Below the pieces are notes generated by a model. It saw nothing but the letters and a program-made list of their open reading frames with translations, was not told where the DNA came from and searched no databases. Position numbers and translations under genes: made by a program. Positions 1-48,614 of a stretch of 48,614 nucleotides of DNA are shown piece by piece (within the stretch, counting starts at the first letter, position 1; every line of letters begins with the position of its first letter). This stretch comes from Spirochaetales bacterium Spiro_02. Lineage in GTDB: Bacteria > Spirochaetota > Spirochaetia > Sphaerochaetales > Sphaerochaetaceae. Location of the stretch: NCBI GenBank assembly GCA_001604275.1, contig LVBD01000063.1, forward strand, positions 1 through 48,614, written 5' to 3'.

Positions 1-534
1 CTCGCAAAACCCCTGAAAACCACTACTTTCTCAGGTGACTTTTTCCCAGACGGTTGACGCACAGGAAGGAATTTTTTTTACGAGCGCCAATCAGGGGAAC
101 CGAAGCGATGTCCAGAGGGGAAGGCCTCCAGCGGCTACGTGTAGAATCCTGCGTCATCTTCTGACCATCTCGGAGGGAGGGCTTGATCAGAAGCTTGGGA
201 CCTCTTCCGGAGAAATTGGAACCACGGTTGCCATATGGTGGCCGTATCTACGACCGAGTTCGGCTCCTTGTCGAACCACTTCCGCAACAGGCAGGGGCCT
301 TTTTCCTTTCAACACGTCAAACCATGGACTACCATATAACCATTTGTCATATTAAATGGCTATATGTATTGAATTCGGCGGTCATGCGGCAATGGCAGAG
401 CAATCACCGACCAAGCATGCGGCAATGTCAAAGCAATGACCGAGCAATCATGTAGCAATCGATCAGTGAGAGCTTGAGTTAATTATATACAAAACAATCA
501 ATTATTACCAATCAAATGCTATGCAGGGGGGGGC
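1..534. other. Gene-free region beyond the rpsG terminator; possible small RNA
   Basis: I see no convincing protein gene here; the short open frames look random. Positions 13-45 hold a weak stem (CCTGA/TCAGG) followed by T5. A weak plus-strand promoter can be drawn with TTGACG at 54-59 and TTTACG at 77-82 (17-base spacer). It would feed a stretch with several hairpins: CTTCTGA/TCAGAAG at 158-164 and 187-193, ACGG/CCGT at 224-227 and 242-245, and CCGA/TCGG at 254-263. The stretch ends in a T-run at 300-305. This could be a small structured RNA of about 200 nt, but I recognise no known family. Positions 388-460 hold the GCAAT-rich repeat listed separately. Confidence 0.3.
385..460. repeat. GCAAT-rich intergenic repeat, copy 1
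   Basis: This short segment contains degenerate units built around GCAATG and AGCAATC. A 22-base stretch at 399-420 occurs identically at 17,146-17,167, also in an intergenic space 16.7 kb away. The flanking units are similar but not identical. It is a dispersed intergenic repeat of unknown function. No open frame or transposase accompanies it. Confidence 0.6.
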
Positions 535-566
535 AAATAAAAACCGCCGGGCGAACCATCCGGCGG
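535..566 (-). terminator. Intrinsic terminator after rpsG
   Basis: Read on the minus strand, a 7-bp GC stem (CCGCCGG at 544-550 pairing with CCGGCGG at 560-566, 9-nt loop) is followed by TTTTTATTT (complement of 535-543). It lies about 65 bp past the rpsG stop codon. This marks the end of the ribosomal protein/RNA polymerase block. Confidence 0.9.
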
Positions 567-630
567 CATACGAAAACAATTCGATCATTTGGAAAACCAG
601 TATCTACCGGACACCCTTCGGGCGCATCCC

Positions 631-1113
<483 letters not shown>

Positions 1114-1116
1114 TCA

Positions 1117-1491
1117 TCAAGCCTTAGGCTTCTTGGCGCCGTACTTGGAGCGGCTTCTCTTGCGATCGCTGACACCCAGCGTATCCTTGGTACCGCGGAT
1201 GATATGATATCGAACACCAGGAAGGTCCTTGACCCTTCCGCCGCGCAGGAGAACGACGGAGTGCTCCTGCAGGTTGTGCCCGATACCGGGGATATAGGCG
1301 GTCACTTCAATACCGTTGGAAAGACGCACACGAGCGACCTTTCTCAAAGCGGAGTTAGGTTTCTTAGGCGTGACGGTCATCACTCTCGTGCATACCCCGC
1401 GCTTCTGCGGGCAACCGTCAAGGGCCGGGGACTTGGTCTTGTTCTTGACAGAGGTCCTTCCCTTTCTGATCAGCTGATTAATAGTAGGCAT
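1117..1491 (-). CDS. rpsL: 30S ribosomal protein S12
   Basis: This 124-residue protein of normal family length belongs to the 30S decoding centre. The conserved loops [20 protein letters not shown] (about residues 42-61) and [13 protein letters not shown] are intact, including the lysines whose changes give streptomycin resistance in other bacteria, so the sequence looks streptomycin-sensitive. The start is preceded by AGGGAG at a rather long spacing of about 12 nt. It sits upstream of rpsG and downstream of rpoC in the classical str arrangement. Confidence 0.97.
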
Positions 1492-1665
1492 CTTGTCGAT
1501 ACACTCCCTTGTTGATTGTCTGGTCCACCCACCCTTCGGGCGGGGACCTGCGCCGATTCCTTACGGAACGACGCATCCTATATATACAAACGAAGTCAGC
1601 ATGAAAAACCGTTGACGTCCTTCACGGCGACAGAACTCCGGGAAGCGACCCGCCGACAGGCGGGA
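1492..1665 (-). promoter_or_regulatory. rpoC-rpsL intergenic region with hairpins
   Basis: Immediately after the rpoC stop lies a perfect 6-bp GC hairpin (1649-1654 with 1659-1664, 4-nt loop) without a T-run. It looks more like a processing or 3'-end stabilising element than a full terminator. Further along the minus strand a TATATA-rich stretch near 1578-1585 could be a -10 element for rpsL-rpsG, but the -35 is poor. A stem CCGCCC/GGGTGG also lies in the rpsL leader. The regulatory role is inferred. Confidence 0.4.
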
Positions 1666-4600
1666 TCACTCTTCGCCGTAGTTGTCGTCGACCTCGACGG
1701 CTTCTCCTTCGGTTGTCATATCCGCGATATCTTCGATGTCGAAATCATCATCGTCGATCACTTCCTGACGACGAGCGTCCATCACCGATTCCACCTTCTC
1801 CCTGAGATCGATCAGATCCTCGTCCTTCAGCTTGACCTGGCGATACCGCTTCATACCGGTACCGGCGGGGATCAAATGGCCGATGATCACGTTCTCCTTG
1901 AGACCGCGCAACTCATCTTTACTACCAGCAATAGCTGCATTTGTCAAGACCTTCGTCGTCTCCTGGAAGGAAGCGGCCGAAATGAACGAGTCAATGCTCA
2001 GAGATGCGCGGGTGATGCCCAGCAGCAGCGGACGGGCCACGGCCGGCTGACCGCCCTCCCTCACGACACGGGCGTTCTCCTCATGGAAGCGGTATTTATC
2101 GACCTGCTGACCATGGATGAAGCTCGTATCGCCGACACTGACGACCTCGACCTTGCGCAGCATCTGGCGCACGACGACGCCCAGGTGCTTGTCGTTGATA
2201 TCCACTCCCTGCAACCGATAGACTTCCTGGACCTCGTCCAAAAGGAAGGACTGCAACTCGTTCTCGCCAAGGATGTCGAGGATATCGTGAGGATCGATCG
2301 CACCGTCGCACAGACGCTCCGCGGCTTCGACACGATCCCCGTCACGGACCAGCAGATGCTTGCCCATCGGGACATAGTGCTTGTACTCGTGGTTGAAATC
2401 GTCCTGGACGATGATCTGCCGCTTGCTCTTGACGATCGGTCCGAACTTGACGACGCCATCCACCTGGGACAGCACCGCCGCGCTCCTCGGCCTGCGGGCC
2501 TCGAACAGCTCGCCGACACGAGGCAGGCCTCCGGTGATGTCCTTGGTCTTGATGCTCTCCTTGAGCAGCTTGGCAAGGATATCGCCCTTGACGACCTTCA
2601 TGCCGTCCTCGATCTGCAGATACGAAGAACCGGGGAGGAAGTAGGCCGCAAGGACCTCGCCCTGCCCGTCCGGTTCGCTGGTGATCGTAATACGCGGCTG
2701 GAGTGTCTCGAGACTGTACTCGGTGATCTTTTTCTCGACGTTGCCCGTCTCCTCGTTGACCTCTTCCTGAAGCGTGGTGCCCAGCTTGATATCGACGAAC
2801 TTGATGAACCCGTCATACTCGGCGATGATCGGCTCGCTGAACGGATCGAACAGGACGACAGGCTCTCCGGAATCGACATATTGGCCTTCATCCACCTTCA
2901 GTTCGGAGCCGTTCTTGATGTCCTGCCGGCTTTCAGGTCCCACGATATACAGATGCTCTCCCGCCTGTCGGACGATTCCGACCTCGTTCGCGGCTACGAC
3001 GACACCATCCTTCTCGTACAGAGGGGCGCCATTGGCGACCTTGTCTCCGTCGGAAACGAGCAGTTTGTCGTAGGTACCTTTCAAAATCTCACGCAGGACG
3101 CGGGAATAGAAGATATGCCCTTTCCGGGTGAACAGCTTGCGATGGTCGGCTTCACGTTCGACCATCGTCCCGGTGATCCGGTTGATCAGAATCGGGTGGG
3201 TGAACGTCAGCTTGTTGTCCTCCGTGCTGGTCGCCGCGGTTCCGCCGACGTGGAACGTACGCATCGTCAACTGGGTGCCGGGCTGGCCGATGGACTGCGC
3301 GGCGATGATACCGACCGCCTCACCGATCTCGACAGGGCGATTGGTCGCCAGATTGCGGCCATAGCACTTGCGACATACGCCATGCTCCGCCTCACAGGTC
3401 AGCACTGTGCGTAGCAGTACGCGTTCGATTCCCGCCGCCTCGATCTTCTTGGCAGTCTCCTCGTCGATCTCCTGGTTGACATCGATCAGCAGCTCTCCGG
3501 TGACCGGATGCTTCACTTTCTCCAGTGTGAACCGGCCGACGATGCGGTCGGCGAGCCCTTCGACGATTTCGTCGCCGTCCTTGATCGCCGTACGCCAGAT
3601 TCCGTTGATCGTTCCGCAGTCGTCCTCGTTGATTACGACGTCCTGACTGATATCGACCAGACGTCTGGTCAGATATCCGGCCTCGGCGGTCTTCAGCGCC
3701 GTATCGGACAATCCCTTACGGGCACCGTTGGTGGAAATGAAGAACTCGATGATCGAAAGTCCTTCCTTGAAGTTCGATTTGATCGGGAACTCGATGATGT
3801 CGCCGGACGGCTTGGCCATCAAGCCACGCATGCCTCCCAGCTGTCTGATCTGAGTCTTGGAACCTCGGGCGCCGGAATCGGCCATGAGGAACAACGGATT
3901 GAAGCCGTTCTGGCTCTTCTTCAGCTGAGTCATCAGCTCGTTGGTCAGCTCTTCGTTGGTCTGGCTCCACACCTCGATGACACGGTTGTACCGTTCGTCC
4001 TGGGTGATATGCCCCTGACGGTACTGATCGAGAATCTGCGCCTGCATCTGGTTGGCCCGCTCGACCATCTCTTTCTTCGCGTCGGGGATGATCATGTCGG
4101 ACAGACCGATCGTGGCACCGAAGAGCGTGGCGTACTTGAAGCCGATATCCTTGATCGAATCAAGAAGCTTGACGGCCACGGAATTCTTGTTGGTGCCGAT
4201 CGTCTCGCCGATCAGCTTCTTCAACTCCTTGTCGCCGAGACAGTAGTTCTGGTACGGAATGCCTTCGGGCAACACAGCGTTGAAAATGACCCGTCCGGGG
4301 GTCGTCTCGATGCGATCACCGTCCTCAAGCCGGTATTGAATCTTGGCATTGTACGACAATGCGCCGGACTCGATCGCCATCTCGAGCTCTCCGATATTGT
4401 CATAGAACCGCCCCTCTCCCTTCGCGCCGACCATCTCACGGGTGAGATAGTTGATTCCGAGGACCATATCCTGGGACGGAAATACGATCGGCTTACCGTT
4501 GGCTGGGTCGAGCAAGTTTGTCGCGGAGAGCATCAGCGTCCAGCATTCCAGCTGGGCGGCCTGGGTCAGCGGCACGTGGACAGCCATCTGGTCGCCGTCG

Positions 4601-5949
4601 AAGTCAGCGTTATACGCATGACACACCAGCGGATGGAGCTTGATCGCCTTGCCGTCGACAAGCACGGGCTCGAACGCCTGGATGCCCAGCCGGTGCAGCG
4701 TAGGCGCGCGGTTGAGCAGCACTGGGTGCTCCTTGACCACGTTATCGAGGATCGACCAGACCTCCGGGGTTTCCTGTTCCACAAGGTTCTTCGCTTTCTT
4801 GATATTGTAGACGACCCCGTTCTGCACCAGCTTCTTCATGATGAACGGCTTGTACAGCTCGAGCGCCATCTTGGCGGGAAGACCGCACTGATGGATCCGC
4901 AGTTCAGGACCGACGACGATTACCGAACGACCGGAATAGTCGACGCGCTTTCCGAGCAGGTTCTGGCGGAACCGGCCCTGCTTGCCCTTGAGCATATCGG
5001 ACAGGCTCTTGAGGGGACGGTTGCTCGCGCCCTTGACCACGCGCTTGCGCTTGGAATTGTCGAACAAGGCATCGACCGCCTCCTGAAGCATCCGCTTCTC
5101 GTTACGGATGATGATGTCGGGGGCGTGGAGCGTGATCAGCCGCTGGAGACGATTGTTCCGGTTGATGACGCGACGATACAGGTCGTTGAGATCACTGGTG
5201 GCAAACCGACCGCCATCGAGCTGCACCATCGGGCGCAGATCGGGAGGAATCACGGGAATGACCGTCAGAATCATCCATTCAGGTCGGTTCCCGCTGTCTC
5301 GGAAGTTCTCGACGACCTCGATGCGCTTGAGCAGTCGCTTGTCCGCCTTGTCTTCCTTGCTTCGCATCTGCTCCCGCAGCTCGACGGACAACGCCTCGAG
5401 ATCAAGGTTCTCAAGCAGCTGACGGACAGCCTCTGCGCCCATCCCCGCTTGGAACGATTCTCCGTACTGCTCTCGCGCCTGGTAGTATTCCTCTTCGGAA
5501 AGGAGCTGCTTGGGCTTGAGGTCGGTATCGCCGGGATTGATCACGATGTACTTCTCGTAGTACAGGACGCTCTGCAACGACGCCCGAGTGATATCGAGCA
5601 AAAGGCTCATCCTCGACGGTACGGAACGGTAGTACCAGATGTGGGAGACCGGCGAAGCAAGGGTGATATGCCCCATGCGCTCCCGTCGGACCTTCACATT
5701 GGTGACTTCGACACCGCAACGGTCGCAGATGACACCCTTGTACCGGATCGACTTGAACTTGCCGCAGTAGCACTCCCACTCCTTCGTCGTACCGAAGATC
5801 TTTTCGCAGAAGAGTCCGTCTCGCTCCGGGCGAAGCGTGCGGTAGTTGATCGTCTCGGGCTTCTTGACCTCGCCATAGGACCAGGCTTTGATCTGTTCCG
5901 GCGAAGCGAGCCGTATCATTATGCTATCGAAATCCTGAATTTCCTTCAT
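1666..5949 (-). CDS. rpoC: DNA-directed RNA polymerase subunit beta'
   Basis: This 1,427-residue largest subunit of RNA polymerase forms the active-centre cleft together with beta. The N-terminal zinc ribbon is present ([20 protein letters not shown], about residues 70-90). The absolutely conserved catalytic loop [12 protein letters not shown], whose three aspartates bind the catalytic magnesium, is intact near residue 455. The second zinc site ([13 protein letters not shown]) and the downstream [20 protein letters not shown] segment are also seen. The start has an AGGAGA ribosome binding site and lies 15 bp after the rpoB stop. Length and motifs are normal. Confidence 0.98.
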
Positions 5950-5964
5950 CCGTTGTTCTCCTGC

Positions 5965-8900
5965 TTAGTTAACGGAGCTTTTCTTGTTGATCAGCTCTTC
6001 ATCCCTTTCCGTCAAAGGAACCTGCTTGCCCTTGGAATCGTAGACCGACATATCCAAGGCGAGGCCACGGATCTCCTGCACCAGAACGTTGAACGCCTCG
6101 GGCATGCCCGCGCTCGTAGCCGGCTCGCCCTTGACGATGCTTTCGTAGATCTTCACACGACCGTTCATGTCGTCGGACTTGATCGTCAGCAGTTCCTGCA
6201 GCGTATTTGCTGCGCCATACGCCTCCAGGGCCCACACTTCCATCTCTCCAAGCCGCTGACCGCCGAACTGAGCCTTGCCTCCCAGCGGTTGCTGGGTGAC
6301 CAGCGAGTACGGACCGGTGGACCTGGCATGCATCTTGTCGTCGACGAGGTGGTGCAGCTTGAGGTAGTAGATGTACCCGCAGAAGACGGGATTGACGAAC
6401 GGAACGCCTGTGCGGCCGTCGTACAGGACGGTCTTGGAATTCTCAGGCAATCCGGCTTCGCGCATCTTCGCCTCGATCTGATCCATCGACGCGGACTGGA
6501 ATACCGGCGAAGAATACCATTCGTCCAAATTCACCGCTGCCCAGCCCAGCTGAGTCTCCATCAACTGGCCGATGTTCATTCGGGACGGAACGCCCAACGG
6601 ATTCAAGCACACATCCAGCGGCGTACCGTCGGCCATGTACGGCATATCCTCTTCCGGAAGGATCCGGCTGACGACGCCCTTGTTTCCGTGACGTCCGGCC
6701 ATCTTGTCTCCCTGACGAAGCTTGCGCTTGGTAGCGATCAGGACCTTGACGGTCTCTTCGACGCCCGGCGGCAGTTCATCGCCCTCGCTGCGCTTCAGAC
6801 GTTGGATGTCGATGACCGTCCCTTCCGTCCCATGGGGGACCTTCAGGGATGTATCCCGCACTTCCTTCGCCTTCTCGCCGAAGATCGAGTTCAACAGCTT
6901 GAATTCAGGCGTCGTATCCGACTCCGATTTCGGGGTGACCTTGCCGACGAGGATATGCCCCGGGCGGACCATCGTCCCGATGCGGACGATTCCGTCCTCA
7001 TCGAGTTGCTCGAGCATCTTCTCGCTGGTGTTGGGGATGTCCCTCGTCAGCTTCTCGGGGCCGAGCTTAGTCTCGCGGATATCGGTGGTGAACTCCTTGA
7101 TATGGATCGACGTATAGATATCGTCGCGCACGACACGTTCGCTGATCAGGACCGCGTCCTCGTAGTTGTAGCCGTTCCAAGGAACGAACCCGACGAGGAT
7201 GTTCCGGCCGAGGGCCAGCTCACCGTTCTGCGTCGCGGGGCCGTCGGCGAGCACTTCTCCCGCCGCGACATGCTGCCCCTTGGCCACGATCGGCTTCTGG
7301 TTGAAGCAGGTGTCCTGGTTTGTCCGCTGGAATTTCTGGACTTCATAGTAGTCGACCTCGCCTTCGATCTCAGCGTCATCAGGACGGATGATGATCTGCG
7401 TGGACGATACGTAGTCGATAGTTCCGGCGCGCTTGGCCTTGACCAGCACTCCGGAATCGTAGGCGGTCTTGCCTTCCATACCGGTCCCTACGCGAGGGGT
7501 CTCCGGAAATACCAGCGGAACCGCCTGGCGCTGCATGTTCGAACCCATCAGCGCGCGGTTGGCGTCGTCGTGTTCGAGGAACGGAATCAGCGACGCCGCG
7601 ACGGAGATGACCTGCTTCGGAGAGACATCCATGTACTTGATGTCCTTCGGGGTACGGGTCGAATAGTCCCCGCTATGGCGTACCGGAACTTCCTTCTCCA
7701 GAAAGTTGCCGTCGGCGTCGATCTTCGTCGAAGCCTGGGCAATGAAATACTTCTCTTCATCGTTCGCATCGAGATACCGGTATTGCTTGGTCACCTTCCC
7801 GTCCACGACTTTGCGGTACGGAGTCTCGAGGAACCCATGCTCGTTGACACGGGTATAGTTGGCCAGCGATACGATCAGTCCGATGTTCGGACCTTCCGGT
7901 GTCTCGATGGGGCACATGCGTCCGTAATGGGTATAGTGGACGTCACGGACTTCGAAGCCGGCCCGGTCACGGGACAGGCCGCCGGGTCCCAATGCATTGA
8001 GACGGCGCTTGTGAGTCAGCTCAGCGAGCGGATTGACCTGATCCATGAACTGCGACAGCTGACTACTGCCGAAGAATTCCTTGACAGCAGCGACGATCGG
8101 CTTGATGGAGATCAGATCCTGCGGCCGGACGCTGCTGGTCTCCAGGTTCATTCGCTCCTTGGCGATCCGCTCCATCCGGGCGAAAGCGCTCTTGAGGGAG
8201 TTCTGCAGCAGTTCTCCGACGGACCGCACGCGACGGTTCCCCAGATGGTCGATATCGTCTACGTTCTCCTCACGGATAAACACCTTGATCAGGAAACTCA
8301 TCGTATTGATGATGTCGGCGGGGGTGAGCACCGTCAGATCGGTAGGAGCGTTCTCCTCCTCTTCGTCGGTACCGGTCCCGAACTTCTTGTTGAACTTGTA
8401 GCGGCCGACACTGCCGAGGTCGTACCTGCGGCTGGAGAAGAACATGTCGGGAAGATCCTTTTCGGCGCGCTCGATGGCGATCATCTCGCCGGGCATCAGC
8501 ACGCTGAAGATCGGTCCAAGGACGTCTTCCTTCGTGGGCTCGTCGAAACCCTCTTCCGTACGGGTATATTTGGCGTCCTCGATGTCGAAGCAATTGAGGA
8601 TGATCTCGCTGTGCAACGATTGCTCGTCATGCAGGTCGATGACCTCGATCGCGGGAACCTTGAGGGCGATCAATTCGTCGATTTCATGGGGGTGCAGCTT
8701 GTCGCCGGCGCGAAGGACTTTCTTTTCCTCCCCGTCGACCATCGCATGGACATCCTTGTACAGGGCGGCGCCGACGAGGGAGTTCTTCAGATCCTTGTCG
8801 TCGACCAGCTCGAAAGTCCTGCCCTTGTAGAACTGCTCCACGATCTTTTCCCGGGTGTCGAACCCGATCGCGCGGAGGAACAGCGTTCCGAGGATGCGCT

Positions 8901-9483
8901 TCTTGCGGTCGATCTTGGTAAAGATCAACTGCTTCTTCTCATCGATCTCGAATTCGAGCCAGGAACCCCTGTACGGGATGATCCTGGAAGAATAAACGTC
9001 CTTCTCGTTGGAGAAGATGACGCCGGGAGAACGGTGGATCTGACTGACGACGACGCGTTCCGCACCATTGATGATGAACGTACCGCGATCGGTCATCAAC
9101 GGGATGTCGCCGAAGAAGATCTCCTTCTCCCGCAACTCTCCGTTGGGAAGTTCCAGGCTGACGACAGCCTTGATCGGGACGCTGTATGAGCGACCTTTCT
9201 TCTTACACTCAGTCTCGGAGAACTTGATGTTGTCAAAGTCGATTGTATAGCCGCCATAGACCAGGCGCATTTCACCGTTCGGACTTTCAATCGGGAACGT
9301 CGACTGGAACACTTCCTCCAGCCCATAGGCGGGATCTGGAGCGAGCCTCTGCTTGATACGGTCCAGCTGCAGGAACCGTTCATAGGAGTCCAGCTGGATT
9401 CCGATCAGGTTGGGCAGTTCGCAGACTTCGTAGAACTCGGACCCGATGTATGTGCGTGTTATGGATTTGCCTTTGGCAACCAT
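5965..9483 (-). CDS. rpoB: DNA-directed RNA polymerase subunit beta
   Basis: Beta subunit of RNA polymerase, about 1,172 residues. I place the start at the second of two tandem ATGs (9483, MVAKGKS) because GGAGGG is then 6 nt upstream; the first ATG (9486) is also possible. An in-frame ATG at 9510 has no such support. The rifampicin pocket is clear: [39 protein letters not shown] and [19 protein letters not shown]. The residue equivalent to E. coli Ser531 is Asn (codon at 7996-7998), and Asn518 is replaced by Val. C-terminal motifs ([15 protein letters not shown]) are intact. It is followed closely by rpoC. Confidence 0.97.
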
Positions 9484-9486
9484 CAT

Positions 9487-9729
9487 GTACCCTCCAGAGT
9501 CAAATTGCATGGTCGGAACGTCTGGCCCGATGATCAGGACACCGCGCCGGCCAGGCAGGCATCCACCCGGAAGCGGACACCGACTTCGTAGAACATCCCC
9601 TCGCCGTACGTACCGGTCGAGGGTTTTTGAAAGACACGACAGGCCACCGGATGCTCCCGGTGGCTGAGATCCTCCGGACCCCTGGGGATCCGGAGCAATT
9701 CATGTTTCTGTATCGATATCGCGAACAAA
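9487..9729 (-). promoter_or_regulatory. rplL-rpoB intergenic region with two strong hairpins
   Basis: This gap of about 240 bp has no gene. On the minus strand two stable stem-loops lie downstream of rplL: CTCCGGA/TCCGGAG (72-78 with 89-95 of the 9600s) extended by an inner CCCC/GGGG, and GCCACCGG/CCGGTGGC (9643-9650 with 9657-9664, 6-nt loop). Neither has a direct T-run; a short AAAAACCC on this strand lies further on. Enterobacteria place a partial terminator and an RNase III site in the same gap to set the ratio of ribosomal proteins to polymerase. A similar role here is inference. Confidence 0.55.
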
Positions 9730-10110
<381 letters not shown>

Positions 10111-10179
10111 ATTATCTTCTCCTTGGTTAGTTATTGTTCAAACGGTCATAGCAGGTTACTTGCTGAAGACTAAGACCGC

Positions 10180-10719
10180 TTAATTTTCCTGAGCGGGGGC
10201 TTCGGCTGCTGCCGGAGAGGCTCCCTGCTTCGATTCGACATAGGCCAGCAACGTCGCGGCCAGTTTCTGGACGGGAGCCTTCATGGTCCCCATCAAGATA
10301 GAAATCAGATCCAGTCTGCCGGGCAGCTTGCTGTACGCCTCGATCTGCGCGGCGTCGAACAGATCCCCATCGACGATCGCTCCTTTGACAGTGATCGGCG
10401 CACTTTTGGCAAACTCGAACAGCAGCTTTGCCACCGCTCCGGTTTCCTCACCCTTGGAAAGCGCCACGGCGGTCGGACCGACCATGTGCGCTTCGGCGCC
10501 GCCCCGGTCCAGATCGTTGAACGCGATCTTGGCGAAGCGGTTCTTGACGACGCGATAAGCGGCGTTCTTCGCGCGCAACTGATGGCGCAGATCGGTGATC
10601 TGCTCGACGGTCATTCCACGGTAGTCGGTGAAGATATACCCGGTGTATTCGGCGAACTCTTCCTTGAGAACCTTGACGGCCTCTTCCTTTGCCGGAGTAA
10701 TGCGAGTCTGGTAATCCAT
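10180..10719 (-). CDS. rplJ: 50S ribosomal protein L10
   Basis: This 179-residue protein anchors the L7/L12 dimers to 23S rRNA and in many bacteria represses its own operon. The family features are YIFTDYRGMTVEQITDLRHQ near the N-terminus, a central core (KNAAYRVVKNRFAKIAF), and a C-terminal helix for L12 binding. AGGAGG lies 9 nt before the ATG. The 16-bp gap to rplA and the 69-bp gap to rplL are consistent with one operon. Confidence 0.96.
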   Translation of the reverse strand: MDYQTRITPAKEEAVKVLKEEFAEYTGYIFTDYRGMTVEQITDLRHQLRAKNAAYRVVKNRFAKIAFNDLDRGGAEAHMVGPTAVALSKGEETGAVAKLLFEFAKSAPITVKGAIVDGDLFDAAQIEAYSKLPGRLDLISILMGTMKAPVQKLAATLLAYVESKQGASPAAAEAPAQEN

Positions 10720-10735
10720 AATCTTCTTCCTCCTC

Positions 10736-11428
10736 CTAGACGGTCGCAGCCGTCGCTTCCTTCACGTCGACATGGACGCCGGGGCCCATCGTGGAGGAAA
10801 GCGCGATGCTCTGGACGAAATCACCCTTTGCGTCGGTCGGTTTCTTGCGGATGATTTCCTTGACGATGGCGACGGCGTTCTCGCTCACCTTGGCGGGATC
10901 CATGGACACCTTGCCGATCGCCAGATGGATGACGCCGGTCTTGTCGGAACGGAATTCGACACGCCCCTTGCTCAGCTCCGCCAGCGCGTTCTTCAAATCG
11001 AACGTGACAGTTTGCGTCTTGGGGTTCGGCATCAAGCCTCGGCGACCGAGGATCGGTCCGAGACGACCGACGTCCTTCATCATGTCGGGCGTGGCGACCG
11101 CCACGTCGAAATCCATCCAACCGCCGCGGATTTTCTCGATCAGATCGTCGTCGCCGACATACGTGGCGCCGGCCTCGCGGGCCTCCTCGGCCTTTTCGCC
11201 CTTGGCAAAAACCAGGACGCGCTTCTGGGCGGAGAACTGGTTGGGAAGGACCACCGTGTCCCGAACGCTCTGGCTCTTCTTCAGGGAAAGACTGACGGAC
11301 AGCTCGACGGTCTCGTCGAACTTGGCGTATGCGCAATCCTTGACGATCTGTGCCGCATCGGCGAAAGAATATGTCTTCTCGTGATCAAACTTCTTTATCG
11401 TCTCGCGATATTTCTTGCCGTGCTTCAT
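10736..11428 (-). CDS. rplA: 50S ribosomal protein L1
   Basis: This 230-residue protein matches the usual L1 length. L1 forms the mobile stalk at the ribosomal E site and often acts as a translational repressor of rplK-rplA. Conserved blocks include [35 protein letters not shown] and the ending [12 protein letters not shown]. The start follows rplK by one base, so translation is probably coupled. Confidence 0.97.
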
Positions 11429-11429
11429 A

Positions 11430-11861
11430 TTACTTCTCCACCTCTACGCCCATGCTTCTGGCCGTACCGGCGATGATCCGCTTCGCGGCTTCAATGTCGT
11501 TGGCGTTCAAGTCAGGCATCTTGGTCTGCGCGATCTCGGTAAGCTGGGCTTGCGTGAGTTTTCCGACCTTCTGCTTGTTGGGCACCCCGCTGGCGGTCTG
11601 CAGACCGAGCGCCTTCTTGATGAGGACGGCTGCGGGCGGGGTCTTCAGGATGAACGTGAAGCTCTTGTCCTGATAGACGGTAATGACTACGGGAATGACC
11701 AATCCAGCTTCGAACCCTTTGGTCTTGTCATTGAACTGCTGGACGAACTGAGGGGCGCTGACGCCATGAGGACCGAGGGCGGGGCCTACGGGAGGCGCCG
11801 GCGTGGCCTTCTGGGCAGGGCACTGCAACTTGATGATCGCAGTTACCTTCTTCTTTGCCAT
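11430..11861 (-). CDS. rplK: 50S ribosomal protein L11
   Basis: This 143-residue protein binds the GTPase-associated region of 23S rRNA. Signature stretches are [20 protein letters not shown] near residues 18-37, and [20 protein letters not shown] followed by SMGVEV near the C-terminus. AAGGAG precedes the ATG. It overlaps or abuts rplA, consistent with translational coupling of L11 and L1. Confidence 0.97.
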
Positions 11862-12084
11862 TGTTTTTTCTCCTTACGCGACAGGCCTGGTCTGAGTTGA
11901 CCGAAAACTTTCGGGCCTTCGCGCTGGTAATAACGCCTGTCATACGATCAGGCTCCCACCTTCCCGGACGAAATCCGGGGAGGAGTAATAACACGAACGA
12001 TACGGACGTATGTAAAAGAACAGTCGGAAAAAGGAAGTCTTCCTTCTCTTCTGAATCGAACGGAAACGACGCCCGGGCGTCCCG
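11862..12084 (-). promoter_or_regulatory. nusG-rplK intergenic leader with hairpins
   Basis: There is no gene in this gap of about 220 bp. On the minus strand a small stem AAGGAA/TTCCTT (12,031-12,036 with 12,040-12,045) is followed by a few T residues, like a weak terminator behind nusG. A second stem CCCGGA/TCCGGG lies at 11,963-11,979. The second part could contain a ribosomal-protein feedback site for the L11-L1 genes, as known in other bacteria. I cannot identify the L1-binding fold with certainty. Confidence 0.4.
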
Positions 12085-12642
12085 TCAGATCTTCTCCACC
12101 TGCAGAAAGTCGACTTCGACCGGCGTGGACCGACCGAAAATCCCGACAGAGACCCGCAGGCGGCCTTTCTCGAGGTTGACCTCCTCGATCGTCCCCGTAA
12201 AGGTCTCGAACGGCCCCTCCACGATCCGGACCTGCTCGCCTACCGAGAACGTCTGCTTGGGCTTGAACACCTTCTCCGTCTTGATGTCGCCGGTCTTCTG
12301 GAAGATTCCCTTGACTTCGTCGGCCGTCAACGGTTGCGGCTTGACGCCATCCATCGCGCTGACGAATCCGGTCACTCCCTGGATACGCTTGATCTGCGAG
12401 CACCAGGTCTTCCAGCTGTGCTCGGGCAGGTCGAGCTCAACCAAGATATAGCCGGGCAGAATCTTCCGCTTGACATCGCGCTTGACGCCATCCTTCACCT
12501 CGACAACGGTCTCGAACGGGACCTTCACATCGGTGCAGACATCACGAAAGTCGGCATCGGTCTCCATCATCTTGCGGAGAATACGCTCGATCTTTTGCTC
12601 GTAGCCGGAATAAGTATGTACTACGTACCAACCTTTTGCCAT
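12085..12642 (-). CDS. nusG: Transcription termination/antitermination protein NusG
   Basis: This 185-residue protein has the N-terminal NGN domain (MAKGWYVVHTYSGYEQKIE; GYILVELDL) that contacts RNA polymerase, and a C-terminal KOW domain (FSVGEQVRIVEGPFETFTGT, then VSVGIFGRSTPVEVDFLQVE) that binds Rho or S10. The length is normal. AGGTG lies upstream of the ATG, 10 bp past secE, the standard pairing. Confidence 0.97.
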   Translation of the reverse strand: MAKGWYVVHTYSGYEQKIERILRKMMETDADFRDVCTDVKVPFETVVEVKDGVKRDVKRKILPGYILVELDLPEHSWKTWCSQIKRIQGVTGFVSAMDGVKPQPLTADEVKGIFQKTGDIKTEKVFKPKQTFSVGEQVRIVEGPFETFTGTIEEVNLEKGRLRVSVGIFGRSTPVEVDFLQVEKI

Positions 12643-12652
12643 GTCACCTGTC

Positions 12653-12832
12653 CTAGAATATGAGGTAGAGGCCCCGCAGCAGGAGGAAATCCACCAAACC
12701 GAGGACGACAGCGAAAATCAAGGTGGAGACAAGAACGACCTTGGTAGAGGAAACTACAGTCTCACGAGACGGCCATACGACCTTCTTCAGCTCGAGATGC
12801 GACTCCTTGAAAAATTTAACCAGTTTTTTCAT
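12653..12832 (-). CDS. secE: Preprotein translocase subunit SecE
   Basis: This 59-residue, single-membrane-span clamp subunit of the SecYEG channel starts MKKLVKFFKESHLELKKVVW. The conserved cytosolic amphipathic part contains VVWPSRE, followed by one hydrophobic helix (about residues 30-55). I chose the ATG at 12,832 because AAGGTGG sits 6 nt upstream; a longer reading frame exists but lacks this signal. It lies directly before nusG. Confidence 0.93.
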   Translation of the reverse strand: MKKLVKFFKESHLELKKVVWPSRETVVSSTKVVLVSTLIFAVVLGLVDFLLLRGLYLIF

Positions 12833-12918
12833 GTACGACCACCTTTCTATGGACACGAACGCCGTGCGTCTGCATGGCGACGTCCGATCGTCCGTCGGGC
12901 TCGACGCCGAGAAGCAAA

Positions 12919-12992
12919 CAGGCCAGGTAGGACTCGAACCTACAACATCCGGTTTTGGAGACCAGCGCTCTAGCCATTGGAGCTACTGACCT
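12919..12992 (-). tRNA. trnW: tRNA-Trp (CCA anticodon)
   Basis: A full cloverleaf can be folded on the minus strand. The acceptor pairs AGGTCAG with CTGGCCT, with discriminator G. The anticodon loop CTCCAAA gives CCA, and the T arm has GGTTCGAACC. No CCA tail is encoded (TTT follows the discriminator). It lies between rpmG and secE, as in many bacteria. Confidence 0.95.
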
Positions 12993-13024
12993 GTCTGCGT
13001 CTCGCGCCTCCGCCCTTTCGAACG

Positions 13025-13204
13025 TTATTTAATCTTTGTCTCGCGATGCAGGGTATGCTTATGCTCGAACGGGCAATATTTGTTCAATTCGAGCTTTCCA
13101 GGCGTATTCCGGCGGTTCTTCTCCGTGGTATAGTTCTTCCGCTTGCATTCCGTGCACTGCAGGGCGATTTTTTCGACCGGTCCCTTTTTCTTAGCGTTTG
13201 CCAT
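13025..13204 (-). CDS. rpmG: 50S ribosomal protein L33
   Basis: This 59-residue small ribosomal protein starts [20 protein letters not shown]. It keeps a Cys pair (C-TEC) and [20 protein letters not shown], but the second zinc CxxC pair is reduced to one Cys (YCPFEHKH), so zinc binding may be altered or use histidine. The ATG at 13,204 has GGAG about 8 nt upstream. It lies between the Thr and Trp tRNA genes. Confidence 0.93.
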
Positions 13205-13270
13205 AATCACAACTCCTCGGCGAAAATCGCCGTTCACAACTACCCGTCGGGACGGGCAAGAAAAAAAAAG

Positions 13271-13343
13271 AGCCTCCGAGCGGATTTGAACCGCTGACCC
13301 CCACCTTACCATGGTGGTGCTCTACCGACTGAGCTACAGAGGC
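13271..13343 (-). tRNA. trnT: tRNA-Thr (GGT anticodon)
   Basis: This 73-nt cloverleaf on the minus strand pairs acceptor GCCTCTG with CGGAGGC. The anticodon stem CCACC/GGTGG surrounds loop ATGGTAA, giving anticodon GGT. The T arm contains GGTTCAAATCC. CCA is not encoded. It is the first gene downstream of the block promoter. Confidence 0.95.
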
Positions 13344-13400
13344 GTATGCACTTCACGAGGACATACCTGTCGGGCGGTAGGCCTGCAACATGCAGAAGCC

Positions 13401-13429
13401 AACTTACCAAATTGAGTTTCTTTTGTCAA
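13401..13429 (-). promoter_or_regulatory. Promoter of the tRNA-Thr/rpmG/secE/nusG/ribosomal block
   Basis: The minus strand shows a consensus -35 TTGACA (complement of 13,424-13,429), exactly 17 bp of spacer, and a -10 of TAAGTT (complement of 13,401-13,406). Transcription would start near 13,394, about 50 bp before tRNA-Thr. The sequence around it is AT-rich compared with the neighbourhood. It probably drives the whole block down to rpoBC and perhaps rpsG. Confidence 0.75.
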
Positions 13430-13738
13430 TATCAGCAATTCACTTTTTAGGCACCGGAATGACGGACGCCGACGAGACCGCATCCGACGGTGGAAAAAAC
13501 ACCGGCTTCCGTGGTATCATCGCTATATACAGTTTTTCTCCAGGCTGGCATTCCGACGAGAAGCGTTGGATTCGCCGCATCCAGGCATGTCGTCGTACGG
13601 GCGCTCCGCCGTCTCGCGCGACCATGGTTGCGCCGACTCTCATCAGCCGCTTGGTCCGGCTACACACGGAATCCGTTCCGAACTCTCCCCGGAAACCGGG
13701 CAAGACGACAAGACATCGCGTCAACGAAGGAGCAGAAC

Positions 13739-14254
13739 ATGAACGCACAACGAAACGGCAGGCAACGCTATGACCTGCATGTCATGCCGTCCCCCGGGCA
13801 GAGAACGTACCACGGCAACGGCCGCCATCGGCTCAACGTCGCGCATTCGGGAAGAGTCAGAGCCATCCGGACGTTCTGGAGGACCTACGATGCCGGCGAC
13901 TGGGATACGATGAAAACCCTGTTCACCGGAGAAGGCTTCATCGATTGGGTGGTCGCCACAAAGCGGCTGACGGTCGAGGAGTTCATCGCGCTTGCGAAAA
14001 CCGCTGATTCCGACGGACCGCTACGCATCACGCTGCAAAGGATGGAGGTCTTCGGCAACAAGGCCGTCACCGCCGCAGAAATCCGCGAACCGAAGACAGG
14101 GGAAACCTGGCACGTGGTTTCATTTTTCACGTTCTCAGCCGAGAAGATACATTCGATCGTCGAATATCGAACCGACGGAGCACGGATCCTGACGCCGGAG
14201 CTGGCCTTGTTGATCGGCGACGCAATGCCTTCCCAGCAGTCATTCGCCCTGTGA
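13739..14254 (+). CDS. NTF2/SnoaL-like fold protein of unknown function
   Basis: I read 171 residues from the ATG at 13,739, which has a strong AAGGAG 6 nt upstream; a longer in-frame start at 13,490 lacks this signal. After a basic, low-complexity N-terminus of about 40 residues comes a region (RAIRTFWRTYDAGDWDTMKT, then FTGEGFIDWV, and FFTFSAEKIHSIVEYRTDGA) with the look of an NTF2/SnoaL-like alpha+beta barrel. Such domains serve as small-molecule enzymes or as dimerisation modules. No catalytic residues can be assigned. It is transcribed divergently from the ribosomal block. Confidence 0.7.
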   Translation: MNAQRNGRQRYDLHVMPSPGQRTYHGNGRHRLNVAHSGRVRAIRTFWRTYDAGDWDTMKTLFTGEGFIDWVVATKRLTVEEFIALAKTADSDGPLRITLQRMEVFGNKAVTAAEIREPKTGETWHVVSFFTFSAEKIHSIVEYRTDGARILTPELALLIGDAMPSQQSFAL

Positions 14255-14290
14255 CGGAGCTCCCGGGACACCCCGTACGACAAGGAATCG

Positions 14291-14456
14291 TTGTATCTAG
14301 TCCGAGTTCTGTATATAGTATGGATATTGGATATGGCGAGGAGGCCGCCTCTCCTGTATCAGCCTGTATCAGGAAGGCGCGGCGATATCCAATGACATTG
14401 CGTACGATATCATCCAAACAGCCGTCCGTCGGGACGGCGGGAAGGAGTCCGGAACC
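14291..14456 (+). promoter_or_regulatory. glgP promoter and folded 5' leader
   Basis: A good promoter is present: -35 TTGTAT at 14,291-14,296, a 17-bp spacer, and -10 TATAGT at 14,314-14,319. The start would fall near 14,326, exactly where ATTGGATAT (14,326-14,334) begins. Its complement ATATCCAAT lies at 14,385-14,393, so the transcript could open with a long stem-loop that encloses further GC-rich stems and a tandem CTGTATCA. A second hairpin CCGTCC/GGACGG sits just before the AAGGAG of glgP. Regulation through this leader is inference. Confidence 0.6.
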
Positions 14457-17039
14457 ATGAAGACAGGACAGCTCACGAGATTCGGCCACACAAGCGCCGA
14501 TATCGCCCAAGACTTCGCCGAACATCTGAAATACTCGCTTGACGCCGATGTCTACCACGCTACGGCGGAGGGTCGCTATACCGCACTCGCATATGCGATC
14601 CGTGACAGAATCATCCATCAGTGGGACCTCAGCCGCAAAACCCAGCGCGCAACGAATTCAAAACGGGTCTACTACCTTTCCCTTGAATTCCTGATGGGAC
14701 GGGCAATGACGAACAACATCATCAACATGAAGCTCAAGGGGGAAGTCAAGGAAGCGATGGCCGAACTTGGCTATCGCTACGAGGATCTGGCCGATGTAGA
14801 GCCCGACGCAGGGCTTGGCAATGGAGGCCTGGGCCGGCTCGCCGCCTGTTTCCTCGATTCCCTGGCGACGATGGAACTACCGGCGTACGGGTATGGAATC
14901 AGATATAACTACGGCATATTCCGACAGCAGATCAGAAACGGATGGCAAGTCGAACAGCCGGACAACTGGCTTCGGGATGGGAACCCATGGGAGATCCAGC
15001 GCCCCGACCTGATCTATCCGGTCCAATTCGGGGGGGAGGTGAAAGTCATCCGCGAAAACGGCCGGGATCTGTTCAAATGGATCGGTTCGGAGCAGATCAA
15101 CGGCATGGCCTATGACATGCCGATCATCGGATACGGGGGCAACACAGTCAATACGCTCCGGCTGTGGAGCGCCAAGGCTCCGGAAGAATTCAACTTCCAG
15201 GAGTTCAACGAAGGCGACTATACCGAGGCGGTGCGCGCGAAGGTGTCGGCCGAGAACCTCAGCCAAGTACTTTATCCCAACGACACGCTGTACATGGGCA
15301 AGGAACTACGCCTGAAGCAGCAATACTTCTTCGTGGCTTGTTCGCTGGCGGACATCGTGCGCCGGTTCAAGCGACAGAACCTGTCGTGGAGCCATTTTCC
15401 CGAATTCGCCGCAATACAGCTCAACGACACCCATCCATCGCTTTCGATTCCCGAGATGATGCGCATCCTCATCGATCTGGAGGGGCTTGGCTGGGACGAA
15501 GCGTGGGATATCACGCTGAACGTGATGGGATACACCAACCATACGCTGATGCCCGAGGCTCTGGAAAAATGGCCGCTTCCGATGATCCAATCCATCCTGC
15601 CTCGACACATGCAGATCATCTTCGAGATCAACCATCGGTTCCTTCAGCAGGCTGTCTCGTTCTTCCCGCTCCAGCCTCAGATGCTGAGCAAGGTCAGCAT
15701 CGTCGAGGAGACCAACCCAAAGCAGGTGAGGATGGCCAACCTATCGATCATCGGCAGCCATTCGACCAACGGCGTCGCGGTGCTCCATTCGGAGCTGCTC
15801 AAGACGACGATGTTCCCCGAGTTCAACCTGATCTTCCCCGACCGGTTCAACAACAAGACCAATGGCATCACCCAGCGCAGATGGCTGCTTGATGCGAACC
15901 CTCCCCTCGCGGCGAAAATCACCGAAGCGATCGGGGACGGGTGGATCACCGACTACGCCCAGATCTCGAAACTGGCTCCGTTCGCCGACGATGCGGCGTT
16001 CCGTTCAGATTTCGCGGCGATCAAGCGTCAGGCCAAGATCGCCGCAGCCGATTTTCTACGCAAGGACTGCTCGCTGACGGTCGACCCTGATACGATGTTC
16101 GATGTCCAGGTCAAGCGCATCCATGAATACAAGCGGCAGTTCCTCAACGCCCTCGACATCCTGATGATCTACAACCGGCTGAAGAAGGATCCTCAGTTCG
16201 CCGCTTCGTTCCCGCCGATGACATTCCTGTTCGGAGGAAAAGCCGCTCCGGGATATGTGAACGCGAAACTGATCATCAAGTTCATCAACAACATCGCAAA
16301 GGTGATCAACGCCGACAAGGACGTGGCCGGTAAGCTTACGGTGCTGTTCATGCCGAACTACCGGGTTACCATGGCGGAGAAGATCATCCCCGCAACGAAC
16401 CTGTCCGAACAGATTTCGACGGCAGGCACGGAAGCCTCGGGCACCGGCAACATGAAGTTCATGTGCAACGGCGCGCTGACGATCGGAACGATGGATGGCG
16501 CGAACGTGGAGATCGCACAGGAAGCAGGAAAGGACAACTTGTTCATCTTCGGTCATACCGAGGAGGAGATCGCCGCGATGCGGTCCTCCTACGATCCCTA
16601 CTCATGGGTCATCAACGACCCTGAGATCAAGAAGGTCGTGGATCTGATCGTCTCCGGATACTTCAACGTGAACGAACCGAATATCTTCGAACCGCTGCGC
16701 AGAGCCTTGTTCGACCGGGGGGACCGGTATTTCCATTTCGCCGACCTGCGGGACTATGCCGATACCCACGAACGGGCGAGAAAACTCTATTTCTCCGATC
16801 CCGACGAGTGGAACCGCAAGGCGATCCTCAACATCGCCGCTTCCGGCAAGTTCTCGTCGGACCGGACGATCAGGGAATACGCAGACGAGATATGGCATGT
16901 GAAACCCTGCCATATCGAGCTTGATCCGAATAGCGACACCGTTCTGGCCGACGCCCGCAATCCGGAGGCCGTGATGGCCGGCGCTACGTCTGGCACTGAT
17001 GCGGCACCTACCAAAAAGATAAAAGCTACGAAGAAATAG
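14457..17039 (+). CDS. glgP: Glycogen/starch phosphorylase
   Basis: This 860-residue enzyme of normal length releases glucose 1-phosphate from glycogen or maltodextrin with phosphate, in the cytoplasm. The N-terminal part has YYLSLEFLMGRAMTNN and GLGNGGLGRLAACFLDS, typical of the family. The C-terminal half has the pyridoxal phosphate site EASGTGNMKFMCNGA with the Schiff-base lysine at about residue 667, and VFDVQVKRIHEYKRQ-like residues (DVQVKRIHEYKRQFLN). The first about 15 residues and a lysine-rich tail (KKIKATKK) are variable additions. AAGGAG lies 9 nt before the ATG, and an intrinsic terminator follows. Confidence 0.96.
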   Translation: MKTGQLTRFGHTSADIAQDFAEHLKYSLDADVYHATAEGRYTALAYAIRDRIIHQWDLSRKTQRATNSKRVYYLSLEFLMGRAMTNNIINMKLKGEVKEAMAELGYRYEDLADVEPDAGLGNGGLGRLAACFLDSLATMELPAYGYGIRYNYGIFRQQIRNGWQVEQPDNWLRDGNPWEIQRPDLIYPVQFGGEVKVIRENGRDLFKWIGSEQINGMAYDMPIIGYGGNTVNTLRLWSAKAPEEFNFQEFNEGDYTEAVRAKVSAENLSQVLYPNDTLYMGKELRLKQQYFFVACSLADIVRRFKRQNLSWSHFPEFAAIQLNDTHPSLSIPEMMRILIDLEGLGWDEAWDITLNVMGYTNHTLMPEALEKWPLPMIQSILPRHMQIIFEINHRFLQQAVSFFPLQPQMLSKVSIVEETNPKQVRMANLSIIGSHSTNGVAVLHSELLKTTMFPEFNLIFPDRFNNKTNGITQRRWLLDANPPLAAKITEAIGDGWITDYAQISKLAPFADDAAFRSDFAAIKRQAKIAAADFLRKDCSLTVDPDTMFDVQVKRIHEYKRQFLNALDILMIYNRLKKDPQFAASFPPMTFLFGGKAAPGYVNAKLIIKFINNIAKVINADKDVAGKLTVLFMPNYRVTMAEKIIPATNLSEQISTAGTEASGTGNMKFMCNGALTIGTMDGANVEIAQEAGKDNLFIFGHTEEEIAAMRSSYDPYSWVINDPEIKKVVDLIVSGYFNVNEPNIFEPLRRALFDRGDRYFHFADLRDYADTHERARKLYFSDPDEWNRKAILNIAASGKFSSDRTIREYADEIWHVKPCHIELDPNSDTVLADARNPEAVMAGATSGTDAAPTKKIKATKK

Positions 17040-17060
17040 CATCGGATTCTCATGCAGAAC

Positions 17061-17101
17061 AAGCTCCCCTTCCCGGATGATCCGGCGGGGAGCTTCTTTT
17101 T
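17061..17101 (+). terminator. Intrinsic terminator of glgP
   Basis: AAGCTCCCC (17,061-17,069) pairs with GGGGAGCTT (17,087-17,095), with an inner stem CCGGA/TCCGG, followed by CTTTTT at 17,096-17,101. It begins 22 bp after the glgP stop codon. Confidence 0.93.
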
Positions 17102-17307
17102 GTCTGAGGATCGACAGGCAAGCTATAGATTATGCGGCATTTGCTAGCAATCACCGACCAAGCATGCAGCAATGGCAGAGCATTGTGCAAGCAATGGCAA
17201 AGCGAAAAGAAAATGAAGAATCTACATTATTATTTTTAATATAATTAATTATTAATCATCATACCGATAATTTTGATATACTTGGCAAGGGGAATTCCGG
17301 CTCCGCT
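17102..17307. other. glgP-DUF554 intergenic region
   Basis: There is no gene in these 200 bp. The left half carries the second copy of the GCAAT-rich repeat. The right half (17,215-17,280) is very AT-rich, with a palindromic ATTAATTATTAAT core, unlike the GC-rich surroundings. The two flanking genes converge here. Confidence 0.5.
17131..17206. repeat. GCAAT-rich intergenic repeat, copy 2
   Basis: It shares a 22-base exact stretch (17,146-17,167) with positions 399-420, then continues with similar AGCAATGGCAGAGCA units. It follows the glgP terminator. Both copies sit in spaces between a terminator and a neighbouring transcription unit. Confidence 0.6.
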
Positions 17308-18060
17308 TCATGGCATCAGCGCCGACAGATAGGGAGCGATCCATGCGAGCAACGGGGCGACCACCATGGCGGGCAGGAAGTTGCCGGTCTTGAACTCCTT
17401 GATGCCCGTCAGCCCCAGGCCGATCATCAGCAGCAGGATGCCGCCGACCGCCGATAGTTCGGCGATGCCGGAATCTCCGAGCACCGGAGCGAGCCAGCCT
17501 CCGGCAAGGGTGAAGAATCCTTGGTAGATGAGAATAAACAGGGCAGACGCAATGACACCCGGTCCATAAGCGGCGGCGAAGATGATCGCCATGCAACCGT
17601 CCATGATCGACTTGACCATGATCAGCTCATAGTCCCCCACCGTGCCGGCTTGGATGGAACCGACCACTGACATCGCCCCGGAGCAGAACAGCAACGAAGC
17701 GTCGAGGAACCCCTTGGCGAAATTCGAACCGCCGGAAACGGCCGCGACCGCCTCCGAATGGACATTGTCGCTCGCAGGGGACGAAACGCGGGATGTCCTG
17801 CGATCCATCCAGTCGCCCAGACGCAATATCCCATCCTCGATATGGAGCGCATAGCCGACAAAGCCTCCGATCACGACCGAGAAAATCAGAATCAGGTAGC
17901 TATTCGTTCCCAGAGCCATCGACATGCCGATGACCAGCGTGACAAGGCCGGAACTGGACATGACGACAGACTTGAACTCGTCCCTGATCCTTGAGCGCAA
18001 CAGAAGACCGAGCAACGAACCGATGATGACGGCAATGCAGTTGAAATAGGTGGCGAACAT
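17308..18060 (-). CDS. DUF554 family integral membrane protein
   Basis: This protein is about 250 residues from the ATG at 18,060 (MFATYFNCIAVIIGSLLGLL), the usual start for DUF554 proteins; a longer frame upstream is not supported. Several hydrophobic helices are visible, with the family hallmarks GSLLGLLLRSRI near the N-terminus and FCSGAMSVVGSIQAG in the middle. DUF554 members are inner-membrane proteins suspected to be transporters, but no substrate is established. It lies tail to tail with glgP and divergent from the next gene. Confidence 0.88.
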   Translation of the reverse strand: MFATYFNCIAVIIGSLLGLLLRSRIRDEFKSVVMSSSGLVTLVIGMSMALGTNSYLILIFSVVIGGFVGYALHIEDGILRLGDWMDRRTSRVSSPASDNVHSEAVAAVSGGSNFAKGFLDASLLFCSGAMSVVGSIQAGTVGDYELIMVKSIMDGCMAIIFAAAYGPGVIASALFILIYQGFFTLAGGWLAPVLGDSGIAELSAVGGILLLMIGLGLTGIKEFKTGNFLPAMVVAPLLAWIAPYLSALMP

Positions 18061-18070
18061 GATACGTTGC

Positions 18071-18099
18071 AGTATAATGGGAAAACCGCGCTTGCTCAA
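18071..18099 (-). promoter_or_regulatory. Promoter of the DUF554 gene (near-leaderless)
   Basis: On the minus strand -35 TTGAGC (complement of 18,094-18,099), a 17-bp spacer and -10 TATACT (complement of 18,071-18,076) form a good promoter. The expected start near 18,064 would leave a leader of only about 4 nt before the ATG at 18,060, and no ribosome binding site is visible. Confidence 0.65.
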
Positions 18100-18161
18100 T
18101 GCGTATGAATCCGTTGCTTTGACGAACGCGAGAACCCTTGTCTCATAGAAGGACGGTATGA

Positions 18162-18854
18162 ATGGAAACGGTATTGTTGGCCGCAGGACTTTCGACCAGG
18201 ATGCACGGATCGCAGAAACTGCTACTGCCATGGGGGGATGAAACGGTTGCCGCGCATTGCGTGAGACAGGCGCTGTTCGGATTGCGCGACATACTGATGG
18301 CGAGCCCTACGGCGCCGGAACAATCGGCCGGCCGCCTGATCGTAGTCACCGGTTGTGATGCAGTCCCGGTACGGAAAGCGCTGGAACCCATCGAAGGGCA
18401 ACTGGAAGCTGGTCTATTCGACGTACAAAGCGATGCGGCATTCCTCCGGCGGCCGGAACTGTTGTTCGTCCACAACCAGAGATATTGCTTCGGACAGTTT
18501 TCCTCGACACTCGCGGGGGTGGCGGCAGTCTCGCAAGGATCGCCGTTCTTCATTACGATGGGGGATCTACCGCTGATCACCGCCGCCCACTACGGCAAGC
18601 TCGTCGGACAGCTCGACGGATACGACGCAGTGCGTCCCGCCTGCGCCGGCACGCCAGGACATCCGGTGCTCCATGCCGCCCGGTTACGGGAGGAAATCCT
18701 GAAGCTCCCGGAAACTGCGACGATGCGGAGCCTTCTGGCGGTAAAAAAAACGACGGCCACCGACGACGGCGACATCGCATGGATCAGCGACATCGACACC
18801 CCGGAGGCCTATCGGTCATTGTACGTCCTTACGTTCGGGCGGCTTCCTTCGTAG
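18162..18854 (+). CDS. MobA-like nucleotidyltransferase
   Basis: This 230-residue protein has the nucleotidyltransferase fold used for cytidylylation or guanylylation of molybdopterin. The N-terminal nucleotide-binding loop [20 protein letters not shown] is clear (residues 5-24), followed by the metal-binding aspartate in [11 protein letters not shown] and a GTPGHPVL block near residue 163. This resembles MocA/NTP_transf_3 proteins that make the cytosine dinucleotide cofactor for xanthine dehydrogenase-type enzymes. No molybdenum enzyme lies next to it, so the substrate is uncertain. AAGGA lies 8 nt before the ATG. Its last 26 bp overlap the end of clpB. Confidence 0.8.
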
Positions 18855-21453
18855 TGGCGGAAGCGGGCACAGCGCCCTTATGGATCGCGATCACGTCCTC
18901 CTCTACGGATAGAACGATCACATCCCCGTCTGCGAAATCACCGTTGAGCAATTTGACAGCCAGCTGGTTCTCGATCAGATTCTGGATGGCACGCTTGATC
19001 GGCCGCGCCCCGAAATCGGGATCGAATCCCGCTTTTGCGATGAACCTCAGCACATCCTCGTTCCACGAAAGCTGGAAGCCCTTGAGCGCCAGACGTTTGG
19101 CAAGCAAGTCGAGCTGCAGCGCCACGATCTTCTTGATCGCGCTCTCATCAAGCCGATGGAATACGATGATCTCATCGATCCGGTTGATGAACTCCGGCTT
19201 GAACGAAGCGTGGATCACCGCTTCGACCGCCTGTCGGGCCACGTCGTAGTCCTTGGACATCAGCAACTGCTGGCTTCCCAAGTTGCTTGTCATGATGACG
19301 ATCGTATTGGTGAAGTCGACAACCCTGCCCTGCCCGTCGGTCAGACGACCGTCGTCAAGAACCTGCAGCAGCACGTTGAACACGTCGGGATGCGCTTTCT
19401 CGATCTCATCGAACAAAATCACCGAATACGGGCGACGTCGAACAACTTCGGTCAGCTGACCGCCTTGGTCATAGCCGACGTACCCGGGAGGCGCTCCGAT
19501 CAGACGGCTGACCGAGTGTTTTTCCATGTACTCGCTCATATCGATCCGCGTAAGGGCCTTTTCATCATCGAAGAGGAACGAAGCCAACACCTTCGCAAGC
19601 TCCGTCTTGCCTACTCCCGTCGGTCCTGCGAACAGGAACGACCCTAAAGGCCGATGCTCGTCACCGATACCCGTCTTGTTGCGCCTGATGGCGTTCGCCA
19701 CCGCCTTGATCGCTTCGTCCTGCCCGATGACACGCTGCGACAGCGTATCCTCGAGGTGGACGTACTTCTCCATCTCGCTGGCGAGCATCTTCGCCACCGG
19801 CACGCCTGTCCAGTTGCTGACGATCCTCGCCACGTCGTCGTCCGAAACTTCTTCCCGCAGCAGTTGCCGACCATCGGTCTGCACTGCTTCGAGGGCGGAG
19901 CTCTTGTCGGATATCTCCTTGGTCAGCGAGGGAATCAGCCCATGCTTGATTTCGGCGGCCTTGTTCAGGTCGCCGTTGCGTTCGGCCATCTGCTCCTCGG
20001 TCTTCAGCTGTTCAAGCCGGGCCTTCTTCTCACGGATGCTGTTGATCGCATCCCGTTCGTTGGTCCACTGCAGATGCATCGCGTCGCGCTGGGTCTGTAG
20101 TTCGGCAAGTTCTTCCTTGATCTTTTCCAGCCGCTTGAGCGAGTTCTTGTCGGTCTCGCGCCCCAACGCCTGCTGCTCGATGTTCAGCTGAAGAATCTTC
20201 CGTTCGATCTGGTCGAGTTCCACCGGCTGGCTTTCGATCTCCATCTTCAACTGGCTCGCAGCTTCGTCGATCAGGTCGATCGCCTTGTCGGGGAGGAATC
20301 GATTGGTGATGTACCGGTCGGAGAGAACCGCGGCGGCCACCAGCGCCTCGTCCTTGATCCGTACCCCGTGGTGCACTTCATACCGCTCTTTCAGTCCGCG
20401 AAGGATCGCAATGGTATCCTCAACGGAAGGTTCTTTGGTGTATACTGGCTGGAACCGCCGCTCCAGAGCCTTGTCCGTCTCAATGTACTTGCGGTACTCG
20501 TCCAGCGTCGTCGCACCGATGGCGTGCAACTCTCCGCGGGCGAGCGCAGGCTTGATCAGGTTGGAGGCATCGGTCGACCCTTCCGCCGCTCCGGCTCCGA
20601 CGATCGTATGCAGTTCATCGATGAACAGGATGATCTGGCCTTCGGACTTTACCACTTCGTTGATCACGGCCTTCAGCCGCTCCTCGAACTCACCGCGGAA
20701 TTTCGCGCCGGCGATCAAGGAACCGATATCCAGCGACAGCAACCGCTTGTCACGGAGCGATTCGGGAACGTCGCCGCTGACGATCCGCTGGGCAAGTCCT
20801 TCCACGATGGCGGTCTTGCCGACACCGGGCTCACCGATGAGCACCGGATTGTTCTTCGTCCTTCTCGACAGCACCTGCATGACACGCCGGATCTCCTCGT
20901 CACGGCCGATGACCGGATCGAGCTTGCCCTGCCTGGCCAGCGACGTCATGTCCTTGCAGTATTTTTCCAGCGACTGATATCTGCTTTCAGGATCTTCGTC
21001 GGTGATCCTCTGGTTGCCGCGGATCGACTGCAATGCGGCCATCACGTTCTCCTTGGTCACTCCGCGGTTCTTCAGCATCTCCCCTACGGGGGAATCGCCG
21101 TCCTCAAGAATCGCCAGGATCAGATGCTCGGCGCTGATATACTCGTCCTTGAACGTCCCTGCGATCTTCTCGCTGGCGTATAGTTCATTGCCCAGCCGAT
21201 TGGACAGGGAACGTTGCGAGGCACTGCCGTAGCTCTTGGGAAGCCGGTCCACCATCTGCTCCAGCTCCTGCTCAAGGGAACGGGAAGAGACCCCCAGTTT
21301 CTCGAAGAGAGGACGTACCATCCCCTCCTTCTGCTGCAGTAGCGCCAGCAGGATATGCTCGGTATCGATCACCGAGTTGTTGTGATCGTTCGCTATCGTA
21401 TCGGCGCTCTGAATCGCCTCGCGAAGCTTGATCGTCATATTCTCTACATTCAT
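18829..21453 (-). CDS. clpB: ATP-dependent chaperone ClpB
   Basis: This 874-residue AAA+ disaggregase works with DnaK to rescue aggregated proteins. It has the N-terminal Clp repeat domain, a first ATPase module with Walker [10 protein letters not shown], the long coiled-coil middle domain (about residues 400-530) that identifies ClpB, and a second ATPase with Walker [10 protein letters not shown] and the [20 protein letters not shown] region. The length is standard. The gene converges on the nucleotidyltransferase gene and overlaps it by 26 bp. No CIRCE element is obvious upstream. Confidence 0.97.
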
Positions 21454-21971
21454 ATAATCGTTATAACCCCTTCTCTATTCCATGTAATTTGTTCGTGAAC
21501 ATTCCGACTGTAGTGGAGGAAGAAGAATTACATGTCCGCACGCGAATTCCGGCCGGACGTTCGCTCCCGTCCGCCACGAATACCATGCAATTGACTACCC
21601 GCCGATCGACATCGGCAAACCGGCGCCCACCCTCGGCACCTCAGAACAGCCATAATATACTCACGAATCCGGTTATCGGCAATTTCTTGCATACTGTGTT
21701 TTCCGACGCATCGCAAATCTTCGGAAAACGATATGACCGACACCGACAGTTGTTGAATCCAGAATTAAATGAGCGTATTTATCCAGAAAGCGGTGAAAGA
21801 ATCGCGAAATAATATAGTGAAAATAGGTTTAGAAGTCGTTTAACCCTTGTTTATCCCGTAAAGTTTATAAATGTTTAAAAATCAGTAAACGCGAATTAAA
21901 CGCCTCTAAGCCAGAAAATCGCGAAAAGTTTACAGAGAATTATAAACCCCATGAAATCATTTCGCGAAATT
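21454..21971. other. clpB upstream region and putative prophage boundary
   Basis: No credible gene occurs in these 520 bp. The left part holds the clpB promoter area (AGAAGGGG ribosome binding site near 21,465). Base composition turns AT-rich from about 21,640 onward. The right part holds the GTTTA and GCGAAA motif array listed separately and then runs into the methyltransferase stop codon. There is no tRNA or integrase gene, so the junction with the phage cannot be fixed to the base. Confidence 0.5.
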
Positions 21972-21991
21972 CTATTGCGAAGATTGCGAAA
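21804..21991. repeat. GTTTA/GCGAAA motif array at the phage edge
   Basis: Within 110 bp there are eight GTTTA or TAAAC pentamers, at 21,838, 21,849, 21,863, 21,873, 21,886, 21,897, 21,928 and 21,943, several spaced by 10-11 bp. GCGAAA occurs at 21,804, 21,921, 21,964 (inside the palindrome ATTTCGCGAAAT) and 21,986. Dense repeated boxes of this kind at the outer end of a Mu-like phage may be transposase-binding sites. They could also be operators of a phage or host regulator. The function is inferred. Confidence 0.45.
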
Positions 21992-22745
21992 TCCGATTCA
22001 TGGCAGCTTCAATCCGATTTACAGCAATGCTGAAGTACTTTTCATCCTGTTCGATTCCAATGAACATCCTTCCCGTATTTATCGCTGCTACACCAGTCGT
22101 CCCTGAGCCCATGGTGAAATCCAGCACAGTATCTCCGGGATTTGTATATGTCAGGATCATGTATTCCACCAGCGCTACTGGCTTCTGTGTAGGATGATGG
22201 TGCGATACATCGCGGGCAATCTCCAGAACGGACAATGGGTACCTGCGACCATCTTCTGATCCTGTTGTCCTGTCGTCAATCGGACGATAGCATTCACTCA
22301 TTTTTCGGATTCCAGCCGTGGCTTTCTTTCCTTTATAAGGAGTACTATACCAGAATTGTGGATTATAGGTCGGCTGTTTACGATAGAATACCAGAATGTC
22401 TTCATGCGCTCGTAACGGGCGATTCTTAGCATTGAGAAAACCCGTGCTATAGTTCTTCACCCAAGCCCATGCGTACCGCAGGTTTTGAAGATTACTGTTG
22501 CCTAAGACTGTTGTAAAGGGCTGGCAAGCGGTAAAAACAAACGCTGCATTTTCTTTGCTTACCCGATATAAATTATCCCACATCTTATCCAGAGTGATCA
22601 CGGTATCCCATTTACAAGCCGTCGTACCATAAGGCGGATCTGTAAGTACCAGGTCAACTGAAGCGACAGGAAGTTTAGGAAGAACCTCCAGACAGTCTCC
22701 ACAATACAATGTGGCATTCCCGACCTTGATTCTACTACTATACAT
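21972..22745 (-). CDS. DNA methyltransferase (adenine-N6 or cytosine-N4)
   Basis: This 257-residue protein has the catalytic motif DPPY at residues 36-39 (VLTDPPYG) and the S-adenosylmethionine motif DFTMGSGTTG near residues 209-218, an order typical of beta-class amino-methyltransferases. HPTQKPVALVEYMILTYTNPGDTVLD is also characteristic (seen as HPTQKPVALVEY then TNPGDTVLD). No restriction enzyme is adjacent, so it is probably a solitary phage methylase that protects phage DNA or alters gene expression. AAAGGGG precedes the ATG. It is the outermost phage gene. Confidence 0.92.
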   Translation of the reverse strand: MYSSRIKVGNATLYCGDCLEVLPKLPVASVDLVLTDPPYGTTACKWDTVITLDKMWDNLYRVSKENAAFVFTACQPFTTVLGNSNLQNLRYAWAWVKNYSTGFLNAKNRPLRAHEDILVFYRKQPTYNPQFWYSTPYKGKKATAGIRKMSECYRPIDDRTTGSEDGRRYPLSVLEIARDVSHHHPTQKPVALVEYMILTYTNPGDTVLDFTMGSGTTGVAAINTGRMFIGIEQDEKYFSIAVNRIEAAMNRISQSSQ

Positions 22746-22832
22746 ACAACCCCTTTCGGTGGCGAAGGGTCAGTAAGATTGTTACATATTGGAGTAGCGA
22801 GAAATTGCATAGCTCAATCGCTCTGCTAGGGG

Positions 22833-23864
22833 TCAAAGGAATTGCGAAATCAATTCTTGATGTCTTTGTTGAGCGGGAACAATGACATTGCGCTCAACAA
22901 ACCTTGTATAACCATCTTTATCAGCATGAGCCAGCAAGCCATTAACGGAACATAATTGAGCCGCGAGAAATTCAGGATCCTGCGCCCAGTCCATTATTGA
23001 TTTTATTCGCCGCCCTGCTCTTGCGAGTGTTGATTTTCTTACATATATTTTATCCGGCAATACCCTATATCCACAGAAATCTATTGCCTGAGGTTGCTCA
23101 TACGGTCGTCTAAATTCAACCACCTGGCATTTATTTCCGTTGATCGATAGTTTAAGTTTGCTTTCCGCGAAAAGTGCCAGGGTATACATCTGATCTTCAA
23201 GTCGGTCTCGGTCATTCCCGAGATAGTAGATGTCGTCCATATATCTTCCGTACTTCTTTATGCCGAGATTCATGGCAAGATGATCCACTTCATTTAGAAC
23301 AACATTCCCTGCGAACTGACTGGTCAGCGATCCGATCGGAATGCCCGGAGAATAGCTCTCGATGATAGTACGGATCAGCCACATGGACCAATCGTCAGTC
23401 ACTGTCTTGCCGATGATATCAAGAAGAACGCCGTGATCAATTGAGTGAAAATATTTACGGAAGTCTATTTTTGCAACATACCAGGTTTCTTTTCTCGGAA
23501 GATTCTGCATCGCTTTTTGGAGGTCAAGACATGCTCTCAGCATGCCTTTTCCTTCTCTGCACGCATAGCTGTGATCAATGAACTGTGAATCGAATATAGG
23601 ACCGTAAACATTGCACCATTGTTGTTGAGAAAGTCTATTGTCTATACTAGGCGCTGCTATGAGGCGTTCCTTTGGTTCATGGACAATAAACATCCGATTC
23701 GGTCCTGGATGCCATGTTTTTGTGCGAAGATTCTCCTGATGGTTCCAGAGGTTCAGTGCTAGGCTTTTCTCAAAACGTATAACCGCCTTACTCTTTGAAT
23801 GGTTTCTGCGTATCTTCTGCCATGCAATTAATTGATTGTTCCAGTCTAATACTTGATTTTTCAT
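22833..23864 (-). CDS. DGR reverse transcriptase
   Basis: This 343-residue reverse transcriptase of retroelement type has motif A KIDFRKYFHSID (132-143) and the catalytic box YMDD (208-211). The motif GIPIGSLTSQFAGN (174-187) carries the SQ pair that distinguishes DGR enzymes from the QG of group II intron and retron enzymes. The protein is short, lacks maturase and endonuclease domains, and ends soon after the thumb. It would copy the TR RNA into cDNA with errors at adenines, in complex with the Avd-like protein. The gene begins about 120 bp after the TR. No strong ribosome binding site is visible. Confidence 0.95.
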   Translation of the reverse strand: MKNQVLDWNNQLIAWQKIRRNHSKSKAVIRFEKSLALNLWNHQENLRTKTWHPGPNRMFIVHEPKERLIAAPSIDNRLSQQQWCNVYGPIFDSQFIDHSYACREGKGMLRACLDLQKAMQNLPRKETWYVAKIDFRKYFHSIDHGVLLDIIGKTVTDDWSMWLIRTIIESYSPGIPIGSLTSQFAGNVVLNEVDHLAMNLGIKKYGRYMDDIYYLGNDRDRLEDQMYTLALFAESKLKLSINGNKCQVVEFRRPYEQPQAIDFCGYRVLPDKIYVRKSTLARAGRRIKSIMDWAQDPEFLAAQLCSVNGLLAHADKDGYTRFVERNVIVPAQQRHQELISQFL

Positions 23865-23985
23865 GGTTATAAAAATGGCGGTGGGCTGAAACCTTTAAAC
23901 CGCCTGCTGCTACGTGAATTTGCACTTGCTAGGGAAACTGTCCTTTTTGCAGCCTTAGGCTCTTGACCGTCAGGATTCTGCAGAG

Positions 23986-24099
23986 AGCGCAGGGCCCGGA
24001 ACACAATGTCCATGTTCGTGTTCGACCGCGTGTTGTTGCCGTTGCGACACCCGAGGCCAGCATTCGACGTGTTGTTCGGGTTGCCACCCGCATAGGGGC
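23986..24099 (-). repeat. DGR template repeat (TR)
   Basis: These 114 bp are repeated 642 bp away at 24,628-24,741. On the minus strand TR contains 25 adenines, mostly in AAC or AAT codons when read in the frame of the target. Differences to VR are at 24,016, 24,019, 24,043, 24,062, 24,063, 24,073, 24,075, 24,076, 24,081 and 24,082. All but 24,062 are adenines on the template strand. It lies between the avd stop (12 bp upstream on this strand) and the reverse transcriptase, the classic place. An open frame running through it is not a gene. Confidence 0.96.
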
Positions 24100-24106
24100 C
24101 GGAATC

Positions 24107-24122
24107 GGGCTTAAAAAAGCCC
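24107..24122 (-). other. Small hairpin spanning avd stop codon and TR entry
   Basis: GGGCTT (24,107-24,112) can pair with AAGCCC (24,117-24,122) around a 4-nt loop. The avd stop codon (24,111-24,113) lies inside this stem, and TR starts 8 bp beyond on the minus strand. In the well-studied Bordetella phage DGR the avd end and flanking RNA are needed for cDNA priming; an equivalent role here is inference. Confidence 0.4.
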
Positions 24123-24536
24123 TGAATCATTGTTGCACGATTTCCCCTTGATACCCTTGAGAGAGGATATCCACCCTCCAATAATCCGCCCAAGCTCATC
24201 AAGCGTCTTGGCGCAGCATACCGAGCGTTCGATTGAGATAGAGTATTTAACAATCCCTCCCTTTGAAAGAAAGGAAAGGTTCGGAGCTTGATTAATCCAA
24301 AATTTGACATTTTGTAGATGGTGATCCGCGGCTTCAATCTTTCGCATCATTACAGATGATGTGTTCTGAAATTTTGCTTCATTCAAATATGTTCCAACTT
24401 CCCCGATTTCTTCACAGATTGTTTTACCAAACATAAGCCTATATGGATTAGGCATCGAGTTGTAACACAAGACTACCTCATTTACCGCTTTTGTAAGCGT
24501 CTGAAAAAGCGGATTTGAGTCCTCAAATTTTTCCAT
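24111..24536 (-). CDS. avd: DGR accessory variability determinant (Avd-like)
   Basis: This 141-residue protein is slightly longer than the typical Avd of about 125 residues. Its mostly helical pattern with four amphipathic helices fits the four-helix bundle of Avd. The conserved central part reads MPNPYRLMFGKTICEEIGEV. Avd forms a basic barrel-like pentamer that binds reverse transcriptase and the template RNA. The gene lies between VR and TR, which is diagnostic. The start has a weak TGAGG. The assignment rests mainly on context and shape. Confidence 0.85.
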   Translation of the reverse strand: MEKFEDSNPLFQTLTKAVNEVVLCYNSMPNPYRLMFGKTICEEIGEVGTYLNEAKFQNTSSVMMRKIEAADHHLQNVKFWINQAPNLSFLSKGGIVKYSISIERSVCCAKTLDELGRIIGGWISSLKGIKGKSCNNDSGLF

Positions 24537-24566
24537 TTTTAAACCTCAAAAACAAAAAATTTGCGA

Positions 24567-24591
24567 GTGCCCTCGCGGTGCGCAAGGGCAC
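24567..24591 (-). other. Hairpin just downstream of VR
   Basis: GTGCCCT (24,567-24,573) pairs with AGGGCAC (24,585-24,591); inside, GCG/CGC adds three pairs after a C-A mismatch, with a 3-nt loop. It lies about 30 bp past the target stop codon and 37 bp past the VR end. In Bordetella phage a hairpin or cruciform in this place promotes target recognition during retrohoming. On the minus strand a T-rich tract follows after 7 nt, so a terminator for the target gene is the alternative. Confidence 0.6.
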
Positions 24592-24619
24592 AAAGAATCA
24601 ATTCTCAGAAACCCCTGGA

Positions 24620-25813
24620 CTATTTTAAGCGCAGGGCCCGGAACACAATGTCCATGTCCGCGTTCGACCGCGTGTTGTTGCCGTCGCGACACCCGAGGCC
24701 AGCCCTCGACGTGTAGCGCGGGGCGCCACCCGCATAGGGGCACCTCTCGCCAAGATTGCGCATATAAGCGGTTCCGGCAGGAGCGATCGTGCAGGGAGCA
24801 AGCCCTAGCTCATACGCCATAGGAGGTACCGTCACCCCGGACCGCATGCCAAGCGATGCGAACGTGATTACACCATACGGAGACTCGACAGTCTGCTGGT
24901 TGTCGATGGATGCTGCGATTTCGAATGGCGCGGTTCCGGATGAGGGGGCCGCCGTGATGTAGTCGTAGCCCAGCGTCCCTGACGTGCCTAGATTCTGCCA
25001 AGTTCCATCCTGTGCAAGCTCCTTGAAAAGCGTCGATGAGGCCGTCAGATCGCGCCCGGCGACCGCGGCGTTGTTGTCGGGAATGATCCGCCATTTTCCG
25101 TCGACATACTTCAGATCAGCGTATCGCTCGAGACCGTTGCCAACCATATCGGCCGGTTCGAAGATGGATCCCAGCAGATGCCAAGCTTCTGGACCTGTAC
25201 CAGTCCTGGTCAAATACGCATTGTTATCCGATATTGTAGCGACCTCCCCGTATTCTGCGGCTGCGTGCGATTTCCCATATTGGCTATTGCCTCGTGGCTG
25301 GAACGCCAGTCTCATCGACAGGAGCATCAGGTACGACCAGACCGCATTTGTCGACAAGGCGAAGCGATTGCCCATTGCGACACACAACGAAATCATTGTG
25401 TCCAAAGTCAGGGAGTAGGAAGGAATCAATCCATAGAGAGATACGGGAGTGTTTGCCCCGGCAGGAGTCCTGCCTCCCAGATATTTCGAGACCTGGAATT
25501 CTCTCGGCGCCCCGTCTACATAGAATGCAGGATGCAACGCACGTCCGTCCGGAGTGAACAACGTCCCACCATTAGACAGGTAGTCTAATCGTGCCTGCTG
25601 GTTAATCGGATAGTTGACCATGACGCTCGGACGTCCGAGGTCGTCGATTACGACTTCATTTTTTCCTTGAGACAGGTTGAGGATCGCATCTCCGATATTG
25701 ACCGCATCGTAGTAGTCACCATCCTCAAGTACCAGGCCGCTGCCCTTGACGGCCAGCGCGGTCAGTGCTTTTTCCAGGCGGATCATCTCCGCCACAATTT
25801 GATCATACTTCAT
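24620..25813 (-). CDS. DGR target protein, tail-tip receptor binder
   Basis: This 397-residue protein starts MKYDQIVAEMIRLEKAL; a longer frame to 25,843 overlaps the previous gene more. The N-terminal 60 residues are helical and probably attach to the tail. The middle and C-terminal part fits a C-type lectin or formylglycine-generating-enzyme-like fold, as in other DGR targets: WSYLMLLSMRLAFQPRGNSQ, then RCPYAGGAPRYTSRAGLGCR at the end. Codons 358-395 lie in VR. Residues altered relative to TR are 364, 366, 367, 370, 377, 385 and 386. The fold assignment is by analogy; the DGR target status is directly visible. Confidence 0.93.
   Translation of the reverse strand: MKYDQIVAEMIRLEKALTALAVKGSGLVLEDGDYYDAVNIGDAILNLSQGKNEVVIDDLGRPSVMVNYPINQQARLDYLSNGGTLFTPDGRALHPAFYVDGAPREFQVSKYLGGRTPAGANTPVSLYGLIPSYSLTLDTMISLCVAMGNRFALSTNAVWSYLMLLSMRLAFQPRGNSQYGKSHAAAEYGEVATISDNNAYLTRTGTGPEAWHLLGSIFEPADMVGNGLERYADLKYVDGKWRIIPDNNAAVAGRDLTASSTLFKELAQDGTWQNLGTSGTLGYDYITAAPSSGTAPFEIAASIDNQQTVESPYGVITFASLGMRSGVTVPPMAYELGLAPCTIAPAGTAYMRNLGERCPYAGGAPRYTSRAGLGCRDGNNTRSNADMDIVFRALRLK
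24628..24741 (-). repeat. DGR variable repeat (VR)
   Basis: This 114-bp near copy of TR (offset 642 bp) forms the 3' end of the target gene, stopping 6 bp before its stop codon. It is 104/114 identical to TR. Nine of the 10 differences replace a TR adenine (with G, C or T), and one replaces a T by G in the same codon as another change. Six of nine asparagine codons of TR became other residues (Ala, Arg, Tyr, Arg, Asp, Asp), and a Thr became Ala. The invariant 3' part, identical to TR over about 30 bp (24,628-24,657), can act as the mutagenic homing site. Confidence 0.96.
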
Positions 25814-26030
25814 GTTCAAAATCCCCCTCGTTTGCGGCCTCAATTTCGAAGAGGTCTTCGTGTTGTGAGCGGATATCAGCCGCTAGGATCGGCGCATATT
25901 CTTCCGGAGCCCTGGAGACGACTGCGGAGCCTGAACAAATTACATTGTCGTCTTGATCAATCCAGTCCAGTTCTATGTGGATTCCATCTTCGACAATAGC
26001 TGTAGAATAAGTGAATCTATAAGTTGTCAT
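25803..26030 (-). CDS. Small phage protein of unknown function
   Basis: This 75-residue acidic protein (MTTYRFTYSTAIVEDGIHIE) is without membrane segments or a recognised motif. It overlaps the next gene upstream by 4 bp and the DGR target downstream by 11 bp, so the three are probably translated together. By position it may help assemble or fold the tail-tip protein. Confidence 0.6.
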   Translation of the reverse strand: MTTYRFTYSTAIVEDGIHIELDWIDQDDNVICSGSAVVSRAPEEYAPILAADIRSQHEDLFEIEAANEGDFEHEV

Positions 26031-26419
26031 AGCTCGATCACCTCCAGTGTCGCAGCCCCGCCTTGGGAGCGCGCATAGACCGATACCGCTGTCGCCGGGT
26101 CGAATGAAATAGTCAGCGTAGCCCCTGGATCAATCGGAATTCCGTCTTGGTAGATCGCATTTACGGATGTCGGTCCGATCTTGACTAGGTACGGTGACAG
26201 ATTGCGGATTTTCATCGCTGAGCGATTAGTGAGTTCGGAGTCTCCTGCTTTAAGCAGTACAGAGGCTCCCGCCGTCGCTGTGACCTGTCCGATGACCGGT
26301 ACCGCCTTTAGCGACAACTCCAAAGGTTTATCAGCGGTCTCCCGCGTAAGATCACGCAATCCTGCAATGATACGTGACATGTCGAAGCCGTTCGGCTCAT
26401 TGAGAAAATGACTGTCCAT
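26027..26419 (-). CDS. Phage tail-tip associated protein, unknown function
   Basis: This 130-residue protein has a beta-rich second half (IRNLSPYLVKIGPTSVNAIY, GIPIDPGATLTISF, VSVYARSQGGAATLEV), which resembles a small jelly-roll or carbohydrate-interacting module seen in virion proteins. No family is recognised with certainty. It sits between the BppU-like protein and the DGR target, in the fibre region. A structural role is inferred. Confidence 0.6.
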   Translation of the reverse strand: MDSHFLNEPNGFDMSRIIAGLRDLTRETADKPLELSLKAVPVIGQVTATAGASVLLKAGDSELTNRSAMKIRNLSPYLVKIGPTSVNAIYQDGIPIDPGATLTISFDPATAVSVYARSQGGAATLEVIEL

Positions 26420-27181
26420 TTATACCCCCTCGTATTGAGTGATTGTTTTTATAATGTGGCCGTTTACTTGTGCACGACCGACTACATACTGTACTCCGTC
26501 GATACTGATGCCGCCGACCGCAGTCCCTGCTGCTCCTACCGCAACCGATGCGGCGGCTTGTGCGTCAAGCTTTGCTGTGTTGGCAGATGACGCAGAGCCG
26601 GCTGCACCTGTCGCACTTGAAATAGCGGCATCCTTGCTCGTTGACGCTGATGTAGCAGAGTTCGCCGATGAGATAGCGCTTGCAGCAGCCGCTTCTTCAG
26701 ATATCAGGGCCGCTGCAGCCGAATCGGACGCATTGCTCTCTGCGGTTTCCGCATCATCCTTGAGCTCTTCGAAAAGCTCCAGGTACTGATCCAGCACAGT
26801 CGGCGTAGTCGGTATAATCGCATCCGGTGTAAGGTTCTCTTCTACATAGATCGTCGCAGGAGCTGAAACCCATTTTGAATCTCCCGAAGTCGCATAGAGC
26901 TGAATCTCCATCCGGCCGCTCACCTGCGTCGCAGTCACCCCGGGTGTCCAATCAAGATAAATCAGTTCTCCGGAAAAAGTTTTTGAAAGCAGAACCGACT
27001 CCCCCTCCCCGTTTTTGTTGCGGAATTGCAGGTACCACGTCCACCCCGACAGATCGATCTCCTCCCGGTATGTCTTCTGAACGACGAACCTGATCGTGTC
27101 AGCTCCAGTCTGTCCTCCGATCACCAGCCTTTTGACCGCGTCGACCGCGATCGTCTTATCTCGAATATGCACCTGTATCAT
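26420..27181 (-). CDS. BppU-like baseplate/fibre protein, copy 2
   Basis: This 253-residue protein starts at the ATG at 27,181, where AGGAGGG lies 5 nt upstream; the longer open frame is an artefact. The first about 110 residues resemble the BppU N-terminal domain that anchors fibres to phage tails (TIRFVVQKTYREEIDLSGWT, LQFRNKNGEGESVLLSK). The middle is an alanine/serine-rich coiled coil (about residues 135-215) like a fibre shaft. The N-terminal domain is clearly related to that of the gene at 27,454-28,752. Its start overlaps the stop of the preceding small gene (ATGA). Confidence 0.8.
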   Translation of the reverse strand: MIQVHIRDKTIAVDAVKRLVIGGQTGADTIRFVVQKTYREEIDLSGWTWYLQFRNKNGEGESVLLSKTFSGELIYLDWTPGVTATQVSGRMEIQLYATSGDSKWVSAPATIYVEENLTPDAIIPTTPTVLDQYLELFEELKDDAETAESNASDSAAAALISEEAAAASAISSANSATSASTSKDAAISSATGAAGSASSANTAKLDAQAAASVAVGAAGTAVGGISIDGVQYVVGRAQVNGHIIKTITQYEGV

Positions 27182-27444
27182 AATGCCCTCCTGAGCAGAT
27201 CTATTAATAGGACGATGATTGCTCCTGCGCCCACCCCTGCAAAGTCTGCTAGAATATCCCACCAGTCCCATTTGTTCCCGGCAGCCCGGCTGTCGCCAAA
27301 CTCCTTGCCCAGCCCCAATCCGATCGCGAACGAAGCCCCTGCGACAAGAGAGAAAAGTCCAATCAGCAGCGTGCAACCGAAGCAGATCAAGAAATGCTGG
27401 AGCTTATCCGAGAGACCTGTGAACCATTTAATGATAGATGTCAT
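27178..27444 (-). CDS. Small membrane protein with GKE-GDS-WDW motif
   Basis: This 88-residue protein has two hydrophobic segments: about residues 17-45 (LICFGCTLLIGLFSLVAGAS) and the C-terminal DFAGVGAGAIIVLLIDLL. Between them the motif LGKEFGDSRAAGNKWDWWDI resembles YfiM/DUF2279-type or VanZ-like small membrane proteins; I cannot name a function. A role in lysis or superinfection is possible. It is coupled to the BppU-like gene by an ATGA overlap. A broken relative lies at 28,749-28,896. Confidence 0.75.
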   Translation of the reverse strand: MTSIIKWFTGLSDKLQHFLICFGCTLLIGLFSLVAGASFAIGLGLGKEFGDSRAAGNKWDWWDILADFAGVGAGAIIVLLIDLLRRAL

Positions 27445-27453
27445 GACGCCTCC

Positions 27454-28752
27454 TTATTGCACAACCTTGAGCGTGCCGTTGTCGACCCATACCCGTCCCT
27501 GCTCAAGCCCGAGAGAGGATATCGGTAGATCGACAAGCATCTTGTTTCCGCCGGTATATACGGTGACTTCCGGATCTTCTGACAAGACGCCGGAGCTTGT
27601 TATCCCGCTCGAGCTGCTCCATTTTCGTTCGATGGTCGCGACAAGGTTAAGTCCTGAATCGTACAAGTAAATGTAGGTCTCATTACCGCCGAATCCCCAG
27701 CTGCTCCACTCGTAGTAATACGTCTTAAGATAGACATAGGAACTATAGCCGGCGATCGAGCAAGGAACGATCTTGCCGTCAAGCGACACATTGACGCTGC
27801 GCACATGATCTCTGATCGTCTTGGCCTGATCATTGTCGCTTGTCGCTGTAACAGGGTATCCGGTCGAAGCCTCGGGCTCGATGCGCAGGGAGCCAAAATC
27901 AGCATAACCGTCCTGGATCGTAACGTTGCGCAACAACGCCCCGACAGCCCGAATCATCCCATCCATGGCTGACAGCTTGTATCCTCCAAGCGGCTTACCA
28001 TTTGAATCTTCGGAATACCCCCCCTCGATGATGCCGGAGCCGGTCATGACCAGATGCATCGCAGCCAGCAGGTCGGTAAAGATCGCAGCGGCATAGATCG
28101 TGTCGCCGGTCTGCTGGGCGATCGCCATCGCATCAGACAAGCCGGCCATGACTACATACGACGCGGTAGTCTCCGCCCAGGAATCGTTGATCGCGGAATA
28201 CTTGTAGTAATGATATTGAGTCCGGCTCTCGGTAGTAGCTCCGGTGTAGAGGTAATAGTCCTTGTCTATCGGATCAGCGGGATCTGTCGTTGATGTCCCC
28301 CTGTATGCCCCCGAGTCAATGCCGCTCATCCGGACAGGCGTGGTCCAGTCTCCGACCTGATCACCTGTAGAAGAGAACATGGCTGTACTACCCCATACTG
28401 GATTCGTGCCAGCCGGAATCTGTGTCGACCATCTATTAGTTTCTGATCCAGAAGCTCTCAAGCCAAAGACTTGGATTTGACAGCGTCCGTTGACTTGAGT
28501 GAATGCACCTGTAGGTTGCCAGTCCAGATTCAACACATTACCCGACACACTTTTGGTAAGGAGGATTGGTTCTCCTTGTCCGTTCCTGTTCTTGTATTGC
28601 AAATAGAAAGTAAACTGGCTTAGGTCAGTTTCATCGGCATACACCTTATCAAGGGTGAAGCGTACTGTTTCTGCCTTATGTTCAAGTCCTACCACCAAGT
28701 TCGCCAATTCCGAAATTCGTATCTCTTTGTCTACTATTGGTACTATTTTCAT
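27454..28752 (-). CDS. BppU-like baseplate/fibre protein, copy 1
   Basis: This 432-residue protein starts at MKIVPIVDKEIRISELANLV (ATG at 28,752). Residues 1-110 form a BppU-like anchor (TVRFTLDKVYADETDLSQFT, LQYKNRNGQGEPILLTKSVS), related to copy 2. The rest has Gly/Ser/Thr-rich beta-structure suggestive of a fibre or receptor-binding module, with no coiled coil. It overlaps the remnant gene upstream by ATGA. Confidence 0.8.
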   Translation of the reverse strand: MKIVPIVDKEIRISELANLVVGLEHKAETVRFTLDKVYADETDLSQFTFYLQYKNRNGQGEPILLTKSVSGNVLNLDWQPTGAFTQVNGRCQIQVFGLRASGSETNRWSTQIPAGTNPVWGSTAMFSSTGDQVGDWTTPVRMSGIDSGAYRGTSTTDPADPIDKDYYLYTGATTESRTQYHYYKYSAINDSWAETTASYVVMAGLSDAMAIAQQTGDTIYAAAIFTDLLAAMHLVMTGSGIIEGGYSEDSNGKPLGGYKLSAMDGMIRAVGALLRNVTIQDGYADFGSLRIEPEASTGYPVTATSDNDQAKTIRDHVRSVNVSLDGKIVPCSIAGYSSYVYLKTYYYEWSSWGFGGNETYIYLYDSGLNLVATIERKWSSSSGITSSGVLSEDPEVTVYTGGNKMLVDLPISSLGLEQGRVWVDNGTLKVVQ

Positions 28753-28896
28753 TGTCCCATCCTCAACATGAATCTCACAACCATTGCGCAAGAAATGCCG
28801 ATTGCTATCCCAATGGTATCAGCCCCGACATCACTCCAATCCCATCTATTTCCGACAGCTTGTGAATCACCGTATTCCTTCCCAAAAAACCTTCAT
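28749..28896 (-). pseudogene. Frameshifted small membrane protein gene
   Basis: An ATG at 28,896 with a perfect AAGGAGG site starts MKVF, then meets a stop after nine codons. One base less in the T6 run (A6 on the plus strand, 28,884-28,889) would give 48 residues, including GKEYGDSQAVGNRWDWSDVG and a C-terminal hydrophobic helix. That is clearly related to the intact protein at 27,178-27,444, minus its N-terminal helix. So it is a decayed or frameshifted paralogue, unless sequence error or +1 slippage explains it. Its stop overlaps the next start (ATGA), showing the cassette layout. Confidence 0.75.
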
Positions 28897-29273
28897 TCAC
28901 CCCTCCTTGAGACAAGTCCCCGGATATACTCCTTGGCTGCTCTTTTTGCAGCAAGGTATGCGGAAGCTTTGTCGTCGTCATCTCCGAGGTAACGTAGATA
29001 CGCCCGACTCATCTCATCGACGGTCATCGTCTCAACGAAAGGCCTTGATTCATCAGGTTCCTGAAAAATATCGTCGCTCAGTCGGTGGTATCTTTCATGC
29101 GCATATAAATAGCTACGAAGGTCTTCATCTGGTAGGTTCGAGATAAACCGTGTCCACTCGACAAGCTTGACTTGTTCGACAGCACTACGAAATTCATCAA
29201 GCGTTATTTCTTCTGAGCCAGGAAGCCCGACACCCTCATAGCAGACTCTATCCTCTCTCCTCCAATAGGGCAT
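28893..29273 (-). CDS. Phage protein of unknown function
   Basis: This 126-residue protein starts MPYWRREDRVCYEGVGLPGS at 29,273, where AGGAGG lies 5 nt upstream. The residues are highly charged and mostly helical, with an acidic stretch DDDDKAS near the C-terminus. No membrane segment or known motif is seen. It lies just after the J-like gene. It may be a tail-fibre chaperone, but that is only positional guessing. Confidence 0.65.
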   Translation of the reverse strand: MPYWRREDRVCYEGVGLPGSEEITLDEFRSAVEQVKLVEWTRFISNLPDEDLRSYLYAHERYHRLSDDIFQEPDESRPFVETMTVDEMSRAYLRYLGDDDDKASAYLAAKRAAKEYIRGLVSRRGE

Positions 29274-29284
29274 ATATCTTCCTC

Positions 29285-32200
29285 CTATGGTCTGTTGTAC
29301 CGGATGTAATCGCTTGAATCGACATAGATGCAACCATCAACCGACGACGCCAAATCCTGTGGCATATTGGGGAAACTCAACATGGCCTGAGATCCACGAT
29401 AAACTAGCAGGGTACTTGACGCATCTTGCCCGACGCCACTGCCAGAAGCCTTGACAGAGCCATAGCCGCTTATATCATCAATATCCGGTAAAAAGTCAGT
29501 AATAGAAGATATGGGATCAACGCCCCTGCTGATTGACGGTGTCATACGCCCACCGGAAGTTCTCCAGCCTGCACCCCAGCCCCACAAGAATGAATACCAC
29601 TCCGTGTGGTACCAACAACTGGATTCAATCCAAAACAAAAGAGCAACCGTGTCGTTGGTGTTTTTTCCCCAGAACTCAACCGTACATGAACAATCGGCAT
29701 TACCCCAAGAAGAAGGAAGGGAAGCCAATCCTCGAAAAACGCAATAGTATACGTTCGACTCTCCTGTAATCTCACAGATGTATTTTTGACCTTCCGTGAT
29801 TCCGGCAGATTTTGCCGCATTACAGAAACTCCATGCCATCCCGTTGCCATACGCGACATTTCCAAGGGACACCATGGTTACTCCTTTTGGAGATGGCATT
29901 GAGATGATTCCGTAGCTATTGATTTCGCCGATGAATTGCCCACCGACAGTGCTGCCTGTGATTTCACTCTCGCTGATTGCAACACCTTTCATTGCAACCG
30001 ATTCTTTCTCAATCACGATTTTATCGTCCGCAAAAACCAATGCACGTTTAGATCCGTTCTTGGCGAACTCCAGATGCATGAGGCTATCTTTATATGGATT
30101 GTTTTCGTCGATGACAGTCCCATCCTTAATGACTGCAAGATTTATCTCAGGACTGATTATCCAATCACCATTCTCATCTTTTTTGCCTCCCTCAAGGATC
30201 AGCACGATGTGATCATCTTCAACATCGCCAGTCAAAGATGGGGCTATTGTCTCGCTACCAAATCGCCTGGCTTTGTAATCCGGGATGAATGCTTCAACGA
30301 CTTTCCGAGATGACTCTTGTATTATATTTTGGCCAGGAGAAGCGTTTGGGTATCTGGAAATCCCCGGATTGAATTCTGGGATGGTGTCGGAGAGTGCATC
30401 GTAGCACTCCGGTGCGTATTCGATGGCCGTGAAACTACAAGCATGGTTGCTGTCATATGATATCTTTGTGACCATCACTTTCAGTGTCTCTGATTGGTAA
30501 TACCCGAAGCTCACCAGATCACCTTCTTCCACTGATCCTGACTCTACTGGTGTTGAGAAATATAACGTCTTCCTTGATCCAGCTTTCGTCGTCAATGGAG
30601 CACTGATCATGGCAGCCTTATTCCGGATCTGTAGTCCATAGCTCGACCCGTCTTCCATTTTCAATTCCGAATCGACTACGACAGCCGCTATATCACCATC
30701 ATCATTGGCAACAAGCCTTTTGATGCGAGCTTCCCCCAGTCCGAGCATGAAGTTGTCGTTCTCAATGAGTACCACATCTCCAGGGACACAGATGATACCC
30801 TCGATGTCAGTCTTCCATGTGTATGTCCTGCGTCGCAGATGCGTTTGCTTCAACCGTAATGCACCGAGTTTCGCGGCATGTTCAGCGCTCGTGATGCCGA
30901 TGCATGTTACTTCCAGATCATCTCCATCCTGCTCGGCATCGTAGACGATCTCATTTTCATCATTGATTGAAATCAAGCGTTCCACTTCCACATATCCAAG
31001 ATTCGCATCGACATATTTCAGTCGAAGATTCCGAACCGGATCAGCGAAAGACATCTCCATGTTGAATGCCCAAGCATTTCGAGGGGTAAACATCTGCGAG
31101 ACCAAAACATTTTCTTGGTCAATTCGAATTCCAATCAGGTTTGGAGACAACCGCAGTTCAGCCATATTGCTCTGTGCAATGTACTGACAGAGTTGCAATA
31201 CGGTATATTCGCCGGTGATCCACGCATCGCAAGTTAACGAATTGGTTTCACAGAACTCATAGAATTCTTCAAATTCCGCCCAATCTATTTGTGCATCCGA
31301 TATTGGTTTGGGATTCGCATATGGATCGGTCAACAAGTAAAGGATAGCAGATGCCGGATTCCTGGTTTCTGCTACGGCCCACGCATCCGCACCTGTTCCT
31401 GATCCCAAGTACATTCGGGTTCTCAGCGTCGCTATCACATTCAGGGAATCCACGACCCCGTTGAGCTGGTTCGTAGCCTTTATCTTCGTACTGAGAAGAC
31501 AATACCGCCCGTAATTGGGAACAGGAGACGTCTGACCGTCAGCATCAGCTGTCAGACACTGCAAGACATCCCAGTAGAGATAATCATTGATTGATGAGTT
31601 AGTGCCAACAGCAGATGTCCTTGTCACCCTGACTTCGTATTGTCCGTCATCAGCACCTGTCGGCATGATTTGAAATGATTGACGCCATTTGTCAACATTC
31701 AAGCCGATAGTCTGTTCCACGGCAATCTGCCAGGTCTCATCTGGAACTCTCCATTCAATCCGAAAACCGATGTTGTAAGTTTCCCTGTCACCATCGTCAT
31801 TGAATTTGTAGATGCCACTGGGAGCGGCCAGTCCGACACGAATCTGATAGGTACCGCTCGCAGTGTTTCTGATGACGGGAGTAGCCGTCCCGTCATTGGC
31901 AAGTTTGATGTTGATGGTAGATTCAATACATCGATATGGATAAATCGTTGCAAAGCCAGATTCATATATCACCCCATCGTATGAGGCTACCGGGGTTTCT
32001 CCAATCTTGAGGGTAGCCATATCAATGCCAACATTGTTATAGCCAAAGCAAAACAACTGGTGCAGGTACTGATCCTGTGACGCATATGATGTATATGGCA
32101 GCGCCGCTACATCTGGATACACTCGATGTCTTCCCAATAAAAGTGGTATCCTTGAATTCTGTCGAGCGGTATTCGAACTTCCCCGCAATGAAGGAGACGT

Positions 32201-32506
32201 CTGGACTTTGTCGATTGTGGGTTGGTTGAAATAACTATAGAGGGTAAAGCCCAGGGCTACTGCGCTAATGACGATACCCACTATACTCAATGCTGTCGCG
32301 AGACCACCTGGTACAATCTTGACCGTCACAAATTCGGAGGACAATTCTCTATCGATATCTAATACGAGCGAAGTTCCATCATATATGGCGGCACATGACT
32401 CATCCAACTCCAAGTTCAGAAGCAGATCGCGAGCAGTTAAACCATTGTTTAACCGCCTTGTTTCATAGTCTCCGGTGAGTATGTTCGTAATGATCCTGAC
32501 TACCAT
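29285..32506 (-). CDS. Central tail-tip protein (J-like)
   Basis: This 1,073-residue protein fits the host-specificity proteins of long-tailed phages. Near the N-terminus (about residues 70-92) there is a hydrophobic segment (TALSIVGIVISAVALGFTLY) followed by SLRGSSNTARQNSRIPLLLG, a pattern seen in tail-tip proteins of Mu-like siphophages. The middle (residues 350-650) has hub-like domains. The C-terminal part contains beta-rich modules with SDYIRYNRP at the end, which may contact the host. It follows the NlpC/P60-like gene, the expected order. Confidence 0.82.
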   Translation of the reverse strand: MVVRIITNILTGDYETRRLNNGLTARDLLLNLELDESCAAIYDGTSLVLDIDRELSSEFVTVKIVPGGLATALSIVGIVISAVALGFTLYSYFNQPTIDKVQTSPSLRGSSNTARQNSRIPLLLGRHRVYPDVAALPYTSYASQDQYLHQLFCFGYNNVGIDMATLKIGETPVASYDGVIYESGFATIYPYRCIESTINIKLANDGTATPVIRNTASGTYQIRVGLAAPSGIYKFNDDGDRETYNIGFRIEWRVPDETWQIAVEQTIGLNVDKWRQSFQIMPTGADDGQYEVRVTRTSAVGTNSSINDYLYWDVLQCLTADADGQTSPVPNYGRYCLLSTKIKATNQLNGVVDSLNVIATLRTRMYLGSGTGADAWAVAETRNPASAILYLLTDPYANPKPISDAQIDWAEFEEFYEFCETNSLTCDAWITGEYTVLQLCQYIAQSNMAELRLSPNLIGIRIDQENVLVSQMFTPRNAWAFNMEMSFADPVRNLRLKYVDANLGYVEVERLISINDENEIVYDAEQDGDDLEVTCIGITSAEHAAKLGALRLKQTHLRRRTYTWKTDIEGIICVPGDVVLIENDNFMLGLGEARIKRLVANDDGDIAAVVVDSELKMEDGSSYGLQIRNKAAMISAPLTTKAGSRKTLYFSTPVESGSVEEGDLVSFGYYQSETLKVMVTKISYDSNHACSFTAIEYAPECYDALSDTIPEFNPGISRYPNASPGQNIIQESSRKVVEAFIPDYKARRFGSETIAPSLTGDVEDDHIVLILEGGKKDENGDWIISPEINLAVIKDGTVIDENNPYKDSLMHLEFAKNGSKRALVFADDKIVIEKESVAMKGVAISESEITGSTVGGQFIGEINSYGIISMPSPKGVTMVSLGNVAYGNGMAWSFCNAAKSAGITEGQKYICEITGESNVYYCVFRGLASLPSSWGNADCSCTVEFWGKNTNDTVALLFWIESSCWYHTEWYSFLWGWGAGWRTSGGRMTPSISRGVDPISSITDFLPDIDDISGYGSVKASGSGVGQDASSTLLVYRGSQAMLSFPNMPQDLASSVDGCIYVDSSDYIRYNRP

Positions 32507-32535
32507 GGATTCATGATAGCTTTTCTCAACAAGCC

Positions 32536-32883
32536 TTAATCTAAGGGTTTATAGAGACCTAGGATCAAGTGACGGATCCGATGGTATGGTTCGCACAAGG
32601 CTCCCCGTCTCGTCATATGCAAGACGCCCCCCTTGTAATAGATTCCGACATGAGGTATGGGCTCGAACGATCGTATCTGGACTATACAGAAATCTTCAGG
32701 TTTATCAAGTTGTCGGAATACTTTCATGGCATGTGGGAGAGTGGAGGGAACATCCGGAAAGAATGGAAGATCCCTTCCGATTTCGTCATGATAGCACAGA
32801 CCGACGAGCCCCCAGCAATCTGTTCCGTCACGGCTACGACCTCCAGGTAGATAAGGGATGGCAACATAGTCCTCCATCTTCAT
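32536..32883 (-). CDS. NlpC/P60-like tail-tip peptidase
   Basis: This 115-residue protein has GTDCWGLVGLCYHDEIG (active-site Cys at residue 23) and PIPHVGIYY (His at about residue 78), the Cys-His pair of NlpC/P60 peptidases. In siphophages such a domain at the tail tip cuts peptidoglycan at DNA entry. It lies between the L-like protein and J, as in lambda K/I. It is compact but probably complete. Confidence 0.82.
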   Translation of the reverse strand: MKMEDYVAIPYLPGGRSRDGTDCWGLVGLCYHDEIGRDLPFFPDVPSTLPHAMKVFRQLDKPEDFCIVQIRSFEPIPHVGIYYKGGVLHMTRRGALCEPYHRIRHLILGLYKPLD

Positions 32884-33344
32884 CCAAATACCCCTGGAAA
32901 CAACAGATTCGTGTAACTGTCTTTCGATGCGGTATAGTTGAGAAACCCTTGCCGTGTCAGTTCGAGCGTCGCTTTACCTGATGCAGAATCTTTCTTGAAG
33001 GAATCAAGAGAATACGAGTATGGTCCGTCGATCCTGATGGAGGGCTGGTCCAATCTGATACAAGAGAGTGTTACTGTCACTCCGGAAGTTACCTGTTGTA
33101 ATGCCCATGCCAACGTCCGATCGACATCATCAATTGTAATCTGCGCAGAGTCATCTTCTGAAGAACTGTCGGGAGGTGTGAATGAGAAATCCCGAGCGAC
33201 AAAAGTTTCTCCGGATACAACGATGTCTTCTGTATTGGCTACATACAGCATTGGGACATCCCAGGAAGCGTGTTCTATACGAAGAATGTTGCCGAATACT
33301 GCTGTGGTTTGTGGCAAATACAGTTCCTTCAATGCTTCGCTCAT
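32880..33344 (-). CDS. Minor tail protein, lambda L-like (DUF1833/DUF2163 type)
   Basis: This 154-residue protein begins MSEALKELYLPQTTAVFGNI and has a beta-rich middle (FSFTPPDSSSEDDSAQITID; TVTLSCIRLDQPSIRIDGPY) that resembles the tail-hub adaptor family. Overlaps of 4 bp with both neighbours show translation coupling. The position between the tail-tip initiator (M-like) and NlpC supports the hub assignment. The exact family name is not certain. Confidence 0.7.
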   Translation of the reverse strand: MSEALKELYLPQTTAVFGNILRIEHASWDVPMLYVANTEDIVVSGETFVARDFSFTPPDSSSEDDSAQITIDDVDRTLAWALQQVTSGVTVTLSCIRLDQPSIRIDGPYSYSLDSFKKDSASGKATLELTRQGFLNYTASKDSYTNLLFPGVFG

Positions 33345-33691
33345 GGCAACAACTCCAATTCCAATGTCAGTTTCCAGATTCCTTCATCAACTCTAGTCTT
33401 CTTGGGCAACTCGCGGAATCTACATTCCCGCCAATCCTGTTCCTGATCAAAATCCGGGAATAAGAAACTGTCAGCTCCATCCGAAATATAGTTGTGAAGG
33501 AAGTCTTCGAATACCGCAAGCTGTTCGTCTGAGAATTCGACCTCTCCGCTTATATATAATGAGGACGCTGTTGTAAGTCTCCTGACCTTAGCGGGACCTC
33601 GCTCCATCTCCGTACGCAGGAGATTATCCTGTCGTTGGCTAGACCATCCAAGGTGGATGAGCGGTAAAATTTCCAATGGATACTTATGCAT
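33341..33691 (-). CDS. Minor tail protein, lambda M-like
   Basis: This 116-residue protein (MHKYPLEILPLIHLGWSSQR) contains an FLFPDFDQEQDWRECRFREL segment and a beta-rich ending (GIWKLTLELELL), a pattern found in phage minor tail proteins just downstream of the tape measure. It overlaps the tape-measure stop by 8 bp. It probably closes the tail tip around the tape measure. Confidence 0.7.
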   Translation of the reverse strand: MHKYPLEILPLIHLGWSSQRQDNLLRTEMERGPAKVRRLTTASSLYISGEVEFSDEQLAVFEDFLHNYISDGADSFLFPDFDQEQDWRECRFRELPKKTRVDEGIWKLTLELELLP

Positions 33692-36600
33692 TGCGTCCTA
33701 CCCTCCTCAATCCGAATCTGCTGGCCAATGAACTGTCATAGCGTCCTGCCGATATCTGTTTCTCGACGACCTTGCCGATCGTGATCTGTATCTCTCGTTC
33801 GTCATCTACCGTAGAGGTCTCCTCGGTAGAGACCTCGGCGGAAGTATTGTTGATGATTGTGATCTGTACGTTCGACGTGCCACCTCCGATCGATACATCG
33901 CCATCGCGAACACTTTGAGCATACGTCTTGGGTACGATCATCTCACCTCGGTGTATCTGGGCAATCATATCTTCCGGTACCTCGGAAACACCGACTGCAA
34001 AAGATGGTAGGGGTTCTGCAGAGATTGCTGCAATCTGCAAAGCTCCTGTCGTAGCTGCCGAAGCAGACAATGCGACACCGGCCCAACCACCAGGATCCGC
34101 CAGGTATCGGATGACAGCTGCAGCCGTATCAATCACAGCTTGGAATATCTTGATGTTGCGCTCGCGTTCAGCCTGCTCCCTCTGAAGTTTCTTTTTCTTT
34201 TCGTCTGCCTCTTCCTCGATTCTCAGCCGTTCTATTGCTTCAGCCTTCTCTTGTGCCGTTTCGGCATCTCCAGTTTTGACGGCTTCATCGTATTCGCGTT
34301 GCAGAGTTTCCATTTCCGTTTCTTCTGCAATACCGAGGGCCTCGAGCTGTGCTTCCATCTGGCGATCTATCTCTTCAAGTTGAGCTTCGGTCTGAGCCGA
34401 CCACAAGTCGCTGAGCGCACTTGTGAGATCCGTCGCGAAGTTCGCAACCTCATCAAGAGCCTCCAGCCAGAAATCCTTGACCTTCTCAGCTTGCTCCTTG
34501 TGGAGTTTTTCTTCTTCGTTCGCATAGTACTTGCTGAGATCATCCATTTCCTTCTGAGTCGCAGTATGGTTGGCTACCTTCTGCTTCATGGATTTGATTG
34601 CTTCGTCGCGTTCCGTGTGCAACAGGCCTATGCGGATATCCGTCGCCGCCTTGAATGATCCGACATCTTCCAGATCAGATGCTTGCCGTTCCAAAATGCT
34701 TGACCGTTGCTCCTCAAGCATCTTTTTCATCTCTTTCGCAGTCTCTTTACGGGCATTGGAGAGTTCCTGATTCTTTTCACGTTCGAGTTCAATCTCCTGC
34801 TCGGCAGTTATACGGTCGTATGCAATCAGATCATCGTTTGTCGCCCGATTGTCTGCAACCTTCTTCTCAAGCTCGACTCGTTCAGCTGCCCGTGTTGCCT
34901 GGAGTACCTCAATCCTTTTCTGGTACGCGGCCTCGATATGACCGTTGGATTCCAGTTCAGATGCGAGGGCTTCTTTGATTGCATTTTCTTGTGTGAGCAC
35001 CGCTTGTTCTGTGGCATCGGCACTTGATTTTCGAGCCGCGGCAAGTTTGCGATTCTTCTCTTCTTCCAAAGCGACCTCTTGGGCATCCGAGACCTTGTCA
35101 AAAGCATCAAGTTCCTCCTGTGTCGCCTTCCTGTCTGCAACCTGCTGAGCAAGAATCTCCCGTTCGGCGGCACGTTCTTGCCGCAAGACCTGAAGTCGGA
35201 TTGTGTAAGCAGCCTGGATATATCCAGACGATTCCAAGTCTGACGCGATCGCCTGTTGACGAATTGCCTCTTGGCTTCTGATCGAAGTGGCTATCTCGTT
35301 TTCCAAATCGCGTTCAGAGTCGACACGATCTTGTGCAATCTGTTTTTTCTTTTTCGAATAGACTTCATCAAGGGCAAGCAGTTCCTGATTCGCAGTTTGA
35401 TTTTCTTTAATCCTATTCCTCAGAGCAGTAATCGACATGGAGTTGACGTCCTCGTCAGACTTGATGAGCCCGGCATCGGTGGACAACTTGCGAATAGCAG
35501 CTTCCTGTTCTTCTCTCAGCAAAACGCTTCGTAATACAGATGCTTGTTTGAAATCGCCTGCCTGTTCTGCCTGATCAGCTTTCAGTTCAGCCAGTTGTGT
35601 CCGCCATTCGCGACTTGCATAGGAGGCTTTCTTTGTCGCCTCAGTGTTGGCGCTGACCTCAGAGGTGTTGACCTTCAGTTTGTCCGCCATCACCATGATT
35701 TCATCATACAAGGCTTTGTCGGTCAGGCGCCAGGTCTCAAGGCTGATTGCACCCACATTGTAAGCTTGTGCGATTGCGATCACAGCCTGTTGATGAGGCT
35801 CCATCGCCTGAGCAATACTTGCTTCGGAAGTCTGCATCGTCTTTGCATACTGTACCTGCCAGCGTTGCAACTCCTGTGCAATCTGTTCCCCAGTCAGGTG
35901 TGTATTGTTCAAGATGACCTTTGCTTGTTCCAAAGCTCTTTTATAGGCCATTCCCTGGGCATCCAACGTGGCTCCATCCAGAGCATCGAGTGCAGCCGAT
36001 ACTCCCCCGACGCCTTGTTCCAGTGCAAGGGAATACGCGTCGAAGGCTCCCGCTGCTGCTGCATATTGGGATCGGGTGGTTGCGATCTTGTCCGTCTGAT
36101 CCTTCAGGAGAGTGGACACCTCCTTCATCTGCTGGACAGCCTGCAACCCGAGGACCTGCTTCCGAGCCTCAAGCAATGCCAGCTCCTGTGATGTGAGATT
36201 GCTCGTGTCTGTCGTGAGTTGTTTGGTAATTTGGGCATACTCGCCGCTTGTAGATGACAGCGCCCCTACAGCAGTCGAGAGCCTGGCTGATGTATTCTCA
36301 GCATTGGACATGCCGACCGTGAAAGCCCCGATTGCGCCGACGACCACACCTACAGGACCACCGATTGCGACGATGGCCGCCGCCAAAACTCCCAAGGAAA
36401 CAATGAGGGTCTGCGTGTCGTCATCAAGGCCGTTGAATCCGTTAGCGAGATCCAGTGCGATTCCCAAGAGATCCGTCGCAGCAGGGATCAAAGCGTCGCC
36501 TAGTTCCGCCTTCAGGTCGACAAGGGTTTGCAGAAGCCCCTGTGAGGTATTCGCAAAACTATCTGATGTCAAAGCCGCATCGCCCAGCTTATAATTGTAA

Positions 36601-37265
36601 TCCGACCAAAGCTGAATCTCTTGATGAAGTGCATTCTTTGACTGCGATACGATGCCGGAGAGGACGGCTTCCTGCTTCTCAAGGTTGGACATCTCAAGCC
36701 AAGTCTTATTGATGGCCTTTGCATATTCTCCCTGGTTGATGGTTTCGACAGACAGCGAAACGCCAAGGCGACGCAAGGCTTCGAATTGGTATGCAAGTCC
36801 GCTCTGCATCGAGGCCATCGCCTCTGCAACTGGTACGTTGGAGAATGAAGCCAGGTCGTTCGTGATTCCTACGACAGCCTGGGAATATTTGACCGCTTGT
36901 TCAATAGTGTCACCATAGCCAGTGCGAAGGTCCTGTTGAGTAGCCAGGAACTCCTTTGTTGCAATGATTCCGCGGCTGGTTGCCTCCGCATATGTCTTTG
37001 TCCATGCGTCTGCTTCGGTCTCGATACCTTTGAAGACGGTGTTGAACTTGTTCTCTAGTTCCTCAGCCCGGCTTGCAGCTTCCATCAGGCTTTTGATGAA
37101 AACAGCACTTATGACTGTCGTCGATACCTTACGAAGCTTAGTACCCAACTGCTCGATTGCCGTACCGGTCTTCGTGATTTGTGCCCGTGAACGTTCCATG
37201 TTCGTAATGAGAGCTGTCGTGTCGCCCGTGATCTTGTAGATGAGGGTTCCTATGATATTGTCCAT
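33684..37265 (-). CDS. Tape measure protein
   Basis: This 1,193-residue protein sets tail length in a non-contractile tail. It has an N-terminal coiled region, a hydrophobic stretch near residues 285-318 (SLGVLAAAIVAIGGPVGVVV), a large helical middle rich in Glu, Lys and Ala, and the typical C-terminal FAVGVSEVPEDMIAQIHRGE. About four degenerate repeats of 90-110 residues start near residues 565, 675, 765 and 860 (for example SDLESSGYIQAAYTIRLQVL, SELESNGHIEAAYQKRIEVL). At roughly 1.5 angstrom per residue the family rule predicts a tail near 180 nm. Confidence 0.93.
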   Translation of the reverse strand: MDNIIGTLIYKITGDTTALITNMERSRAQITKTGTAIEQLGTKLRKVSTTVISAVFIKSLMEAASRAEELENKFNTVFKGIETEADAWTKTYAEATSRGIIATKEFLATQQDLRTGYGDTIEQAVKYSQAVVGITNDLASFSNVPVAEAMASMQSGLAYQFEALRRLGVSLSVETINQGEYAKAINKTWLEMSNLEKQEAVLSGIVSQSKNALHQEIQLWSDYNYKLGDAALTSDSFANTSQGLLQTLVDLKAELGDALIPAATDLLGIALDLANGFNGLDDDTQTLIVSLGVLAAAIVAIGGPVGVVVGAIGAFTVGMSNAENTSARLSTAVGALSSTSGEYAQITKQLTTDTSNLTSQELALLEARKQVLGLQAVQQMKEVSTLLKDQTDKIATTRSQYAAAAGAFDAYSLALEQGVGGVSAALDALDGATLDAQGMAYKRALEQAKVILNNTHLTGEQIAQELQRWQVQYAKTMQTSEASIAQAMEPHQQAVIAIAQAYNVGAISLETWRLTDKALYDEIMVMADKLKVNTSEVSANTEATKKASYASREWRTQLAELKADQAEQAGDFKQASVLRSVLLREEQEAAIRKLSTDAGLIKSDEDVNSMSITALRNRIKENQTANQELLALDEVYSKKKKQIAQDRVDSERDLENEIATSIRSQEAIRQQAIASDLESSGYIQAAYTIRLQVLRQERAAEREILAQQVADRKATQEELDAFDKVSDAQEVALEEEKNRKLAAARKSSADATEQAVLTQENAIKEALASELESNGHIEAAYQKRIEVLQATRAAERVELEKKVADNRATNDDLIAYDRITAEQEIELEREKNQELSNARKETAKEMKKMLEEQRSSILERQASDLEDVGSFKAATDIRIGLLHTERDEAIKSMKQKVANHTATQKEMDDLSKYYANEEEKLHKEQAEKVKDFWLEALDEVANFATDLTSALSDLWSAQTEAQLEEIDRQMEAQLEALGIAEETEMETLQREYDEAVKTGDAETAQEKAEAIERLRIEEEADEKKKKLQREQAERERNIKIFQAVIDTAAAVIRYLADPGGWAGVALSASAATTGALQIAAISAEPLPSFAVGVSEVPEDMIAQIHRGEMIVPKTYAQSVRDGDVSIGGGTSNVQITIINNTSAEVSTEETSTVDDEREIQITIGKVVEKQISAGRYDSSLASRFGLRRVGRNA

Positions 37266-37528
37266 TATCCTTTCCTTCTGAGCACCCCGTCAGCCTCTGC
37301 AGCATCAAGGTTGTGGGATTTCTTGGAGGATATCCAGCAAGCGGCATAGAGCTTGGGATCCATCATCCCAACTAGCTTGTTGATATCCCAAGTGTCCATC
37401 TCCAAGAAAAAATAGTCGGGTGTGATATAGGACCACTCCCGACAGACAGCTGCACACAACCGGTCATAATCCAGCGTTTTCTGTACGTTTACTTTTTTTT
37501 TACAGAAGGGGCATCCTTGGACAAGCAT
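37265..37528 (-). CDS. Tail assembly chaperone, frameshift extension (gpT-like)
   Basis: This frame continues the chaperone at 37,489-37,878 in the -1 frame, adding about 75 residues after the A9 run (VNVQKTLDYDRLCAAVCREW). The ATG at 37,528 is inside the upstream gene and has no ribosome binding site, so I read it as the T part of a G-T fusion of about 204 residues. It overlaps the tape-measure start by one base. Expression would need the frameshift. Confidence 0.85.
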   Translation of the reverse strand: MLVQGCPFCKKKVNVQKTLDYDRLCAAVCREWSYITPDYFFLEMDTWDINKLVGMMDPKLYAACWISSKKSHNLDAAEADGVLRRKG

Positions 37529-37878
37529 GTCTCGATGAAAGCCCGCACATCCGTATCATCGGTATTGTTCTGCCACCAAGTCTTGTCATACTCATATCCG
37601 TTGCGCGATAAGATCAATGAGAGCAACTGGTCATAGAGTGTCTCGCGATCCGACTGAAATTCGTCGACATCATCCTTGAGCATCTTGATGGATTCATCAT
37701 CAGGATTGTCAGAAACCTCCCCGGTACGTTTCAGGAGCTCGCCCATCCTCTTCAGATGATTCGCATACATGACGCGTACTGCGGTCACGACACGACTGAT
37801 TTTGAAGGTCTGATCCGCAATGGTGATCTTGGCCGTGACACATTGGTCACGGCCATTGAGATCGAATACTCTCTCCAT
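37489..37878 (-). CDS. Tail assembly chaperone (gpG-like)
   Basis: This 129-residue protein (MERVFDLNGRDQCVTAKITI) sits between the tail tube and tape measure genes, where siphophages encode the G chaperone. It ends SVKKK at a TAA. The last codons are GTA AAA AAA AAG TAA, so a run of nine A followed by G (37,493-37,501) forms a slippery site for -1 frameshifting into the next frame. In lambda this gives a fixed minor proportion of gpGT. Confidence 0.88.
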   Translation of the reverse strand: MERVFDLNGRDQCVTAKITIADQTFKISRVVTAVRVMYANHLKRMGELLKRTGEVSDNPDDESIKMLKDDVDEFQSDRETLYDQLLSLILSRNGYEYDKTWWQNNTDDTDVRAFIETCLSKDAPSVKKK

Positions 37879-37881
37879 CGA

Positions 37882-38679
37882 TTACTCCACCCCGATTTCA
37901 TCGATGATCTCGAGCAACTGGTCGCCCTGTGCCCTGGAGGTATCCAGCTTCCCTTCGAGTTCAATGGGAAGGCTCGCTGGCTTATCGCTGTCCGCACCGG
38001 GGAACGACAGCTTGATACCGCCTGTCAACTTCGCACTGTACAAGGTTACCTGGAACTTCTTGCCATCCTGTTCCTTGGCGAACCGGACGACCTTCGGAGA
38101 GATCGTCACGATGCTGTCCCCCATCGTGGCTTTGACTGAGGTTGCAGGAGTATATGAATACGTAATCGTCAATGCATCGGTCGTATCCGCCGTGGAGTCA
38201 TCCAGGATCATGACGCCCCACCGTCCGTCAGATGCTTGGACGGCAACATAGTCGGTACCTTCGACAAGTGCCGATCCGTCGGAAACCGAGGCGATGGTCT
38301 GCGGTGTTCCGACAGCATTCTGTCCGTCCAGCACATAGATTCGACTCTTGTTCCATCCGGCAGGAATGGTTTGGACGGCACCGGAGACCTGGGCACCTGC
38401 GACGTTAGTCACATTGAGAAGACCTCCGGAGAGTTTCTCCAGTACTCCCATCCGAATCTGATAGATCTCCGTGGATGCTTTCGCGGACAGGTTCTTCAGA
38501 TACGTGAGGATTTCCTCTCGCTTTGATCCCTGGATCTGCTGGACGTCATAACTGATCTGGATATTCGTATCCGTGTCCATCGGGATGACACCGATATCTA
38601 CCAGAGAAACCATATCTTCGCCGACAGAAACCGTACAGCCACTCGGAAGCTGCACACCTGCATATTTGGTCGTTGCCAT
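37882..38679 (-). CDS. Major tail tube protein
   Basis: This 265-residue protein begins MATTKYAGVQLPSGCTVSVG. Beta-rich strands, a small immunoglobulin-like insertion (about residues 110-160, VEGTDYVAVQASDGRWGVMI) and its place before the chaperone genes fit a tail tube subunit. GAGGGAGGGG precedes the ATG. Its acidic C-terminus (QLLEIIDEIGVE) is usual for this class. The assignment is mostly by synteny. Confidence 0.8.
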   Translation of the reverse strand: MATTKYAGVQLPSGCTVSVGEDMVSLVDIGVIPMDTDTNIQISYDVQQIQGSKREEILTYLKNLSAKASTEIYQIRMGVLEKLSGGLLNVTNVAGAQVSGAVQTIPAGWNKSRIYVLDGQNAVGTPQTIASVSDGSALVEGTDYVAVQASDGRWGVMILDDSTADTTDALTITYSYTPATSVKATMGDSIVTISPKVVRFAKEQDGKKFQVTLYSAKLTGGIKLSFPGADSDKPASLPIELEGKLDTSRAQGDQLLEIIDEIGVE

Positions 38680-38699
38680 ATTCTCGCCCCTCCCTCGGG

Positions 38700-39068
38700 C
38701 TATCTCGCCTTGACGGCGAATCTGATATCAATAGGAACCTTCCAGGTTCCGTCCTCGACTCTCAACGGCTGAGTTCTTTCCGCCTGCAAGGAGGAAAAAA
38801 TCAGCCCATCACGGTATAAGCTTAAGAAATGAATCGACTGTATGATGCTTTCAGCAGTCTCGACGACCACGAACTTGTCCGGATGATACAAGTCAAGTTG
38901 CATCAACGGCTTCATCATTCCTGCTTCCCGAGTCGCCCCAGTATGTATCGTCTGCAATACTGCAAATGCTCCGGATTGCTCTAGTCCCGCCTCCCCATAG
39001 AAAACGGGAACGATTTCGGAAAGCTGTGATCGCAACCATTCGTAGAACGGCTTCTCAAATATCATCAT
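38700..39068 (-). CDS. Tail terminator/completion protein
   Basis: This 122-residue protein (MMIFEKPFYEWLRSQLSEIV) has VLQTIHTGATREAGMMKPLM and a C-terminal IDIRFAVKAR, resembling small tail terminators that cap the tail and join it to the head. It overlaps the gp10-like gene by 4 bp. The call is based on size, order and alternating beta strands. Confidence 0.65.
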   Translation of the reverse strand: MMIFEKPFYEWLRSQLSEIVPVFYGEAGLEQSGAFAVLQTIHTGATREAGMMKPLMQLDLYHPDKFVVVETAESIIQSIHFLSLYRDGLIFSSLQAERTQPLRVEDGTWKVPIDIRFAVKAR

Positions 39069-39460
39069 ACCCCCCCTTGTCGAACATCAACGTCGCCCAG
39101 CCTTCGCTTGAATATTGTCCTGATTCCAGGCAATGCCGCATCAATGCCATTGCGCATGAACGGTTGCGCCCTCTGGAATCTGGTCCCATATTCGACATGC
39201 GGCGCATACTCGACATTCGTCCCGATGACAGCCTCTCCATCATCGGCCAGACCGTCCAAGCCATCAGGCCGTTGTTCTCCATCGTTCTGGATGTGCGTCC
39301 GATAGTTGATTGATGCCCTCAAATGCCCGGTATCCACAGGACAGAGGCGAACACATTTTTCTTCCGCGTGCATTGCGCTTTCGGTAATGGCGACATCTCT
39401 TAGGTGCAATATCGCAGTCAACGCCTGCGAAGAATTGTCCACGAACCTCACATCGCTCAC
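39065..39460 (-). CDS. HK97 gp10-like tail component
   Basis: This 131-residue protein has the family signature CPVDTGHLRASINYR followed by GTNVEYAPHVEYGT and PFMRNGID, as in HK97 gp10 proteins that act at the head-tail joint. It overlaps its two neighbours by 4 bp on each side. The length is typical. Confidence 0.9.
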   Translation of the reverse strand: MSDVRFVDNSSQALTAILHLRDVAITESAMHAEEKCVRLCPVDTGHLRASINYRTHIQNDGEQRPDGLDGLADDGEAVIGTNVEYAPHVEYGTRFQRAQPFMRNGIDAALPGIRTIFKRRLGDVDVRQGGV

Positions 39461-39777
39461 GCCTCGTACTCCTTGACCGATAGTTCGAGGTGATGGCCTA
39501 TACCCCCACCTGCATCATTGATTGGAGGAACCACGTCATAGCGTACCCCGTCAATCACAAGCCAATCCGACGACCGGATCTCCACTACAGGAAGGAAGAC
39601 TCGATGCGTAGCCTCTCCTCGAACCTTGCCTTCCCATCTTTCGTTGCCACTGGACACTTGGATCCTGCAAGGAATGTTCGGAATCACCTGCTCACTACCG
39701 GACGATCCCCAACTACCATCAGAAGGCGTGGGACGATGAATAGAGCATGTCTTGTTGTATCTACGTACAATGCTCAT
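39457..39777 (-). CDS. Head closure protein
   Basis: This 106-residue beta-rich protein (HRVFLPVVEIRSSDWLVIDG, VRYDVVPPINDAGGGIGHHL) has the compact barrel look of head-tail joining (gpFII/SPP1 gp16) proteins. It lies between the connector and gp10-like genes, the fixed order of the neck genes. The assignment is supported by both sequence character and synteny. Confidence 0.8.
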   Translation of the reverse strand: MSIVRRYNKTCSIHRPTPSDGSWGSSGSEQVIPNIPCRIQVSSGNERWEGKVRGEATHRVFLPVVEIRSSDWLVIDGVRYDVVPPINDAGGGIGHHLELSVKEYEA

Positions 39778-40118
39778 TACTTTGCGCTCCCGAATCTTCG
39801 AATCTTCGTGACGATGGATTTAGGATATCCATGAATCAAATCCGACGTGAGGGATATGCTATAGTTCCCTATCGCTTCCCACGTCGCCCCGATGGTTCCG
39901 CCAAGGGTAAGCAGCTTGTAGCTGATCATTTCTGCCGCGACCATCTCCGAGTTGACAGGATAGACGACGGCCCCATGGGCATCCGTATCCCAATCCTTGT
40001 TTCGAATGTGCAAGAAATCGCTTTCGACACAGGGAATCAGGGATGATATCTGGATATCCTGGGAATTGTTCGTGATGCCAGCCAAAGCCTTGTAGTTCTC
40101 AAGCGTGATGATCGGCAC
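39777..40118 (-). CDS. Head-tail connector protein (gp6/gp15-like)
   Basis: This 113-residue protein starts at a GTG (40,118) with AAGGAGG 6 nt upstream, reading VPIITLENYKALAGITNNSQ; the TTG start further up is not supported. The pattern TLENYK-L and two helices with ISSLIPCVESDFLHI are typical of DNA-packaging adaptors that bind below the portal. It is the first neck gene after the capsid genes. Confidence 0.8.
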   Translation of the reverse strand: MPIITLENYKALAGITNNSQDIQISSLIPCVESDFLHIRNKDWDTDAHGAVVYPVNSEMVAAEMISYKLLTLGGTIGATWEAIGNYSISLTSDLIHGYPKSIVTKIRRFGSAK

Positions 40119-40202
40119 GATAATCCTCCTTCGATGCAACAGGCGTTTATGTAGTGGCCGGAGCCGTTGGTTCCGACCACGCGTAAACGTCCGATAAACA
40201 CT

Positions 40203-40595
40203 CTATCGCGGAATGTACACCGGGTACGCAGACACTTTTCCGGTCGCGGCATCGTCATCGGTGGACACGTCCACCCGTGTGAACTCGTCCACATTGGGAG
40301 GCAGGGAAAGATACATGAGCACCGTTCCTGCAGCCTGACCGGCAGTGAACTCCTTGCTCGCAATCGTAGACCAGGTCGACTTGTCCGACGAGCTCTTGAC
40401 CGCAATCGTCAAGGTCTTCGATGTGGTCAACGTGATTGCGGCATCGACGACGACCTTCACTGCGAAGCTGTTGTTCTGACCGCCCTTGCCAAGAACAAGG
40501 ACGTTGCCAGCGACCGAATCATCCTGAGGAACGGTCACTGAATCCAGATAATCTTCACCATGGACACGAAGATCATCGGTGAGTTTTTTGGACAT
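40203..40595 (-). CDS. Capsid cement/decoration-like protein (Bbp16 type)
   Basis: This 130-residue protein starts at the ATG at 40,595 (AGGAGGT just before it). Its beta-sandwich-like sequence (NSFAVKVVVDAAITLTTSKT, STWSTIASKEFTAGQAAGTV) is like the Bbp16 family of capsid cement proteins. The gene directly follows the major capsid gene, the usual position. The family assignment is from memory of sequence pattern, not a search. Confidence 0.65.
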   Translation of the reverse strand: MSKKLTDDLRVHGEDYLDSVTVPQDDSVAGNVLVLGKGGQNNSFAVKVVVDAAITLTTSKTLTIAVKSSSDKSTWSTIASKEFTAGQAAGTVLMYLSLPPNVDEFTRVDVSTDDDAATGKVSAYPVYIPR

Positions 40596-40603
40596 GATAC
40601 CTC

Positions 40604-41509
40604 CTAGCTGATCGTGACGGCATCTTCGGTGCCATCCTTGAAATTGTAGGAACCAATCATGGGAATCTGGTTCCAAGACGTGAGCGCCCGACTGTAGTCC
40701 GTTTCGCCGGTCGTCATCCGCATCGCCGTGCCTTTGATGTCGCGCAGCATGTTCAAAGCTTTCGGATGTCCGAAAATGAACGTATTGCCGTCATCGCCTG
40801 CCCGTGCGGAAGCGAGCATGTCGTCGATCATCGAAGCAGTCGGCTTATGGGTTGAATCGATGTTTACAATCGATCCGATGCATTGCGGATTCTCGAGCAG
40901 GAATCCCAGGTACGACTTGAAGTCTGCACCATACACGGTCTGTCCGCTGGAGTTCTTGTATGGGTTACCTCCGGACAAGGGCAAGGTCTCGAGCAAGGCG
41001 CCCTGACCGAAACCAGTCTCATCGTACAGGCCGCAGAATTCCTCTTCAGACCATCGGACCGCATACAGGCTGTAGCCGGTACCGCCCGCACTCACTGCCT
41101 TGGCGTGCTTCAGGGCAAAGGCGAGCAACAGGTCGTAGATGATGCTGGTTTCCGTGGTCATTGCTGTCTTGCGCATGATCTTCGGGCTCTTGAGCGCGAG
41201 ATATTCTGCGAAACCCTTGCCGTTAGTGACCTGATTGACCTTGTCCACCCCGGCTTCGATGGTAAAGCCAAGGATGCCCAGGCTCGCCCATTTCAACTGT
41301 GCAGACACATCTGCGACAGGCAGCGGCTGATCGATGTTGACGAAGGCGCCCCCGGTCGCCTCGACCAAGGTCTCGTAGGCATGCTGAAGGCCATGCGTGC
41401 TTGGCGTATACCCGATCGTCTCGAGCAAAGGACAATTGTTGAGCAGGTAATCGACCTGCTTCGGCTGCTTCTTGGCTCTTGCCGCAGCAATTTCCCTCAA
41501 GGTGTTCAT
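40604..41509 (-). CDS. Major capsid protein
   Basis: This 301-residue protein begins MNTLREIAAARAKKQPKQVD. It is placed between the scaffold and the cement-like gene. It contains a region (EYLALKSPKIMRKTAMTTET, then FIFGHPKALNMLRDIKGTAM) similar to capsid proteins of HK97-fold phages without an obvious protease. Its start overlaps the scaffold stop by 4 bp. No prohead protease gene is present, consistent with a separate scaffold. Confidence 0.85.
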   Translation of the reverse strand: MNTLREIAAARAKKQPKQVDYLLNNCPLLETIGYTPSTHGLQHAYETLVEATGGAFVNIDQPLPVADVSAQLKWASLGILGFTIEAGVDKVNQVTNGKGFAEYLALKSPKIMRKTAMTTETSIIYDLLLAFALKHAKAVSAGGTGYSLYAVRWSEEEFCGLYDETGFGQGALLETLPLSGGNPYKNSSGQTVYGADFKSYLGFLLENPQCIGSIVNIDSTHKPTASMIDDMLASARAGDDGNTFIFGHPKALNMLRDIKGTAMRMTTGETDYSRALTSWNQIPMIGSYNFKDGTEDAVTIS

Positions 41510-42024
41510 CTCTTAGTCCCTCCATTCAGGACAAGCCTGTAGAAATCCGCAGGGGACATCTCCCCTTCGTCATCGTCATGGTCCTGTCGTCCACCCGGTG
41601 CCCCGGTCTTTGCGACTTCCTTCTTCACCTTTGCCTCGGTCTCTTCTTTGACGGAGGAGATCAGCTTTGCAAGCAAGTCCGCATGCTGCTTGATTTCCTC
41701 TGCCGTGGCACCGGTAAGCAGGGGTTTGAATTCCTCGGCCACCCCGAGAGTCTTCAGCTGCAGCATTTCATGCTCGGCAAGGAGACTCGAACGCGCATCA
41801 TCCAGTTCTGCCTGCCGACGCTGCTCCTCGGTCATTTGTGCTTTCTTAAGATCCGCCAATTCCTTTTCCGCTGCTTCTCGTGCGGCCTTCTCAGCGGCAA
41901 GCTGCTTGGAGGTTCCTTCGGTTCCCTGTGGATCGATCGGATCAGGTGGTGTGGTGCCAGTCGCACTCCCCCCTCCGCCTCCCGTGTCTTCATCGAAAAA
42001 CAATCTTGTAAAATTTCGTCTCAT
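41506..42024 (-). CDS. Scaffold protein
   Basis: This 172-residue protein starts at the ATG at 42,024, with AAGGAGG 5 nt upstream. A glycine/proline-rich N-terminus of about 40 residues is followed by a long coiled coil (EKAAREAAEKELADLKKAQM...) and a short C-terminal segment (EMSPADFYRLVLNGGT) that would contact the capsid protein. This layout is typical of GP20/DUF4355-type scaffolds. Confidence 0.85.
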   Translation of the reverse strand: MRRNFTRLFFDEDTGGGGGSATGTTPPDPIDPQGTEGTSKQLAAEKAAREAAEKELADLKKAQMTEEQRRQAELDDARSSLLAEHEMLQLKTLGVAEEFKPLLTGATAEEIKQHADLLAKLISSVKEETEAKVKKEVAKTGAPGGRQDHDDDEGEMSPADFYRLVLNGGTKR

Positions 42025-42249
42025 GGCTTCCTCCTTGGAAGGGTTTCTCCTATAGCGTAGCAAATGGGAAAGTGAGAAAATCGGAGGGTTTCCGAAAGGA
42101 ACAACCATCAGAAAGCCTATGGACAAGCGCAGACATGACTAGAATTTGCAGGAAAGGCGTTTAACTGCGTTTATTAAACGGGGTTGGGCTTGATGTGGTG
42201 GAATTTTACATCGAATGGTTTTGCGTTCGTCTATGAGGCAGAAATGGAA
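42025..42249 (-). promoter_or_regulatory. Gap between minor head gene and scaffold, with GTTTA boxes
   Basis: This is the largest gene-free space in the head-tail region (225 bp). It contains GTTTA, GTTTA and TAAAC boxes within 24 bp (42,156-42,179), including the inverted pair CGTTTAA/TTAAACG. The same boxes are clustered at 21,838-21,947, which suggests one shared DNA-binding protein. A promoter for scaffold and capsid may lie here. No confident -10/-35 pair was found. Confidence 0.4.
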
Positions 42250-43224
42250 TCATTGTGTCTTGTTGATAGAGGCTTTCCATTCGGAGTATGTCTGGTACGG
42301 CTGTACCCCATCCCCTCGGACGTACCTTTCAGTGGGAGGCAACCCCTTGATCTGGCTTACGACACGGCACCTGCAATTGATATCGAACCTGGCGACTCCG
42401 GAATGCAGTGGACCGGACACCCATCCGATTGAAGGAACGTACCAACCTTGGTGCTCCATATCCATAGTCTTGCCATCAAGCTCTGCGTGTTCAGGTCGCG
42501 TACGCCCGTCAAGCGTCGCATCCCATATCCGATCGAACTCGCAGCCTAGTTCCTTTGCACGGTCATATGCAGCCTGTTGGCCTGCAACAAGCACGCGTTG
42601 TCCTTCCGTCCTTGCGACAGTCATGGATCTGTATGCAGCTCCTTTGTCAAGGTAGCGATAACGCTTGCCATCCTCAATCCGAACTCCCAACACGTCGCTG
42701 ATTCGTTGTGCAAGCTTTTCGTAGGAATCGCCGCGAATGACCGACAGGGCCAATTCGGCCCGTACCTTGTCGACCGACCCTTGCCGGGCAAGTGCCAAGG
42801 TCTTGCTCTTGGCCAGCTTTGACAATGAGGATTCAACAACAACCTTGACCGCATCTTGCGGAATCTGTCCCCAGGACAGTGACATCCCCCCGGCCTGGTC
42901 GATTATATATGCATGCCTATAGAATGCCTCCTGGTATTGACTCCCTGTCAGCCTATAGATCATATCGTCGACAGTGACCAACTGCTCCTTGAGGATTGAG
43001 GAGATGTCGTCCTGAAGGCGGGAAAGCCTATTGTACTTGCTCATGTCAGCATTGGAGAGTTTGCCGTCAGACCCGTACTTCTTGTAGATGGACATCAGCG
43101 TACGCCTGCACTGGCTGAGTGCGGTTCCGTAATACTTGATGATCAACCGCTCCGCCCCTTCCAGTATTTTTGCCAGCTCGACCTGGGCTTCCTTATACAG
43201 CCTGTCAAAGAGCTTCTGCGCCAT
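42250..43224 (-). CDS. Minor head protein (Mu F/SPP1 gp7-like)
   Basis: This 324-residue protein has the diagnostic MuF motif near the C-terminus: RIWDATLDGRTRPEHAELDG and DINCRCRVVS. The N-terminal two thirds are helical. In SPP1 gp7 and Mu gpF this protein is associated with the portal inside the head and enters the host with the DNA. The start overlaps the portal gene by 20 bp. Confidence 0.92.
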   Translation of the reverse strand: MAQKLFDRLYKEAQVELAKILEGAERLIIKYYGTALSQCRRTLMSIYKKYGSDGKLSNADMSKYNRLSRLQDDISSILKEQLVTVDDMIYRLTGSQYQEAFYRHAYIIDQAGGMSLSWGQIPQDAVKVVVESSLSKLAKSKTLALARQGSVDKVRAELALSVIRGDSYEKLAQRISDVLGVRIEDGKRYRYLDKGAAYRSMTVARTEGQRVLVAGQQAAYDRAKELGCEFDRIWDATLDGRTRPEHAELDGKTMDMEHQGWYVPSIGWVSGPLHSGVARFDINCRCRVVSQIKGLPPTERYVRGDGVQPYQTYSEWKASINKTQ

Positions 43225-44536
43225 ATGTATCCGCCACCTCCGCCGATGCGATCAAATCCGCAGCAGCAGAATTCGCTTCTTCTGCGAGTCGCTGTTCTTC
43301 AACCTCTACGTCGTTGACATAATCCGCCTTTTGTAGGAGCTCCAGTTGTGTTCGTCGTGATGCGATGCCGGTAAGCTTGACGACGTTGTCGACGATGGTG
43401 GTACCTTCGCTCGGCAGGTTGCGTTGCCAGTTGATCTGTACCTTGTCGACCTTGGACCTGCTTTGTCCGAGCCAGATGAGGAAGTTGTTGATGAGTCTCA
43501 TCCGCCGCATCAGTCCATCGGTGAATCCGCTCTGCTTATCCCCAGCGACCATGACCTCGAATGTAGCATACAAATACTTGAGGGCCTCGCCACTTTGTTG
43601 TGCCATTGCATCCTTGTCGTCAAGGTTAGGAATACCGCTCATGCTGTAGATCAGGCCTTCGATGACTTTACGCAGGATTTCACGGCCTTCGTAAGCTCCT
43701 TGCTTCGTGAGGTATGTAGCCTCACCATCCTCATCCATCTCCAGGACACGCAGGCGCATCAACTTGTCCAGCTTGTCGTCGTCCAAGCTCAGGTTCTTGA
43801 GGATCAGCAACGCATCGGCATACTTGCCATCTTCGTCGAGACCGTTCGCTAGTATCTCGTCATGGGCATCAATCAATGACAAAATTGATTCGATGTCGCC
43901 CATGCCATCCTCGTTGTTTGCATAATCTATGACCGGAACCTCGCCGAACTGATGCGCTACCGTCCTTATCCGGGAGAAGGTGTCCCTGTCCTGGATGAAG
44001 TGTACGATCCGATCCTTGTAATAGACCTCGATCCTGCGTTCCTGGTCTCCCCATTTGTAGAAGTTGATCGCTGCCCACATCGTTGGTCTGATTGCCAAGT
44101 CGTAGATAGGAATCACTTGCGTGACCGGTACTCGATAGAACTGTGGATGAGCATCATCATTGTCGATATACAGGATCTCATAGGCCCGGCCGTATCGAGC
44201 CTGATCCCGTCCGAGTCTCACGTTCTCCGTCTCCTCGTCATTACAATCGAAGATTTCCGTGAACCGGCTTTGCAGATTATCCTCGTCATCGGGCCATACG
44301 TATGAGATTGCTCCTTCCTTGAACATGAATCCGAGCACGGACTTGATCAGCTTTCTTCCGAGCGGAACGGGAATCTTATGCTTTTGATCCCCTTGCATGA
44401 TCTTCTCGTTGAAACCCAGATAGTAGGATCGAAGACGCGAAACGTCCGAGTTCTGCATGATCTTCCACGCGATTGCTTCCTGTATCTGTGCCGCCGTCAG
44501 GGATATGGATTCCTCAAGTTGATATGTCTTGATCAT
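43205..44536 (-). CDS. Portal protein (SPP1 gp6-like)
   Basis: This 443-residue protein is a typical length for an SPP1-type portal. Visible features are an N-terminal helical region, YYLGFNEKIMQGDQKHKIPV, the beta-rich wing (FYRVPVTQVIPIYD, VHFIQDRDTFSRIRTV), and the pore helix area GIPNLDDKDAMAQQSGEALK that is conserved in this family. The portal forms the dodecameric gateway for DNA. It overlaps the terminase stop by 4 bp. Confidence 0.9.
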   Translation of the reverse strand: MIKTYQLEESISLTAAQIQEAIAWKIMQNSDVSRLRSYYLGFNEKIMQGDQKHKIPVPLGRKLIKSVLGFMFKEGAISYVWPDDEDNLQSRFTEIFDCNDEETENVRLGRDQARYGRAYEILYIDNDDAHPQFYRVPVTQVIPIYDLAIRPTMWAAINFYKWGDQERRIEVYYKDRIVHFIQDRDTFSRIRTVAHQFGEVPVIDYANNEDGMGDIESILSLIDAHDEILANGLDEDGKYADALLILKNLSLDDDKLDKLMRLRVLEMDEDGEATYLTKQGAYEGREILRKVIEGLIYSMSGIPNLDDKDAMAQQSGEALKYLYATFEVMVAGDKQSGFTDGLMRRMRLINNFLIWLGQSRSKVDKVQINWQRNLPSEGTTIVDNVVKLTGIASRRTQLELLQKADYVNDVEVEEQRLAEEANSAAADLIASAEVADTYGAEAL

Positions 44537-46113
44537 ATGTTCAGTTTCCTCCGAATGCTCATCTCTTCACCGTAACGGTCAGGATGTGCGGACCAGAACG
44601 ACCCGCCGCTACCACCTTTCTTGCTCGCCTTGACGGCAAGATCCAATGCGTCACATAGATCGTCATACCCGGCAGCAGGGAATCCGACGAGCTGGTCAAT
44701 CAGATCCTCGTTGCCAGGGCCGAACTGGATGATCTGGTTCTCTACCAATGGACTGAGGGCCATCAGTCGCTGACTCTTGCTTCCCCGTCCTGGATTCACT
44801 CCGCGAATCGGCAATCGCAAGCCTTCCTTGGCAGCATCTCGCACAATCTCGTCCTTGAACACGGCTTGGAAGGCAACGACTTCCATATAGCATCGGCGAT
44901 ATTTGAATTCGCGATACCTCTGGAACAGGCGCGTCTTGAACGTCTGCGGACTTTCCTTCTTGCCGTGACTACTGATTACATAGATGATGCCAGTCTTACG
45001 ATCCACCCCGATATCCACTACCGCGCTCATATCATGTGCACCGGTTGCAGGGTCAACTCCCTCATACATGACGAGGGCTCTTGGAATATCTTCGACTTTC
45101 ACTCGCTTGATCCATGTTCTCTTGAACATTCGGTCTTCGTCCGACAATGGCCGAGACAGAAACTCTATGGCATAAGCGACGGAGCCTATGTTCTCCTGGA
45201 TTCTTTTCAGTTCGTCCCAGCTATACCGTTCGGGCCAGAGAGGAATGCCGTGTGGTTGACCATCCCTTGCCGGAACCTCGGCCGAGAACCGCAACCCGAT
45301 CCAATTCTTCTTCCGGTCAGCCTTGATATCAGCCAACAAACGACTCGGTAAATCATCCTCGTTCGTTATCGTGTTGACCACGACGATCAGGGCATCGGTG
45401 CCAAGCGGCTGGATAGTCCGGTTGAACCACTTGCAGACCTTATCCCTTGTCACGCTGCTGTCGCTCTCATCATCCTTGAGCGTATCGTCGACGATGATCA
45501 GATCTGGACGGTATTGTTGGTTCCTTCTGCCTCTAAGAGATCCGCCCTTGCCCTTGGCCATGACAGCTGTCCCGTTGTTGAGCTTCAAGAACCCCTTGTT
45601 CCAGGGTGTACCGGTCATCAATCCGAAATCTTCAAGTATTCTGTCGTTGTTCTCGATAGCCTGTCGCACGTTATCCATCTGGAGTTCCGCATCGTCTTTG
45701 CTTGCTCCGATGATGAGGATGAAATGAGACTTCTTGAACAGCAGACACCATAAGGGGAATGCAAATGTCATGCGTGTGGACTTGCCGTGCTGACGAGGCT
45801 CGACATCGACGATACCCTTGATTCCTCTCGTCGGTTTAAATGTCGACCGAAAATCATGGGGGACAATCTCACGAAGTCGCATAGCCTGATCGTCGGTCAA
45901 CTCCCTAGTCTGGATTACGTCATACAGGATCTTCTGGTATTCCGCTGGTTTGCAAAAAAAGTAGTCGGGAAGATAATACTCGCAGAAAAACGTGAAGTCG
46001 ATTTCGGCCTTGGATAGCCGTGCTTCACGAGCTTGCCTGGAGGCCGCATCCTGGGCCGCGTTGGCAAGAGTATGGTTGCGCTCCATCAATTCCTGCAGTG
46101 CTGTCTTGCTCAA
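44533..46113 (-). CDS. Terminase large subunit
   Basis: This 526-residue packaging motor has Walker A at residues 105-113 (EPRQHGKST), Walker B at 203-210 (PDLIIVDD), and an RNase H-like nuclease domain starting with VMYEGVDPATGAHDMSA (Asp at about residue 354) and ending with the GYDDLCDALDLA box. It forms a complex with the small subunit and the portal. Its sequence belongs to the same broad group as the Mu gp28 type. Overlaps of 4 bp with both neighbours. Confidence 0.93.
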   Translation of the reverse strand: MSKTALQELMERNHTLANAAQDAASRQAREARLSKAEIDFTFFCEYYLPDYFFCKPAEYQKILYDVIQTRELTDDQAMRLREIVPHDFRSTFKPTRGIKGIVDVEPRQHGKSTRMTFAFPLWCLLFKKSHFILIIGASKDDAELQMDNVRQAIENNDRILEDFGLMTGTPWNKGFLKLNNGTAVMAKGKGGSLRGRRNQQYRPDLIIVDDTLKDDESDSSVTRDKVCKWFNRTIQPLGTDALIVVVNTITNEDDLPSRLLADIKADRKKNWIGLRFSAEVPARDGQPHGIPLWPERYSWDELKRIQENIGSVAYAIEFLSRPLSDEDRMFKRTWIKRVKVEDIPRALVMYEGVDPATGAHDMSAVVDIGVDRKTGIIYVISSHGKKESPQTFKTRLFQRYREFKYRRCYMEVVAFQAVFKDEIVRDAAKEGLRLPIRGVNPGRGSKSQRLMALSPLVENQIIQFGPGNEDLIDQLVGFPAAGYDDLCDALDLAVKASKKGGSGGSFWSAHPDRYGEEMSIRRKLNI

Positions 46114-46634
46114 GGTTTTACCTCCAGCTTCATGATGGCCGCCTGCAGTTTCTCAAGAAGATCCGGATAATCTACGGCAAGCTGTGCGGCCAACTCGTCA
46201 TAGACTTTTGCCTTCGCACGCTCAACCCCGTTCTGAAAGTTCAGCCGATGCTTGGACAGCTCCACCTGGTTGTGGGAGACCTTTGCCATTGCATCGAAGA
46301 AATCCTTGGGCTTTGCGAAGTCGATATCCTCCATGTCCAGGATTTTCTCATAGAACATGTTGACGAGGATGCTGTTGCCTGCTTCAACAAGATCGGTGTT
46401 CGTGCCGTCCTTGACGCTTTCAAGTACGGTCTTGGCACTTTCGGCCGCGACCTTGTATTTCTCTGCTTTCCTGCGACTAGCCACATAACTTCTCCGAACC
46501 GCTTCCCTGGACAAATCGGCACCCTGATCCTTTAGTCGTTCGGAGATCTCCGCATGGGACAGGAGATCGCGATCGTGCAAGTCGACTATCTTTCCGGCCA
46601 CCCCCAATTCTTCAGCCTTGCTCCGTCTTCCCAT
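46110..46634 (-). CDS. Terminase small subunit (DUF3486/Mu gp27-like)
   Basis: This 174-residue protein starts MGRRSKAEELGVAGKIVDLH, which is the hallmark N-terminus of DUF3486 proteins from Mu-like phages. A helix-turn-helix region (LSHAEISERLKDQGADLSRE) follows, then a long helical part. It recognises phage DNA for packaging. The gene directly precedes the large subunit. Confidence 0.88.
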   Translation of the reverse strand: MGRRSKAEELGVAGKIVDLHDRDLLSHAEISERLKDQGADLSREAVRRSYVASRRKAEKYKVAAESAKTVLESVKDGTNTDLVEAGNSILVNMFYEKILDMEDIDFAKPKDFFDAMAKVSHNQVELSKHRLNFQNGVERAKAKVYDELAAQLAVDYPDLLEKLQAAIMKLEVKP

Positions 46635-46636
46635 GA

Positions 46637-46945
46637 CTACCTCCGAACATGGATGCCGTCGTCAGTGATGGACTGGTCGTACAAATCTTGCCCTTTCGCA
46701 GTGAGCCTGTAGTTGTGGATTCGTTCGAAGGCGCTGCCGAACGGAGATTTTAACCTGGTCTCTTCGAGATATCCTTTGTCGACAAGGTACTGTAAGGCCT
46801 TGAGGATATCATCGGTCTCCCAGTATTCGAAGAAAGTCTCGTATACGGATTCCCTGCTGATCGGATGTGGATAGATCGTGCACAGGAACTGCAACAAGTT
46901 GCCCCGCAGTTCTTTCTTTTTTTCGGTCTGCAATTCCATGTTCAA
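46637..46945 (-). CDS. Small phage protein with winged-helix appearance (Mu gp26 position)
   Basis: This 102-residue protein reads LQFLCTIYPHPISRESVYET, then ILKALQYLVDKGYLEETRLK and IHNYRLTAKGQDLYDQ. The pattern of helices followed by a beta wing resembles a winged helix. It lies at the position of the Mu-like gene before the small terminase. The function is unknown. Confidence 0.75.
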   Translation of the reverse strand: MNMELQTEKKKELRGNLLQFLCTIYPHPISRESVYETFFEYWETDDILKALQYLVDKGYLEETRLKSPFGSAFERIHNYRLTAKGQDLYDQSITDDGIHVRR

Positions 46946-47253
46946 TCCCTACTCCCCTTGGCGACAAGCTCCGTGATATGCAGGAGCTGCTTGTTCACAT
47001 TTCCAAGTTCCGTTCTCCAGCCGCCGAACTGTTGGAACAGATCTTCCTTCGTGACGTAATGCTGCTGCAGGTAGCCGAGCTTCTCATCCTGCTCCTTATC
47101 CTTCTCCGCCTGCTTCTCTGCCATCCCGTCGATACGCCGTGCGATTCCGCCCATTTCCTTGCTTTGGTTCTTCATTTGCATGAGTACCAGGACGATGAGC
47201 AGGATGATCACCGCCGTCGGTCCCAGGCTATTGACTATGCTGAGAAATTCCAT
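46942..47253 (-). CDS. Small membrane-anchored phage protein (DUF2730/Mu gp25-like)
   Basis: This protein has about 103 residues from the ATG at 47,253 (MEFLSIVNSLGPTAVIILLI), which has AAGGAG 6 nt upstream. One N-terminal membrane helix (residues 10-28) is followed by a coiled coil with EKQAEKDKEQDEKLGYLQQH. Mu-like phages have a DUF2730 protein in this place. It overlaps the following gene by 4 bp. Confidence 0.72.
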   Translation of the reverse strand: MEFLSIVNSLGPTAVIILLIVLVLMQMKNQSKEMGGIARRIDGMAEKQAEKDKEQDEKLGYLQQHYVTKEDLFQQFGGWRTELGNVNKQLLHITELVAKGSRD

Positions 47254-47290
47254 GTCCACTCCTTACTGCATTGTGGCATGCCTTACCCGA

Positions 47291-47321
47291 TGAAAAATGG
47301 AGCCCCTGATTGATAGGGGCT
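47291..47321 (-). terminator. Terminator between lysis genes and packaging genes
   Basis: AGCCCCT (47,301-47,307) pairs with AGGGGCT (47,315-47,321), with a 7-nt loop. On the minus strand CCATTTTTCA follows. It probably attenuates transcription leaving the holin/lysis-type genes. Confidence 0.7.
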
Positions 47322-47330
47322 TGTAAATAA

Positions 47331-47825
47331 TCATGTTCCTGAACTAATCGCCGACCACACCAGGCTCCCCAGTGCTATCGTCAGAGCCGCTCCCACCCCT
47401 ATCTTTAACCATGTGTTCTGGGTTTGTAGGCTTCGGAGTTGTCGCGTTGCGTCGGCGCTGAAGTTCAGAAACGATTGCTGAGCTGTCAATGACGAGTTCC
47501 TTGATTGTTCGGCCAAGTCTTTCGCCTCGGTCGAGAGCTGCTGTGCTTCGCTCGATAGCGTCAATGCCAAGTCTGCCTGCTTCCGAGCTTCTTCCAGATT
47601 TGTCTGCGCTGTCTGCAGCTCGCTCTGCTGCGTCTCCTGCAAGATCGCCAGCTCCTGCAAGTTGTCCGACAACATCATCAACAGCTGATCCTCCGATAGT
47701 TCCTGCAGATCCACGCCGGCGCCAGCCAATGGCAAGGCCGATGAAAAGGCCAGCACCGACAGCAAGAGGAACAGCAATATAGAATATGACCTTCTTGAGG
47801 TTTGTCGTGAATGCAACGCCCACAT
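47331..47825 (-). CDS. Lysis-region protein with signal peptide and C-terminal membrane helix
   Basis: This 164-residue protein starts at the ATG at 47,825, 5 nt after AAGGAG. A basic N-terminus is followed by a hydrophobic signal (SILLFLLLSVLAFSSALPLA), a long Gln/Glu/Ala-rich coiled coil (about residues 45-130), and a C-terminal membrane helix (GVGAALTIALGSLVWSAI). The layout suggests a spanin-like or tail-lysis function, but there is no lipobox. Most of it overlaps another long frame on the same strand (see the overlapping gene entry). Confidence 0.65.
   Translation of the reverse strand: MWALHSRQTSRRSYSILLFLLLSVLAFSSALPLAGAGVDLQELSEDQLLMMLSDNLQELAILQETQQSELQTAQTNLEEARKQADLALTLSSEAQQLSTEAKDLAEQSRNSSLTAQQSFLNFSADATRQLRSLQTQNTWLKIGVGAALTIALGSLVWSAISSGT
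47344..47823 (-). CDS. Overlapping-frame protein with N-terminal membrane anchor
   Basis: A second open frame on the same strand could start at a GTG at about 47,823, using the same AAGGAG. It reads VGVAFTTNLKKVIFYIAVPL, a membrane helix ending in GWRRR, then a soluble Ala/Asp/Arg-rich part (DLAGDAAERAADSADKSGRS...) ending GEPGVVGD. The topology is that of an inner-membrane spanin. Only one of the two frames may be real, or both, as in Rz/Rz1. Without codon statistics I cannot decide. Confidence 0.4.
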   Translation of the reverse strand: MGVAFTTNLKKVIFYIAVPLAVGAGLFIGLAIGWRRRGSAGTIGGSAVDDVVGQLAGAGDLAGDAAERAADSADKSGRSSEAGRLGIDAIERSTAALDRGERLGRTIKELVIDSSAIVSELQRRRNATTPKPTNPEHMVKDRGGSGSDDSTGEPGVVGD

Positions 47826-47827
47826 GC

Positions 47828-48103
47828 CTACTCCTTCGCCGACTTCGCTGTATCGTAGATACCCATTGCGCTGAATGCGGCAACGGCACCATGGCACAGT
47901 CCGGTGATGACCACTGCATCAAGGACCATACGCCACCCAGTGAGGGTGGTTATGACGAATCCGTAGATGGTCGCAATGCTGACAGCAGTGACCAAAAGGA
48001 CCAAGGGGACGCGTTTTCCATCACCAAGGTATTGCTTGGCGATGCGACCGACACCGATCAACATCGGCACGAGAATAAGAAGTTCTGGCTTGAGATAATT
48101 CAT
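47828..48103 (-). CDS. Putative phage holin
   Basis: This 91-residue protein starts at the ATG at 48,103 (AGGAGGG 5 nt before). Three hydrophobic segments are visible (ELLILVPMLIGVGRIAK, VPLVLLVTAVSIATIYGFVI, DAVVITGLCHGAVAAFSAM). The pattern with GDGKRVPL between helices resembles small phage holins of the Phage_holin_4/8 type. It immediately precedes the lysis-type protein and is the first minus-strand phage gene in the window. Confidence 0.75.
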   Translation of the reverse strand: MNYLKPELLILVPMLIGVGRIAKQYLGDGKRVPLVLLVTAVSIATIYGFVITTLTGWRMVLDAVVITGLCHGAVAAFSAMGIYDTAKSAKE

Positions 48104-48221
48104 TTGCACCCTCCTATATGGGATAGTAATAGGGTAACAAATGAAGGAAAGGGGAAATCGGAACAAACTTCGTGCAAAAATAGAAATGGAATGGTAAGCT
48201 GGAAAAAGGAGGTGAGATACA
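48104..48221. promoter_or_regulatory. Divergent intergenic region between holin and small plus-strand gene
   Basis: These 118 bp separate the minus-strand holin from a plus-strand small gene, so outward promoters for both directions are expected. AT content is high. I cannot single out a convincing -35/-10 pair. Confidence 0.35.
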
Positions 48222-48350
48222 ATGGATATAAATATTGTCTTAGTGATAATTCAAATTCTCGAAATAGTCATTATCCCAATTTTTCTTTTGATCATAAACA
48301 ACAAAAACGAAATACAACTCACTCTATTTCCAAGTAAGGGAGTATTGTAA
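48222..48350 (+). CDS. Small hydrophobic phage protein (42 residues)
   Basis: The ATG at 48,222 has an excellent AAGGAGGTGA site 7 nt upstream. The protein reads MDINIVLVIIQILEIVIIPI then LLIINNKNEIQ and stops at 48,350. One membrane helix with an N-out or N-in anchor is likely. It is transcribed opposite to the late genes. Function unknown; it is too short to assign. Confidence 0.5.
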   Translation: MDINIVLVIIQILEIVIIPIFLLIINNKNEIQLTLFPSKGVL

Positions 48351-48360
48351 TCATCGAAAG

Positions 48361-48614
48361 ATGCACAGCAAAAACACAAATAGCTGGAAGCCTCTTCAAC
48401 AGTCTATGTACGAGAAAACCCAAGAACTTAGAATGAAGATTTTTTCCAAACAGGTTCTTCTTTGTAGTGATCTTGCAGTGATTTTTCTTAAATTGCAAAT
48501 TGCACTAGATGATGCAATTTTTGATGGCGATATCAATAGCAATAAGGGTTTTCTGAATCTTCCGGCTGAAAAGCACCGGTGCTCCGCGCAGGAGCACCAG
48601 TGGCAATTCGAAGA
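48361..48614 (+). CDS. Open frame running off the window (weak)
   Basis: From the ATG at 48,361 a frame of 84 codons stays open to the edge (MHSKNTNSWKPLQQSMYEKT...). It follows the small hydrophobic gene by 10 bp. Only a weak GAAAG precedes it. A strong hairpin at 48,574-48,602 lies inside, which argues somewhat against coding. No family recognised. Confidence 0.3.
   Translation, partial: MHSKNTNSWKPLQQSMYEKTQELRMKIFSKQVLLCSDLAVIFLKLQIALDDAIFDGDINSNKGFLNLPAEKHRCSAQEHQWQFE
48574..48602. other. Strong hairpin near the window edge
   Basis: GGTGCTCC (48,578-48,585) pairs with GGAGCACC (48,591-48,598) around a 5-nt loop; CAC/GTG extends the stem across a C-A mismatch. Read on the minus strand it is followed by CTTTTC, so it may terminate transcription that enters from the right. 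Alternatively it could be an operator. Confidence 0.5.

Follow-up and report, generated by a model that had tools for sequence, protein, structure and literature searches.

A complete BPP-1-type diversity-generating retroelement in a prophage of the Sphaerochaetaceae

The reverse transcriptases (RTs) of diversity-generating retroelements (DGRs) carry SQ in motif 4 together with a YxDD motif, whereas those of group II introns carry PQG. The accessory protein Avd is present in most phage DGRs, the targets are built on a ligand-binding scaffold of C-type lectin or Ig fold, and a hallmark of these elements is an IMH at the 3' end of VR that differs from the IMH* in TR. In Bordetella phage BPP-1, for example, the cassette runs from mtd with VR, through bbp7 (Avd), TR and a spacer, to brt, all on one strand and with TR and VR of 134 bp. 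A further DGR lies in a Thermus aquaticus prophage together with avd, and its variable protein, TaqVP (PDB 5vf4), has a C-type lectin fold of the formylglycine-generating-enzyme type (PMC6328139). Among spirochaetes, the DGR of Treponema denticola (TvpA) has an adenine-biased VR and remote targets, and is not tied to known phage genes (PMC4891356).

The window described here (the whole stretch of DNA that was analysed, 48,614 nt, which is an entire contig) holds a cassette whose four parts all lie on the minus strand and run, 5' to 3', as target gene with VR, Avd gene, TR and RT, which is also the order in BPP-1. A preliminary description made from the sequence alone had proposed a complete DGR in canonical order on one strand at 22833-25813; both the layout and the coordinates proved exact, the span reaching from the RT stop to the target ATG, and the RT, Avd and target reading frames are all open and intact. 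Taking together the RT motif, the RT tree, the adenine bias between TR and VR, the Avd fold and the target homology, we consider it about 96% probable that this locus is a complete BPP-1-type DGR carried by a Sphaerochaetaceae prophage. It resembles BPP-1 in the size of its repeats (114 bp), in the Avd fold and in an inverted repeat after VR, but differs in its target (Mtd there, TaqVP-like here), in its spirochaete host, in the loop and spacing of the hairpin and in its RT, which branches elsewhere in the DGR tree. The cassette is plainly a new instance of a familiar type of system, not a novel type, and leaves the understanding of how DGRs work unchanged. Its interest lies in being a clean and compact DGR of a Sphaerochaetaceae phage, in having relatives whose VRs have already diverged at adenines only, and in pointing to what is likely the receptor-binding gene of a phage of spirochaetes. 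It also offers a useful comparison to the T. denticola DGR, because the latter is not tied to phage genes (PMC4891356), whereas the window cassette sits in a prophage and has a single target. As the provirus is already in IMG/VR (IMGVR_UViG_2751185602_000001; 29,784 bp), the cassette may already be present in a large DGR catalogue; that of Roux et al. 2021 draws on a scan of IMG public genomes (PMC8144416). In the literature collection searched, no paper mentioned both DGR and Sphaerochaeta.

The surroundings of the cassette bear out its placement in a spirochaete prophage. Left of about 21.9 kb, the window carries host genes (ribosomal S7, RpoC, RpoB, L10, L11 and a phosphorylase), with a ClpB-like ATPase at 18829-21453 that was recognised by eye from its sequence. 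To the right of the cassette, on the minus strand, lie genes for the small and large terminase, portal, head morphogenesis, neck, major and minor tail and a J-like central fibre, the last followed by a fibre-like protein (26420-27376) and then by the DGR; these siphophage-like head and tail genes look intact. The genes at 26420-27376 and 27454-28791 (minus strand) are neighbours whose products have a common N-terminal domain (phrog_25888), as if they were duplicated fibre-attachment proteins. At the edge of the prophage, a DNA N6/N4 methyltransferase gene (21972-22745, minus strand) separates the DGR from the host's ClpB-like gene. The contig breaks off in or close to the packaging module and so contains an incomplete prophage; the terminal stretch (46634-48614) is inside the prophage and adjoins the small terminase. 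Neither an integrase nor a lysis gene was recognised in the 48,614-nt window, and the integrase genes of the genome are on other contigs, not linked to this prophage.

TR (23986-24099, minus strand) and VR (24628-24741, minus strand) were found in a repeat search as direct repeats of 114 nt each, 91% identical and spaced by 642, with VR forming the last codons of the target, in frame at the 3' end of this protein-coding gene. On recount, the figures of the preliminary description were reproduced exactly, the 10 mismatches falling at 9 of 25 TR adenines and at 1 of 89 other positions (Fisher p = 2.7e-6); when 10 mismatches were placed at random, none of 200,000 placements put at least nine at adenines. 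The sole non-adenine mismatch, T to G at 24704, adjoins a changed adenine. Eight of the nine adenine changes are at codon positions 1 or 2 of AAC/AAT and the ninth is in ACG. Adenine occurs in 16 TR codons, nine of them AAC/AAT and none mutable to a stop at its adenines, and about 5e14 peptides are possible from adenine mutagenesis of TR. The 2.61-Mb genome assembly contains exactly two TR/VR copies, which are this pair, and scanning the entire window for repeat pairs with an adenine bias brought up no second one.

The cassette was almost certainly functional in the recent past, and we infer that it is active at present. It could instead be a relic, once active but since fallen silent in a prophage that is defective or truncated, which we regard as rather unlikely. 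The end of the contig inside the prophage and the lack of a recognised integrase or lysis gene in the window would fit such decay, as would a VR that differs from TR at only nine adenines, below the median of 14 in the 132 other loci with adenine-biased pairs described below. However, the RT (with its catalytic YMDD), Avd and target frames are open, the head-to-tail genes look intact, and both the hairpin and the 3' match of VR to TR are retained. When IMG/VR was scanned for variants of the VR belonging to this TR, the same provirus was the sole match, with an identical VR; this identity could also be read as loss of activity, but the two database copies apparently derive from the same genome or isolate and are therefore silent on activity.

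The target gene (24620-25813, minus strand; ATG at 25813) encodes a TaqVP-like variable protein of 397 aa that matches phrog_2889, a family with no assigned function (E 2.6e-56), while a Pfam search of the protein returned 0 domains. Its only PDB relative is 5vf4 (E 1.5e-26; alignment profile E 3e-40), so that TaqVP is its closest solved homologue, from a DGR that is likewise in a prophage with avd (PMC6328139) but in a host of a different phylum. The C-terminus of the target is predicted to be C-type-lectin-like by homology to TaqVP alone; a structure prediction of the target from 4 sequences reached a pLDDT of 28. We consider the target a probable receptor-binding protein. Its homologues in isolated phages are annotated as antireceptor or Mtd-like and adjoin baseplate genes and Avd, and in the window the target follows, on one strand, the J-like central tail fibre and the tail-fibre-like protein at 26420-27376. 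Both observations speak against the unlikely alternative that the prophage makes the target as a lectin-like protein for the host cell surface and not for the virion, a reading that would suit the unassigned function of phrog_2889 and the fact that a methyltransferase, not a phage tail gene, comes after the cassette. Among viral sequences, the nearest target is found on two contigs (L237 and L238) that are identical over 7162 bp and thus without VR variation.

The RT (22833-23864, minus strand; 343 aa) carries the motifs PIGSLTSQ and YMDD, in agreement with its earlier designation as an SQ-type RT, and matches the profiles RVT_1 (E 3e-17) and phrog_1423 reverse transcriptase (E 6.6e-90). Its nearest PDB sequence is 8ub7_A, the RT of the BPP-1 DGR ribonucleoprotein (E = 1e-44), and it is 34% identical to the BPP-1 RT over 91%. 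In a maximum likelihood tree of 43 RTs, the 12 RTs of group II introns, all taken from this bacterial family, were split with 100/100 support from 31 DGR-like RTs (among them BPP-1, BalMu-1, Lagaffe, ACA1 and that of the window), and the window RT fell on the DGR side. There, the window RT joins L005, from a Sphaerochaetaceae genome (96/93), and then L006 and L150 (100/100). Identification as a group II intron RT/maturase was rejected on a score of 115 bits against a cut-off of 300, on the presence of SQ and not PQG, and on the tree position; a retron was likewise rejected, as the model match was weak and the tree places the RT with DGR RTs. The host genome belongs to the same family as JAFGUP010000094.1, a Sphaerochaetaceae genome, and across this family a DGR-like RT at E <= 1e-20 occurs in 13 of 139 genomes.

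Three relatives carry the same cassette, namely L070 (Sphaerochaetaceae MAG JAFGUP010000094.1), L071 (Spirochaetales MAG JAQYHB010000052.1) and L150 (IMGVR_UViG_3300021387_005797), with RTs 43-57%, targets 50-69% and Avd proteins 39-68% identical to those of the window, but with their own TR sequences and their own VR states. At adenines shared between the TRs, the window VR differs from that of L070 at 16 of 24 positions, from that of L071 at 10 of 23 and from that of L150 at 10 of 20, whereas at shared non-adenines there were no differences at all (0/62, 0/58 and 0/52, respectively). At the peptide level, the window and L070, its nearest relative, are identical at 31 of 37 residues in TR and at 20 of 37 in VR. 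This comparison between elements is independent of repeat-scan scoring, and its pattern is the one predicted by mutagenic homing, not by ordinary divergence; the proposal that the asymmetry records past adenine mutagenesis is thus upheld, and the VRs of related prophages vary at adenines only, as had been predicted. The alternative that a sequence was simply duplicated and diverged normally, next to an RT that belongs to an unrelated group II intron or retron, is refuted by the RT tree and the between-relative comparison and has a negligible probability, for although repeats of such length do arise by duplication and the RT weakly matches group II intron and retron models, the adenine asymmetry (p = 2.7e-6), the absence of changes at shared non-adenines, an RT score far under the group II cut-off and the separation from the family's group II RTs all contradict it. 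In all 12 of 12 related or same-family loci, TR/VR mismatches are nearly all at template adenines. A further 164 loci, mostly fetched by RT similarity, included 132 with an adenine-biased pair at p < 1e-3, and 1837 of the 1898 mismatches in those pairs are at adenines, a proportion that is not unbiased because the scan rewards adenine mismatches. One genome (G036) holds two adenine-biased TR/VR pairs on two contigs, L031 (G036:C5) and L042 (G036:C4), and an RT at E <= 1e-20 on only one of them.

Between VR and TR lies a gene (24111-24536, minus strand; 141 aa) for which matches to sequence models of Avd, the accessory variability determinant, were weak (NCBIfam NF033474, E 1.8e-8 and 35 of 80 bits, below the curated cut-off; Pfam bAvd, 0.0017). 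Its predicted structure is a four-helix bundle (pLDDT 81), and the best Foldseek matches of this model are the Avd chains of 8ub7 and 4dwl, with TM-scores by target of 0.76-0.83. In VIA-align the model reached Z 14.7 with 8ub7_E and Z 14.3 with 4dwl_A, at 1.8 A, against 11-12 for unrelated bundles; S23-family proteins, which share the Avd fold, score as high or higher. It is the match of the predicted fold to BPP-1 Avd together with the position of the gene that settles its identity as Avd, as the preliminary description had suggested.

The sites around the repeats also invite comparison with BPP-1. The last 30 bases at the 3' end of VR (24628-24657, minus strand) are identical to TR and include the G/C-rich run CCGGGCCCTGCGC, with TR/VR divergence beginning right after; judged from the alignment, this stretch is probably the IMH region, and it contains 0 IMH/IMH* differences inside the repeat. 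An inverted repeat (24567-24591, minus strand) with an 11-bp stem and a 3-nt loop, able to form a hairpin or cruciform, lies 36 nt after VR and is probably a DGR target-site structure, or else a transcription terminator; among 400 random 90-nt pieces drawn from this region, one scored as high. In L070 the stem, also of 11 bp, has altered letters (one C-G to T-A), while L071 and L150 form another stem at almost the same distance after VR. The hairpin is followed by runs of T in the window, L070 and L071, those of L150 being interrupted, so that termination as its sole role is possible but less likely. Guo et al. found that the downstream structure is required in BPP-1, with the stem letters free, and described hairpins with GRNA tetraloops at a distance of 4-34 (PMC3240598); in contrast, the loops of the window and its relatives are not GRNA, and the 36 nt in the window is just beyond that range.

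The spacer (Sp) between TR and RT (23865-23985, minus strand; 121 nt) is a probable structural part of the DGR RNA and holds GCAAGTGCAAATT, which is unchanged in the spacers of the window, L070 (1597) and L071 (4940), with the relatives' RTs 43-57% identical to that of the window. GCAAGTGCAAATT is a candidate conserved RNA element, and its conservation matches what the spacer portion of a DGR RNA should show. Folding TR and spacer together from the single sequence did not set them apart from shuffled versions (z 0.28). The four RTs noted above share one long, fully supported branch, and we tentatively raise the possibility, which we regard as rather unlikely, of a small, separate line of DGRs in spirochaete siphophages, marked by a conserved spacer-RNA element of its own and a non-GRNA target hairpin, so that its RNA and its target recognition may differ from those of BPP-1.

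By analogy with BPP-1, TR and the downstream spacer would be transcribed, the RT with Avd would copy the TR RNA into cDNA with errors at template adenines, and this cDNA would replace VR at the 3' end of the target gene, with homing guided by the identical 3' end of TR and VR and probably also by the hairpin after VR. Through the nine Asn (AAC/AAT) codons, the C-type-lectin-like C-terminus would vary without a stop codon ever arising, and the variable surface would most likely bind the host receptor.

TR itself lies within a long open frame in the window (23867-24337, minus strand). At another locus (L033; 3664-4965, minus strand) the TR frame continues into the RT uninterrupted by a stop, giving 433 aa, and automatic gene calls will therefore fuse TR to the RT.
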